A model generated the notes under the pieces. The model worked only from the letters and a program-made list of their open reading frames with translations. It searched no databases and was not told the DNA's origin. Of a stretch of DNA of 51,762 bases, positions 1-51,762 are shown in pieces. Position 1 is the first letter of the stretch. The number at the start of each line of letters is the position of its first letter. The stretch comes from Candidatus Sulfuritelmatomonas gaucii (lineage in GTDB: Bacteria > Acidobacteriota > Terriglobia > Terriglobales > Acidobacteriaceae), in assembly GCA_900290245.1 (NCBI GenBank), contig OKRB01000087.1, positions 4,524-56,285 of the forward strand. The letters run 5' to 3'. A program made the position numbers and the translations under genes.

Positions 1-69
1 TTTGATTGGCCCAGTTGGCGGAGAGAATCCTGTTTGCCGTAGAGTTGGTTTACTGCGGAGGGTATCGAA

Positions 70-1623
70 TTGAAAACTGCCCGGCTGTTTCCGATTGTTG
101 CTGCAAGTGTCGCCCTGGCGTGCGGGGCGGCGGGGTTCGGACAGGCTAGCTCAGGACCGGAGCGGCCGCTGGGGATTTTTGAGAGCCAATCCGACGTTGG
201 CGTGGTCCATCCAGGCGGCACGGCTTCGTTCGATGCGGCGAGCGGCATGTATACGATCGCGTCTTCGGGCGCGAATCTGTGGTCGACTACCGATGGGTTC
301 CACCTGGTTTGGGCGAAAGTGTCGGACGATCTTTCGCTGACGGCCGATATCGAGTTGGCACCGCCGGCGGCCGGGTCGAATCCGCACCGCAAGGCGCTCT
401 TGATGCTCCGGCAGACGTTGGATGCGGACTCGATGTACGCGGACGTTGCAGTGCACGGCTCGGGCGAGACGGCGCTGCAGTACCGGCGAAACAAGGGCGA
501 TACGACACAGGACATCGCGTTCGACCTTGGCGCTCCCAAGACCATGCGGCTAGAGAAGCGCGGCGACACGATCACGCTGTTCGTGAGCATGAAGGGCGAG
601 CCGCTGCACCATGCAGGCGCTTCAATCAAGCTGCACTTTGCGGAGCCGTTTTACGCGGGGCTGGGAGTGTGCGCGCACCAGGACGGCGCAGTGGAGAAGG
701 CCACGTTCGCGCATGTGGAATTGAAGCCGCTCGTTGCGCGGCGGAGTCCGCCGCCCATGGCTTTGTACAGCACGCTGCAGACGATCGCGATCGACAATAA
801 CGCGCGCATGGCCTACGTGATCCTGACGGGCAAAGGGCACATGGAGGCGCCGAACTGGTCGAAAGACGGAAAGACGCTGATCTTCAATCGCGACGGACGC
901 CTGTGGAATGTGCCGGTTGCGGGAGGGGAGGCGAGCGCGATCGATCTTGGGGGTGCGACGGATTGCACGGGCAGCCACGGGCTTTCGCCGGACGGAAAGT
1001 GGTTGGCGATGACGTGCACCACTGCGGACCATCCGGGGCGGCGAGTGTACGTGATTCCGTCAGGCGGAGGGACGCCGCGCATGGTGACAGCAAATCCTAA
1101 CTCGTATTTTCATAGCTGGTCGCCAGATGGAAAGACGATTTTGTTTACGCGGTCGACGAACGGGAGCTTGAACATTTATGCGATCCCGGCGGAGGGTGGA
1201 GACGAGAAGGCGCTGACTACCGGAACAGGAACGAGCGACGATCCCGATTACTCGCCGGATGGGCAGTACATCTACTTCAATTCCGATCGCGCGGGCGGGA
1301 TGCAGATCTTCCGCATGCAGCCGGACGGATCGCAGGTGGAGCAGATGACATTTGACGAGAGACGGAACTGGACGGCGCATCCTTCGCCTGATGGGAAGTC
1401 GGTACTGATTCTTTCTTATGGTAGCGATGTCACTGGACATCCAGCGAACAAAGACGTGACGCTGCGCATTCTGGATGCGAATACGAAAAAGGTGCGCGAC
1501 CTGGTGGAGATCGTGGGTGGATCAGGCACGGACAATGTGCCGAACTGGGCGCCGGATGGGGCGCACTTTGCGTTTGTGAGCTACCAGATGCTGCCGGAAG
1601 TGGACGACGGAGCGAGCGAGTAG
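70..1623 (+). CDS. Secreted TolB-like beta-propeller protein
   Basis: The predicted protein has 517 residues and an N-terminal Sec-type signal peptide (hydrophobic stretch at about residues 8-24). Residues about 30-215 resemble a DUF1349/concanavalin-like sandwich domain (LWSTTDGFHLVWAKV). Residues about 235-510 carry repeated PD40/WD40-like blades with the hallmark SPDGK (LSPDGKWLAMT, WSPDGKTILFT, YSPDGQYIYF, PSPDGKSVLIL, WAPDGAHFAF), as in the TolB propeller. It is therefore probably periplasmic or extracellular, binding a protein or polysaccharide; no catalytic residues are recognised. The start is a TTG with a good GGAGG site ending about 8 bases upstream. The substrate and any partner are unknown. 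It stands alone here, with the next gene 66 bp downstream on the same strand. Confidence 0.85.
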   Translation: MKTARLFPIVAASVALACGAAGFGQASSGPERPLGIFESQSDVGVVHPGGTASFDAASGMYTIASSGANLWSTTDGFHLVWAKVSDDLSLTADIELAPPAAGSNPHRKALLMLRQTLDADSMYADVAVHGSGETALQYRRNKGDTTQDIAFDLGAPKTMRLEKRGDTITLFVSMKGEPLHHAGASIKLHFAEPFYAGLGVCAHQDGAVEKATFAHVELKPLVARRSPPPMALYSTLQTIAIDNNARMAYVILTGKGHMEAPNWSKDGKTLIFNRDGRLWNVPVAGGEASAIDLGGATDCTGSHGLSPDGKWLAMTCTTADHPGRRVYVIPSGGGTPRMVTANPNSYFHSWSPDGKTILFTRSTNGSLNIYAIPAEGGDEKALTTGTGTSDDPDYSPDGQYIYFNSDRAGGMQIFRMQPDGSQVEQMTFDERRNWTAHPSPDGKSVLILSYGSDVTGHPANKDVTLRILDANTKKVRDLVEIVGGSGTDNVPNWAPDGAHFAFVSYQMLPEVDDGASE

Positions 1624-1689
1624 GCGGTGCAGGCTGGATGCTGCATGGCGGGTGGAACGCTCGGATGCATTGATAATTGAAGCTGCACC

Positions 1690-2868
1690 GTGAATCAGCA
1701 AAGATTCGATGTCCTCATTCTGGGCGCCGGCGCTGCCGGCCTGATGGCCGCAATTGAAGCGGGCCGCCGCGGACGTCGTGTCGCGGTGCTGGAGCGCGCG
1801 GAGCGGCCTGGTAAAAAGATCCTGATCTCAGGCGGAGGCCGGTGCAACTTCACCAATCTGCACACGCGTGCTGAAAATTTTATTTCGGCCAATCCCCACT
1901 TTGCGAAATCGGTGCTGGCGCGCTTCACGCCCGCGGATTTCATCCGGCTTGTGGAAAGGCAAGGCATTGCGTATCACGAAAAGACGCTCGGCCAGCTCTT
2001 CTGCGACGGATCGGCGCAGCAGATTGTCGACCTGCTGATGCGCGAATGTGCAGATGCGGGAGTGCGCGTGCTTGTTTCCAGGAGCATCGAGGAAGTGCGG
2101 CGCGACGCGTCGACCGAAACGTTTACGGTTGTCGCCGGCGGAGACGTTTTCGCAGCCCCGAGGATTGTTGTGGCCACTGGAGGCCTCTCGATTCCGAAGA
2201 TGGGCGCCACGGGATTTGGCTATGACATTGCCCGCCAGTTCGGAGTCCGCATCGAGCCTTGCCGGCCGGCGCTGGTTCCGCTTGTACTCTCTGGCACGGA
2301 GCATGCGCATTTCGCCGATTTGACCGGGGTTTCCGCAGCGGTGGTTGCGACGTGCGGCAAGCGTAGCTTTCAGGAAAAGATGCTCTTTACGCACCGCGGG
2401 CTGAGTGGACCGGCGATCCTACAGATCTCGTCGTATTGGGAGCGGCCGAAGCCTATCCGCATTGACTGGTCGCCGGAGCGGGAGATGTTGGCGAGTTTAC
2501 GCATCGCAAATGCGCGGCGTGATGCTGCGGCGCTGCGGTCGGCGCTGCGCGCGCAATTGCCGTCGCGTTTGGCAGAGCGATTGGTCGAGATCGCAGAACC
2601 GCAGCGTTGGACGAATCATGCGCTGGATGAGCTGGAGCGCAAGCTGCATGCATGGAGGTTCGTCCCCGGCGGCACGGAAGGTTATGAGAAGGCGGAAGTG
2701 ACGGCGGGCGGAGTGAGTACGAGCGCTCTGTCCGCGCAAACGATGGAATGCCGCAGCGTGCCGGGGCTCTACTTCATCGGAGAGGTGGTGGACGTGACGG
2801 GCCACCTGGGCGGATTCAATTTCCAGTGGGCGTGGGCGTCGGGCGCAGCGGCAGGCCGCGCGGTATAG
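1690..2868 (+). CDS. HI0933/BaiN-family FAD-dependent oxidoreductase
   Basis: The protein has 392 residues and a GTG start. It opens with a Rossmann FAD-binding motif (LILGAGAAGLMAA, residues about 8-20) followed by the family-specific glycine-rich block KKILISGGGRCNFTN. A second nucleotide-binding region and the C-terminal signature GEVVDVTGHLGGFNFQWAWASG are present and typical of the HI0933/YhiN/BaiN flavoproteins. The length matches the family. The physiological substrate of most members is unknown; BaiN reduces bile-acid intermediates in clostridia, which is unlikely to be the role here. The gene is followed by a strong bidirectional terminator-type hairpin that separates it from rho. 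Confidence 0.9.
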   Translation: MNQQRFDVLILGAGAAGLMAAIEAGRRGRRVAVLERAERPGKKILISGGGRCNFTNLHTRAENFISANPHFAKSVLARFTPADFIRLVERQGIAYHEKTLGQLFCDGSAQQIVDLLMRECADAGVRVLVSRSIEEVRRDASTETFTVVAGGDVFAAPRIVVATGGLSIPKMGATGFGYDIARQFGVRIEPCRPALVPLVLSGTEHAHFADLTGVSAAVVATCGKRSFQEKMLFTHRGLSGPAILQISSYWERPKPIRIDWSPEREMLASLRIANARRDAAALRSALRAQLPSRLAERLVEIAEPQRWTNHALDELERKLHAWRFVPGGTEGYEKAEVTAGGVSTSALSAQTMECRSVPGLYFIGEVVDVTGHLGGFNFQWAWASGAAAGRAV

Positions 2869-2877
2869 AAGACAAAA

Positions 2878-2905
2878 GGCCGGGGACGATGCCCCGGCCA
2901 TTTTG
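2878..2905. terminator. Bidirectional Rho-independent terminator
   Basis: A perfect 8-bp stem (GGCCGGGG at 2878-2885 and CCCCGGCC at 2892-2899) has a 6-base loop. It is preceded by AAAA and followed by TTTT, so it can act on both strands. It lies between the convergent flavoprotein gene and rho. Confidence 0.85.
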
Positions 2906-2952
2906 ATTGCCCTGGTGAATCCAGACCACCTAGACCCAGAGCGGAAGCTCGA

Positions 2953-4203
2953 CTACAGCTGATTCATGTTGGCCAGGAACTCAGCGTTGTTGCGGACCTT
3001 TTCGAGGCGGCTGATGAGGAGTTCCATGGCTTCGACCGGCGAGAGCGGGTTGAGCACGCGGCGCAGAATGAAGACGCGCTGCAGATCTTCCTTGGGGATG
3101 AGCAGCTCTTCTTTGCGGGTGCCGGAGCGCTGAATGTCGATGGCCGGGAAGACGCGCTTGTCGACGAGCTTGCGGTCGAGAATGATTTCCATGTTGCCGG
3201 TGCCCTTGAACTCCTCGAAGATGACTTCGTCCATGCGGGAGCCGGTGTCGACGAGGGCGGTAGCGATGATGGTGAGCGAGCCGCCTTCCTCAATGTTGCG
3301 GGCCGCGCCGAAGAAGCGCTTGGGCCGCTGGAGGGCATTGGAGTCAACGCCGCCGGAGAGAACTTTGCCAGAGGGCGGAACGATGGTGTTGTAGGCGCGG
3401 GCGAGACGCGTGATGGAGTCGAGGAGAATGACGACGTCGCGCTTGTGCTCGACGAGGCGCTTGGCCTTCTCGATGACCATCTCGGCCACCTGCACGTGGC
3501 GGGCGGCGGGTTCATCGAAGGTGGAGCTGATGACTTCGCCCTTGACGGAGCGCTGCATGTCGGTGACTTCTTCAGGTCGCTCGTCGATGAGCAGGACGAT
3601 GAGGACCACCTCAGGGTGGTTGGTGGTAACGGAGTTGGCGATGGACTGCAGCAGCATCGTCTTGCCGGTGCGCGGCGGAGCGACGATGAGGCCGCGCTGG
3701 CCTTTGCCGACTGGAGTGAGCAGATCCATGACGCGCCCGCTGATGCCTTCGCGCACCGTTTCCATCTTGATGCGCTCCTGGGGATAGAGGGGCGTGAGGT
3801 TGTCAAAGAGAATTTTGTTGCGCGTCTCTTCGGGCGACTCGAAGTTGATGGCCTCGATCTTGACTAGGGCGAAGTACTTTTCTCCCTCGTGGGGCGGGCG
3901 GACGTTGCCGCTGATGGAGTCTCCGGTCTTGAGATCGAACTTGCGAATCTGCGATGGCGACACGTAGATGTCATCGGGTCCAGGCAGATAGTTGTAATCG
4001 GGCGAGCGGAGGAAGCCGTAGCCGTCTGGAAGGATCTCAAGGACGCCTTCGGCGAAGATGTGACCTTCTTTTTCGCTCTGCGCCTGAAGGATCTTGAAGA
4101 TCAAGTCCTGTTTGCGAAGGCCGCTGGTCCCCGGAATTTCGAGAGTGCGCGCGATGCGGCTTAATTCAGTAATGTTTTTTTCTTTGAGTTCTGCGATTGT
4201 CAT
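2953..4203 (-). CDS. rho: Transcription termination factor Rho
   Basis: This is the hexameric RNA-dependent ATPase that terminates transcription. With the start placed at the ATG ending at 4203 the protein has 416 residues, close to the usual 419; the reading frame stays open upstream but that part has no Rho similarity. An AGGTGA ribosome-binding sequence precedes this ATG. Visible parts are the N-terminal Rho-N helical domain ([19 protein letters not shown]), the cold-shock-like RNA-binding domain ([16 protein letters not shown]), Walker A (APPRTGKT), Walker B ([15 protein letters not shown]) and the Q/R-loop region. It lies 228 bp downstream of rpoZ on the same strand. Confidence 0.97.
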
Positions 4204-4431
4204 GTTCACCTGCACGAAGGCGGGATTTGAAGGGTGGGATGCGGAGGGGGAAGTGCTCCAGGAGGATGAAATGAAAACAGGCAACTTAAGAGTTCGGCCG
4301 GCGCAAACCAACCTTGAACGATCCCCCAAGCTCATCTGGAGTGGTGGCGCGCCGGGAAGGAAGTGACGGTTCGATGGGAAACTGCCTTGAAACCTTTGCC
4401 TGGCCCAATCTTGCTGGTGGTGAAACGTTCG

Positions 4432-4653
4432 TCAAGCCGCGCGGCGCCGTTCTACGGGCTGCGCAGCGGTTGTTTCCACGTGCGAAGCAGCTCCAGGGTT
4501 GGCCGTTTCAAACCGAAGCAAAACTTCGTTCGTCGTATCCTGCAGCCTTGAGTTCGGCTTGTGGAGCTTACGAGTTGCCTTGCTGGCCAGCTGACAGAGC
4601 TGGTAGCGGTTGTTCACCTGAGAAAGTGCCTTGAAAACCAGATCGGAACGCAT
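4432..4653 (-). CDS. rpoZ: RNA polymerase omega subunit
   Basis: This is a small 73-residue protein with the omega-family core: NRYQLCQLASKATRKLH at residues about 15-31, followed by LQDTTNEVLLRF. In the family this segment embraces the C-terminus of beta-prime and promotes RNA polymerase assembly. A textbook ribosome-binding site (AAGGAG, seven bases upstream of the ATG) supports the start and the gene. The C-terminal 20 residues are alanine- and arginine-rich and not conserved. Neither gmk, the usual upstream partner of rpoZ, nor spoT is adjacent; instead rho follows on the same strand. Confidence 0.85.
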   Translation of the reverse strand: MRSDLVFKALSQVNNRYQLCQLASKATRKLHKPNSRLQDTTNEVLLRFETANPGAASHVETTAAQPVERRRAA

Positions 4654-5282
4654 TGACTATCTCCTTCTTTTTCAAAAACTTGCTCATACCGCAACACTCG
4701 GGCCCCGGTAGAGCAGAGAAAGGGGAGCCATTACAATCGGGGGCTGCCCCCAAATGCCACTTCCACTTCTTAGACGCACCATGCTCGCCCCAAGTTCAAA
4801 AACTTGCAAGGCTGTTGCACGTTGTGAAATGGACACCAAACCGTATCGGATTTGCAGTTTGCGCCTAAGACTTCCGGGCGCTGCTTTGGCCACTTCGGGC
4901 GTACTGGAATTCGCACCCCGGCATCAACGGAGCTCTCGCTCAAAGATATGATGCGGAAAATGGCCTGCGGGCACACCCGGCCGCACAACGCAACCTGCCC
5001 TCTATGGATGGCTTTTATGAGATTATATGGAACCTACTCCGGGGTCAATAGTTATTTGGGGACACTCAAAGCGTGGTTCCATTGTTGTAAATGGTTAGTT
5101 CGGTGCAGGGCGACATGTCAATCCGCAGGCGAATTAAGCTATTAATTATCAATTAAATACGGGAAAATTGCTGCGGAGGCCAGACTCTTGAAATGGCTAG
5201 GCGACGCTGCTTTGAAGCGCAGGGGTGCTTCACTTTTTCACAACGTGTTGCGCCAACTTGCCGGCACGAGGGGCCCGGGGGG
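4654..5282. other. Long non-coding interval between rpoZ and comM
   Basis: About 630 bp with no convincing gene on either strand. The short open frames lack ribosome-binding sites and recognisable domains. It should hold the rpoZ promoter at its left end, including a GGGGG-CAG-CCCCC hairpin near 4738-4750. The stretch 5041-5070 (ggggtcaatagttatttgg followed by ggacac) resembles the GGGGTCA/GGGGACA ends seen near IS200-like REP elements in other bacteria. That likeness is from memory and is weak. Confidence 0.4.
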
Positions 5283-6839
5283 TCAACTCCAATAACTCCG
5301 GTCGAGCGTGCGGTATTGGATGGCCTCGGCCAGGTGGGCGACGGTGAGGGATTCGGCGGCTTCGAGATCGGCAATGGTGCGGGCAACTTTAAGAATGCGG
5401 TCGTGAGCGCGCGCAGTTAGCCCCTGCTGCTGCATGGCGCGCTCGAGCAGTCGCTCGGCGTCGGCGCTTAACTCGCAGTAGGCGCGGATTTGGCGCGTGT
5501 TCATCTGCGTGTTGGCGTAGATCTTTTCTTTGGCTTTGGAGAAGCGTTGCTTCTGGATCTGGCGCGCGGCCATCACCCGGGTGCGAATCTGCGCTGAACC
5601 CTCGGCTGCCGCGCCTCCACGCAATTCCTTGTATTGCACGGCGGGAACTTCGATGTGAATGTCGATGCGGTCGAGGAGCGGCCCGGAGATTTTGGCGACA
5701 TATCGCTGAATCATCGGCGGAGTGCACATGCACTCGCGCGACTTGTCGTTGAAGTAGCCGCAGGGGCAGGGGTTCATGGCGGCGGCGAGCATGAAGCGCG
5801 CGGGAAAACTGAGCGACATGGAGGCGCGCGCGATGGTGACGGTATGATCCTCGAGCGGCTGGCGCATGGCCTCGAGGACGTTGCGGGGGAACTCCGGCAG
5901 CTCGTCGAGAAAGAGCAAACCGTTGTGGGCCAGAGAGACTTCGCCGGGGTGCGGCACGATTCCGCCGCCGATCAGGCCGGCATCGGAGATGGTGTGATGC
6001 GGCGAGCGAAACGGCCGCTGCGTGACCAGGCCGTCGCCGTTGAGCACGCCGGCCACGGAGTGAATCTTGGTGGTTTCGAGGGCTTCTTCGAAGGACAACG
6101 GCGCGAGGATGGAGGGCAGGCGCTTGGCCAGCATGGTTTTGCCGGAGCCCGGCGGCCCGATCATGAGGATGTTGTGGCTGCCGGCTGCTGCGACCTCAAG
6201 AGCGCGCTTGGCCGTTTGCTGGCCGCGTACATCGCAAAAATCGACGGTGAACTGCTCAAGCTTTCCCAGCAGTTCCCCGGTGGCCACGCGAAATGGTTCG
6301 CGCTGAATGACGCCAACGACCGAGGTGTTGAGCAACTCCAGGACATCGAGGAGCGAGGAGACCGGATAGACGTTGACGCCTTCAACGACCGCGGCTTCGG
6401 CGGCGTTGGCGGTGGGCACGATCATGTTGGGAATGCTTTTCTCGCGGGCCATCACCGCGATCGGGAGCATGCCGGGAATGGGGCGCACGCCGCCGTCAAG
6501 ACCAAGCTCGCCGATCATGAGGAACTGGCTAAGGTCAGTGACACGCAGGGCACCGTACGCGCCGAGGATGCCGACGGCGATGGGCAGATCGAAGCCGGAG
6601 CCCTCTTTTTTGAGGTCGGCGGGCGCAAGGTTGATGGTGATGAAGGTGGGCGGTATCAGGTAGCCCGAGTTTTTGATGGCGGCGCGGACGCGGTCGCGGC
6701 TTTCGCGCACGGCGGCATCGGGCAGGCCCACGGTGTGAAAGTGATCCTGGTCGGAGACGACGCCACTGTAGTCGACCTCGACATCAATGAGATTGGCGTC
6801 GATTCCATAGACAGCCGCGCTGAGGGCCTTAAAGAGCAT
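5283..6839 (-). CDS. comM: YifB/ComM-family AAA ATPase
   Basis: The protein has 518 residues, full length for the YifB/ComM family of Mg-chelatase-like AAA+ ATPases. The N-terminal ChlI-like domain shows [18 protein letters not shown] and [12 protein letters not shown]. Walker A (GPPGSGKT) lies at about residues 228-235, the Walker B/sensor block around [10 protein letters not shown], and the cysteine-rich NPCPCGYF segment is typical. The C-terminal Mg_chelatase_C helical domain ends the protein. In naturally transformable bacteria ComM is a helicase driving branch migration during recombination of incoming DNA; whether that applies here is inference. It is transcribed alone on the minus strand. 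Confidence 0.93.
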
Positions 6840-7016
6840 GGTGGAGGGCTGTGCTCGGAGTGTGGCAGAAGACCGGGAATCGCGGTCTGTGATGGATGAA
6901 CAGGGGTTCTGAAGCCGGAACGGTGAACGGGAGTTGGGACCGAACGAGCGCCTCCGGGATCATTTAACGCTACTTAGCAAAATGAAATTTATTATGATTC
7001 ATTGAGTTTGCAGACG

Positions 7017-7925
7017 ATGAGATTGAGTGGAAGAGTGCTTCAGCGCGGCTTTCGTTCCGAGTGGGCTATCGTTCTTACCGCGATGGCCGGCACACTACTC
7101 TTCTCGATAAGGGCATTTTCCCAGCCGGACATCAAGACCAACATTGCTTCGGGACCCGCAACGAGGGCAGAGGACGGGGCGAACGCTGGTGCGATAGCGG
7201 CCGCGGCACATGAAAGCCCAGCGGCCAATCCTGGAAGACCGACGGTTTCGACGCCTGCAACGCTCACACCGGCGGGGTACCTCCAATTCGAGACTGGACT
7301 CCTGGCTGCGTGGCACTCTCCCGAGTTCTCTTCGCAGGCCAGCATCGGAGAGGTGATCAAGTTCGCGGTTTCGCGCCGCGTCCAGTTCCTCGCTGTCAGT
7401 CAACCATTCGTCCATTCCGATTCGCAACCCGCAGATGGCACTGGAGATGTATCGCCGGGAGTTCAAGTTGTGTTCTGGCAAGGGGAAGGCGCGCGCCCGA
7501 CGTTTTCGTCGAGCTATTTCCACCGGGTTCTCAGCGGAGGAACTCCAGATCTCGATATTGGCAGCGCGAGCAATTCGGTGATTCTTCTAGCCAGCGCCGA
7601 TGTAAAAGGATTTCACTGCGATACAAACTACATATTCAATGAAGTCGAGAGTGACGAGGATGTGCGCCGTCCCCAATTCGGGCAAACACTTTCGGTGTCG
7701 CACGGCGTCGGGAAAAAGTTCGGCGTTTCGGGAGAATTATGGGATTTTACGCAACCCTTCTTGCGGAGTTACGCTTTCGGCAATCTGTGGGCTGCAAACT
7801 ACAATGCGAGGAAAAACCTGGTGCTCGACGTGGCATTTGATCGCGGGTTGACCACGACGTCCACTCGATGGGAGATCCTGGCAGGCTTTACTTACCTGCT
7901 GCCACGAAAAATTCGCCTCCGGTAG
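7017..7925 (+). CDS. Putative outer-membrane transporter-like protein
   Basis: The protein has 302 residues from the ATG at 7017, preceded in frame by a TTG at 7002. Neither start has a clear ribosome-binding site, so the start is uncertain. A signal peptide spans about residues 1-35. The body (LTPAGYLQFETGLLAAW; C-terminal LDVAFDRGLTTTSTRWEILAGFTYLL) resembles the Phenol_MetA_deg/transporter family of beta-barrel proteins. Its alternating hydrophobic pattern and near-terminal aromatic strand are compatible with an outer-membrane barrel. Its substrate is unknown. An alanine-rich linker (residues about 45-75) separates the signal peptide from the barrel. Confidence 0.7.
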   Translation: MRLSGRVLQRGFRSEWAIVLTAMAGTLLFSIRAFSQPDIKTNIASGPATRAEDGANAGAIAAAAHESPAANPGRPTVSTPATLTPAGYLQFETGLLAAWHSPEFSSQASIGEVIKFAVSRRVQFLAVSQPFVHSDSQPADGTGDVSPGVQVVFWQGEGARPTFSSSYFHRVLSGGTPDLDIGSASNSVILLASADVKGFHCDTNYIFNEVESDEDVRRPQFGQTLSVSHGVGKKFGVSGELWDFTQPFLRSYAFGNLWAANYNARKNLVLDVAFDRGLTTTSTRWEILAGFTYLLPRKIRLR

Positions 7926-8029
7926 CGACCGGCTCGGGTGCGAGGGCACCGTGGATGCATCAATGAAGCAGCGTTGCCGATCAAGAAGCCACGGACGTTC
8001 GGTCGAGGGGCGATCGAATCTTCAACAAT

Positions 8030-8758
8030 TCACATGCGGTCGTCGGGGAAGGCGCCGACAACTTCACCCGGGGCGACGTGCTGGCCGGCGAGAACGATGG
8101 CGTGGGTGCCGATGTGCGCGTTTGCGCCGATCACGGTGGCCTTGAGCCGGATCTTCTCGTAGTCGCCAGGATCGTGGGAAAAGGAGAAGATGCGTGCAAA
8201 GGAGCCGATGATTGCGTTATTGCCGATGGTGATGCCGCCGCGATCGTTGAGCAAGGCACGCTGGCGAATGGTGACTCCATCGCCGATGGAGAGGTTGTAA
8301 CCGTAGGTGAGGTCGACGCCGTGGTAGATTTTGACGCCGTTGCCCAAGTGCTCAAAGATATGACGCCCTAACATGCAACGGAAACGGAGCCCCAGCCAAT
8401 GATTCAGCCCAACGGGTGAGCGGTCGAACATTTGCCAGAACCAGAGTAGCGGTTTGCGGCGGGCAAAGCGTTCCCGGTCCACCTCGGCAAAGTGCTCTGC
8501 TTCCATGGTCACGTTGAGCGGATCGAGCGAGAGATTGATGACGTTGCCGGGGAGCTCGGAGGTGAGCGTCAGATTCAGCTTTCCTCCGTGCGGACGGCCC
8601 AAGTAAAGCTGATAGAGCTGGTCGCGGACAATCTCGGCACGACGCTCAGGAGAGCTGTGGCGGAGAAATTCCTCGTCAAGAAAACGAATCCAGCGGCGGT
8701 AAATCTCTTCGGCTTCAGGCGTGGGGTGGGGTACGGGGACGGTGGCGGGGCTGACCAT
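8030..8758 (-). CDS. Hexapeptide-repeat (LbH) acyltransferase
   Basis: The protein has 242 residues. The C-terminal half (about 125-235) is a left-handed beta-helix of hexapeptide repeats (YGYNLSIGDGVTIRQRALLN, GITIGNNAIIG, TVIGANAHIGTHAIVLAG), as in sugar and serine O-acetyltransferases such as those in colanic-acid or capsule synthesis. A catalytic-type His is present in FSFSHDPGDY. The N-terminal 120 residues are helical and include RDQLYQLYLG. It probably acetylates a sugar or polysaccharide precursor; the acceptor cannot be told from the sequence. It lies downstream of yidC on the same strand, separated by a heptamer repeat array. Confidence 0.8.
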   Translation of the reverse strand: MVSPATVPVPHPTPEAEEIYRRWIRFLDEEFLRHSSPERRAEIVRDQLYQLYLGRPHGGKLNLTLTSELPGNVINLSLDPLNVTMEAEHFAEVDRERFARRKPLLWFWQMFDRSPVGLNHWLGLRFRCMLGRHIFEHLGNGVKIYHGVDLTYGYNLSIGDGVTIRQRALLNDRGGITIGNNAIIGSFARIFSFSHDPGDYEKIRLKATVIGANAHIGTHAIVLAGQHVAPGEVVGAFPDDRM

Positions 8759-8773
8759 ATGACGACGATAGAA

Positions 8774-8808
8774 CAGGGAACAGGGAGTAGGGAATAGGGA
8801 ATAGGGAG
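8774..8808. repeat. Five tandem heptamers YAGGGAR
   Basis: Five exact head-to-tail copies of a 7-base unit (cagggaa, cagggag, tagggaa, tagggaa, tagggag) lie between yidC and the acyltransferase gene. The same G-rich unit recurs in degenerate form elsewhere between genes (about 13790, 15705 and 21483). Confidence 0.85.
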
Positions 8809-8924
8809 TGGGCGACAGTGATCAGTAGTCAGTGCCGGGATCCATACGCCCGGACTGAATTCAAACAACTGACCATTGAGAAATTCCGGCTGCTCGCGGT
8901 CTGCTGCTGGATCGCGGTTGTACC

Positions 8925-10790
8925 TTACCGGCGTCCCTGGATGGTCTTTGGGTTGGCGCCCAATTTTTTGGCGGAGCGGCGGGCGGCGATTTCGTGCATT
9001 TCCTTGCCCCAATGCGAGCGGTTGATACCGATCTGCATGGCCAGCATGATGACGTTGCCGGTACACCAGTAAAGCGCCAGCCCTGAAGCGTAGTGCAAGA
9101 GCATGAAACCGAAGAAGATGGGCATGATGAAGGCCATCATGCGCCGCTGCGCGGGATCCATGCCGGGCGACGGCGTAATGTACTGCGTGAAGAACATGGA
9201 GATGATGATGAGAATGGGCAGAATATAAGTCGGATCGGGCTGCGAGAGATCGGGCAGCCACATCCAGTGCGCCTGGCGCAGTTCCACTGCGTACTGCAAG
9301 ACGCGAAAATACGGCCACAAGAGAATGAGCGGTACCAGCATGGGCAGACAACTGCCGTACATGTTGACGCCCTCGGCCTTGTAGAGCGCCATCATCTCGG
9401 TGTTCATCTCACCCCGCTTCGGGTCGTTCATCTTCAGGCTCTTGTAACGGTTCTTGATGGCATCGACCTTGGGCTGGATGCGCATGGTTTTCAAAGAAGA
9501 CTTCATCGCCGAAATGCGCGTAGGCAGAAGCAGCAGGTTGAAGACCACGGTGGAGATGATGATGGCCCAGCCCCAGTTGTTGATGCCGTGCTTCACCATC
9601 CAGCGCAGCAGCAGGTAGAGCGGCTTGGCAATAAAAGACCACATTCCGAACTCGATGAGCGGTTCGAGCGACGGCCCGTCTGCCTTTCCGTCTGCACCAA
9701 TAGAATGGATCGACGAGAGTACATCGGTCGCCTTGGGCCCGGCGAATATGCGCAGTTTTGTATACCCGCTGGTATCGCCGATGGCGAGGCCGAGGACGTC
9801 GTCAGGAGTCTTCTTGCTGTTGGGATCGCTGGGGTTGCTGGGCAGGTCGATGGCGTTATGCAGAGTGACCACGGTGGTGCGATCCGGGTTGGCGGGCAGG
9901 AAGGCTGCCGCGAAATAGAGGTCCGTGATCGCCGCGTATTGGTACGGCTCGTCGATCGTATTGTTTCCGCTGACTTTTGCAGCAAGTTGCGAGCTCTCTT
10001 TGCCATCCAGCGACCAAGCAAAGTAGGAGGGAGTCCGCGTTTGCGAGTGGATCATGGAAGACTGCGCGAACTCTTCCATGTCGCCGAGGCCCGCGGGCCA
10101 TTCAACCAGCGCGCGGACCGGTTGGCCATCGCGCAACACCTGGGTTTCAACGGTGACTACGTAGCTTGAGTCGAAGTGGAGGATCTTAACGACGTCGAGG
10201 CCGTTGGCCGCGTAATGAAAGGTAACCGAGGCCGGGGCGACGATCAGTCCCACCGGCGTTGGATGCGCGCCTGTGGCGGTCGACTGGTAAAGCGCCTGAT
10301 TCAATTGCGAAGTCAGCACAGGCTCATAGGTAAACAGCGAAATCGGCGACCCAAAACGTGCTGCAGCTTCGGGCTGCACCAGGTCGAGCGGCTTGCCTGA
10401 CGAATCGAAGTACTTTTTCAGGATCCAGTGCTTCACGAGGGCGCCGCGATTGGTGAGGACGATCATGTAAAGCTCGTTCTCAACCGTGAGTTCGCTTTCC
10501 TGGGAGGCGGAGATCTCTGGCGTGGCTTTGACGGGGTGAGCGGGAGCCGCGGCAGACGTCTTTTGGCCGGGTGCCGGGGCGACCTGGGCAGAAGGAGCTG
10601 CGGGCTGAGTTTGCGTTGCTGCGGGAGGCTGCTCTGCCGGCTTGGGCTTCGCGAAAAAGTACTGATAACCGAGAAACGCGGCGAGCACGACCAGCATGAT
10701 GGCCATGGTGGAGCGGAAGTCGCCCCCCGCGCCGCCGGCGCCGCCGCCGGAACCCTGCGATTGGAGATTGGGATTGTGAACTTCGGGCAA
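8925..10790 (-). CDS. yidC: Membrane protein insertase YidC
   Basis: The protein has 621 residues of Gram-negative type. An N-terminal transmembrane anchor lies at about 29-47. An Ala/Pro/Gln-rich linker and a large periplasmic beta-sandwich domain (about 95-390) follow, then the conserved C-terminal insertase core with five membrane helices (FIAKPLYLLLRWM, WGWAIIISTVVFNLLLLPTR, MALYKAEGVN, PSPGMDPAQRRMMAFIMPI). The C-terminus is basic. YidC inserts and folds inner-membrane proteins alone or with Sec. It is the last gene of the rpmH-rnpA-yidD-yidC cluster, 51 bp after yidD. The usual next genes, jag/khpB and mnmE, are not adjacent. Confidence 0.97.
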   Translation of the reverse strand: MPEVHNPNLQSQGSGGGAGGAGGDFRSTMAIMLVVLAAFLGYQYFFAKPKPAEQPPAATQTQPAAPSAQVAPAPGQKTSAAAPAHPVKATPEISASQESELTVENELYMIVLTNRGALVKHWILKKYFDSSGKPLDLVQPEAAARFGSPISLFTYEPVLTSQLNQALYQSTATGAHPTPVGLIVAPASVTFHYAANGLDVVKILHFDSSYVVTVETQVLRDGQPVRALVEWPAGLGDMEEFAQSSMIHSQTRTPSYFAWSLDGKESSQLAAKVSGNNTIDEPYQYAAITDLYFAAAFLPANPDRTTVVTLHNAIDLPSNPSDPNSKKTPDDVLGLAIGDTSGYTKLRIFAGPKATDVLSSIHSIGADGKADGPSLEPLIEFGMWSFIAKPLYLLLRWMVKHGINNWGWAIIISTVVFNLLLLPTRISAMKSSLKTMRIQPKVDAIKNRYKSLKMNDPKRGEMNTEMMALYKAEGVNMYGSCLPMLVPLILLWPYFRVLQYAVELRQAHWMWLPDLSQPDPTYILPILIIISMFFTQYITPSPGMDPAQRRMMAFIMPIFFGFMLLHYASGLALYWCTGNVIMLAMQIGINRSHWGKEMHEIAARRSAKKLGANPKTIQGRR

Positions 10791-10841
10791 AGGTTACTTT
10801 CCTATCATTCGGAAGAACAGTCCTGCGGGCAGCCGCTCTTC

Positions 10842-11114
10842 TTATGGTAAAGGTTCATGGGGTGTGACTGCTCTGCCGCGACGAATTCCGGGGGCCGGGA
10901 CGGGATCGAATCCTCCGCGAGTGAAGGGATGACAGCGCAGCAACCTCCAGGCGGCCAGCGCACAACCGCGCATCGGCCCATGCACTGCAATCGCGGTTGC
11001 CGCATACTCTGAACACGTGGGCTGAAACTTGCACCCTCCCGGGCTCAACGCATGCAGCATGGGCGAAAGCCAGCGACGGTAGAAAGCTACGAAGGCAAGC
11101 AAGAGGCGCGTCAT
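10842..11114 (-). CDS. yidD: Membrane protein insertion efficiency factor YidD
   Basis: The protein has 90 residues with the full YidD signature: [27 protein letters not shown] followed by [20 protein letters not shown]. The three conserved cysteines and the amphipathic N-terminal helix are present. It is thought to assist YidC-dependent insertion at the inner membrane. Its ATG overlaps the rnpA stop by four bases, indicating translational coupling. The C-terminal 20 residues ([11 protein letters not shown] and beyond) are normal for the family. Confidence 0.95.
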
Positions 11115-11554
11115 GGTGTGGGAGTCATCCCAGCCGAAAGCGTGGTCGCGGCAGGTTTTGCGCTGCGCACGGCATCGTTCCGGGCTATTTCCAGAATACG
11201 CACAATCTCCCCTTCAAGTTGCGTGAATTCCATGCTGAGGACGCCGCGCCGGGGGTGGAAGATGAGGTCGAATCCTTGCGGCACGAGATCGACATGGCGT
11301 CGCAAGGCTTCGCGCATGCGGCGCTTCATGCGATTTCGCTCGTGAGCTTTACCGATTGCTTTGCTCACGGTGAGGCCGACGCGTCCCGCTTGCGATGCGT
11401 GCCCCGAGTCCTGCGATTGCGGCGCCAGATACCAACTCATGGTTACCGATTGCCGCTTGCGCCCCGCAGCATAGGCGCGCAAATAGTCGGCATGTTTGCG
11501 CAGTCGTGAGCTCTTGAGCGTCTGGCGCCGCGCAGAATTCGAAGTTGAATTCAT
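11111..11554 (-). CDS. rnpA: Ribonuclease P protein component
   Basis: The protein has 147 residues, somewhat longer than the usual 110-125 because of extra residues at both ends. The hallmark RNR motif is present in [21 protein letters not shown] (residues about 84-104), preceded by GRVGLTVSK. It binds the RNase P RNA and aids 5-prime processing of tRNA precursors. It lies 78 bp downstream of rpmH and overlaps yidD by four bases, the classical order beside dnaA. Confidence 0.93.
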
Positions 11555-11632
11555 GAAGAAGGCTCGGTCCGGAAAAGTCGCATCAAAGGATGAGGACGGC
11601 GCATTCCGGCAAGAAAAAACCGCTGGGAAGGA

Positions 11633-11788
11633 TCAGTCGCGGAACCCGGCACTGACGGATACACGTTTGCGGCCGGCGGCGCGACGGCGACTGAGGACCG
11701 CTGCACCGGCTTTCGTCTTCATGCGCGAACGAAAACCGTGAGTTTTTACGCGGTGGCGGCGGTTGGGTTGAAAGGTACGTTTGGGCAT
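11633..11788 (-). CDS. rpmH: 50S ribosomal protein L34
   Basis: This 51-residue gene is easily missed because of its size. The translation begins [20 protein letters not shown] and continues with [20 protein letters not shown], the near-universal L34 sequence. It ends in a short SAGFRD tail, a little longer than the common 44-47 residues. An AGGAG site lies about nine bases upstream of the ATG. It heads the leftward rpmH-rnpA-yidD-yidC cluster, divergent from dnaA. A candidate promoter lies at 11841-11869. Confidence 0.96.
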
Positions 11789-11840
11789 GTTGACCCGCTC
11801 CTGTTTCTTAAAAAGAATCTGCGTTTTAGCAACATTTTCA

Positions 11841-11869
11841 AGTATATCTTAGGCCGTGCGCGGAATCCA
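11841..11869 (-). promoter_or_regulatory. Candidate sigma-70 promoter for rpmH
   Basis: Read on the minus strand there is TGGATT (forward 11864-11869), 17 bases, then TATACT (forward 11841-11846), placing transcription start about 45 bases before the rpmH ATG. The -10 box matches 5 of 6; the -35 box is poor (3 of 6). Confidence 0.4.
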
Positions 11870-12058
11870 GCCAGGGAACAAGCATCACGATGCGGCACCG
11901 CAACGTGACGTGCGAAGTATGCTGGAGAAACATCGCAATCAAATTCGGACTGAGCATTCTGTGCGCACGGGCACAGACGTCTCGGACACTTCAATGCGAA
12001 GTTTCACCATCCTTGGTGCAACTTAACAAGACAGCAGAAAACTTATGTGAAAGAGGGA

Positions 12059-12086
12059 TTGCAACGGCCTCGAGATGTGCTACTAT
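12059..12086 (+). promoter_or_regulatory. Candidate sigma-70 promoter for dnaA
   Basis: TTGCAA at 12059-12064, a 16-base spacer and TACTAT at 12081-12086. It would give a dnaA leader of roughly 230 bases, room for autoregulation. Only the sequence match supports it. Confidence 0.4.
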
Positions 12087-12320
12087 CGGGACCGTTCAAG
12101 AAATTTCAAAACGAAATTTCGAGCACTCTGCGTTACGGATTTTTTCGCTCAAACGCCCCGGAGCAAAATCTTGGAGGGGCAGACCAGCGGCACACAGGTT
12201 GTCGATCGAAGTTGGAGTCGTGAAGGGCCAGTTGCTTCGCGCTCGACGGAAGATCGTTGTCTTGCTGCCGCAAAAAGAACCGTCGGATGCTCCACTGGCG
12301 GAAGATGCAAGGATTGTACG

Positions 12321-13727
12321 ATGGCATTTGCGACTACGCCGACTTCGGCCCTCAATCCCTGGCTCCAGATTCTCGCCGCATTAGAGAAGAAAGTCATACG
12401 GCAATCATTCGAGACCTGGCTTAAGCCTACCCGTTTCAGTCACGCCGCCGGCCGCAAGCTTTATGTGCGCGTGCCCTCGCCGGAGTTTCAGCACATCGGC
12501 GACAAATACGGCGACCTGATTCAAGAAGCCATTGATCTCTACTCTCTGGAGTTCGACGACGTTTGCTTTGTAACCGTGGAGGAGGATCCCTCGATTCCGC
12601 CGCAACGGAGGGATGGAGGCTTTGGGCCTGTAGGCACGCATGCGCCTACGGCGCCGCCTTCGACCGCAGCACGCCCGCCCGAGCAAGGACGCTTTGACTG
12701 GTCCACCGCGGCGCAGCTGAATCCTCGCTACACCTTCGACGCTTTCGTGATCGGGAATGGCAACCAGTTTGCCCGCGCTGCGGCGCTTGCCGTTGCTGAA
12801 CGCCCGTCGCGCGCCTACAATCCGCTGTTTCTCTATGGCGGAGTCGGTATGGGCAAGACGCACCTGATGCACGCCATCGGGCACGAGGTGAAGCGGAGGC
12901 AGCCTGCCTCGAATATCTGCTACGTCTCGGCGGAGAAGTTCACCAACGAGATGATCAACTCGATCCGCAACGATCGCATGACCAGCTTCCGTGACCGCTT
13001 CCGCACGGTGGACGTGCTGCTGATCGATGACATCCAGTTCATCTCGCAGAAAGAACGGACGCAGGAGGAGTTCTTCCACACCTTCAACGCTCTCCACGAG
13101 TCCATGAAGCAGGTGGTGATCGCATCGGATCGCCCGCCCAAGGAATTGACGGAGATTGAAGAGCGGCTGCGCTCGCGCTTCGAGTGGGGATTGATCGCAG
13201 ACATTCAGCCACCCGATCTCGAAACCAAGGTCGCCATCCTGCTGAAAAAGGCAGAGAGCGAGCAGGTGCAACTGCCAACGGATGTTGCGCTGTTTATTGC
13301 ATCGAACGTGCGCACCAATGTACGTGAGCTCGAGGGCGCGCTGGTGCGGCTGATCGCCTGGTGCCAGGTGAACCGCATGGAGATTACGCTGACTGCGACG
13401 CAACAATGCCTGAAGCAGTTCATCGACATGCAGGTGCGCAAGATCACCATTGAGGCGATTCAGCGTGCTGTTGCCGAGCAGTTTGGCATGCGGGTTGCAG
13501 ACCTGAAGCAGAAAAACAACTCGCGCAACGTGGTTGTGCCGCGCCAGATTGCGATGTTCCTGGCCAAGCAGATGACCGAGGCGAGCCTGCCGGAGATTGG
13601 CCGCCAGTTTGGCAACAAACACCACACCACGGTGATGCACTCCATTGGCAAGATCGACGAGCAGCGTCGCACCGACAAGGATCTGCATCGCACGTTGACC
13701 AAGCTGCAGGACATGCTGAACTGCTAA
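12321..13727 (+). CDS. dnaA: Chromosomal replication initiator DnaA
   Basis: The protein has 468 residues from the ATG at 12321, chosen because the family similarity begins there (NPWLQILAALEKKVIRQSFETWL) and an AAGGAT site lies just upstream; the frame remains open further upstream without similarity. Domain I covers about 1-85 and a Pro/Ala-rich domain II about 86-128. Domain III (AAA+) has Walker A GGVGMGKT at 173-180, Walker B VLLIDDIQF and the sensor region RELEGALVRL. Domain IV contains the helix-turn-helix with HHTTVMHS, which reads DnaA boxes. It initiates replication at oriC and is divergent from rpmH. Confidence 0.97.
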   Translation: MAFATTPTSALNPWLQILAALEKKVIRQSFETWLKPTRFSHAAGRKLYVRVPSPEFQHIGDKYGDLIQEAIDLYSLEFDDVCFVTVEEDPSIPPQRRDGGFGPVGTHAPTAPPSTAARPPEQGRFDWSTAAQLNPRYTFDAFVIGNGNQFARAAALAVAERPSRAYNPLFLYGGVGMGKTHLMHAIGHEVKRRQPASNICYVSAEKFTNEMINSIRNDRMTSFRDRFRTVDVLLIDDIQFISQKERTQEEFFHTFNALHESMKQVVIASDRPPKELTEIEERLRSRFEWGLIADIQPPDLETKVAILLKKAESEQVQLPTDVALFIASNVRTNVRELEGALVRLIAWCQVNRMEITLTATQQCLKQFIDMQVRKITIEAIQRAVAEQFGMRVADLKQKNNSRNVVVPRQIAMFLAKQMTEASLPEIGRQFGNKHHTTVMHSIGKIDEQRRTDKDLHRTLTKLQDMLNC

Positions 13728-13800
13728 AAACAGGAACCAAGCCACCCCAGCAGCAAAGCCGCCGTGGACCCCGGCAGGGACCAAGAGACCGAGGGAACAA

Positions 13801-13866
13801 GAAGGGCCGCCTGAGTTCGACAATGCTTGATGCGTTGTCTTAACGATGGGCGGCTCTTCCCTTTTG
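13801..13866 (+). terminator. Nested-hairpin terminator after dnaA
   Basis: The outer stem GAAGGGCCGCC (13801-13811) pairs with GGCGGCTCTTC (13849-13859, one G-U) and is followed by CCTTTT. Inside the loop is a second 8-bp hairpin, GACAATGC/GCGTTGTC (13819-13826 and 13832-13839) with loop TTGAT. It lies about 75 bases downstream of the dnaA stop. Confidence 0.65.
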
Positions 13867-13929
13867 CGTTAGACTTCGAGCGTTGGGAATCATTCAATCT
13901 TGAAGCAGCATTCCGGAGAGCAGGGCCCT

Positions 13930-14616
13930 ATGCGACTGCCTGCACTTGCCCTGGCGGCGATCAGCGTATTTACCGTGGGCGCATCTGCCCAGACTCCGAT
14001 GAACGTGCAGCCCGTCAAGGAGTTGAAGCCCACCGACACTCTTGCGACATGTTCTTACCGGCCGGTTGCGGCCGAGGCGCCTTTCTTCGCCCGCCTGAGC
14101 GAAAAGGAACGGACCAACGATACAGTTTTCGGCGGCGACTACACGATTCATGGCAAGACCGGCACAGAGGTTGCGTGGTTTGGCATCGTGCGCGGCATCA
14201 CGCTGCCTGCGGAAAAGAACGGAGATGTGACGCTGCTCGTGCAGCACCACTTCTTCGATGGCATGACGGACTGCCACATCATGCTGGTGGCGAAAAGCGG
14301 CGATGGCGACTTTATTGCGAGCTTCAAGGGCGATCCGGCGAAGATTCCGGCGCTGGCGCTGGTGCGCATTTACGGCAAGGTGACGGGCGAGAACGCGCGA
14401 GTGCCGGAAGTAGATGTCGAATATATTCGCGTGTGGCCATGGCTTACGTTTACGTTCACCGATCTTGCCGGAGAGGATCACAGCAATCCACGCTGGCAAA
14501 AATCCTCGAAAGTCAAACTGTCAGAGCGACTTTATGTTCCTTACCCTAACGAAAACTATTATTTGAATGTGTTGGGCGATCCCGCGGATTTTGGGGTCAA
14601 TCTGAAGGCGGATTGA
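13930..14616 (+). CDS. Secreted protein of unknown function
   Basis: The protein has 228 residues from the ATG at 13930, with GGAGAG about nine bases upstream; an upstream in-frame TTG at 13900 is less likely because the signal peptide (MRLPALALAAISVFTVGASA) starts at 13930. The mature part contains a likely beta-rich domain (GDYTIHGKTGTEVAWFGIVR, ALALVRIYGKVTGEN, VDVEYIRVWPW), possibly an OB-like fold. I do not recognise the family. The protein is probably periplasmic. It follows the dnaA terminator and is separate from the next gene by about 50 bp. Confidence 0.7.
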   Translation: MRLPALALAAISVFTVGASAQTPMNVQPVKELKPTDTLATCSYRPVAAEAPFFARLSEKERTNDTVFGGDYTIHGKTGTEVAWFGIVRGITLPAEKNGDVTLLVQHHFFDGMTDCHIMLVAKSGDGDFIASFKGDPAKIPALALVRIYGKVTGENARVPEVDVEYIRVWPWLTFTFTDLAGEDHSNPRWQKSSKVKLSERLYVPYPNENYYLNVLGDPADFGVNLKAD

Positions 14617-14668
14617 GCGCGGCGCCAAAGACGCCCATTTTCGCCGGATGGAGCGCATCGAAACTGCT

Positions 14669-15697
14669 ATGGAATACAGACTTTTGGGAGGCTCAGGCCT
14701 CAAGGTTTCCGCACTGAGTTTTGGGACCGCAACGTTTGGCGGGTCCAACGAGTTTTTCAAAGGGTTCGGTTCCACCGGGGTTGACGAGGCGCGGCGGTTG
14801 ATCGATCTCTGCTTCGAGGCCGGGGTGAACCTGTTCGATACGGCGAACGGTTACTCCGAGGGCCGCTCAGAAGAGATCCTGGGCAAAGCGCTCGCAGGCA
14901 GGCGCGACAAGGCGCTGATTTCGACGAAGTCCGGCTTCCCGACAGGGCCAGGACCGAATGAAGAGGGATCGAGCCGGTACCATCTGCGGCGCGCGCTCGA
15001 AGGCAGCTTGCGGCGGCTGGGGACGGACTACATCGATATTTATCACCTGCATGGCTTTGACGCGCTGACGCCAGTTGAGGAAGTGCAGGAAACTCTGAAC
15101 GAGTTCGTTCGCGAAGGGAAGGTCCGTTATATCGCGTGCTCCAATTTCTCAGGATGGCACCTGATGAAGTCGCTGGCGACGGCCGACCGGTATGGCTGGA
15201 CGCGCTATGTTGCGCACCAGGTGTGCTATTCGCTGATCAGCCGCGAGTATGAGTGGGAGTTGATGCCGCTGGCGCTGGATCAGAAGGTGGGCGCGCTGAT
15301 CTGGAGCCCGCTGGGATGGGGGCGGTTGACCGGCAAGATCCGCCGCGGCCAGCCGTTGCCCACGGTGAGCCGCCTGCACAAGATTGCCGAGGCTGGACCG
15401 CCGGTGGCCGACGAGTTTCTGTTTACGGTGGTCGATGCCCTGGACAGGGTGTCAGGCCAAACCGGAAGGACCGTGGCGCAGGTTGCGCTCAACTGGCTGC
15501 TTCAGCGGCCGACCGTTTCTTCGGTGATCATCGGCGCGCGCAACGAAGAGCAGCTACGCCAAAACCTGGGAGCGGTTGGATGGAATCTGACTGCGGATCA
15601 AGTGGCGGCGCTGGATAAGGCAAGCGATCCGCAGCCCGCGTATCCCTACTGGCATCAGCGGAAGTTCTTTTCGGACAGGAATCCGCTGCCAGTCTGA
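14669..15697 (+). CDS. Aldo/keto reductase
   Basis: The protein has 342 residues in the TIM-barrel aldo/keto reductase family, probably the AKR12/13 YajO/PhdA-like group. The start is taken at MEYRLLGGSGLKVSALSFG as in relatives; an ATG seven codons upstream (14648) is possible. The catalytic tetrad is visible: Asp and Tyr in FDTANGYSEGRSE, Lys in ISTKSGF, and His in IYHLHGFD. The NADPH-binding C-terminal region includes SSVIIGARNEEQLRQNL. It reduces aldehydes or ketones with NADPH; the substrate is not predictable. It is convergent with the PAP2 gene, and degenerate AGGGA repeats follow the stop. Confidence 0.92.
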   Translation: MEYRLLGGSGLKVSALSFGTATFGGSNEFFKGFGSTGVDEARRLIDLCFEAGVNLFDTANGYSEGRSEEILGKALAGRRDKALISTKSGFPTGPGPNEEGSSRYHLRRALEGSLRRLGTDYIDIYHLHGFDALTPVEEVQETLNEFVREGKVRYIACSNFSGWHLMKSLATADRYGWTRYVAHQVCYSLISREYEWELMPLALDQKVGALIWSPLGWGRLTGKIRRGQPLPTVSRLHKIAEAGPPVADEFLFTVVDALDRVSGQTGRTVAQVALNWLLQRPTVSSVIIGARNEEQLRQNLGAVGWNLTADQVAALDKASDPQPAYPYWHQRKFFSDRNPLPV

Positions 15698-15761
15698 GAG
15701 GGACAGGGAGCAAGGGAACGAGAAAGTCATCCAGCATTCGTAGGTTCCGTGAGCTGTGATT

Positions 15762-16580
15762 TCAGTGGCGCGCGTGGTGGTGATGCTTCACGACGTAGTG
15801 GCCGATGAGCCAGCCTGCTGTAGCGGCGACAAGCGAGTCGGAGGGAAAGTGCTGCCGGCCGAGGATGCGGGTGAGGCTAACGCCGGTGGCTGCTGAGTAG
15901 ACGGCAGCCTGCGTCCACAGTGAAGGATATTCGGCAGCGACGGCAGAGGCTGCCGACCACGCCACCGTGCCATGAGCTGAAGGAAAAGATGCGTTAGGGC
16001 CTGCGCTTGACTGGAAGAAGCGTCCGCGCGCGCTGTCGGCGGTAGGCCGCTCACGCCAGGTGACCAGCTTCAAAACCTGTTCAACGACCACGCCATCGGC
16101 CATGGCTTCACCGCCAAGGATGCCTGCCTCGCGGGCACGCTCATCCTGCCCGAATTGACCTTTGGCGAAGATCAAGACGGGAGTGGCAATGAGCGCGCTG
16201 ACGAGGCCGTCGGACACGTAGATGTTGTTGTTGTTGAATGTGGGATCTTTGGAGATGAGCTGGCTCTGAGCGCGGTGATCGGTGGCAATGGCGGCACCGG
16301 TGGCGAGCACGAACGGGACAAGCCACTTGAGATCGTGCGAGCGGATGCGAGCGGGGCTGGTCCAGATGGCTGCCTCGTCGCGAAAGAAGATATGCAAAGA
16401 GTTGCGGACTGTCACTTCATCCGGCTGATTCTGCGGAGTTGGGTCGGGAGATTGGGGCTGAGGTGCGTCAGGGAGCGCAGCCAAAGCCGCGTTCGCTGCG
16501 GAAGGTGGTGCCTGTGCCTTTGCGCTAAGGAAGCAGGAGATGATGACCAGTGCTGACAAGAATAAAGAGCGCATGAACAT
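15762..16580 (-). CDS. PAP2-family phosphatase with signal peptide
   Basis: The protein has 272 residues from the first ATG of the pair at 16574/16580. The longer in-frame start at 16631 would precede the signal peptide (MRSLFLSALVIISCFLSAKA) awkwardly. The three PAP2 motifs are present: KLVTWRERP, FPSAHG and TRILGRQHFPSD (with the catalytic His pair and Asp). A Pro/Gln-rich linker separates the signal peptide from the catalytic domain. The family dephosphorylates phosphatidic acid or undecaprenyl pyrophosphate at the membrane; the substrate here is unknown. The C-terminus ends in a short histidine run (HHHHARH). Confidence 0.9.
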   Translation of the reverse strand: MFMRSLFLSALVIISCFLSAKAQAPPSAANAALAALPDAPQPQSPDPTPQNQPDEVTVRNSLHIFFRDEAAIWTSPARIRSHDLKWLVPFVLATGAAIATDHRAQSQLISKDPTFNNNNIYVSDGLVSALIATPVLIFAKGQFGQDERAREAGILGGEAMADGVVVEQVLKLVTWRERPTADSARGRFFQSSAGPNASFPSAHGTVAWSAASAVAAEYPSLWTQAAVYSAATGVSLTRILGRQHFPSDSLVAATAGWLIGHYVVKHHHHARH

Positions 16581-16813
16581 GAGAATTACGCGCAAATTCA
16601 GTGTGCGGAAAAAGATTGTATCGTTCTGCATAGTTTTGACTTGCGAGGGAGCGGGGGAACCCGTGCCACTCTCTATCGGACTATTCCAGCCATAGGAATG
16701 TCAACGAAACCGCGTAAAGCTGACGGAATTCTGACCCTGACGAGATTAACGCAGGAGACAAGACGAGTGCCACCAGGCTTTCCGCGCGAGCTGTCGCGGC
16801 GAATTCTTTGTCG

Positions 16814-17914
16814 TCAGGGGTTCGGAACCTGGAGCTGATGCCAGCCGCCGCCGGGTGGCGCCGTGGCGGAGTTCACCACATTGCCCATGCCGTCGGCCCA
16901 GTAGCCGCTCTGCGAGCCGGTCCAGACATCGCGCGACTGGCCGGTAAGCGGATCGATGGTGGGCGTGACACCTACGAGCGCATTGTCAAAGCTCTGGAAC
17001 TGCGATTGCTCCGTAGCCTGCTGGCTTTCAAAGGAGTTCACCTGGTTGCGCATGGCCTGCATCTGCGCCTCGAATTGCTGTACCTGCTGTGCCAGCTGCG
17101 TCATACGGTTCTGCTGGCGCGCCTGCTGGTACTGCAGGGCGTAAACATCCATTTGCTTCTGATAGTTGAGCCAGGCGGGGCTCAGTTTGAAGGTCTGCGC
17201 GCAATGGAGCAGGATGGAGCGGGCGAGGGCGAGCTGGCCGGGTGGGGTGATGAAGCTGCCCAGGGTGGGCGCAGTCCAAATCTGCCCGGTTTCGACAGTT
17301 CTGGCGGCTGTGAAGGCGATCTTCTGGCTTGCGCCAGAGCCGCACGAGTAGGCGATGCGGCCCGTGGAGTTTTGGGTAACGCCGGAGCCGTTAGTGGTGT
17401 CGGGAATGTAGTCGGGAACGGTGAAATTGACGTCACTGGTGTCGGCAGTGGGGTTCTGGCAGGTTTTGTAGAAGCGGACATGCGCGTAGAGGACGGCGAA
17501 TTCGGGGCCGGTGCGGTACCTTGCGATGACGAGCTGGGCCTGTGCGCCGAGATCGACAGTTTGTCCTTCAGTGGGATGGAGCTGTGAGGGCAAGGTGTAG
17601 GCGGGAATGGCGACGTCGCCCAGACGGACATCGGTTTGGCCGTCGGGCGAGGTGATGTCGATCATGGGGCGCTCGTCCGAGAAACCCATGCGGAAGAGGC
17701 CGCCGCGGACGGTCCATCCCTGCGGAACTTCGGCGGTGAAGGCTTTTTCGTAAGGATCCTGAAAGCTGGCCCATGCGGGCGTTGAGGCAGCGGCGCCAGC
17801 GGACTGGTTGCTCGCAGCTTTGGCGGAGGAACGGCAGGCGACATTGGCGAATGTGACAGCGAAAAGCACCGCAACGGCGAAGATCGGCAAGGGAATGTGA
17901 CGGCGAACTGGCAT
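16814..17914 (-). CDS. Exported coiled-coil protein, putative lipoprotein
   Basis: The protein has 366 residues. An N-terminal hydrophobic segment is followed by NVAC at about residue 27, a weak lipobox. The globular part (about 48-235) contains AFTAEVPQGWTVRGG, reminiscent of exported PsbP/DUF1795-like domains. Residues about 255-320 are Gln-rich with a heptad pattern, probably a coiled coil (QQARQQNRMTQLAQQVQQ). The C-terminus has a WxGSQSGYW motif found in many uncharacterised exported proteins. No catalytic residues are recognised. Probable location is periplasm or outer-membrane inner face. Confidence 0.75.
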   Translation of the reverse strand: MPVRRHIPLPIFAVAVLFAVTFANVACRSSAKAASNQSAGAAASTPAWASFQDPYEKAFTAEVPQGWTVRGGLFRMGFSDERPMIDITSPDGQTDVRLGDVAIPAYTLPSQLHPTEGQTVDLGAQAQLVIARYRTGPEFAVLYAHVRFYKTCQNPTADTSDVNFTVPDYIPDTTNGSGVTQNSTGRIAYSCGSGASQKIAFTAARTVETGQIWTAPTLGSFITPPGQLALARSILLHCAQTFKLSPAWLNYQKQMDVYALQYQQARQQNRMTQLAQQVQQFEAQMQAMRNQVNSFESQQATEQSQFQSFDNALVGVTPTIDPLTGQSRDVWTGSQSGYWADGMGNVVNSATAPPGGGWHQLQVPNP

Positions 17915-18046
17915 GGGGCACCTTCTCAGAGAGAGATGAGATTTTGGTCGGCGCCCGGGGGTTGGGAACAGGCCTTTGATAACACGGTGCAGGGACGGCG
18001 GTCAACGATGATCGGCGCGCGGTCTGAAACGGAGCGGCGGGAACGA

Positions 18047-18571
18047 TCACAACTCCTTGGGAGGATTGCTCATGTAGATGTCCACATAGTCGAGGTAGTT
18101 TTGCGCGTATTCTCTGATGAGGGCGCGATCTTTGTCGGTGATTTCGCGCCGCAGCTTAGCAGGAACGCCGGCCCAGAGGGTGCGCGGCGGGACGACGGTG
18201 TGCTCCGGAACCACGGAACCGGCGGCGATAATACAGCCCTCGCCGATGCGGCTGTTGTTCAGGACGCGGGCTCCCATGCCGATTACGCACATATCCTCGA
18301 CGACGCAGCCGTGGACCGTGGCGTTGTGCCCGATGGTCACCCAGTCGCCGACGATGACCGGATAAAGGTTGCGCTGGCCATGGAGAACCGCGCAGTCCTG
18401 CACGTTGGAGCAGGAGCCTACGCGGATGGAATTGACATCGCCGCGGAGAACGGCATTCATCCACACCGAGGAGCGCTCGCCGAGCACCACATCGCCAAGG
18501 ATCTGGGCCGAGAGATCGATATAGCAACTGGAAGGGATCTGGGGCGTGTGGCCCCGGTAGCTGCGGATCAT
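18047..18571 (-). CDS. Gamma-carbonic-anhydrase-family hexapeptide protein
   Basis: The protein has 174 residues of the YrdA/PaaY-type gamma carbonic anhydrase family. The left-handed beta-helix repeats are clear (SAQILGDVVLGERSSVW, NAVLRGDVNSIRVG, NVQDCAVLHG, VTIGHNATVHGCVV). Zinc-ligand histidines are at VLHG and at IGHNATVHG, as in the family. A C-terminal helix follows (DKDRALIREYAQNYLDYV). Many such proteins are annotated as carbonic anhydrases, but activity is often unproven. It is a single gene, downstream of no obvious partner. Confidence 0.9.
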   Translation of the reverse strand: MIRSYRGHTPQIPSSCYIDLSAQILGDVVLGERSSVWMNAVLRGDVNSIRVGSCSNVQDCAVLHGQRNLYPVIVGDWVTIGHNATVHGCVVEDMCVIGMGARVLNNSRIGEGCIIAAGSVVPEHTVVPPRTLWAGVPAKLRREITDKDRALIREYAQNYLDYVDIYMSNPPKEL

Positions 18572-18791
18572 GGAAACCTCAGGGGAGATCTCTCATCCAA
18601 GTGTAATCGGCTGTAGAGGGCCTCAAGATCGGGTTCGGATGGGGAAGGAGATGGTGGACTCGATCGGATTGACTCGGAAAGAGGGCAGTTGGCAGAGAAC
18701 CTAGTAAATACCCCAGGTGCTTCCTAGGGCGAAACTCGATTATGGGTTATGATATGTGGAGCCCAGCAGGCGAGCTTGGAGGTGGAATTCA

Positions 18792-18989
18792 TTGGCGGAG
18801 GTTCGCGTACAGGAAGGCGAACCGCTGGAAAATGCGCTGCGCCGGTTCAAGCGGAAGGTACAGCAGGAGGACATTATCAAGGAAGTGAAGCGTCACTCCT
18901 ACTACCTGAAGCCCGGTGAGAAGCGCCGCGTCAAGGCAGCCTTGGCGCGCAAGCGGAACCGCAAGAAGGCAAGGAAAGAGCAGGATTAG
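18792..18989 (+). CDS. rpsU: 30S ribosomal protein S21
   Basis: The protein has 65 residues and starts at a TTG, placed by a strong GGAGGTGG ribosome-binding site about eight bases upstream and by family alignment (AEVRVQEGEPLENALRRFKR). The frame extends upstream but the extra residues are not S21-like. The S21 core (KRHSYYLKPGEKRR) and basic C-terminal tail (ARKRNRKKARKE) are complete. S21 helps base-pairing of the message with 16S rRNA during initiation. It is monocistronic here. Confidence 0.93.
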   Translation: MAEVRVQEGEPLENALRRFKRKVQQEDIIKEVKRHSYYLKPGEKRRVKAALARKRNRKKARKEQD

Positions 18990-19418
18990 TTTCATAACCC
19001 GCCGCGTTAAGCGCCGTTCTGGCGGCCGTCGTTGCACGGTAACGGAGGCGCCGGAAAACCCCAGGTAAGAGGGTTGGGACAGCAAGCGCGGCGGCGTAAT
19101 CAACTGAAGCATTTCTCCAGTTTCTGTCGACCGAATTCGTAGCAGCCGCTTGGCATGTGCCCCATGAGAAAGCCATTTGGCACGAAGCTGCAACCCCGCA
19201 CAGAAACCCGAGAAATGCGATAAATCGCTCGGCGCGCGACTGGCGCGCTGAGTTGCAAGTCCCCCGGGACAACCGGGACATAGTTCGTATACCGCCGATT
19301 TTGAGTGCGGTCCGGGCCCCTTGTAGTGCACGACGAAAGAAAACAGGGAACCGCGACCGGCAAGTTCTGTAAGAGCCGTGGCCGATTTCGGATGCGTTCC
19401 CTGTGAGGGAAGCCGGCC
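18990..19418. other. Non-coding interval after rpsU
   Basis: About 430 bp without a convincing gene. A long minus-strand open frame (18789-19766) runs antisense through rpsU and the zinc-ribbon gene and is regarded as spurious. The only structure seen is a set of GC-rich short palindromes, for example around 19235-19252, and the hairpin at 19397-19411. Confidence 0.4.
19397..19411 (+). promoter_or_regulatory. Hairpin covering the ribosome-binding site
   Basis: TTCCCT (19397-19402), loop GTG, AGGGAA (19406-19411): a perfect 6-bp stem whose 3-prime arm is the only Shine-Dalgarno-like sequence before the ATG at 19419. It could sequester the ribosome-binding site. Confidence 0.4.
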
Positions 19419-19733
19419 ATGGAATTCACGGATCGAGTCCTCAAGTGTGTCGACTGCGGCGCCGAGTTTGTTTTCACAGCGGGCGAGCAGGTCTTCTTCC
19501 ACGACAAACAATTCAAAAACGACCCCAAGCACTGCAAGCAGTGCAAGGCCAAGCGCGCCAAGGGAACGCAGAGAGTTCGCCCCGAAACGCGGACGACATG
19601 CTCGGAGTGCGGCGCGGAGACAACTGTTCCCTTCAAGCCGACACAGGGCAGGCCGGTGCTTTGCCGGTCGTGTTTTCAGAAGCAGCAGGGCAAGCCACAA
19701 CTGGCGCCGGAAGCCAGCGCACCGACGGGCTGA
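19419..19733 (+). CDS. Double zinc-ribbon protein
   Basis: The protein has 104 residues with two CxxC...CxxC modules. The first is LKCVDCGAEFVFTAGEQVFF followed by CKQCK, typical of the probable zinc-ribbon family PF13451. The second is TTCSECGAE followed by CRSC with GRPVLCRSCF, typical of the CXXC-20-CXXC group. All eight cysteines are present, so two zinc ions are likely. The role is unknown; binding of nucleic acid or protein is a reasonable guess. It is convergent with purD, 114 bp away. Confidence 0.85.
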   Translation: MEFTDRVLKCVDCGAEFVFTAGEQVFFHDKQFKNDPKHCKQCKAKRAKGTQRVRPETRTTCSECGAETTVPFKPTQGRPVLCRSCFQKQQGKPQLAPEASAPTG

Positions 19734-19847
19734 ACAGCAGACTGCCACGGAACCTGGAAGGATCACCAGCGTTGCGGTGGAGTGTCGCCAGTTGCGCTAC
19801 ATGTCGCGACAGGTTCTGCGTGATTTGCGCGGCTGGATGAACTTTGC

Positions 19848-21125
19848 TTACCTGGCGGCTTTCAGTGCTCGATGGCCGATGTCGCGCCGGTAGTACATCC
19901 TATCAAACGCAATCTTAGACAAAGCCCGGTAGGCGCTCGAGAGCGCCTGCTCGAGCGATTCGGCTGCGGCGGTAACGCCCAGCACGCGCCCGCCCGCAGT
20001 GAGCATTTGCCCATTGGTCTGGACAGTGCCGGCGTGAAAGATCTGCACACCGGGAACCTGAGCTGCGGCGTCAAGACCGGAAATCGGAAACCCGGTTTTG
20101 TAGCTGCCCGGATAGCCGCCGGAGCTGGCAACGACACAGGCAGACGCGCCTGGGGCCCAGCGAAGCTCCGTGTCGGCGAGGCGGCCTTCGATGCAGGCGT
20201 CGAGCGCTTCGACAAAATCGCTTTCGAGACGCACGAGGATGGCCTGCGTCTCAGGATCGCCGAAGCGAGCGTTGAACTCGAGTACCTGCGGGCCACGCGC
20301 GGTCATCATGAGCCCGCAATAAAGCACGCCGATGAATGGCGCATCTTCGTCGGCCATGCCGCGAATGGTAGGTTCGGCGATGTGGTGCAGAATCCACTCG
20401 GACATGGCGGAATCGAGCAACGAATCGGTGGAGTAGACGCCCATGCCGCCGGTGTTCGGCCCGGTGTCGCCCTCGCCGATACGCTTGTGATCCTGCGAGG
20501 GCACGAGCGGCGTGACGTGCTGGCCATCGCTAAGGCAGAGGAAGCTGACCTCATCGCCTGTAAGAAACTCTTCGATGACGACCTGGTGTTCGGCCGTGCC
20601 GAGAAGTGCGCCGGAGAATAACCCCTGAGCGGTTTCAACAGCCATGTGGCGTGAATCGCATAGCACGACGCCTTTGCCCGCGGCGAGGCCGTCAGCTTTG
20701 ACAACGATGGGCGGATGGAACTTTTCAGCCGCTTTCTCAGCTTCGGCCGCGGTAGCGCAGATGGCGAAGTTGGCCGTGGGGATGTTGTGCCGCTGCAGAA
20801 AGCGCTTGGTGAATCCCTTGCTGGTTTCGAGCATGGCGGCGGCGCGCGTGGGGCCGAAGACACGCAGGCCCCGCCCCTGGAGAGCATCGACGATACCGAG
20901 GGCGAGCGGAAGTTCCGGGCCGACGATGGCGAGATCGGGCTTTTCAGCTTCGGCGAGGCGGACCATGGCGTCGAGATCTTTGAGGTCGACGGGGACGCAG
21001 CGCGCGATTTGCGCCATGCCGCCGTTGCCGGGTGCGCAGACGATCTGGGTGACACGCGGACTGCGGGCGACGGCCCAAGACAGCGCGTGTTCGCGGCCTC
21101 CGGAACCAAGGATGAGGACCTTCAT
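19848..21125 (-). CDS. purD: Phosphoribosylamine-glycine ligase
   Basis: The protein has 425 residues from the ATG ending at 21125; the frame is open further upstream but MKVLILGSGGREHALSWAVA is the family start, with AAGG upstream. It is an ATP-grasp enzyme that joins glycine to 5-phosphoribosylamine to form GAR in purine synthesis. Visible are the N-terminal GSGGREHA loop, the ATP-grasp core (PPIVVKADGLAAGKGVVLC), EFLTGDEVSFL, the GGMGVYS motif and the Mg-binding NARFGDPETQ. No other pur gene is adjacent. Confidence 0.97.
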   Translation of the reverse strand: MKVLILGSGGREHALSWAVARSPRVTQIVCAPGNGGMAQIARCVPVDLKDLDAMVRLAEAEKPDLAIVGPELPLALGIVDALQGRGLRVFGPTRAAAMLETSKGFTKRFLQRHNIPTANFAICATAAEAEKAAEKFHPPIVVKADGLAAGKGVVLCDSRHMAVETAQGLFSGALLGTAEHQVVIEEFLTGDEVSFLCLSDGQHVTPLVPSQDHKRIGEGDTGPNTGGMGVYSTDSLLDSAMSEWILHHIAEPTIRGMADEDAPFIGVLYCGLMMTARGPQVLEFNARFGDPETQAILVRLESDFVEALDACIEGRLADTELRWAPGASACVVASSGGYPGSYKTGFPISGLDAAAQVPGVQIFHAGTVQTNGQMLTAGGRVLGVTAAAESLEQALSSAYRALSKIAFDRMYYRRDIGHRALKAAR

Positions 21126-21290
21126 GACAGCAAACCTTTCGCTCGGAGTGGAGTGAGCCCGAAGAGCTATGGTCGGCAATGCGGGCAGGGGAAGTCAAAC
21201 GAGGATGTGCGGAATGGGCGAGGTTGCGTTCTCCTATACTGAGGCGGGATGTACCTATTGTGTTGGTGCACTGCTTGCGTGGGAGTCTAA

Positions 21291-21479
21291 GTGGTTGAAA
21301 CGCGAATCAAGCTGTTTGCTGAGCAGCAGGCCGAGAAGGCGCGGCGCGAGCAGCAGCGGCGTGTGTACCGGCGCAACCAGGTGTTCGGGTTGCTGATTCT
21401 TGCTGCGGCAATTTGCGCGTGGTGGCTGTGGCACACCAATCCGAGGTGGATTGCGCCGGCGGGGTGGTGGAGACCGTAA
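21291..21479 (+). CDS. Small single-pass membrane protein
   Basis: The protein has 62 residues from a GTG with GGGAG about six bases upstream. An N-terminal charged helix (AEQQAEKARREQQRRVYRRN) is followed by one membrane segment (VFGLLILAAAICAWWLW) and a short tryptophan/proline-rich tail. The positive-inside rule puts the N-terminus in the cytoplasm. No family is recognised. It lies about 80 bp before miaA, separated by a nonamer repeat array. Confidence 0.6.
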   Translation: MVETRIKLFAEQQAEKARREQQRRVYRRNQVFGLLILAAAICAWWLWHTNPRWIAPAGWWRP

Positions 21480-21482
21480 AGC

Positions 21483-21516
21483 AGGGAACAAAGGGAACAA
21501 GGAACCGAGGGAACAA
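21483..21516. repeat. Nonamer array AGGGAACAA
   Basis: Perfect copies of AGGGAACAA lie at 21483-21491, 21492-21500 and 21508-21516, with a degenerate 7-base unit between the second and third. The array sits between the small membrane protein gene and miaA and is related to the YAGGGAR heptamers at 8774-8808. Confidence 0.8.
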
Positions 21517-21559
21517 GAAGACAGGGGTCAGGGGTCGGTTGATAGTGAAAAGCTAGGTT

Positions 21560-22510
21560 ATGGAAAAGAGCAAGCTGCCGCTGGTGGTGGTACTGCTGGG
21601 GCCGACGGGGAGCGGAAAGACGGCGCTTTCACTCTCGCTCGCTGGGCGGTTTGGCGGCGAAATTGTGAGCTGCGATTCGGTGGCCGTGTATCGCGGCATG
21701 GATCTGGGCACGGCGAAGCCGACGCACGAGGAGCGGTCGCGCGTGCCGCACCATTTGATTGATGTGGCCGAGCCGGATGAGCCGTTTACCGCCGGTGAGT
21801 ACAGCAGACTTGCCCGCGAAGTCCTCCAAAAAGTAAGAGCGCGTGAGCGCCTGCCGATTGTGACGGGAGGAACGGGACTGTATCTGCGGGCGCTGACGGA
21901 AGGGTTGTTTGCCGGGCCGGAGCGGCGAGAGGATCTGCGGGCGCGATTGCGGCGGAGCGCGCAACGGCATGGGGGCGGGTGGCTGCATCGGCTGCTGCTG
22001 CGGATGGATATAGCAACGGCGGAGCGGATTCATGCGAACGATATACCGAAGCTGATTCGCGCGATTGAGGTGTGTGTGGCGGCGCGGAAGCCGATGTCGC
22101 GGGTTATGGGGCGCGATCCGCTGACGGGGTTCCGGCTGCTGAGGATTGGGCTGGACCCGTCTCGCGTTGCTTTGTACGAACGAATCAATGAGCGGTGTGC
22201 GGCAATGTTTGCGGCAGGGCTGGTGGAGGAGACACGCAGGTTATTGGCGCGGTACGGCGATGTGAAGGCGCTGGATTCGCTGGGTTACAGGCAAGCATGT
22301 GGGGTGTTGGATGGATCGTTGAGTGCGAAAGATGCGGTGAAGGCGGCGCAGCAGGGGCACCGGAATTATGCGAAGCGGCAGATGACGTGGTTCCGGCGTG
22401 AGCCGGAGGTCGAGTGGATTGCGGGGTTTGGGGATGAAGCGGAGGCGGTGAGAAAGGCATCGGAGATCGTGGAGAGCGCGCTCGTCGGAAAGGACAGCAA
22501 TTTAAACTAG
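21560..22510 (+). CDS. miaA: tRNA dimethylallyltransferase
   Basis: The protein has 316 residues, full length. It adds the dimethylallyl group of DMAPP to N6 of A37 in tRNAs reading codons that start with U. Visible are the P-loop GPTGSGKT (residues 14-21), the SCDSVAVYRGMDLGTAKPT block with the conserved Asp and Gln-equivalent position, PHHLIDVAEPDEPFTAGEY, GGTGLYLRALTEGLF, and the C-terminal YAKRQMTWFRRE, which contacts tRNA. In the DS(Q/M) position the residue is Val, an uncommon change. It is followed by two hairpin repeats before the next gene. Confidence 0.95.
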   Translation: MEKSKLPLVVVLLGPTGSGKTALSLSLAGRFGGEIVSCDSVAVYRGMDLGTAKPTHEERSRVPHHLIDVAEPDEPFTAGEYSRLAREVLQKVRARERLPIVTGGTGLYLRALTEGLFAGPERREDLRARLRRSAQRHGGGWLHRLLLRMDIATAERIHANDIPKLIRAIEVCVAARKPMSRVMGRDPLTGFRLLRIGLDPSRVALYERINERCAAMFAAGLVEETRRLLARYGDVKALDSLGYRQACGVLDGSLSAKDAVKAAQQGHRNYAKRQMTWFRREPEVEWIAGFGDEAEAVRKASEIVESALVGKDSNLN

Positions 22511-22558
22511 GCGTGACGAGCGACCTTTGAACGTCGCGGAAATTGGGATGCAAGCGAT

Positions 22559-22603
22559 CCCACGTGAGCCGGAAGAACAAAGACCCGGCGAGCGTGGGGC
22601 ACC
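22559..22603 (+). repeat. Palindromic repeat A, copy 1
   Basis: CCCACGTGAGCCGG (22559-22572) opposes CCGGCGAGCGTGGG (22585-22598), with a 3-base internal mismatch, and is followed by GCACCC. It shares the outer CCCAC...GTGGGGCACCC with copies 2 and 3 but has its own stem sequence. Confidence 0.65.
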
Positions 22604-22648
22604 CAAGGAATTACAAGGGCCGAAAGTGGAAGACCAAGTCCGTGTCAT

Positions 22649-22689
22649 CCCACCCTAAACGCAAAAAGCACGTTTAGGATGGGGCACCC
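22649..22689 (+). repeat. Palindromic repeat A, copy 2
   Basis: CCCACCCTAAACG (22649-22661) pairs with CGTTTAGGATGGG (22671-22683) with a single mismatch at the fifth position. The edge GGGGCACCC follows. It lies 27 bp before the dihydrolipoamide dehydrogenase start, so it is probably within that gene's leader. Confidence 0.85.
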
Positions 22690-22715
22690 TCGATTGTGCA
22701 GGAACGGAGTGACCA

Positions 22716-24146
22716 ATGGCAGAAACGAATGCAGAGATGATTTACGACGTCGCGGTGATTGGCGGCGGGCCGGCCGGTTATACGGCGGCAATTCGCGGAG
22801 CAGAGTATGGGCTGAAGGTGGCGTTGATTGACGCGAGTCCGAAGCTGGGCGGCACATGCCTGCACGTGGGCTGCATTCCGACCAAGGCACTGCTGTTCAA
22901 TGCGGAGCTGTGGGATTACCTGAAAGAGGCCGACGAGTTCGGCATTGCGGGCGTTGAAGGGCGTGCTTTGAACTGGGCCGCGGTGCTCGCGCGCAAGAAC
23001 GCCATTATCGCGAAGCACGTGAAGGGCTTGGAATTCCTGATGAAGAGGCACAAGATCGCCGTGATTCCCGGATTCGCACGGCTGACGGGCGGAGCAAAAG
23101 ATGGCGTGCACACAGTGGATGTCGATGCGAGCGGGGCGAAAAGCCAGGTGAAGGCGAAGAACGTGATGGTGGCAACGGGATCGGAGGCGAAGCTGCTGCC
23201 GGAACTGAAGGCGGACAGCACGATTCTGACGAATATCGAGATTCTTGATCTGAGTGCGCCGCCGAAATCGCTGATCGTGATTGGCGCAGGCGCGGTGGGC
23301 GTGGAGTTTGCGTCGATCTTCCGCAGCTTTGGAACCGAGGTGACGATTCTCGAATTCTTGTCGCGAATGGTTCCGGTGGAGGACGAAGAGATTTCGAAGG
23401 AGCTGGCGCGGGTGTTCAGGAAGCGCGGCATCGAGACGCAGACGGGCGCGAAGGTCGAGAAAGTAGAGAAGACGGCGAATGGCGTGAAGGTAAGCTACAC
23501 CGATGCGAATGGAAAGTTGCAGGTGAAGGAGGCCGAGAAAGTGCTGGTGGCTGTGGGTCGCGGGCCGCTGACGCGTGACATCGGCCTGGAAAAGACGAAG
23601 GTCGAGCTGGACCGCGGCTCTGTGAAAGTGAACGAAGTGCAGGAGACGGCGGAGCCGGGCGTGTTTGCCATCGGCGACATTGTGGCGGGTCTGCCGCAAC
23701 TGGCGCACGTGGGCGCGATGTGCGGCATGGTCGCGATGGCGAAGATTGCGGGGCGGAAGTACCGGCCGGTGCGGCGCGATCGCATTCCGAACTGCACCTA
23801 TACCGATCCGCAGATTGGCTCGGCGGGACTGACCGAGGCGCAGGCCAAGGAGAAAGGCTTCACGGTAAAGGTGGGCAAGTTCCCGTTTGCGGGCAACTCG
23901 AAGGCGACGATTGTGGGCAGCCATGATGGATTCGTGAAGATTGTGGCCGATAACAAGTACGGCGAGATCCTGGGCGTGCACATTATCGGGCCGCAGGCGA
24001 CGGAGCTGATTGCCGAGGCGGTCGCGGTGATGGAGCTCGAAGGCACAGTGGACGAGCTGATGTTCACGATCCACGCGCATCCCACGCTGAGCGAGGCGAT
24101 GCTGGATGGGTATGGCGCGGTGGAAGGCCTGCAGATCAACGCGTGA
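22716..24146 (+). CDS. lpdA: Dihydrolipoamide dehydrogenase (E3)
   Basis: The protein has 476 residues, full length. It reoxidises dihydrolipoamide in 2-oxo-acid dehydrogenase or glycine-cleavage complexes with FAD and NAD. Visible are the FAD loop (VAVIGGGPAGYTAA), the redox disulfide in GGTCLHVGCIPTKAL, the NAD loop (VIGAGAVGVEFAS), the second FAD motif (GVFAIGDIV) and the C-terminal His-Glu dyad HAHPTLSEA. GGAG lies upstream of the ATG. No E1 or E2 gene is adjacent, so the complex it serves cannot be told. The gene begins just after two hairpin repeats. Confidence 0.95.
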   Translation: MAETNAEMIYDVAVIGGGPAGYTAAIRGAEYGLKVALIDASPKLGGTCLHVGCIPTKALLFNAELWDYLKEADEFGIAGVEGRALNWAAVLARKNAIIAKHVKGLEFLMKRHKIAVIPGFARLTGGAKDGVHTVDVDASGAKSQVKAKNVMVATGSEAKLLPELKADSTILTNIEILDLSAPPKSLIVIGAGAVGVEFASIFRSFGTEVTILEFLSRMVPVEDEEISKELARVFRKRGIETQTGAKVEKVEKTANGVKVSYTDANGKLQVKEAEKVLVAVGRGPLTRDIGLEKTKVELDRGSVKVNEVQETAEPGVFAIGDIVAGLPQLAHVGAMCGMVAMAKIAGRKYRPVRRDRIPNCTYTDPQIGSAGLTEAQAKEKGFTVKVGKFPFAGNSKATIVGSHDGFVKIVADNKYGEILGVHIIGPQATELIAEAVAVMELEGTVDELMFTIHAHPTLSEAMLDGYGAVEGLQINA

Positions 24147-24173
24147 AAGGCAGCGGAGTTGGCGGGGTTATTA

Positions 24174-24219
24174 CCCACCCTGGCGACAAGAACGAATGCG
24201 TCGCGAGGGTGGGGCACCC
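24174..24219 (+). repeat. Palindromic repeat A, copy 3
   Basis: CCCACCCTGGCGAC (24174-24187) pairs with GTCGCGAGGGTGGG (24200-24213) with one mismatch, followed by GGCACCC. It lies between the convergent lpdA and GNAT genes, where the hairpin could also act as a terminator. Confidence 0.85.
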
Positions 24220-24236
24220 GCAGATTCGGTTGGGAT

Positions 24237-24719
24237 TTAAAGCAGAAGCTGCCAGTAGCCGACGTCGATCCAGCGGCCGAATTTGTAGCCAACTTCCTTG
24301 AAGAGTGCCACCTGGCGCAGACCGAACTTCTCGAGCAATGCAATGCTGGGGGGATTGGGAAGCGCGACGCCTCCGATGACGCAACGAAACTGGCGATTGC
24401 GAAGCTCGGCCAGCAGCACATCGAATAATGCGGTTCCTCTTCCCTTCCCAACCGACGCAGGAAGCAGATACACAGTCGCTTCGACGGAATGGCGATATGC
24501 CGGACGCTCTCTCCATTTGCGGCCGTAGCTGTAGCCGATAAGCCTGCCGTCTTCTTCACACACGAACCAAGGATAATTCTTTGTCGTTTCCAGGATTCGC
24601 CTTCGCATCTCATCGGGAGCGACAGGATCTTCTTCAAACGTGGCAGATGAGTTGAGGATGTAGTGGTTGTAGATCTCCGAGATCGAGGTCGCGTCGTCTT
24701 GATGGACGTATCGAAGCAT
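24237..24719 (-). CDS. GNAT-family N-acetyltransferase
   Basis: The protein has 160 residues from the ATG ending at 24719, preceded by GGAG. The upstream open frame is repeat-derived and not part of it. It resembles phosphinothricin/methionine-sulfoximine acetyltransferases: MLRYVHQDDATSISEIYNHYI at the start, then the acetyl-CoA-binding block VYLLPASVGKGRGTALFDVL and the C-terminal FGLRQVALFKEVGYKFGRW. Such enzymes acetylate glutamate analogues or amino acids. The actual substrate is unknown. It is transcribed leftward after thrS is read in the same direction; the two are separated by a family B repeat. Confidence 0.9.
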   Translation of the reverse strand: MLRYVHQDDATSISEIYNHYILNSSATFEEDPVAPDEMRRRILETTKNYPWFVCEEDGRLIGYSYGRKWRERPAYRHSVEATVYLLPASVGKGRGTALFDVLLAELRNRQFRCVIGGVALPNPPSIALLEKFGLRQVALFKEVGYKFGRWIDVGYWQLLL

Positions 24720-24802
24720 GGCGGGTCTCCGAAGCCGGCTTGACAGTTCAACTGTACGCGTCGGAGCGTGTGGATTTGGTTGAGCCGAATGATAACCGTG
24801 AG

Positions 24803-24888
24803 AAAAGCAACCGTAGATCCTTCGGCTCCGCCTACCCCATAATCGCGCGCGATCATGGGGCCCCGAACGCGCTCCGCTCAGGATGACA
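24803..24888 (+). repeat. Palindromic repeat B, copy 1
   Basis: It begins AAAAGCAACCGTAGATCC, continues TTCGGCTCCGCC and ends CTCAGGATGACA. An internal hairpin, CCCCAT...ATGGGG with TCGCG/CGCGA inside, lies at about 24834-24860. It sits between the GNAT gene and thrS. Copies 2 and 3 are at 29749-29819 and 48704-48770. Confidence 0.8.
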
Positions 24889-24938
24889 CTGCGTTTGTCG
24901 GTTGCGCTTGAGCGATACGCATATCGCTCCCTCAAGGC

Positions 24939-27002
24939 TCACAACTCGGTCGACTGCGTGGCGACCAGATCTCTCGCTTTCGTTATGAAATCGGCGAGCG
25001 GCATGGAGGTTTGCTCGGTTTTGCCGCGGGTGCGCACGTTGACCTGGCTGGCGGATTCTTCTTTGTCGCCGAAGACGAGGATGTAGGGCGTCTTCTGCAG
25101 CGCGAAGTCGCGAATCTTGGCGTTCATTTTTTCGTTGCGCGCATCGACTTCAACCCTGAGACCGGCGGCCCTGAGTTCGGCTTCGATTTTTTCAGCGTAG
25201 GCCGCATGACGCTCGCTGATGGGCACGAGGCCCACCTGCACGGGCGCCAGCCAGAGCGGGAAGGCGCCGGCGTACAGCTCGATGAGATAGGAGACCATGC
25301 GCTCCATGGTGCTGATGATGGCGCGATGGATCATGACGGGCCGATGGCGATTGCCGTCTGCTGCCGTGTATTCCAGGGCGAACTGGTTGGGCAGGTGAAA
25401 GTCGAGTTGCACCGTGGAGTAGGTTTCCTCGTGGCCCATCACGTCGGCGAGCTGAATGTCGAGCTTGGGCCCGTAGAAGGCCGCTTCGCCGCGAGCCTCG
25501 CGATACTTCAGCCCTAACGAATCCAGGGCTTCGCGCAACACACGCTCGCCCAGCTCCCACATGGCGTCGTTATCGACGTATTTTTCCTTGTTGGCGCGAT
25601 CGCGCAACGAGAGGCGGTAGCTGTATTGCGTGATGCCAAGATCGCGGTAGGCGCGTTCCACGAGCTTCATCACGCTGGAGAACTCATCCTTGATCTGATC
25701 AGGCGTGCAGAAGATGTGGGCGTCATTGAGCGTCATGCAGCGCACGCGGCTGAGGCCGCTGAGCGCGCCTGACAACTCGTAGCGATACATGGTGCCAAGC
25801 TCTGCGAGGCGCACGGGGAGGTCGCGATAGCTGCGCAGTTTTGATTCGTAAATGAGAATATGATGCGGGCAGTTCATGGGCCGCAGCACCATCTCTTCGT
25901 TCTCAAGTTTCATGGGCGGGAACATGCTTTCGTGGTAGTGCGCCCAGTGGCCGGAGCGGATATAGAGATCGACCTTGGCGAGGTCGGGCGTGTAGACGTG
26001 CTCGTACCCGGATTTGCGCTCGAGGTCGAGGATATATTCCTCAAGCAAGCGGCGAATGGTGGCTCCCTTGGGAAGCCAAAGCGGCAAGCCGGCGCCCACT
26101 TCGTCGCTGACGGTGAACAGTTCGAGTTCCTTTCCCAGGCGCCGGTGATCACGGCGTTTCGCGTCCTCAAGCCGCGCGAGGTAGTCTTCCAGATCCTTTT
26201 TAGAGAAGAACGCAGTGCCGTAGATGCGCTGGAGTTGCGGGTTTTTCTCATTGCCCAGCCAGTACGCGCCTGAGATGCTCATCGCCTTGAAGCCCTTGAC
26301 GCGGCCGGTCGAGGGCACGTGCGGACCGCGGCAGAAATCGACGAATTTGCCGTTGCGGTAGAAGCTGACCTGGTCGCCGGGCGCGGTGAACCTGGTGACG
26401 AAGTGGGTCTTCATGAAGTCTCCGTCTTTTTCAAATTCGGCGAGAGCCTGCTCGCGCGGCTCGAACTCGCGCACGAATGGCTCGTTGCGCGCGACGACTT
26501 CAGCCATTTTGGATTCGATGGCGGACAGGTCTTCGGGGGTAAAGGGCTTTTCGCGATAGAAGTCGTAGAAAAAGCCGGAATCGGTGGCTGGCCCATGGCC
26601 AAGCCTGGTTTCAGGAAAGAGCTCAAGGACGGCCGAGGCAAGCACATGCGCGGCCGAGTGACGCAACACTTTGAGCGCGTCAGGGTCTTTTTCCGTGACC
26701 AGTTCGAGGCGCGTGTCCGCGGTGAGGGGCGCCGAGAGGTCGACGAGGCGCGGAGCGGTAGCGTCTTCGGCGGCGTACATGGTTGCTTCGGCGGAACCGT
26801 CACTCGCTGTATCGGGATGGGGCTGGCCGTCGTGGGCGGAGCTTTTGCCGGCGGCGTTGCTTACGGGAGTAATGCGCGCGACGACGGAAGCCGCTGCGAG
26901 ACGCGGCGAGATGGAGTTGGCGATGTCGAGAGGCGTTGTGCCAGCAGGAACTTCGCGAATGGCCCCGTCGGGCAGGTGTACGGCAATGGTGTTCTTACTC
27001 AT
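24939..27002 (-). CDS. thrS: Threonyl-tRNA synthetase
   Basis: The protein has 687 residues, somewhat longer than the usual 640. Parts in order are the N-terminal TGS domain (IAVHLPDGAIREVPAGTTP), the editing domain with HSAAH and the zinc-like CRGPH block, and the class II catalytic core with motif 2 (RPMNCPHH) and motif 3 (PVMIHRAIISTMERM). The C-terminal anticodon-binding domain (APVQVGLVPISERHAAYA) ends the protein. The extra length comes mainly from an Ala/Ser/Asp-rich insertion of about 40 residues inside the TGS domain (residues about 47-88). infC, a frequent neighbour, is absent. Confidence 0.97.
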   Translation of the reverse strand: MSKNTIAVHLPDGAIREVPAGTTPLDIANSISPRLAAASVVARITPVSNAAGKSSAHDGQPHPDTASDGSAEATMYAAEDATAPRLVDLSAPLTADTRLELVTEKDPDALKVLRHSAAHVLASAVLELFPETRLGHGPATDSGFFYDFYREKPFTPEDLSAIESKMAEVVARNEPFVREFEPREQALAEFEKDGDFMKTHFVTRFTAPGDQVSFYRNGKFVDFCRGPHVPSTGRVKGFKAMSISGAYWLGNEKNPQLQRIYGTAFFSKKDLEDYLARLEDAKRRDHRRLGKELELFTVSDEVGAGLPLWLPKGATIRRLLEEYILDLERKSGYEHVYTPDLAKVDLYIRSGHWAHYHESMFPPMKLENEEMVLRPMNCPHHILIYESKLRSYRDLPVRLAELGTMYRYELSGALSGLSRVRCMTLNDAHIFCTPDQIKDEFSSVMKLVERAYRDLGITQYSYRLSLRDRANKEKYVDNDAMWELGERVLREALDSLGLKYREARGEAAFYGPKLDIQLADVMGHEETYSTVQLDFHLPNQFALEYTAADGNRHRPVMIHRAIISTMERMVSYLIELYAGAFPLWLAPVQVGLVPISERHAAYAEKIEAELRAAGLRVEVDARNEKMNAKIRDFALQKTPYILVFGDKEESASQVNVRTRGKTEQTSMPLADFITKARDLVATQSTEL

Positions 27003-27216
27003 AAGTGCAATGGATTCCCTGAAGGCCGATGGTGAAAAAATTGTGGCCCTTTCTTTGAGGATAGAGGGCCGGTGCGGGCGAAGTCGAGCCTGCGCTCGGC
27101 TCGAAGTCTGTTTCAGGCCCGGATTGGACTGTTCCCTCCCCCGAATTGGGAATGTCGCCCTGCCCCAATCAGCCGATGGAATCGCATGGATGGGGCATGT
27201 TCAACGCTATGTTGGG

Positions 27217-27244
27217 TTGACTATCTTGAGCGGCGGAATAGAAG
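27217..27244 (+). promoter_or_regulatory. Candidate promoter of the small CxxC gene
   Basis: TTGACT (27217-27222), a 16-base spacer and TAGAAG (27239-27244), 29 bases before the ATG at 27274. The -35 box is strong; the -10 box is moderate (4 of 6). Confidence 0.4.
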
Positions 27245-27273
27245 CAGCGACGTAGCGGTTGTGAGGTCACAAC

Positions 27274-27543
27274 ATGAAGGTTTTTTGCAAGAGAACGAAC
27301 GGGAACGCGGAGTTCCGCTGTAGCGTGTGCGGGGAGGGATTCGTCCTTTTCTGGGAGCGGCAGCCTCGGACGGAGCGGGTTGCGGTTCTGCGCGAGATTC
27401 AGGAGACCATGCGCAGGCACCATCGGAGTTCCCCTGGGACGGAAGCACATCCGCAAGGCGGTTTTCTGGCGCCCGACTGGGGTGACCCCACCGAACTTGC
27501 TGCCGCAGCGTTGCAGGGTGGTAACCAGGTGCTCGACCTGTAA
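27274..27543 (+). CDS. Small hypothetical protein with a CxxC motif
   Basis: The protein has 89 residues from an ATG with GAGGT eight bases upstream. Residues 16-19 form CSVC in FRCSVCGEGFVLFWER, like half of a zinc ribbon, followed by a helical stretch (ERVAVLREIQETMRRHHRS) with paired histidines that might complete a metal site. The C-terminus is Ala/Gly-rich. No family is recognised. The antisense frame (27169-27672) is longer but has no promoter or ribosome-binding site and looks like a shadow. Confidence 0.6.
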   Translation: MKVFCKRTNGNAEFRCSVCGEGFVLFWERQPRTERVAVLREIQETMRRHHRSSPGTEAHPQGGFLAPDWGDPTELAAAALQGGNQVLDL

Positions 27544-27721
27544 GCCGAAAAAACCTCTGCTAATGATCAGGAAAGATCGGTGACAGGGATCGCGTGCCCA
27601 TCGAGGCTCAAAGCCGACCGCAATGGGGAACGAACAGGCACAGACACGCCCCTTGACTGCAAACGAGAGCAAAGGCAGCCAAATCAGGCAAACATAGCAG
27701 TTTGCGAAAGTTCCGGACGGT

Positions 27722-27756
27722 ACAGAAAAGGCCGGGAGTTTACCCAGCCCTTCTGT
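27722..27756 (-). terminator. Probable terminator of the cold-shock gene
   Basis: ACAGAAAAGGCCGGG (27722-27736) and CCCAGCCCTTCTGT (27743-27756) form a long stem with one bulge and some G-U pairs. It lies about 40 bases past the cold-shock gene stop. The T-rich part lies within the stem, so termination efficiency is uncertain. Confidence 0.45.
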
Positions 27757-27794
27757 GTTAGCTGTTCGATTCTGCCGGAATCCGGCCGATCAGG

Positions 27795-27995
27795 TTAGAG
27801 AGGCTGTACGTCGGCAGCCTGCCATCCCTTGGGGCCCTTTACGACGTTAAACTGCACGGCTTGACCTTCTTGCAAACTCTTGAATCCACTGGTGTTGATT
27901 GCCGAGTAATGCACGAACACATCTTCGCCGTTCTGGCGCGAAATAAAGCCGAAGCCTTTCGCGTCATTGAACCACTTCACGGTACCTTGTTCCAT
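27795..27995 (-). CDS. cspA: Cold-shock protein
   Basis: The protein has 66 residues from [19 protein letters not shown]; upstream in-frame codons are not family-like. It is a single OB-fold cold-shock domain with RNP1 (KGFGFI) and RNP2 (VFVHYSAI) intact. It binds single-stranded RNA or DNA, and family members act as RNA chaperones. The paralogue number is unknown, so the symbol is a family label. AGGA lies about 13 bases before the ATG. About 250 bp of non-coding DNA precede it, enough for the long leader typical of csp genes. Confidence 0.93.
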
Positions 27996-28246
27996 ACTTT
28001 TGCGTATTTCCTGGATTTGAATTGCGCTGGATGAATCGGAGCGACCACTGGCAGAATCTTGCTTGGTTGGGCGAGTACTGCTCACGCCCGGTTCTACTAA
28101 CGCTAATCATAGTCTACCATCTTCGTCAAAAGAATGTGCAGGAAAAGTGTGCCGCGTCTCAGCCGTTGGTTTCCCAGGATCGGAACTCATTGAACAATTT
28201 GGCCTTAATGGCGCGGGGCGGAGCTGTGGTAAGGTGAGAGGTCGCC

Positions 28247-29653
28247 ATGCTGCACGATCCTGTACCCGAATTGTCGGCTCGCGCCACCGAGGCGCTGGAG
28301 TCGGAGTTTAGGACGCTCCCGGAGTTTAAGGCGGAGCCTGGCACCAGCGCCGAAGAAATGGCAGCGGTTCTCGAAGAGACCGCGCACCGGCTTGGCGATA
28401 ACTACCCTTATTTCCACCCCTTATATGCCGGGCAGATGCTGAAGCCACCGCATCCGGTGGCCCGGACCGCGTATGCGCTGGCCATGAAGATCAATCCCAA
28501 CAATCATGCGCGGGACGGCGGCCGGGCGAGCTCGGCGATGGAGGTCGAGGCAGTTCGCGAGATCGCTGGAATGTCCGGGTGGACAGAGTACCTGGGACAC
28601 CTGACTTCGAGCGGGACCTTCGCCAACCTGGAGGCATTGTGGATGGCAGGGCAATTGGCGCCAGGACGGCGGATTGTGGGTTCGGAGCAGGCGCACTACA
28701 CGCACCAGCGGATTTCGGCAGTACTGAAACTGGAATACACTGCCGTGGCGGCCGACGGCGCGGGCCGGATGCGGCTGGACGCGCTGGAAGATGAGCTGCG
28801 CAAGGGCGACGTGGGCGCGGTGGTCGTGACGATGGGCACGACGGCTTTGGGGGCGGTGGATCCGCTCGGCGAGATTCTTGCGCTGCGTGAGCGGTACGGA
28901 TTTCGCGTCCATGTGGATGCAGCATACGGTGGGTACTTCACGCTGATCGCGGAATCGCTCGACGAGGCGGCGCGACGAGGGTATGCAGCGATCGGACATG
29001 CGGACTCGATCGTGATCGATCCGCACAAGCACGGATTGCAACCGTTTGGATGCGGGTGTGTCTTGTTCCGTGACCCGGCCGTCGGGCGGTATTACAAGCA
29101 CGACTCGCCGTACACGTATTTCACTTCGAAGGAACTGCACCTGGGCGAGATCAGCCTGGAGTGCTCCCGCGCGGGAGCGGCGGCGGTGGCTTTGTGGGCG
29201 ACGCAGCGGCTGTTGCCGCTGACGAAGGATGGAGCTTTTGCCGAGGGGTTGAGGAAGGGACGGCGGGCGGCACTGGAGTTGGACCGGAGACTGCGAGGAG
29301 ATGAGAGGTTTGTCGGTTTGGGTTCGTGCGTTCCCGGGTCCCTAAACGCAAGGGACCCGGGGCACCTGCCATGTGCGCCGGAGCTGGACATTATTGTCTG
29401 GGGAGTGCGTGCAGCGGATTTTCAGAAGGCGTCGGAGCAAGCGCGAAATGTCTTTGACGCATGCGCGCGGCGGGGATTGCATCTGGCTTTAGTACAATTG
29501 CCGGGATCGTGGTTTGGTGGACGCGGCGGTGCGCAGAATGAGGGCACGCTTACCTGTCTACGCTCGGTGCTGATGAAGCCGGAGCACGAGGCGTGGATCG
29601 GACGCATCTGGGATCACTTGAGCGCGGCGTGCGATGAAGTTGTGAATGGGTGA
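28247..29653 (+). CDS. PLP-dependent group II decarboxylase
   Basis: The protein has 468 residues of the glutamate/aromatic/aspartate decarboxylase family. Visible are HPLYAGQMLKPPHP, the substrate-loop region GHLTSSGTFANLEALW, the cofactor block HVDAAYGGYF, and the PLP lysine in DPHKHGLQPFGCG. AGAGG lies upstream of the ATG. The substrate is not certain; relatives act on aspartate, glutamate or aromatic amino acids. At residues about 363-374 the sequence SCVPGSLNARDPGHL is encoded by a palindromic repeat (29333-29366), interrupting the otherwise conserved run from RFVGLG to APELDIIVW. The frame remains open. Confidence 0.88.
   Translation: MLHDPVPELSARATEALESEFRTLPEFKAEPGTSAEEMAAVLEETAHRLGDNYPYFHPLYAGQMLKPPHPVARTAYALAMKINPNNHARDGGRASSAMEVEAVREIAGMSGWTEYLGHLTSSGTFANLEALWMAGQLAPGRRIVGSEQAHYTHQRISAVLKLEYTAVAADGAGRMRLDALEDELRKGDVGAVVVTMGTTALGAVDPLGEILALRERYGFRVHVDAAYGGYFTLIAESLDEAARRGYAAIGHADSIVIDPHKHGLQPFGCGCVLFRDPAVGRYYKHDSPYTYFTSKELHLGEISLECSRAGAAAVALWATQRLLPLTKDGAFAEGLRKGRRAALELDRRLRGDERFVGLGSCVPGSLNARDPGHLPCAPELDIIVWGVRAADFQKASEQARNVFDACARRGLHLALVQLPGSWFGGRGGAQNEGTLTCLRSVLMKPEHEAWIGRIWDHLSAACDEVVNG
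29333..29366 (+). repeat. Palindromic repeat A-like hairpin inside a coding region
   Basis: CCCGGGTCCCT (29333-29343), loop AAACGCA, AGGGACCCGGG (29351-29361): a perfect 11-bp stem followed by GCACC, the same edge (GGGGCACC) as the intergenic repeat A copies. It lies within the PLP decarboxylase gene and keeps the frame. Confidence 0.8.
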
Positions 29654-29748
29654 AAAGTCTACGACGGATTTGGATTTTGGGTTGGAAAGAAAACGTTGTC
29701 AAAGAGACAGTGAACAGTGCTCAGTTTTCGCGCTGGGTCCAATGTGCG

Positions 29749-29819
29749 AGAAGCAACCGCAGCTCCTTCGACTTCCTCCGCTGCGCCGTTCCGGTTCGCT
29801 GCTATCGCTCAGGACGACA
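29749..29819 (+). repeat. Palindromic repeat B, copy 2
   Basis: It begins AGAAGCAACCGCAGCTCC, continues TTCGACTTCCTCCGC and ends GCTCAGGACGACA. It lies between the decarboxylase gene and galK and is the most diverged of the three copies. Confidence 0.7.
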
Positions 29820-29867
29820 AGAGCTTTATTGAGAGTTTGAAATTCACGTCGAGAGTAGGGATAGCTT

Positions 29868-31016
29868 ATGCATGATGCAAAAGCATTTCGTTCGATGCAC
29901 AAGGAGCGGTTCGGGGCAGAGCCTGCGATTTTTGTGGGGCCGGGACGCGTGAACCTGATCGGCGAGCACACCGATTATGCCGAAGGTTTTGTGATGCCGG
30001 CGGCGATCAACTTTGCCACCCTTGCGGGGATTTCGCCGCGCACGGATGGCAAGATCGCGATCTACTCCGAGAACCAGGGTGAGGAGAAGGTGTTTGACGG
30101 CGTGCAGGCCAAGGGAATCAAGTACTGGACCGACTACCCGATCGGAGTGGTGTCGATCCTGGCCGGCGAGGGCCACAAGATTCCCGGCTTCAGCCTGAGC
30201 ATCTGGAGCGATGTGCCGCTCGCTTCCGGGTTGTCGAGTTCGGCAGCGCTAGAGGTATCGACCGCGCTCGCGGTACTGTCGCTTGTCGGCGCAAGCTATC
30301 CGGGACCCGTTTTGGCGCGACTCTGCCAGCGGGCGGAGAACGAGTTTGTGGGCGCGAATTGCGGAATCATGGACCAGTTCATCAGCTTGAATGCCAAGGC
30401 GGATCATGCGCTTTTGCTGGACTGCCGCGATTTGACCTACAAGCTGGCGCCGATTCCGGACCACGTGGCATTGGTGATTGCCAACACCATGGTGAAGCAT
30501 TCGGTGGCCGGAGGCGATTATCCGACGCGGCGGCGCGAGTCCGAAGCGGCGTGCGCGGTGATTGCCAGGCACCGGCCGGGCGTGAAGTTCCTGCGCGATT
30601 GCACGCTCGACGATCTGAAAAAGTCGGGCAACGAAATGGAGCCTAAGAGCTACCTGCGGGCGAAACACGTGATCAGCGAAAACCTGCGAACGGTGGCGGC
30701 CTGCGACGCGCTGCTGAAGGGCCACATGAAAGAGCTGGGCCGGCTGATGGGCGACGCGCACCGGAGCTACAGCCAGGACTTTGAAGGCAGTTGCGTTGAG
30801 GCGGATGCGATGGTGGCGCTGGCGCAGGATTTGCCGGGGCTGATCGGCGCGCGGTTGACCGGGGGCGGATTCGGCGGGTGCACGATCAACTTGGTAGAGC
30901 AGACCGAGGCGGCTGGGTTTGCCGAGAAGCTGGGTGCGCGCTACGCTCAGAAGATTGGAATTACGCCCCAGATTCACATTTGCCATGCGTCGGGAGGCGC
31001 TCACCGACTTGAGTAG
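29868..31016 (+). CDS. galK: Galactokinase
   Basis: The protein has 382 residues, full length, with AGGGA before the ATG. It phosphorylates galactose at C1 in the Leloir pathway. Visible are the galactokinase signature GPGRVNLIGEHTDYAEG, the GHMP ATP-binding motif PLASGLSSSAALE, the catalytic Asp region (NCGIMDQFISLN) and the third motif TGGGFGGCTINLV. galT and galE are not adjacent. It is followed by a terminator hairpin and then a glucan phosphorylase gene, so the two sugar genes are probably transcribed separately. Confidence 0.95.
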   Translation: MHDAKAFRSMHKERFGAEPAIFVGPGRVNLIGEHTDYAEGFVMPAAINFATLAGISPRTDGKIAIYSENQGEEKVFDGVQAKGIKYWTDYPIGVVSILAGEGHKIPGFSLSIWSDVPLASGLSSSAALEVSTALAVLSLVGASYPGPVLARLCQRAENEFVGANCGIMDQFISLNAKADHALLLDCRDLTYKLAPIPDHVALVIANTMVKHSVAGGDYPTRRRESEAACAVIARHRPGVKFLRDCTLDDLKKSGNEMEPKSYLRAKHVISENLRTVAACDALLKGHMKELGRLMGDAHRSYSQDFEGSCVEADAMVALAQDLPGLIGARLTGGGFGGCTINLVEQTEAAGFAEKLGARYAQKIGITPQIHICHASGGAHRLE

Positions 31017-31397
31017 GGCTGTTCGCGCCCGCTCGTGCGGCCGGAAGGCGAACGAGCCACAAAGGAAGATGGAAAAGTGCCTTAAGTGCCGCGACTGGGA
31101 GAGGTTAAACCGCAGCGAAAATCGCGCAAAAACGGTTGGCCCTCCACCTCAGGCACGCATCCAACCGTTTTGTGGAAAATTGATCCTCTATTGAGCCTCT
31201 GGACCGCAAGTTCCTGACACGAAAGAGCCATTTTCGCAACCGGACAGAAACATTGTGTAGACCGTTTTCCTTGTTAAACTTGTGAGGTGTTTTGCCCCGA
31301 TGGAACGATGAGGGACCGTGTGCCGGGCTGGGACAAAGCATCCCCGGGGTGGTGGTGGCTGTTTGGCCCTGAAGGATAGCCATTAAGAAAAAGATAT
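31017..31397. other. Intergenic region galK to glgP
   Basis: About 380 bp without a gene. It contains the hairpin at 31129-31171 and a weak candidate promoter for the phosphorylase (TTGTGT at 31253-31258, 16 bases, TAAACT at 31275-31280). The phosphorylase start has no strong Shine-Dalgarno sequence. Confidence 0.4.
31129..31171 (+). terminator. Hairpin terminator after galK
   Basis: AAAACGGTTGG (31129-31139) and CCAACCGTTTT (31161-31171) form a perfect 11-bp stem with a 21-base loop. The arms end in A/T runs, so it could act on both strands. It is about 110 bases after the galK stop. Confidence 0.6.
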
Positions 31398-33161
31398 ATG
31401 GAATCTACATCCACGAAATCGTCCATGCACGAGAGAATCCCCCACGGCGGCCAGGTGGCTTACTTCTCCATGGAGATCGCGATTCAACCGGCCATGCCGA
31501 CGTACTCTGGAGGTCTGGGTGTACTCGCCGGTGACACCCTTCGCTCGGCAGCGGACCTGGGTGTCCCATTGGTGGCGTTCACGCTGGCGCACCGTAAAGG
31601 ATATTTCCAACAGCATCTCAGCGCGACGGGCCTGCAGACCGAAGATGTGCAGCCGTGGAGCCCTGAGGAGTTTTGCACCGAGGAAGCTGCGCGGATCACG
31701 GTGGCGATCGAAGGCCGCGTGGTGGCGGTACGCGCATGGCGGTACGATCTGGCAGGACTCTTTGGGCATATCGTGCCAATCTACCTTCTCGACACGGACC
31801 TCGAAGAGAACTCAGGCTGGGACCGCGGCCTGACGGACCATCTGTACGGTGGCGATACAAACTACCGGTTGCAGCAGGAAATCGTGCTGGGGATGGGCGG
31901 CGTGCGCATGGCGAAGGCGCTGGGATTGCGCGTCAACGTCTTCCACATGAACGAGGGTCACGCAGCGTTGCTCACGCTGGCGCTGCTCGAAAGCCAACTT
32001 GGCGGCGGGCCACTGGGCGCGCCGGCTGAAGCGGATCTTGAGGCGGTGCGCCGCACTTGCGTGTTCACCACGCACACCCCCGTTCCGGCAGGGCACGACC
32101 GATTCTCAACCGAACAGGCGATTCGCATTTTGGGCAGCGACCGGACGGCGCGTCTGGAAGCGCTGGGTTGTTTCCGCGACGGCCTGCTGAACATGACGCT
32201 GCTGGCGCTCAGGTTTTCCCGGTATGCGAACGGCGTGGCCATGCTGCACGGCAAAGTGTCGCAGGCCATGTTTCCGGAGTTCAAGATCGACTCGATTACC
32301 AACGGGGTGCACGCGCCGACGTGGATTTCAGAGCCAGTGCAAAAGATGCTCGATGAGCAGATTCCGGCATGGCGGCGTGACAACCTTTATTTGCGCAATG
32401 TGATCGCCGTGCCCGAATCCGAGATGCTGGCGGCGCACAAACGTGCCAAAGAAGAACTGTTGGCGGAAGTGGGGTCGCGGACCGGGCTCGTACTCGATCC
32501 CAACGTGCTTACCCTCGGCTTTGCGCGGAGGGCAGCGACGTATAAGCGCGCCACGTTGATGTTCACCGATCCAGAGCGTCTCAAGGAAATTGCGTCAAAA
32601 GCAGGCGGGTTGCAGATTCTGTATGCCGGCAAGGCGCACCCTCAGGACGAACCCGGGAAAGCGCTCATCCAGCAGGTGGTGGCGGAGGCAGCGCGGCTGG
32701 GGAATGACAATTTGCGGATTGTCTACCTCGAAAACTATGCGTGGGACCTTGGCGCGCGGCTCACGGCAGGCGTGGATGTGTGGGTCAACAACCCGCGGCG
32801 CCCTTACGAGGCATCCGGAACCAGCGGGATGAAGGCGGCAATGAATGGCGTGCCCAGCCTGTCGATTCTGGATGGATGGTGGATCGAGGGCTGCATCGAG
32901 GGCGTAACAGGGTGGGCCATCGAAGACGGAGCCGACGATCTCGCAGAAGCGGACTCGCTTTACTCCAAGCTGGAGACTGCGGTGGTGCCTCTTTATCGCG
33001 ATGCACCCGAGAAGTGGGCGCGCCTGATGCGAACGACGCTGGCGTTCAATGGTTCGTACTTCAACACCAACCGCATGGTGAAGCAGTACACGCGGAATGC
33101 ATACTATCCCGAGCGGCTGCCTCAAACAACCAAGGTAGAAGAAGCGGCCTACGCGGACTAA
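31398..33161 (+). CDS. glgP: Alpha-glucan (glycogen/maltodextrin) phosphorylase
   Basis: The protein has 587 residues, the short GT35 type (about 550-600 without the DUF3417 N-terminal domain) rather than the 800-residue enterobacterial type. It releases glucose 1-phosphate from alpha-1,4-glucans. Visible are AYFSMEIAIQPAMPTYSGGLG with the phosphate/glucose site, HMNEGHAALL, FTTHTPVPAGHDRF, NGVHAPTWIS, and the PLP site with lysine in EASGTSGMKAAMNG. No other glg gene is adjacent; galK lies upstream. Confidence 0.93.
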   Translation: MESTSTKSSMHERIPHGGQVAYFSMEIAIQPAMPTYSGGLGVLAGDTLRSAADLGVPLVAFTLAHRKGYFQQHLSATGLQTEDVQPWSPEEFCTEEAARITVAIEGRVVAVRAWRYDLAGLFGHIVPIYLLDTDLEENSGWDRGLTDHLYGGDTNYRLQQEIVLGMGGVRMAKALGLRVNVFHMNEGHAALLTLALLESQLGGGPLGAPAEADLEAVRRTCVFTTHTPVPAGHDRFSTEQAIRILGSDRTARLEALGCFRDGLLNMTLLALRFSRYANGVAMLHGKVSQAMFPEFKIDSITNGVHAPTWISEPVQKMLDEQIPAWRRDNLYLRNVIAVPESEMLAAHKRAKEELLAEVGSRTGLVLDPNVLTLGFARRAATYKRATLMFTDPERLKEIASKAGGLQILYAGKAHPQDEPGKALIQQVVAEAARLGNDNLRIVYLENYAWDLGARLTAGVDVWVNNPRRPYEASGTSGMKAAMNGVPSLSILDGWWIEGCIEGVTGWAIEDGADDLAEADSLYSKLETAVVPLYRDAPEKWARLMRTTLAFNGSYFNTNRMVKQYTRNAYYPERLPQTTKVEEAAYAD

Positions 33162-33251
33162 AGGCAGCTACCAGTTGCTAGCTTTCAGTCTTTGTGCTGC
33201 GTTCTTGCCGCTATTCGTTGTCTGACGGCGCTGTTCTCTGATCTCTGCTTT

Positions 33252-33494
33252 CTAGAGCTTGCGGCGCAGGAACTCGAAGATCACATAGCCGATAAAGCCG
33301 CTCACGAGGGCGATCAGGAAATTCGTGGTCGTAACGATGTCGTGCAGGGCAAAGGCGAAGGTCTTGCCCCGGCCGCTGACTCCCGTGAACTCGCCCATCA
33401 GGAGATTCGAGTAAAAAAGGAAGATGATAAACGCGACTTCGACCACCACTCGCCAGATGGGCTTGACTCTCGGTGGTGGCGTGAACGGCGACAT
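33252..33494 (-). CDS. Small two-helix membrane protein
   Basis: The protein has 80 residues with two likely membrane helices (VVVEVAFIIFLFYSNLLM at about 16-33 and NFLIALVSGFIGYVIFEFL at about 58-76), separated by a short loop with GRGKTFAF. The C-terminus is basic (RRKL). No family is recognised. The coding pattern and convergent placement after glgP make it more likely real than not. It is flanked by the TPR gene on the opposite strand. Confidence 0.65.
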   Translation of the reverse strand: MSPFTPPPRVKPIWRVVVEVAFIIFLFYSNLLMGEFTGVSGRGKTFAFALHDIVTTTNFLIALVSGFIGYVIFEFLRRKL

Positions 33495-33642
33495 GGAGCG
33501 ATGATACCGGCGAGGCGCCCGAGCCCCAAGCGAAATCGGATGTTGCTGCGAGCCGAATAAAGGCGGCTCAACACGCTCATCAAGCGATTCAGCCTATAAT
33601 TTTCCTGTTGTGTTTTCCGGAATTTCATGGCGGTGGCGTGGA

Positions 33643-35277
33643 ATGCGGCGGCTGACTGCCGTTGCAACTCTCCTGGTGTGTTCATACGTGTTCTTTCCCA
33701 TTGGCGCTCTGGGCCAGACCCCTGCGGATGCAACAGACGCGAGCGGACCGGGAAATTCCTCGGCCGGCGCCGGGCGTGTGCTGCTGGTGTTGCCCTTCGA
33801 TAACCGGACCGGCCAGCCGAGCCTTGAATGGATTCGCGAGGCAGCGTCGGAGATCCTGAGTACTCGCTTTGCGTCTGCGGGGTTCCTGCCCACGAGCCGG
33901 GCCGACCGCGTGTACGCGCTGGATCACTTGGGACTGCCACAGGGATTCCAGCCTTCGCGCGCGAGTTCCCTCAAGCTGGCCCAAACGCTCGATGCCGATT
34001 CGATTGTGGTGGGCAGCTACACAACCGATGGGAATTCGATTGCTGCCGAGGCAACGCTGGTAGACGTTCCCAGGTTGCGGATGCTGCCGGCAGTGAGCGT
34101 GCGCGGCGAAATGAAAGACATGATCGCCGTGTTTGGCACGTTGGCGTGGAAGCTCACGAAGGAACTTGATCCCACATTCAGCGTGGCCGAAGAGACGTTT
34201 GCGGCGGCGGGGAACGGGATGCGGGTGGATGCCTTCGAGCAGTACATTCGCGGAATCACGGAGCCGGACCAGGCAGAGCGCCTGCGGCATTTGCAGCAAG
34301 CCGTCAAACTGAGCCCGGACTTCGGTTCAGCGTGGATGGCCCTGGGCCGCGAGGATTACAACGAGCAGCAGTATCAGCAAGCGGCGGAAGCCTTTGCCAA
34401 GGTGGACCGCAACGGGCCCGACGGACTGGAGGCGGGATTTTACCGCGGCTTGTCACTGCTTTTTTCAGGCGACTATATCCACGCCCAGGAAGCCTTTGCC
34501 GACGTGGCGCGAGTGTTGCCGCTGGCTGAGGTGGTCAATAACGAAGGCGTGGCCGTGAGCCGGCAAGGCATGGACGGCACGTCGCTGTTTATCCAGGCCG
34601 CAGCTGCCGACCCCACGGCGGCGGATTACCACTTCAACCTGGCGGTGAGCCTGAAAAGGCACGGAAATCTCTCCGGGGCCTTGAATGAGTTGGCGCAATG
34701 CCTGAAGCTGCGCCCGAATGACAGCGAGGCTGAGTCACTGGAAGACGCGTGGAAGGGGCCGGTTTCATCGACGGGATCGAGTGCAGGTGCGGATGCTGGC
34801 GCGGGCGCCGACCCGCTGGAGCGCATTGTGCGCACCTTCGACGCGTCGGCCTTCAGACAGGCCGCAGCAATGCTGGATCAGATGAATGAAGAGCGGCTTG
34901 CCGCACTGAGTCCGCGGGATCGGGCGCAGAGTTTATGCACGCAGGCGAAAGGGTACCTGGATCGCGGCCTGATCCTCGAAGCGGAGCGGCTGTATCAAGC
35001 GGCGGTGGCTGCCGACGACAAGAGCGCCCGGGCGCATGCCGGCTTGGCTGAGGTCCGCGAACGCAGCGGCGACGCCAAGGCCGCGCGCAAAGAGGCTCGC
35101 GCCGCGCTGGAACTCGGTCCCTCGGCGGATGCGTACATGGTGCTGGCGCAACTGGATCTTGCCAGCGGCTCTTTGAGCGACGCGTCAAACGAAGCGGCAA
35201 GCGCATTGAAACTCGAACCGGCAAACCCGGCGATCCAGCAATTGATGCAGCAGATTCACGCGAAGACGGGGAGATAG
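33643..35277 (+). CDS. Exported TPR-repeat protein
   Basis: The protein has 544 residues from the ATG at 33643; an in-frame GTG at 33610 precedes the signal peptide (MRRLTAVATLLVCSYVFFPI). Residues about 45-185 resemble a TolB N-terminal/FlgO-like domain (VLLVLPFDNRTGQPSLEWI, LDADSIVVGSY), found in periplasmic assembly proteins. The rest is mostly tetratricopeptide repeats (FGSAWMALGREDYNEQQYQQ, ADYHFNLAVSLKRHGNL, ARAHAGLAEVRERSGDAK). It probably scaffolds protein complexes in the periplasm. It may be co-transcribed with the NfeD gene, 101 bp downstream. Confidence 0.85.
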   Translation: MRRLTAVATLLVCSYVFFPIGALGQTPADATDASGPGNSSAGAGRVLLVLPFDNRTGQPSLEWIREAASEILSTRFASAGFLPTSRADRVYALDHLGLPQGFQPSRASSLKLAQTLDADSIVVGSYTTDGNSIAAEATLVDVPRLRMLPAVSVRGEMKDMIAVFGTLAWKLTKELDPTFSVAEETFAAAGNGMRVDAFEQYIRGITEPDQAERLRHLQQAVKLSPDFGSAWMALGREDYNEQQYQQAAEAFAKVDRNGPDGLEAGFYRGLSLLFSGDYIHAQEAFADVARVLPLAEVVNNEGVAVSRQGMDGTSLFIQAAAADPTAADYHFNLAVSLKRHGNLSGALNELAQCLKLRPNDSEAESLEDAWKGPVSSTGSSAGADAGAGADPLERIVRTFDASAFRQAAAMLDQMNEERLAALSPRDRAQSLCTQAKGYLDRGLILEAERLYQAAVAADDKSARAHAGLAEVRERSGDAKAARKEARAALELGPSADAYMVLAQLDLASGSLSDASNEAASALKLEPANPAIQQLMQQIHAKTGR

Positions 35278-35378
35278 CGGGGTTTGCGGAGTTGGGGCCT
35301 CGAGCTGGCGGCGAAAATCCGCCGCGATCGCGATGTTGAAGTACCCGAGTTCTTGTTCCTGGAGGAAAGGGGCTAGCC

Positions 35379-36722
35379 ATGGGACGGGCGAATGGGAAAC
35401 GATGGGTCTGCTTTGGGCAAATTGCGGCAGGTTTATGGATTGCCCTGGCGCTTTGCTTTCATCTGCACGCGGAAAACCAGCAGCCGGTTGTGGACAAGCT
35501 GGTGCTCGATGACACCATTCAACCGGTCAGCGCTGACGAGTTAGACAGGGCCATTGCGCGCGCCAACTCCGACGGCGCCCATGTGCTGCTCGTGCAAATG
35601 GATACTCCGGGCGGCCTGGTGGAATCGATGCGCGCCATGGTCGCGGCCATTCTTGCTTCGCATGTTCCCGTCATTGTCTACGTTTCGCCATCCGGCTCCC
35701 GCGCTGGTTCGGCGGGGTTCTTCATCCTTGAGTCGGCAGACATAGCCGCCATGGCTCCCGGCACTGAGGCAGGCGCGGCCCACGTGGTGTTCGAATTGGG
35801 CAAGCCCGACGCTACTGAAGAAGAAAAAGTGGAGAACGACGCCGAAGCATTTCTGCGGTCGTACGTGACGCGGCGTGGCCGCAACACTGACGCGGCAGTG
35901 GCCGCGGTGAAATCGTCACACTCATATACGCCCGAAGAAGCGCTGAACCAGCACCTGATCGATATGATCGCGAACAACGACGCTGCGCTGCTGAACTCGC
36001 TGGATGGCCGCGAGATCACGCGCATCGACGGGTCGAAGATGACGCTTCACCTGGCCGGTGCGCGCATCGAAGTGCTGCGCATCTCTCTGCGCGACGAATT
36101 GCTTGGATGGCTCGTGAATCCCAATATCGCGCTGCTCTTCCTGGTGGGCGGGGCGCTGCTGATCTATCTCGAGTTCAACTCGCCCGGCACGATTGTTCCT
36201 GGCGCACTGGGCACTCTGATGGTGCTGCTCGCAGTGTTCGCGCTCAATCTGCTGCCCATCCGCTACACTGCTGTTCTGCTGCTGATCGCTGCGATCGTCC
36301 TGTTGCTCCTCGAGGCCAAGTTCGGGGGCCACGGGGCGCTGGCCATTGCAGGAATTGTGTGCCTCACCTTTGGCATGCTCACGCTGGTGGCTGCGCCGGT
36401 GCCGGAGATGGGAGTGAGCCCATTGGTTGCGATCAGCATAAGCGTCGCGTTTGGGTTGATTACCGTGGTGCTGGTGCGGCTGGCGGTGCGCGCCCGGAGG
36501 CGAAAAGCACGCATCGGCGCAGAAGCCATGATCGGCTGCGAAGCTACAGCGATGGAGTCGCTGACGCCGCAGGGTCATGTGCTGGTTGAGGGCGAAATCT
36601 GGCGTGCGGTGGCGAGCGCTTCGGTGGCCGCGGGATCCGCGGTTCGCGTCATCGGCCACGACGAGATGCTGCTGAGAGTGGAACCGGTTGCAGCAGTGAA
36701 GACGCCTGGGACCGCGGCGTAG
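35379..36722 (+). CDS. nfeD: NfeD-family membrane serine protease
   Basis: The protein has 447 residues, the long NfeD type. An N-terminal signal/anchor is followed by a ClpP-like protease domain (about 35-220) with the probable nucleophile Ser at about 111 (SRAGSAGFFI) and a lysine-rich block nearby (GKPDATEEEK) that should supply the general base. Then come several membrane helices (about 245-375) and a C-terminal OB-fold NfeD domain (GCEATAMESLTPQGHVLVEG). In archaea, PH1510 of this type cleaves the stomatin PH1511. The slipin gene 129 bp downstream fits that pairing. GGAGG precedes the ATG. Confidence 0.92.
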   Translation: MGRANGKRWVCFGQIAAGLWIALALCFHLHAENQQPVVDKLVLDDTIQPVSADELDRAIARANSDGAHVLLVQMDTPGGLVESMRAMVAAILASHVPVIVYVSPSGSRAGSAGFFILESADIAAMAPGTEAGAAHVVFELGKPDATEEEKVENDAEAFLRSYVTRRGRNTDAAVAAVKSSHSYTPEEALNQHLIDMIANNDAALLNSLDGREITRIDGSKMTLHLAGARIEVLRISLRDELLGWLVNPNIALLFLVGGALLIYLEFNSPGTIVPGALGTLMVLLAVFALNLLPIRYTAVLLLIAAIVLLLLEAKFGGHGALAIAGIVCLTFGMLTLVAAPVPEMGVSPLVAISISVAFGLITVVLVRLAVRARRRKARIGAEAMIGCEATAMESLTPQGHVLVEGEIWRAVASASVAAGSAVRVIGHDEMLLRVEPVAAVKTPGTAA

Positions 36723-36735
36723 GAGTGGTCCCTCT

Positions 36736-36782
36736 CCCACCCTTGGCGCAAAAAACAACTACGCGCCAAGGATGGGGCAACC
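36736..36782 (+). repeat. Palindromic repeat A, copy 4
   Basis: CCCACCCTTGGCGC (36736-36749) pairs with GCGCCAAGGATGGG (36763-36776) with one mismatch, at the same position as in copy 2, and is followed by GGCAACC. It lies between nfeD and the slipin gene. Confidence 0.85.
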
Positions 36783-36851
36783 ACTGCGTCTTACCTAACG
36801 GCGTAGCGGTGTTGGAGTACAATCCCTGCTGAGTGAGGAAAGGAAAGTTCC

Positions 36852-37643
36852 ATGTCCATCGGTGATATGTCCATTCCAATGCTGGTTGTGATCGCCATCG
36901 TCGTTCTCTACCTGCTGAACTCCATCAAGATTCTTCGCGAATACGAGCGCGGGGTCATCTTCCGGCTGGGCCGCGTTCTGGGAGCGCCCAAGGGCCCCGG
37001 AATCATCCTCGTGTTCCGGCCGATTGACCAGATGGTGCGCCTCAGTCTGCGGCAGGAAGTGCTTGAAGTTCCGCCTCAGGACATCATCACCCGCGATAAC
37101 GTCACACTGAAGGTGAATGCGGTGGTGACGATGTACGTCGTCAATCCCAACGACGCCGCCATCAAAGTGGCCAACTACGTGTACCAGACGTCGCAGTTTG
37201 CGCAGACCACTCTGCGTTCTGTATTGGGCGAGGTCGAGCTCGACGAGCTGCTGAGCCATCGCGACAAGCTCAATTTGCGCATCCAAAGTATTATCGACCA
37301 GCGCACCGAGCCGTTTGGGGTCAAGGTGGTCTCAGTGGAAGTAAAGCAGGTTGACCTGCCTGAGCAGATGCTGCGTGCCATCGCCAAGCAGGCGGAGGCG
37401 GAGCGCGAAAAGCGCTCGAAGATTATCCACTCCGAGGGCGAGTTCGCTGCGGCGCAGAAACTGGTAGACGCCGCCGCGCTGATGGCCACGCAGCCCATGA
37501 CCCTGCAATTGCGCTACCTGCAGACTTTGGCGGATATCGGGGTGGAAAAAAATACAACCATTGTCTTCCCGCTGCCGCTGGAAATGATGTCGCTGTTAAA
37601 CAAGGTAGTTGCGGCGATAAAGCCGGCATCGGAGCAACAATAG
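36852..37643 (+). CDS. Slipin (SPFH/band 7 protein)
   Basis: The protein has 263 residues: one N-terminal membrane segment (MLVVIAIVVLYLLNSI) followed by a band 7/stomatin domain (YERGVIFRLGRVLG, QEVLEVPPQDIITRDNVTLKVNAVVTMYVV, GEVELDELLSHRDKLN) and a C-terminal coiled-coil region rich in Ala/Glu/Lys. It forms oligomers on the inner membrane and may organise lipid microdomains. In the stomatin-NfeD operons known from many prokaryotes the protease cleaves the slipin C-terminus. GAGGAAAGG precedes the ATG. Confidence 0.94.
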   Translation: MSIGDMSIPMLVVIAIVVLYLLNSIKILREYERGVIFRLGRVLGAPKGPGIILVFRPIDQMVRLSLRQEVLEVPPQDIITRDNVTLKVNAVVTMYVVNPNDAAIKVANYVYQTSQFAQTTLRSVLGEVELDELLSHRDKLNLRIQSIIDQRTEPFGVKVVSVEVKQVDLPEQMLRAIAKQAEAEREKRSKIIHSEGEFAAAQKLVDAAALMATQPMTLQLRYLQTLADIGVEKNTTIVFPLPLEMMSLLNKVVAAIKPASEQQ

Positions 37644-37682
37644 GGATGCGCGGGTCATTCTGAATGAGAACAAGGGCGGCGC

Positions 37683-38459
37683 ATGCGGCAATATTTTGAA
37701 GACGAAGAACCGGAAGAGGAAGTGGAGCTCAGTCGCGACACAGAGGTGACGCTGAGCCCCGGAGCGTTACTGGGAATCTTTTTCGGACTGGTGCTGATCT
37801 GCGGGCTGTGCTTTGGCCTGGGCTACTGGGTGGGCCATCGCGGGTCGGGGCCGGCTCAAACCGCTGCTGCACAGCCGGCCTCGCAGACTCCGGCGCCCGA
37901 CGCTGAGCCATTGCAGGCGAGCGGCTCAGTTCCCAAACCCTCTGCGGACGCACAGGTTCCGGCGGCCACGCCAAACCAGCCCGGCGACGGAAGCCAGGCA
38001 GCGCCGGGAGCGGCGGTCGCGAACCCGGCAAATCCGCAACCGAATCCGGCGCCGCCGAGTGAGAGCACACCGCCGCCAAGTGCCCCTGCCAGCGCGCCGC
38101 CGACGCAGCCTCAGGAGCAATCACCGGTCCGGCCACAGCCGCAATCGCCGGCGCGGCCGGCCTACTCGAGCGCGGCAAGCGCGCCGCAACCGGCAGGCAC
38201 GGGATATGCGCCCAATGTACATACTTCCTCGCCGGGAACGGGCCAGCTGATGGTGCAAATTGCGGCGGTTTCGCACGAGGAAGATGCTGACGTTCTAGTG
38301 AACGCCCTGCGCAGGCACGGTTATTCGGCGATCGCGCGCCACGATCCGAACGACGGCTTGATCCATGTGCGCATCGGGCCCTTCGCCACCCGCGAGGACG
38401 CAAACCGCATGGCTCGGCGGTTGCTCGACGATGGGTATAACGCGATGATTCAGCCGTAG
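37683..38459 (+). CDS. SPOR-domain membrane protein
   Basis: The protein has 258 residues. An acidic N-terminus (DEEPEEEVEL) and a single membrane helix (about 29-49, LLGIFFGLVLICGLCFGLGYW) are followed by a long Pro/Ala/Gln-rich periplasmic linker (about 55-180). A C-terminal SPOR domain (LMVQIAAVSHEEDADVLVNA ... VRIGPFATREDANRMARRLL) binds denuded glycan strands of septal peptidoglycan. It is therefore probably a cell-division or envelope protein. It lies 39 bp after the slipin gene. Its stop is only three bases from that of the convergent PlsC gene. Confidence 0.9.
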   Translation: MRQYFEDEEPEEEVELSRDTEVTLSPGALLGIFFGLVLICGLCFGLGYWVGHRGSGPAQTAAAQPASQTPAPDAEPLQASGSVPKPSADAQVPAATPNQPGDGSQAAPGAAVANPANPQPNPAPPSESTPPPSAPASAPPTQPQEQSPVRPQPQSPARPAYSSAASAPQPAGTGYAPNVHTSSPGTGQLMVQIAAVSHEEDADVLVNALRRHGYSAIARHDPNDGLIHVRIGPFATREDANRMARRLLDDGYNAMIQP

Positions 38460-38462
38460 CGT

Positions 38463-39173
38463 TCAGGCGCGCATCAACTCAGGAAGTGCAGACGCAATAA
38501 CGGCGCGGACCACGTCGGAAAGGTCGTCGCGCGTAGGGTAATTGGTGGGATCGACGGGCGCGTGAAAGATGACATGCGCCGTGCCAGGATGAATCCGCAT
38601 GCTGCCCCAGGGAATGATCTTCTCCGTTCCATAAATCGAAACCGGGATGCAGGGCGCGCCCGAGTCTTTCGCAAGATAGAACGGGCCCTTCTTGAAGGGC
38701 AGCAGCTTTGCGTGCGGCGAGCGCATGCCTTCAACAAACGTGGTGATGTTCAGGCCGGCGGCGAGGACGCGTTGCGCATCGGCTACCGCGAGCTCCGCTT
38801 CAGTGGCGTCGCCGGTGCGATCGACGGGAATGAAGCCGGCGAGTTTGAAGGCATAGCCGAGGATGGGAATCTTCATGAGCGGGCGCTTGAGGAAGACCGA
38901 TGTGCGGTTGGGAAGATTGGCGATGAGCGCGGGCGCATCGAGATTCGATACGTGATTGGCCATGAAGATGCAGGCGCGGCCTGCGGGAATGCGCTCGCGT
39001 CCCTGAATTTGCACGCGGATGCCGGAAACGCGCATGGCGAAGCGGGCGATCCAGCAGCCGGTGGCATAGAGCGGACCTACATTGCCCGTGAGAAGCGTAA
39101 ATGGGATGAGAACCACCGCCGCGGGAATGGCCAGCACCAGAATGACGACGAAGACGTAGAACGAGACGATCAT
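38463..39173 (-). CDS. 1-acyl-glycerol-3-phosphate acyltransferase (PlsC type), copy 1
   Basis: The protein has 236 residues. An N-terminal hydrophobic segment is followed by the acyltransferase block I (ANHVSNLDAPAL, carrying HxxxxD), block II (AGFIPVDRT), block III (TTFVEGMRSPHAKLLPFKKG) and block IV (PCIPVSIYGTE). In block III the usual FPEGTRS is FVEGMRS. It acylates lysophosphatidic acid to phosphatidic acid or a related lipid at the inner membrane. It is a paralogue of the gene at 39636-40373; the two share strand and architecture. Confidence 0.92.
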   Translation of the reverse strand: MIVSFYVFVVILVLAIPAAVVLIPFTLLTGNVGPLYATGCWIARFAMRVSGIRVQIQGRERIPAGRACIFMANHVSNLDAPALIANLPNRTSVFLKRPLMKIPILGYAFKLAGFIPVDRTGDATEAELAVADAQRVLAAGLNITTFVEGMRSPHAKLLPFKKGPFYLAKDSGAPCIPVSIYGTEKIIPWGSMRIHPGTAHVIFHAPVDPTNYPTRDDLSDVVRAVIASALPELMRA

Positions 39174-39635
39174 GATGCGTAGCGAGGGGGTTCATCGCTG
39201 AGTATCGCATCTGAGGCATCGATCAGCTATCAGCCAGCCGGGTGGGTTCACCACATTCTGTCAAATTGCAAGCTGTCTCACTCAAGGGGTTCACCCCATT
39301 TTCGCGTGTCAAGGTTCCCGGTGCCCCGTGTCGAGATCCTTCAGGCTCCAACATGCTGTTTTCTTGGTCACTTGCGCCAGCTTTTCTTTCTTGCTGAGTC
39401 TTGCGGGGAATTTCGGCCTTTTGCTCCACAATCAGGACAGCACTACCCGAACCGAGGGGCTCGCTTTCGCTGGTGAGCCTTTTGGGGGATGCAGGCTAAG
39501 CCTTTTGGATGGATACACTTGCGAGATTTCCTTTAGAATCAGAGACTTAGGCCTCCGGGTATACCTCCATACCGGGCGCATGTAAGTTCTTTGAAATCAA
39601 ATACGGAGGTATGGCGTACGTAGGGGCGCCCCACC
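39174..39635. other. Repeat-bearing spacer between the two PlsC genes
   Basis: About 460 bp with no convincing gene. GGGTTCACC recurs at 39244 and 39287 in a direct repeat (period 43), and GGGG-TTCA-CCCC at 39286-39297 forms a hairpin followed by ATTTT. CCCGGTGCCCCG (about 39317-39328) and GAGATCCTTCAGGCTCC (about 39334-39350) look like decayed pieces of the A and B repeat families. Near 39560-39610 there is an inverted repeat, ATACCTCC and GGAGGTAT. Confidence 0.45.
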
Positions 39636-40373
39636 TCAAACCCCGGCTCTCGATTCATTTGGGCAGGTGCGCATCAACTCGGGAAGGCCTGAGGCGATGG
39701 CGGCGCGAACGGCTTGCATCAAGTCGTCGCGAGATGCAAATGCGGCGGGATCGATTGGCGGGTGGAAGGTGACATTTGCAATACCGGGATGCATGCGCAG
39801 GCTGCCTTTGCGCAGAATCGTCTCCGTTCCGTGGATGGAGACGGGGACGCAGGGCGCGCCGGAAGCCATGGCCAGGAAGAACGGCCCTTTCTTGAAGGGC
39901 AACATGCGGGCATCTGGCGAACGAGTGCCTTCAACGAACGTTGTGATGTGGACGCCCTTGGCGAGCACCTGCTGCGCTTCGGCTGTGCTGCGTTGCGCGT
40001 CGGCACGGCTGCCGCTGCGATCGACGGCGATGAACTCGCCCTGGCGGAAGCCGGTGCCGAGAATGGGCAACTCCATCAGCGAGCGCTTCATGAAGGCTGA
40101 CGTGCGACCGGGAATGAGGGAGATAAGCGCAGGCGGGTCGAGATTGGAAACGTGGTTCGACATGAAGATGCATGCGCGGTCGCGCGGCACGTTCTCGAGA
40201 CCCTGGGCGCGAAAGCGAACGCCGGCCAGGCGGCAACTCGAGGAGAGCATGAACCGCGTGGCTTTGTAGAGCGGGAGGACATTGCCCGTGATCCAGCACC
40301 AGGGAATGAAGAGGACAGCCGAGGGAATACCCAGAACGACCATGTTGGTGATGAAGATGAGCGACCAGATCAT
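39636..40373 (-). CDS. 1-acyl-glycerol-3-phosphate acyltransferase (PlsC type), copy 2
   Basis: The protein has 245 residues with the same four blocks as copy 1: SNHVSNLDPPAL, GEFIAVDRS, TTFVEGTRSPDARMLPFKKG (here with the more canonical EGTRS) and PCVPVSIHGTE. An N-terminal membrane segment (MIWSLIFITNMVVLGIPSAV) anchors it. It starts 15 bp after the mpl stop, so it may be the last gene of the dapF-ldcA-mpl operon. The two copies have diverged enough that they probably differ in acyl or acceptor preference. Confidence 0.92.
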   Translation of the reverse strand: MIWSLIFITNMVVLGIPSAVLFIPWCWITGNVLPLYKATRFMLSSSCRLAGVRFRAQGLENVPRDRACIFMSNHVSNLDPPALISLIPGRTSAFMKRSLMELPILGTGFRQGEFIAVDRSGSRADAQRSTAEAQQVLAKGVHITTFVEGTRSPDARMLPFKKGPFFLAMASGAPCVPVSIHGTETILRKGSLRMHPGIANVTFHPPIDPAAFASRDDLMQAVRAAIASGLPELMRTCPNESRAGV

Positions 40374-40388
40374 GCGAGACTCTTACTT

Positions 40389-41831
40389 TCACGAGTTGGC
40401 GGCGGGATGAATCTCGCGGAGGCGCGCGGGAAGTTTCTCATAAATGCCGTCGAAGCCGCCATTGGAAAGGATGGCGACGACATCTCCGGCGGCGAATTTG
40501 GGCGCGAGGGACGCAACAATTGCGTCGGCGTCGGCAAGGACTTCGGCAGGCGTGCCTTCGGCGTTGAGCGCACCAACCACATCTTCGGGGTGCAGGCGTT
40601 CGGCCTCGGGAATGCGCTGCTGCTGGTAGACACCGGCGAGAATGACGTGATCGGCGAGACGAAGGCTGGAGACGAGATCTGCTGCAAGCACCTTGCGACG
40701 GAGCGTGTTGGAGCGCGGTTCAAGCACCGCCCAAAGGCGCGCACCCGGGTAAATGCTGCGCAAGGTACGCAAGGTTTCGCGGATTGCGGTGGGGTGGTGG
40801 GCGAAGTCCTCGATGAGGGTGATGCCGGCGATCTCGGCACGGACTTCAAGGCGGCGCTTGACGCTTTTGAACGTCGCGATTGCCTCGACGACGGGCTCGG
40901 TGGGGATTCCCTGGCAAGCTGCGAGGCATGCGGCGGCGGTGGCGTTCAGCGCATTGTGTTCGCCGGCGAGATGCATTTCAAGCTTGGCCCATAGCGCGCC
41001 CGCACGCCAGATTTCCCAATGCATGCGGCCGTTTTCGTAATGCAGTTTGCGAATCTGCCAGTCAGCACTTTCGCTGAAGCCGTACCGCTCTACTCGGCAG
41101 AAGGCGCGGCTGACGCACTCATTTACGTTTTCGCTGCCGTCGTAGGCTACGATGAGGCCGCGGCGCGGGACAAGATTGACGAGGAGCTTGAACGCGCGCT
41201 TGACCGCATCGAGATCTGCGTAGATGTCGGCGTGGTCGAACTCGACATGCGTGAGAATGAGCGCATCGGGAAAGTAGTGGAGAAACTTCGGCCCCTTATC
41301 GAAGAAGACCGTGTCGTATTCGTCGCCCTCGATGATGAAAGTCTGTGTTTGACGCAACTGGAAGCTGGATCCAAAATTCTCTGCGACTCCGCCGATCAGA
41401 AAGGATGGCTCGAGCGCTGGATTTTGGCGCGCTGCCACCTGGTAAATCCACGCAAGCATGCTGGTGGTGGTGGTCTTGCCGTGCGTTCCGGCAACAACGA
41501 GCGGCGAGCGGCCTTTCAGGAACTCATCATGGAGCAGAGCGGCCATCGATGTGCAGGGAATGTGCTCGTCGAGCACGCGCTCGATTTCGGGGTTTTCGCG
41601 AGAGAGCGCATTGCCGATGACAACGAGATCGGGCAAGGGAGTGAGATTCGATTCAGCGTAAGGCGAAAGGATGGGGATGCCGAGCGAACGGAGAAGATCG
41701 CTCATCGGCGGATAGGCGCCGCTGTCTGAGCCCGTGACGCGATGCCCCTGCAATTGGAGGAGGCCGGCAAGCGAGGCCATGGCCGTGCCGCAAATGCCGA
41801 TCAGGTGAATGTGGCGCGCCGGAGCGGTCAC
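40389..41831 (-). CDS. mpl: UDP-MurNAc:L-Ala-gamma-D-Glu-meso-DAP ligase
   Basis: The protein has 480 residues of the Mur ligase family, Mpl branch. It attaches the recycled murein tripeptide directly to UDP-MurNAc. Visible are the N-terminal Rossmann-like motif (HLIGICGTAMASLAGLLQ), the ATP loop AGTHGKTTTTSML, the Mpl-typical EGDEYDTVFFDKGPKFLHY, and the C-terminal DFAHHPTAIRETL. Its start overlaps the ldcA stop by four bases, so the two are translationally coupled. The neighbour LdcA supplies the tripeptide, which matches this role. Confidence 0.95.
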   Translation of the reverse strand: MTAPARHIHLIGICGTAMASLAGLLQLQGHRVTGSDSGAYPPMSDLLRSLGIPILSPYAESNLTPLPDLVVIGNALSRENPEIERVLDEHIPCTSMAALLHDEFLKGRSPLVVAGTHGKTTTTSMLAWIYQVAARQNPALEPSFLIGGVAENFGSSFQLRQTQTFIIEGDEYDTVFFDKGPKFLHYFPDALILTHVEFDHADIYADLDAVKRAFKLLVNLVPRRGLIVAYDGSENVNECVSRAFCRVERYGFSESADWQIRKLHYENGRMHWEIWRAGALWAKLEMHLAGEHNALNATAAACLAACQGIPTEPVVEAIATFKSVKRRLEVRAEIAGITLIEDFAHHPTAIRETLRTLRSIYPGARLWAVLEPRSNTLRRKVLAADLVSSLRLADHVILAGVYQQQRIPEAERLHPEDVVGALNAEGTPAEVLADADAIVASLAPKFAAGDVVAILSNGGFDGIYEKLPARLREIHPAANS

Positions 41832-42772
41832 TTCGCCACCGCCGGTTCGAGCAGTTGAAGGCGAGGATTTTCGCCCACCGTGAGTTCGGCTTCGACGCCG
41901 AAGGTGAGCGTGACATTTTCGCGCGAGACGTGGCCGCTGCGCAGGCCGATGGCGATGGGGCCATCAAAGTCGTCGAGAGCGCTGAGGATGGCTTGATCGA
42001 GCAGATCCGGCGCGGCGTCAGCGGGGAGGCAATCGACCATCTCGCCAAAAACGATTCCGCACACTCCGTCGAGTTTTCTTGCCTTGCGCAGCTGCCAGAG
42101 CATGCGGTCAATTTGGTACGGCTTGGCGGCGCGGTCTTCAAGAAACAGCAGCGTACCCTCAGTGCACGGCTCCCACGGCGTGCCGAGGAGCGAAACAATG
42201 ATGCTGAGGCAGCCGCCATAGAGCGTACCGCGCGCGGGGGACGATACTGCGCCGGTTTTCAATGTGCGCAATCCTTCGTCCGCGCCCACGACGTAGGGTT
42301 CGCCGGCGAGAGCTGCGCGGAAACTGTCGAGATGAACGCCATTGTGCAGATAGAAATCTGAGGCCAGCATGGGGCCGTGAAATGCAGGCAGGCCCAACTC
42401 ATCGAGCAGGCGCAGTTGCAGGCAGGTGAGGTCGCTGTAAGCGAAGAAGGGCTTAGGGTGTGAGGCAACGGTCTCGATGTTCAAATGCTCAAGCAGGTAA
42501 TTTGATCCGTACCCACCGCGCAGGCTCATGACGGCGCTCGTGCCGGGGTCAGCGAATGCAGCGTTCAGGTCGGCGAGTCGCTGGTCCGACGTTCCGGCGA
42601 AATATAGCGGCCCGCGAGTAAGAGTGTTCGGGTTCAATTTCGGGGTAAACCCAAGGTCGCGTAAGGCCGCGAGGCCGCGCTCCGTGCACTCCGGTTGTGC
42701 AAAAGACGCAGGCGCTACGATGCTGATGGCCGCATCGGACGCGATGGCTGGCGGCTTCATCAAGGGCGCCAT
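41828..42772 (-). CDS. ldcA: LD-carboxypeptidase (peptidase S66)
   Basis: The protein has 314 residues from the ATG ending at 42772, one base after the dapF stop and with GGAGAGG ten bases upstream; an in-frame ATG at 42796 lies inside dapF and another at 42760 is possible. It removes D-Ala from the murein tetrapeptide in the cytoplasm during recycling. The S66 triad is visible: Ser in FFAYSDLTCL, Glu in TLLFLEDRA and His in LRSGHVSRE. MSLRGGYGSNYL is also typical. It overlaps mpl by four bases. Confidence 0.94.
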   Translation of the reverse strand: MAPLMKPPAIASDAAISIVAPASFAQPECTERGLAALRDLGFTPKLNPNTLTRGPLYFAGTSDQRLADLNAAFADPGTSAVMSLRGGYGSNYLLEHLNIETVASHPKPFFAYSDLTCLQLRLLDELGLPAFHGPMLASDFYLHNGVHLDSFRAALAGEPYVVGADEGLRTLKTGAVSSPARGTLYGGCLSIIVSLLGTPWEPCTEGTLLFLEDRAAKPYQIDRMLWQLRKARKLDGVCGIVFGEMVDCLPADAAPDLLDQAILSALDDFDGPIAIGLRSGHVSRENVTLTFGVEAELTVGENPRLQLLEPAVAK

Positions 42773-42773
42773 C

Positions 42774-43592
42774 TCACCACGCCTCTCCGCAGGCAATCAA
42801 CGAAGCCGGCCCGGTCAAATCCAGTTCCATCCCCGGCCCACCCCACGACACTGCCTGCGCGCCGCCGGGGGCAATGACCGTTAGCGGCGAAACGCAGCGG
42901 CGCAACGCAAGAGCCGCGGTGGCGGCGGCTGAACTGCCGGTGCCGGATGAGGTTGTGGGGCCCACGCCGCGCTCAAAAATGCGAACCTCGATCTCATGTT
43001 CGCTCAAGATACGCACAAACTCGACGTTGGTCTGGTTCGGAAAATCGCGATGCGCGCAGACCTCAGCGCCGATGGTTTGCCAGGCTTTGCCGTCAATCGA
43101 GAAATCAGAGTTCTCGACCAGAATGACGAAGTGAGGATTGCCGACAGACACTTCAACACCGACGATCTCGGCGCCATGAGTCAGCTTGAGGGTGTGCGGC
43201 ATAAACTTCGGCACATCCATGTTTGTGGTCACTTCGACGGAAAAGCCAGGATCCTTCCTGACCGCGTCGATGCGGCAGATGCGCAAGCCGGCATCCGTGA
43301 CAATCTCCAGTTCGTCGCCGCGCTCTGACGCCAGAACTTCGGCCATCCATGCAGCGACGCAACGTGTGCCGTTGCCGCTGATCTCAGCGATCGAGCCGTC
43401 GGCGTTATGCAGGCGGATGCGGGAAGACTTCGGGCCGGTCCATGAAAAAAACTCCACGCCGTCAGCGCCGATGCCGGCGTTCCGCAGGCAGAGTCGGCGC
43501 GTGACATCCGGGCGATCGTGGTCGGGAACGGCATCTTCGTTCACAATCAGAAAATCGTTGCCGCAGGCATGGGCCTTGGTATAGGGGATCAA
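42774..43592 (-). CDS. dapF: DapF-family epimerase with both catalytic Cys as Ser
   Basis: The protein has 272 residues and covers the whole diaminopimelate epimerase fold (two pseudo-symmetric halves). KAHACGNDFLIV near the start, GNPHFVILVE with the conserved His154, and FERGVG with Glu207 are kept. In characterised DapF the two acid/base catalysts are cysteines, in CGNG and ACGSG. Here they are serines: Ser72 in EISGNGTRC and Ser216 in TSSGTGSS. The gene heads a tightly packed dapF-ldcA-mpl operon, which supports a role in meso-diaminopimelate metabolism. Whether it is an active epimerase, a slow variant or an enzyme for another substrate is open. Confidence 0.88.
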   Translation of the reverse strand: MIPYTKAHACGNDFLIVNEDAVPDHDRPDVTRRLCLRNAGIGADGVEFFSWTGPKSSRIRLHNADGSIAEISGNGTRCVAAWMAEVLASERGDELEIVTDAGLRICRIDAVRKDPGFSVEVTTNMDVPKFMPHTLKLTHGAEIVGVEVSVGNPHFVILVENSDFSIDGKAWQTIGAEVCAHRDFPNQTNVEFVRILSEHEIEVRIFERGVGPTTSSGTGSSAAATAALALRRCVSPLTVIAPGGAQAVSWGGPGMELDLTGPASLIACGEAW

Positions 43593-43806
43593 GCTTCCTC
43601 CGAAGTATGGAAAGAAAGATATGCGCCGATCGCCGATTAAGCGATTCGAGATGTAGCGAACAGTGGCGCGGTCATGCGGTGCTTCTTGACCCTTTGATGC
43701 AAATGACGAAAGCCGGGCTATTGTGCGATCCCTATGGAAACGGACTACATGGCGGTTCCTTGCCCGATGCTATCACCGGTGACGGCGGGTTGTTGAGCAA
43801 GCGGCT

Positions 43807-45573
43807 TCATTTGGGATTGCTTTGATTCTCAGCAGGGTGGCTTTCGGGAGGGGCCGGCGATTGCCTTTTCGACAGCGGCCTCTGACCGATCCACCCTGAA
43901 GAAAGATAGACCGTGGCGGATGGCTGGCCTCGTGCTGTAAAGCGCCCGGCGACATCCAGGCTCTCAGGGTGGTCCTTGACGGCGCGGTCGATTTCGTCGC
44001 CGTCGAAGGCCACGATGACGGCGGCATGAGTGGAAGGTGCGGCCAGCGCAGCACGGAAGATTCCAAGATCGCTTTCGTTGATGGTCTGGCGAAGGGGAAT
44101 TCCGGTGAGCGAGACGATCTCGGGGTAGATCGACGTATTCATCAGTACGGGCCCGTGCGGAAGACCCGCGAGCAGTTGTTGCAAAAAGGGAGGGATGGCG
44201 TGGTCGTAGGGCAGACGTGCGTCGAGGTTTTTCGTGCCCTCAACATAGACGAGGGGATCTTCGCACAGGAGCGCAACGGCATTGAGGCCGGAGAGCGCAA
44301 AGAGTGCAGTGAAGACGACTTTCGGCAGGATCTGCTGGATGCGCAAGAGGCTGGGGAAACGCGGCACGAGCCGCGCAAGATTGGGCGTGCGGATCGCGTC
44401 GATAATCAACTGCGCCGCGAAGCCGAGACCCAGCGCGAGGGCGGGCAACAGTTCGAGTCCATAGCGGGTGTTGTACCAGGTGTATGGCCACCAGGCGGGG
44501 AAAAAGATGGGCACCGATCCGTAGGCGACCGACCAAGCGTAGAAGGGGACAGGCAGCCAGAGGAGCAGGAGCCACGCGAATGCGCGCCGGCACGACCCGA
44601 CCTTCTGAATAAACCATGCGATGGCGGTTCCCAGTGCGGCGAGCATAAGAACAGGGTTGCCCCATGCCGCGGTGGTAAAGTCGAGCTCCGAGACTTTAAG
44701 GAAGTAGAGCAGTGCAACCCAGGGACTGTGCCAGCCGGGATGCAGCGGCCAGCACGGGGACATTGCGGCGGTGCGGAGCTCGATAGCTTTGGCAGAGAAA
44801 GGCCCGCGCGCGAAATAAAGCCAGTCGCCGAAGCCGATCGAGTTGTAGAGGAACCAGCAGATGGGCGATGCGGCGATCGCGATGCTCGACAGCCAGAAAG
44901 CGGGCGAGCTGAGGCGGCCGCGCTCGCGATGTAAGGAGAGCCGGAGCAACGTGAGGCCGATGCCAGTCCATGCGAGGAGAGCAATGATCCAGCCGTCGTA
45001 GCGCGTGAAGATGGCTACAACCAACGCAGCGGCGATGCAGGCTTGGAGGCGGTTGGCAGTCGTCGCAGCCTGAGCTGTGTCGCGATCAAGGCAGAGACGC
45101 CACTCGACCATCCAGAGCACGATCCAGACGAACTCGCAAAGAAAGAGCGGTTCGGTCATGGCCGTGGTTTGCAGGTAGAGCAGATTTGGATTCAGCGCGA
45201 AGAAAGCGAGCGCAATTCCGGATGCGGCGGGACTGAGCCAATGGCGCGCAAGGCGATAGATTCCTGCGCAGGAAGCAAGATAAGCAAGCGCCGAGGGAAT
45301 GACGCCGGCGAGCCCGGTGGCCCACCACTCGTAGCTTTGAACGAAGGGAATGAGGAGAATGTGCGGCAGAGGCAACCACACCGAGCCCAGTTGTGTGAAG
45401 CGGGGAGTGCGCGAATCGAAGACCCGGCGAGCAATGTGCAGGTGGGCGACCGCGTCGCCATAGTTGAGCAGCACGCCGTGATTCCAGCTCCAGACGATGG
45501 CGGCTGCCGAGGCCGCCAAGCAGAACAGAAGAACGGCCCAGCCTTCAGCATCAGAGATGCTTCTCTCAGTCAA
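43807..45573 (-). CDS. Membrane glycosyltransferase, GT39/ArnT-like
   Basis: The protein has 588 residues from a TTG overlapping the pfkB stop by eight bases. The open frame upstream runs through pfkB and gives no sensible protein. It has about a dozen membrane helices with the GT-C layout. An acidic motif in the first large loop (NYGDAVAHLHIARRVFD) is where ArnT/PMT-type enzymes hold the catalytic Asp. Conserved-looking aromatic loops follow (WWPYTWYNTRYGLELLP). A short soluble C-terminal part ends in a Pro/Ser-rich tail. It likely transfers a sugar from a polyprenyl phosphate on the periplasmic side. The acceptor is unknown. Confidence 0.8.
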   Translation of the reverse strand: MTERSISDAEGWAVLLFCLAASAAAIVWSWNHGVLLNYGDAVAHLHIARRVFDSRTPRFTQLGSVWLPLPHILLIPFVQSYEWWATGLAGVIPSALAYLASCAGIYRLARHWLSPAASGIALAFFALNPNLLYLQTTAMTEPLFLCEFVWIVLWMVEWRLCLDRDTAQAATTANRLQACIAAALVVAIFTRYDGWIIALLAWTGIGLTLLRLSLHRERGRLSSPAFWLSSIAIAASPICWFLYNSIGFGDWLYFARGPFSAKAIELRTAAMSPCWPLHPGWHSPWVALLYFLKVSELDFTTAAWGNPVLMLAALGTAIAWFIQKVGSCRRAFAWLLLLWLPVPFYAWSVAYGSVPIFFPAWWPYTWYNTRYGLELLPALALGLGFAAQLIIDAIRTPNLARLVPRFPSLLRIQQILPKVVFTALFALSGLNAVALLCEDPLVYVEGTKNLDARLPYDHAIPPFLQQLLAGLPHGPVLMNTSIYPEIVSLTGIPLRQTINESDLGIFRAALAAPSTHAAVIVAFDGDEIDRAVKDHPESLDVAGRFTARGQPSATVYLSSGWIGQRPLSKRQSPAPPESHPAENQSNPK

Positions 45574-46495
45574 GGTGCGTGATCTCGCGAAAGAGATTGA
45601 AGCGCGCGTCGATCTCGGAGCGTGAGATCTGCTGCAGACGCTCGGTGCCGAAGCGCTCGCAGGCATAGGAGCCCATGACCCCGCCGTAAAACATAGCGTG
45701 ACGCCAGGCGGCCGGTGTGGGCTCGAGTTGCGAGGCCAAGTAACCGAAGAAGCCGCCCGCAAAGCTGTCGCCGGCACCGGTGGGATCGATGACCTCTTTG
45801 AGCGGGAGGGCCGGAGCCCTGAAGGTGTGGAGTTCCGCTTTTCGACCCTTTGGAGTTATTTCGTGGAACAGTGTCGCGCCGTATTCGCCGTGTTTGACGA
45901 CCAATGCGCGCGGGCCGAGAGCCATGACGCCGCGCGCAGCCTGCACGAGATTGGTGTTGCCAGCGAGCATGCGTGCTTCAGTGTCGTTGATGAGCAGCAC
46001 GTCGAGGCCCTTGAGGACTTCAAGCAGGGCCGGACGGTGATCCTTGATCCAGTAGTTCATGGTGTCGCCCGCGACTAGTTTGACCCCGGGCATAGCGTCG
46101 CGCACGCGGCGCTGCAAGACGGGATCGATATTAGCGAGAAAGAGGAAGTCGGAGTCGCGATAAGCATCGGGGATTTTCGGCTCGAAAGAAGCGAAGACAT
46201 TGAGTTCAGTGTTGTGGGTCTTGGCCTCGTTGATGTTTTCGAGATAGGAGCCCTCCCAGAAGAAGCTCTTGCCGGGCGCGCGTTCGATGCCGCGCGTGTC
46301 GATATTGCGGGCGGCGAAGACGGCCTCCTGCTCTGGGCCAAAGTCCTCGCCCACGACGGCGATGACGCGGACGTTGGTGAAATAACTGGCGGCGAGCGAG
46401 AAATAAGTCGCCGCGCCCCCGAGGCAGCGCTCGCGGCGGCCGGCGGGGGTTTCAATGGAATCGTAGGCGACGCTGCCAACTACCGTAATTGCCAT
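45566..46495 (-). CDS. PfkB-family carbohydrate/nucleoside kinase
   Basis: The protein has 309 residues. The N-terminal sugar-binding half includes GSVAYDSIETPAG and LGGAATYFSLAASYF, and the anion-hole/catalytic motif DPTGAGDSFAGGFFGYL is intact near residue 240. KHGEYGATLF precedes it. The family phosphorylates sugars or nucleosides (ribose, adenosine, fructose derivatives). The two genes upstream are the small ORF and mtnP, so a substrate from methylthioadenosine breakdown, such as adenosine or a ribose derivative, is plausible but unproven. Confidence 0.9.
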   Translation of the reverse strand: MAITVVGSVAYDSIETPAGRRERCLGGAATYFSLAASYFTNVRVIAVVGEDFGPEQEAVFAARNIDTRGIERAPGKSFFWEGSYLENINEAKTHNTELNVFASFEPKIPDAYRDSDFLFLANIDPVLQRRVRDAMPGVKLVAGDTMNYWIKDHRPALLEVLKGLDVLLINDTEARMLAGNTNLVQAARGVMALGPRALVVKHGEYGATLFHEITPKGRKAELHTFRAPALPLKEVIDPTGAGDSFAGGFFGYLASQLEPTPAAWRHAMFYGGVMGSYACERFGTERLQQISRSEIDARFNLFREITHLD

Positions 46496-46531
46496 AGGTC
46501 TCCTAAAGGGCTGAATTCGTATCAGTATGGG

Positions 46532-46765
46532 TCAGGGCCTGTAAATGTGCCCATCGATCCTCAGCGCGGGGCACCAGAAACAAAATCGCACTTGTTTTTG
46601 CGGCGCAATCTCCGAAGTATCGATCGAGCGCCACCAATGCAGGCCCACCTTGCAAAATATGCTGCTGAAAGACGGCGCCTCATGCTCCCGGTGTGGCCAG
46701 AGCATTGCCAAACTGGCAGCAAGCTGCTGGTCGGTAAATCGCACGGATTCTGATGCTCTCGTCAT
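46532..46765 (-). CDS. Small zinc-ribbon-like protein, unknown function
   Basis: The protein has 77 residues from the ATG at 46765 (a TTG four codons earlier is possible). It contains IFCKVGLHWWRSID and, 20 residues later, VRFCFWCPALRIDG. This gives three cysteines and a histidine spaced like a compact metal-binding ribbon (C...H...CxxC). No family is recognised. No strong ribosome-binding site is seen, but it fits between mtnP (26 bp upstream) and pfkB (36 bp downstream) on the same strand. That favours a real gene. An antisense frame of similar size exists. Confidence 0.5.
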   Translation of the reverse strand: MTRASESVRFTDQQLAASLAMLWPHREHEAPSFSSIFCKVGLHWWRSIDTSEIAPQKQVRFCFWCPALRIDGHIYRP

Positions 46766-46791
46766 TGCGTCATCCAAACCAGCTTTGTAGT

Positions 46792-47658
46792 TTACCAGCC
46801 GTGGTACTTACCAAAGAGCAGTTTCAACCGCTCTTTTGCCGCTTCGGGAATCGCGTCGGGCTGCGTTAGCACCGCATACTTTGCCGCTGAAACACAGGCA
46901 CAAGTCCGTTCGCGCGGCATGGCGGCAACGGCTGCCTTCACTACTTTGCAAGCATTGTCGGCATTCCTGTGCAGCACTGCAACGATCTCCTCAATGGTGA
47001 CGGCGTCGTGGCCCTCGTGCCAGCAGTCGTAGTCAGTGACCATGGCGACGGTGGCGTAGCAGATTTCGGCTTCGCGCGCGAGCTTGGCCTCCTGCAGGTT
47101 GGTCATGCCAATCACGTCCGCTCCACAACTGCGATAAAGGTTCGACTCGGCTCTGGTGGAGAATTGCGGGCCCTCCATGCAGACATAAGTGCCGCCTAGC
47201 TTGCCGATGACGCCGACCTTGGCGCAGGCATTGACGGCGGCTTTGGCGACGGTGGCGCAAACCGGATCGCCGAAGGCAACGTGGCCGACGATTCCGTCGC
47301 CGAAGAATGTCGAGATGCGATGGAAAGTGCGATCGATGAACTGATCGGGGATGACGAAGTCGGTGGGCTTGTGCTCTTCCTTAAGCGAACCGACAGCAGA
47401 GACTGAAAGAATGCGTTCGACGCCGAGCTTTTTAAACGCGTAAATGTTGGCGCGGAAGTTGAGCTCAGACGGGAGGACGCGATGGCCGCGGCCATGGCGC
47501 GCGAGAAAGGCGACCTTGCGGCCTTCGAGTTCGCCGACGACGAAGGCGTCAGACGGAGAGCCGAAGGGTGTTTCGACGCGCTCTTCGTGCACATTGGTGA
47601 ATCCGGGCATCGAATAGAGCCCGCTGCCGCCGATGATGCCGATCTCTGCGCTTGACAC
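46792..47658 (-). CDS. mtnP: S-methyl-5-prime-thioadenosine phosphorylase
   Basis: The protein has 288 residues from a GTG with AAGGAG seven to eight bases upstream. It splits methylthioadenosine into adenine and methylthioribose 1-phosphate for methionine salvage. Visible are [15 protein letters not shown], the phosphate-binding region [33 protein letters not shown] and [16 protein letters not shown], with the substrate Asp in TDYDCWHEG. The rest of the salvage pathway is not adjacent. Its leader holds a long inverted repeat (47684-47788). Confidence 0.95.
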
Positions 47659-47683
47659 GTCTTTCTCCTTTGAGCTTTCTGCA

Positions 47684-47788
47684 AGCCTCTAGCTGCTAGC
47701 TTCTAGCCTCGAGCTTGTTCCCCAAAAACAGACCATAAGTGGGCTACGCGGAATCTAGCTTGAAGCTAGCGGCTAGCCGCTAGAGGCT
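47684..47788. repeat. CTAGC-rich inverted repeat
   Basis: AGCCTCTAGCTGCTAGC (47684-47700) and GCTAGCCGCTAGAGGCT (47772-47788) are inverted with one mismatch over 17 bases. Further CTAGCTT/AAGCTAG units lie between. A related fragment (cagttgctagctttcag) is near 33172. It lies between the M28 peptidase stop and mtnP. Confidence 0.75.
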
Positions 47789-47794
47789 GCTTCA

Positions 47795-48817
47795 TTACCG
47801 CTGATCGATGAGCCGGATCGTCTCCATGAAGACGTCGCCGTCAATCGTCAAACTGTGAGCGCTGATTTTGTCCATCGTGTCCTGCGCGGTGTGGTGGTAG
47901 CTGTTGTTCGGTCCGTAATCGAGGTCGATGATGTCGATGGAGGGCACGCCGCGCTCGACGAAGGGCAGATGATCGTCTTCCACCGCCATGGATTGCTGAA
48001 AGAAGTAGCGCTGGTAGCCCAACTTTTTGGCTGCGTCGGAGACGAGCGAGACCAGCCAGCCGGTGGAATTGGATTCGCGCTGGATGTCGAGGTCCTTGTC
48101 ACCGATCATGTCAGCGAGAAGAAAAGCCTTGATCTGGTTGAGGGTTCCATCTCGACCCCACTTGGCAGCGAGATGGCGGCTGCCGTAGGTGGAGTCGGAA
48201 CGCGACCAGGATTGAATTGCCTCTTCGCCATCGAAGAAGACCAGCCAGACAGAGTAGCCTTGAAGTTTCTTGCCCGGAGCGTGCCCTGCTTCGTCGCGCA
48301 GGCGGTCGGCTACGCCCAACAGCAGGCCGGTGGTTGAGCCGCCATCGTTGGCGCCGACGAAGTTGATGTTGCGGAGCGGGTAGTTGGTCTCGTAGTGCGT
48401 GCCGAGGACGATGATGCCGGGCTTTGTTCCCGGGAAACGCACGATGAGGTTGCACATGGGCACAGAGCCGATGGGTGTGTCGGCGGTGAATGTATCTTCT
48501 TCAAGCTGATCGTGGTCGCGCTGAAAATGATCGCGCAAGAAGGCTTCGGCCTTTGCGTGGCCGGGGCTTGTAGGCCAGCGCGGGCCAATGCCGACGAATT
48601 CGCGGGCATATTCGTAGGCGCGGGCGCCGTCGAAGTGGGCTTGGGCGGGTGCAGCGAGGGGGGCGAGGAAGATAAGCGTGAAGGAGAGGGCTGCTGAGAG
48701 TCGAAAAGCAGTTGCAGATCCCTCGGCTCCGCCTTCCGCAAAAATGCGCCATGTTCCACTCGGGATGACAGACTTTTGGTGGGTACTCACGCGACGGTTT
48801 CGCAAGAAGAACATCAT
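47795..48817 (-). CDS. M28-family glutaminyl-peptide cyclotransferase-like enzyme
   Basis: The protein has 340 residues from the ATG ending at 48817, which overlaps the tatC stop and has AAGGAGG seven bases upstream. A hydrophobic core at about 40-60 (LSAALSFTLIFLAPLAAPAQA) marks export. The catalytic domain matches glutaminyl cyclases: GTHYETNY, GANDGGS (Zn Asp158), LVFFDGEEAIQSWSRSDSTY (Glu198/Glu199), SRHLAAKW, EDDHLPFVERGVPSID and HHTAQD (Zn His309). Such enzymes form N-terminal pyroglutamate; an aminopeptidase role is the alternative. Residues 16-38, before the hydrophobic core, are encoded by repeat B copy 3. Confidence 0.87.
   Translation of the reverse strand: MMFFLRNRRVSTHQKSVIPSGTWRIFAEGGAEGSATAFRLSAALSFTLIFLAPLAAPAQAHFDGARAYEYAREFVGIGPRWPTSPGHAKAEAFLRDHFQRDHDQLEEDTFTADTPIGSVPMCNLIVRFPGTKPGIIVLGTHYETNYPLRNINFVGANDGGSTTGLLLGVADRLRDEAGHAPGKKLQGYSVWLVFFDGEEAIQSWSRSDSTYGSRHLAAKWGRDGTLNQIKAFLLADMIGDKDLDIQRESNSTGWLVSLVSDAAKKLGYQRYFFQQSMAVEDDHLPFVERGVPSIDIIDLDYGPNNSYHHTAQDTMDKISAHSLTIDGDVFMETIRLIDQR
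48704..48770 (+). repeat. Palindromic repeat B, copy 3, inside a coding region
   Basis: It begins AAAAGCAGTTGCAGATCC, continues CTCGGCTCCGCCTTCC and ends CTCGGGATGACA. It lies within the signal-peptide region of the M28 enzyme (codons 16-38 on the opposite strand) without breaking the frame. Confidence 0.8.
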
Positions 48818-49608
48818 CCGGCGGCCTCCTTCGCTTTCTTCTTGCGCGAAGGGTGAACCCACCAGGCGACAGCGATGCCGACCATGTAGAGCCCGAGCAT
48901 GGGGACGGCGTAGATGCACATGGTGCCGGGATCGGGGCTGGGGCAGATAATGGCGGCTACCAGGAACACAGCGAGAATCGCGTAGCGGATGTTCTTCCAA
49001 AGGAATTTCGGGCTCACGATCCCGAACATTGCGAGGAAGAAGATGAGAATCGGCAACTCAAAGCTGATTCCCAGGCCAAGGATGATGGAGAGGAAGAATC
49101 CGGTGTACTCCTCGATGGTGATGATGGAGTTGAATCCTTTGCCAAAGCCGAGAATGAGGATCTTGAGTGCGCCGGGCAGAACGAAGAAATAGCCAAAGGC
49201 CGCGCCAGCCAGGAACAGGCCAACGGTGGCTGCCATAAAAGGAACGACAAAGCGTTTTTCTTTTTGATAGAGACCGGGCGCGATGAAAAGCCACACCTGA
49301 TAGAGGATGAAGGGCGAGGAGAGAATGGCTCCGCCGATTAGCGCAACCTGGAGATAAAGATTCAGTGGATCCATGGGGTGGGTGTAGTTGAGCTTGATGC
49401 CGAGCTTGTTGAGCGGGGCCTCGACGACACCATACAAGCGTTGGTGAAAAGCGTATGCGACGATGAAGCCGCCGGCGAGATAGATGGCGGAGTGGACGAT
49501 GCGCTTGCGCAACTCCTCCAGATGCTCCATCAGGCTCATGCCAGGGAGTTCGGCGCGCTCCGTGACGGCCTTTCGGGCCTTGTCGATTGCATCCGATGGG
49601 TCAACCAT
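48814..49608 (-). CDS. tatC: Twin-arginine translocase subunit TatC
   Basis: The protein has 264 residues with six membrane helices. The conserved N-terminal cytoplasmic motif MSLMEHLEELRKRIVHS, which contains the glutamate that contacts twin-arginine signal peptides, is intact. FIAPGLYQKEKRFVVPF and the periplasmic-loop region GYFFVLPGALKILI are also typical. It is the receptor core of the Tat export pathway for folded proteins. It overlaps tatB by eight bases and the downstream peptidase by four. Confidence 0.96.
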   Translation of the reverse strand: MVDPSDAIDKARKAVTERAELPGMSLMEHLEELRKRIVHSAIYLAGGFIVAYAFHQRLYGVVEAPLNKLGIKLNYTHPMDPLNLYLQVALIGGAILSSPFILYQVWLFIAPGLYQKEKRFVVPFMAATVGLFLAGAAFGYFFVLPGALKILILGFGKGFNSIITIEEYTGFFLSIILGLGISFELPILIFFLAMFGIVSPKFLWKNIRYAILAVFLVAAIICPSPDPGTMCIYAVPMLGLYMVGIAVAWWVHPSRKKKAKEAAG

Positions 49609-50242
49609 GGTGAGCTGCCGGCTCCGATCTTTCGGCTTCAGGAGTTACGCTATCGGGGTCTTTGCCCGCATCCCCAGTGAAAAGTTCCTGCTGCTGCGGC
49701 TGCGCTCCAGGACGCTCGGCCGCAACCTTCTCCCCGGTGGACGGCGGCAGGATGCGCGGAACCGTATCGATGGAAGCCGGAGTGCCGGATTCAGACGTCG
49801 ATGACGAGCCGACTTCAGGTGCGGATGGCTGTGTGGCCTCTTCCGGACGCGTTGCTTCGATGGCGAGATCGGGATGCGTGAATGCGTCGGGATAGGGGCT
49901 TTCGGTGGGAGTTGGTGGCTCGGGTTCCGGCGCTGTTGGCGGCGCATCGACCGTTTGCGAGGTCGTTTGCTCAAGTTGCGGCGGCGGAGGGGCGGCAGCC
50001 AGCGCGCGCTTGCGTTCCTCTTCTTCCTTCTGGCGCCGGTCGGCCTCCTCAGCCTGGCGTAACTCCTCTTCCATCTGGAACTTGAAATCGTTTGAGGCCT
50101 TGCGGAACTCGTACATGAGCTTGCCGAGCTGGCGGCCAATCTTCGGGAGGCGCCGCGGTCCGAAGACGACCAGCGCCAACACCATGAGGATGAGCGTGTC
50201 GGGCATGCTGAGCGTATCAAGCAGGATTGGCGGAGTTCCCAT
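49601..50242 (-). CDS. tatB: TatA/TatB-family translocase subunit with long tail
   Basis: The protein has 213 residues. One N-terminal membrane helix (DTLILMVLALVVFGPRRLP) is followed by the conserved amphipathic helix (KIGRQLGKLMYEFRKASNDF) and a charged helix rich in Glu/Arg. The remaining ~130 residues form a Pro/Ala/Glu/Thr-rich, probably disordered tail. FGPRRLP and the length suit TatB better than TatA, but a separate TatA is not in the window. It works with TatC in twin-arginine export. The start codon overlaps nothing upstream; it heads the leftward operon. Confidence 0.9.
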   Translation of the reverse strand: MGTPPILLDTLSMPDTLILMVLALVVFGPRRLPKIGRQLGKLMYEFRKASNDFKFQMEEELRQAEEADRRQKEEEERKRALAAAPPPPQLEQTTSQTVDAPPTAPEPEPPTPTESPYPDAFTHPDLAIEATRPEEATQPSAPEVGSSSTSESGTPASIDTVPRILPPSTGEKVAAERPGAQPQQQELFTGDAGKDPDSVTPEAERSEPAAHHG

Positions 50243-50543
50243 GAAGGATCATGATAACTGGCCGCAAGTGGCGCTCACAAACGGCGCTCCGGCGGCTTCC
50301 TGTGACGCCAGCGTTAAAATGGAAAAAGGTGGGAAGGCGAAACCGGCCTAAGGAGATAGAATCCGCCGGTATTTCGCTGCATCCCATCGGTAGGGCTGCA
50401 ACAACCCCGTGAGTGGTTTTTTCCTGGTTTTTGGATTTTTTCCGGTTTCAGGGGAGAAATCCAGACCAAAAAGGCGCATTCACTGCAGCCAGCTAGAAAG
50501 CTTTCAACATCCCCGTCCATCATTGGACTGAAGGCGGAATATT
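50243..50543. other. Divergent intergenic region tatB to nadA
   Basis: About 300 bp that must hold the promoters of the leftward tat operon and rightward nadA. T-rich stretches (ggttttttcctggtttttgg and attttttccgg near 50410-50450) stand out. No confident promoter pair or operator was identified. Confidence 0.4.
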
Positions 50544-51698
50544 GTGACCCCGGTTCTTGACGAATTGACAGCGCCTGCGGCGCAGGCAGGCGAAACTTGT
50601 TCTCTTGAAAACTACCTGGCAATGCCGGACCACTCGATGGATGGGCGAATCACAGAAGCTCGCGCGCGGCTGGGCGCAACGACGGTGATTCTGGGACACC
50701 ATTATCAGCGCGATGAGGTGGTGCGTTTTGCCGATTTTACCGGCGACAGCTACAAGTTGTCGAAGACTGCGGCGGAGAGCGATGCCAGGTACATCGTGTT
50801 CTGCGGCGTGCATTTTATGGCCGAGAGCGCGGATGTGCTTGCGCGCGAGGGGCAGCAGGTGATCCTGCCGGACCTGAATGCCGGCTGCTCGATGGCCGAT
50901 ATGGCCGAGATCTCGCAAGTGGAAGACTGCTGGGACGCGCTGGAGCGCGCCGGGCTGGCTGGCGAGACTATTCCGGTGACGTATATCAATTCGACTGCGG
51001 CCATCAAGGCGTTTTGTGGCGAGCACGGCGGGCTGGTGTGCACGTCGTCGAGCGCGCGAGCGGCGATGGAATGGGCCTTTGCGCGCGGCAAGCGAATTCT
51101 GTTTTTGCCGGATCAGCATTTGGGGCGAAATACGGCGTATGCGATGGGGATTCCGCTCGATCAGATGGCGGTGTGGGATCCGTGGGCGGTGCAGATTGGA
51201 TTGTTCTGGGGCGGGCAGACGAAGGAACGACTGGCTGAGAGCCGGGTCTTGCTTTGGAAGGGGCACTGCGCGGTGCATCAGAGATTTTTGCCGAGCCATG
51301 TGGACCAAGTGCGGGCGAAGTATCCGGGCATTCAGGTGATTGTGCATCCCGAGTGCCGTTATGAGGTCTGCCAGAGGTCCGATGCGCTGGGCTCGACTGA
51401 ACAGTTAATTGCGCTTGTGGAACGGGCGTCGCGCGGCTCGATGTTCGCCATCGGCACGGAGATTCACCTGGTGAACCGGCTGGCCAAGCGCTTTGCGCCG
51501 GAAGGCAAGAAGATCATCACGCTCGACGACACCGGCTGCCTGTGCACGACGATGTACCGCATCAGCCCGCAGCACCTGGCGTGGGCGCTTGAGAATCTTG
51601 TCGAGGGGCGCGTGGTGAATCGCGTGCAGGTGAAGGCGAACGTGAAGCGGTGGGCGAAGGTGGCGCTGGATCGAATGCTTGAAGCGCGAAACGCATAG
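50544..51698 (+). CDS. nadA: Quinolinate synthase NadA
   Basis: The protein has 384 residues from a GTG with AAGGCGG upstream. It condenses iminoaspartate with dihydroxyacetone phosphate to quinolinate in NAD synthesis. Visible are VILGHHYQRDEVVRFADFTGDS, three iron-sulfur cysteines in LNAGCSMAD, VHPECRYEV and DDTGCLCTT, and the substrate region INSTAAIKAF and LFLPDQHLGRNTA. nadB and nadC do not appear in the window; they may follow beyond it. Confidence 0.96.
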   Translation: MTPVLDELTAPAAQAGETCSLENYLAMPDHSMDGRITEARARLGATTVILGHHYQRDEVVRFADFTGDSYKLSKTAAESDARYIVFCGVHFMAESADVLAREGQQVILPDLNAGCSMADMAEISQVEDCWDALERAGLAGETIPVTYINSTAAIKAFCGEHGGLVCTSSSARAAMEWAFARGKRILFLPDQHLGRNTAYAMGIPLDQMAVWDPWAVQIGLFWGGQTKERLAESRVLLWKGHCAVHQRFLPSHVDQVRAKYPGIQVIVHPECRYEVCQRSDALGSTEQLIALVERASRGSMFAIGTEIHLVNRLAKRFAPEGKKIITLDDTGCLCTTMYRISPQHLAWALENLVEGRVVNRVQVKANVKRWAKVALDRMLEARNA

Positions 51699-51762
51699 CT
51701 CCTAGGTCTGTGGCAATATGAAGGTGTACCTTTGTAGATACTTTTCTGGAGGCGAGTAGGCT
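51699..51762. other. Window end after nadA
   Basis: The last 64 bases contain no gene start that can be recognised. A GGAGG sequence at about 51750-51754 close to the edge suggests that another plus-strand gene begins just outside. Confidence 0.4.

Follow-up and report, generated by a model that had tools for sequence, protein, structure and literature searches.

The dapF gene of Candidatus Sulfuritelmatomonas gaucii encodes a protein of the DapF family in which serine stands in place of both catalytic cysteines. This protein is probably the cell's own DAP epimerase, predicted to use a Ser/Ser acid-base pair in which both hydroxyls take part in proton transfer. First noticed as a single odd gene, it is one instance of a widespread DapF-family variant. 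Across the bacteria surveyed we also lean, with somewhat less assurance, towards a thiol-free branch of the family, in which two serine hydroxyls would stand in for the cysteine pair of an essential enzyme, the DAP epimerase, both in a large share of the Acidobacteriota and in a second clade (clade B) that extends over many phyla, possibly with more than one origin and with the Ser/Cys proteins of Chloroflexota as half-way states. The product of DAP epimerase is a key building block for the cell wall and for lysine, and the accepted mechanism of the DapF family is a cysteine thiol/thiolate pair. Mutant studies of related enzymes, in the portions available, suggest that a Ser/Ser form should barely work. 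If the Ser/Ser proteins were inactive, however, many bacteria would be without a DAP epimerase, which would be equally surprising.

A Ser/Ser member of the DapF family

The gene lies in a 51,762-nucleotide stretch of contig OKRB01000087.1, referred to here as the window, and its features are collected in Table 1. Its product scores 179.3 bits against the DapF equivalog model TIGR00652 (cut-off 114.65), where six further Ser-type proteins reach 232.8 to 268.3 bits, and 139.6 bits against PF01678. It has no match to the Pfam model of the proline racemase/4-hydroxyproline epimerase superfamily, nor to that of PhzF, which is not among the three Pfam families matched.

Table 1. Features of the dapF locus, with positions counted from the first letter of the window.
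Feature	Position	Strand	Basis
Ser/Ser DapF homologue, 272 aa, TTG start	42774..43592	minus	open reading frame; PF01678 and TIGR00652 matches
Ser72 codon AGC, site of catalytic Cys73/75	43377..43379	minus	alignment to solved DapFs
Ser216 codon TCC, site of catalytic Cys217/224	42945..42947	minus	alignment to solved DapFs
GGAGG, probable ribosome-binding site of dapF	43597..43601	minus	sequence; putative role
ldcA-like gene (LD-carboxypeptidase)	41828..42796 (listed start TTG 42796, likely ATG 42772)	minus	NF008424, 153.1 bits, below cut-off 378
mpl, murein tripeptide ligase	40389..41831 (4-base overlap with ldcA)	minus	TIGR01081, 420.3 bits, cut-off 388.7

The defining feature of DapF is a pair of catalytic cysteines, Cys73 and Cys217 of the H. 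influenzae enzyme, and the dapF product carries Ser72 and Ser216 instead. As originally predicted, Ser72 aligns with Cys75 of the Anabaena enzyme and Ser216, the second serine of TSSG, with Cys224. The motifs on which that prediction was based (EISGNGTRC, TSSGTGSS, GNPHF and FERG) are each present in the minus-strand translation. Of the codons it named for the two serines, AGC is indeed that of Ser72, whereas TCA belongs to the neighboring Ser215. The supporting His154, described as kept, is found in the dapF product but is not invariant, the residue being His in 102, Gln in 28 and Asn in 8 of 138 Acidobacteriota-type Ser/Ser proteins. By profile, fold and substrate site the protein belongs with DapF; by the defining cysteine pair it stands outside. 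It is therefore best described as a Ser/Ser variant with a likely DapF function rather than as a canonical member. Automatic annotation masks this variant, since the proteins clear the equivalog cut-off.

Distribution and origin of the serine pair

The query and the best 120 of 8000 scored homologues are all Ser/Ser (121/121). Within the same GTDB family, a PF01678 match is present in 57 of 60 genomes, and their 58 DapF-family proteins are Ser/Ser without exception. From a wider draw of 247 Acidobacteriota genomes, 239 of them with a PF01678 match, genes were typed from 161 genomes representing 71 families. Ser/Ser is the only type in 37 of these families, one of which (f3) falls outside the main clade; the remainder consists of 26 families with Cys/Cys only, four with Cys/Ser only, one with clade-B Ser/Ser only, two that are mixed and one partial. 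Conservation of the pair across the Acidobacteriota, left as a question by the original prediction, thus holds for a large part of the phylum (36 of the 71 families that were typed belong to the main clade), and the pair also occurs beyond it. Four Acidobacteriota proteins (L022, L063, L090 and L105), found at two places of the tree, combine Cys at the first site with Ser at the second. Another, L056 of family f3, is a Ser/Ser protein inside a Cys/Cys clade with Val for the DAP-binding Asn164 (Anabaena numbering); it is also without Asn164 and perhaps represents an independent double swap.

Outside the phylum, a scan of named genomes revealed clade B, a second Ser/Ser clade with the motifs EKSGNGLRIF and ASGSSSC; the scan used the first 80 of 575 relatives and is biased toward Ser-first proteins because one of its two patterns requires Ser at the first site. 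The records of clade B carry ten non-Acidobacteriota labels, namely Bacteroidota, Aquificota, Thermodesulfobacteriota (Dadabacteria), Rokuibacteriota, Methylomirabilota, Armatimonadota, Bacillota, Planctomycetota, Spirochaetota and FCPU426. Three DapF homologues from Chloroflexota are Ser/Cys. Every typed protein of clade B and of clade A, as the Acidobacteriota Ser/Ser clade is called here, has Ser at both sites. Repeats of genes already in the set (L002, L144, L145 and L153) were removed before counting. Among the solved DapF-like chains that were aligned (part of 17 matches) there is no wild-type Ser/Ser protein, and no earlier report of a natural Ser/Ser DapF was found in the open-access literature searched.

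In a 56-row tree built without the two catalytic columns, clade A is supported at 99/98 and clade B at 100/99, and clade B joins the characterized Cys/Cys enzymes at 98/92, with the bootstrap not fully settled. The rows were thinned by identity, and the long or divergent sequences L066, L081, L085, L112, L118, L119, L120, L067, L110 and L064 were left out; the gapped L115 was excluded from the trees. A larger quick tree of 114 rows has the same outline. Under parsimony, the first catalytic site must have changed four times and the second five times. While clades A and B are apart in the best tree, a single clade uniting them is not rejected (p-AU 0.35). Ser/Ser possibly arose more than once.

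Genome content and gene neighborhood

The assembly of Ca. S. gaucii (G000, 93.8% complete) holds one PF01678 gene, and the second DapF that the original prediction thought worth looking for was not found in it. Of the 57 same-family genomes, 54 contain just two PF01678 half-matches of one gene; the exceptions are two genomes with an extra sub-cut-off match and one, G290, with two Ser/Ser genes (L148 and L346). In a wider set of 28 genomes, a lone Ser-type gene occurs in 23 (Ser/Ser in 20, Ser/Cys in 3); of the other five, three have both kinds and two have Cys/Cys only. In the three with both kinds (G305, G306 and G308), a Ser/Ser gene occurs alongside a Cys/Cys gene, and the Ser/Ser protein there may therefore do something else. 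In Aquificota, all 81 genomes have two half-matches corresponding to one gene, and among the 66 that were typed Ser/Ser accounts for 21 and Cys/Cys for 45, as though either kind of gene took the place of the other.

The requirement for meso-DAP and the other routes to it were traced through further genes. MurE of Ca. S. gaucii carries DNPR, which we take to be the meso-DAP motif. LysA, which requires meso-DAP, is present in 59 of the 60 same-family genomes; the exception is the 93.8% complete assembly of Ca. S. gaucii itself, where its absence is likely an assembly gap. DAP dehydrogenase has no match in the Ca. S. gaucii genome and none over cut-off in the 60 same-family genomes, where five weak matches were seen. 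For the DapL route, the best aminotransferase scores 697.4 bits as an alanine transaminase (cut-off 647) versus 424.5 as DapL (cut-off 593.25). Three same-family genomes (G275, G279 and G295) have LysA and no PF01678 match, reflecting either an assembly gap or another epimerase. Because of these three, and of the missing LysA in the Ca. S. gaucii assembly, another route to meso-DAP is conceivable. On whether the walls of Acidobacteriota contain meso-DAP, a search of the open-access literature returned no paper of use. Since the sole DapF-type gene is Ser/Ser, and whole branches of the family are likewise, the thiol-free enzyme likely makes meso-DAP.

As proposed, dapF likely heads a run with ldcA and mpl, in which ldcA probably begins at an ATG one base past the dapF stop. 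At 30 same-family loci of about 3.3 kb each, ldcA adjoins dapF in every case and mpl is present in 28. At other Acidobacteriota-type loci, 99 neighboring ORFs include 7 that are mpl-like and 5 LD-carboxypeptidases; outside the family, neighboring genes are a weak signal. The neighbor scans covered 99 of 178 and 88 of 123 ORFs, and four loci with an unplaceable dapF were skipped. In Tangfeifania a clade B Ser/Ser gene is directly followed by lysA (298.3 bits, cut-off 297.9), at L207 another is followed by a near-cut-off lysA, and in Chloroflexota a Ser/Cys gene is followed by DapL (604.7 bits, cut-off 593.25). Upstream of dapF, positions 43807-47658 of the minus strand contain a 656-aa ORF with no NCBIfam match, a pfkB-type kinase and an MTA phosphorylase; pfkB and MTA phosphorylase genes are also found near dapF in other Acidobacteriota families.

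Of the three options initially considered, a lineage with a serine-based epimerase is favored, and an enzyme with another function or a binding protein is less likely; the same applies to loss of function, another substrate or a substitute cysteine. It is unlikely that the protein binds DAP or DAP peptides, or carries out another murein-recycling reaction, while a different, unrecognised enzyme makes meso-DAP. Such a role would suit the loss of both thiols and the operon with the recycling genes ldcA and mpl, but those neighbors are not general, and lysA or dapL adjoin relatives elsewhere. The genomes with LysA and no PF01678 match, and those with a Ser/Ser beside a Cys/Cys gene, are three each; against them stand 57 of 57 same-family genomes whose only DapF-family genes are Ser/Ser and the lack of a DAP dehydrogenase over cut-off in all 60. 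The retention of the six DAP contacts and of the helix N-cap positions, described below, also argues for an epimerase. To our knowledge, moreover, known murein recycling systems need no separate binding protein.

Substrate site and predicted fold

In Anabaena DapF, the side chains that bind DAP are given as Asn13, Asn66, Asn164, Asn197, Glu215 and Arg216 in the accessible part of the structural report (PMC12039745). Aligned with them in the dapF product are Asn12, Asn63, Asn152, Asn189, Glu207 and Arg208. After removal of seven identical repeats, all six contacts are kept in 203 of 204 distinct Ser/Ser proteins, in 3/3 Ser/Cys proteins and in 5/5 solved Cys/Cys references. The full set is found in one of the 89 other Cys/Cys proteins sampled, which are mostly from Acidobacteriota and Aquificota and are not representative of Cys/Cys DapFs at large. 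Val occupies the position of Asn164 in 73 of these 89 distinct proteins; by phylum, the typed Cys/Cys proteins have it in 28 of 41 cases in Acidobacteriota and in 45 of 45 in Aquificota. Since Cys/Cys proteins with this Val are the sole DapF gene in Aquificota genomes, the six contacts are not strictly required for the role.

An AlphaFold2 model of the dapF product, made with 60 sequences, has a pLDDT of 93.5 and places helices at residues 73-86 and 217-230, so both serines would lie immediately before two central helices. A second model reached a pLDDT of 94.8, and in both models the serines directly precede helices. With the predicted model as query, Foldseek ranks 1-26 against the PDB are all DapF or O-ureidoserine racemase. 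By Z the top structural match is O-ureidoserine racemase (Z 33.1, 2.2 Å over 258 residues), and 9mro has 31.8.

This top match lends some color to the idea that the Ser/Ser pair serves to racemize or epimerize a substrate other than DAP, such as an amino acid resembling O-ureidoserine, lanthionine or histidine, although we think that very improbable. HisR and PddB are indeed DapF relatives with other substrates (excerpts of PMC11602996 and PMC8225329), and F. nucleatum HisR was initially mistaken for DapF (PMC11602996, same excerpts). However, Arg208, Asn63, Asn152 and Asn189, whose counterparts hold the distal DAP carboxylate in Anabaena DapF (PMC12039745, in the part available), are retained by every Ser/Ser protein except one, and under this reading the checked genomes would be without a DAP epimerase.

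Substitute catalysts and gene decay

The original prediction allowed that other cysteines, such as Cys78, might occupy the catalytic positions. This objection fails, as every cysteine is missing from at least some of the Ser/Ser proteins. Cys78 is present in 130 of 138 Acidobacteriota-type Ser/Ser proteins and in 0/28 of clade B, while Cys35 is present in 133/138, in 28/28 and in 38 of 41 Cys/Cys proteins. Another cysteine as a substitute was rejected, none being common to both Ser/Ser clades yet missing from Cys/Cys proteins. A comparison of the clade A and clade B alignments found no activating residue near the serines that is specific to both clades; clade B has Tyr14, Ile78, Ser219 and a Lys that precedes the first Ser (93%), and clade A has Ala81.

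The Ser/Ser protein could instead be a poor epimerase, in which the catalyst is a group other than the serines (water or hydroxide, a different side chain or a neighboring cysteine), the serines only position it, and a slow rate suffices. Serine is a far weaker acid than cysteine, with a pKa of about 16 versus 10, and this gap is given as the reason why Cys-to-Ser mutants of PddB have less than 0.1% of wild-type activity (PMC8225329, in the sections available). HisR Cys-to-Ser mutants likewise have greatly reduced activity in the available text of PMC11602996. The near-invariance of Cys35 would suit a catalytic cysteine, but Cys35 is equally common in Cys/Cys proteins and absent from five Ser/Ser proteins, and no other cysteine is common to both clades. 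Furthermore, Ser is invariant at both sites, though Ala or Thr would do for mere packing. We accordingly give this reading little chance.

The two closest gene pairs have dN/dS values of 0.034 and 0.046, from which it is evident that Ser/Ser dapF is under purifying selection; between dapF of Ca. S. gaucii and that of a same-genus relative the value is 0.136, with dS near saturation. Sequencing error, initially seen as a possible objection, or chance is ruled out because the 121 listed homologues, query included, and the 58 same-family proteins all have the pair, which recurs in separately assembled genomes of different families and phyla, and a pseudogene or local mutation, with an open frame, low dN/dS and relatives bearing the same pair, is rejected as next to impossible.

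Proposed mechanism and implications

The cysteine enzymes have their thiolate at the N-terminus of a helix, where backbone amides form hydrogen bonds to it and the closed site is nearly water-free (PMC12039745, as far as its available text goes). By analogy, the DapF frame could support a serine alkoxide/hydroxyl pair. The nearly inactive Cys-to-Ser mutants of related enzymes weigh against such a pair, and the natural Ser/Cys epimerase described below is a precedent for one serine. We infer the substrate, the catalysis and the role of each serine as follows. As in DapF, the side chains of Asn12, Asn63, Asn152, Asn189, Glu207 and Arg208 would bind LL-DAP between the two domains, with its alpha-carbon flanked by Ser72 and Ser216, each at the N-terminus of one of the two central helices. 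One serine would take the alpha-proton as an alkoxide, which the helix dipole and backbone amides would stabilize in the closed, water-poor site. The other would donate a proton from the opposite face to give meso-DAP, which would then supply MurE, Mpl and LysA.

If a natural Ser/Ser enzyme is active, the DapF fold can abstract an alpha-proton with hydroxyls, and the roles of the helix dipole and of water exclusion become directly testable. Cysteine-reactive DapF inhibitors would, in that case, miss whole lineages.

Comparison with known enzymes

The closest known system is DapF itself (TIGR00652; PDB 9mro, 3ejx, 8qzy, 5ha4, 5ygu and others), with which the Ser/Ser protein shares the fold, the two-domain layout, the profile and the six DAP contacts. 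Where DapF has CGNG and CGTG loops at the helix N-termini, however, the Ser/Ser protein has SGNG and SGTG and is thus without a thiol for the thiol/thiolate pair. Natural serine at the first site is also known from the proline racemase superfamily, of related fold, where a 4-hydroxyproline 2-epimerase has Ser/Cys and a trans-3-hydroxyproline dehydratase Ser/Thr, according to the portions available of PMC4113996. There the epimerase has Ser at one site only and belongs to another branch of the superfamily with another substrate; an Asn motif that positions the Ser has been proposed for enzymes of that superfamily (PMC4113996, same portions).

Engineered enzymes match these atoms at a single site. 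The DapF mutants C73S and C217S of H. influenzae (PDB 2q9h and 2q9j) have serine at the same backbone position, and HisR C67S/C209S and PddB C233S/C101S, as described in the excerpts of their reports, likewise have Ser at one catalytic site. These are single artificial swaps in which catalysis is slowed or nearly abolished, whereas in the Ser/Ser proteins both sites are natural and have had a long evolution. Finally, the Cys/Cys DapFs with Val for Asn164 occupy the equivalent place in sister lineages within these phyla, each as the single such gene of its genome. They keep the cysteines and not the full set of DAP contacts.
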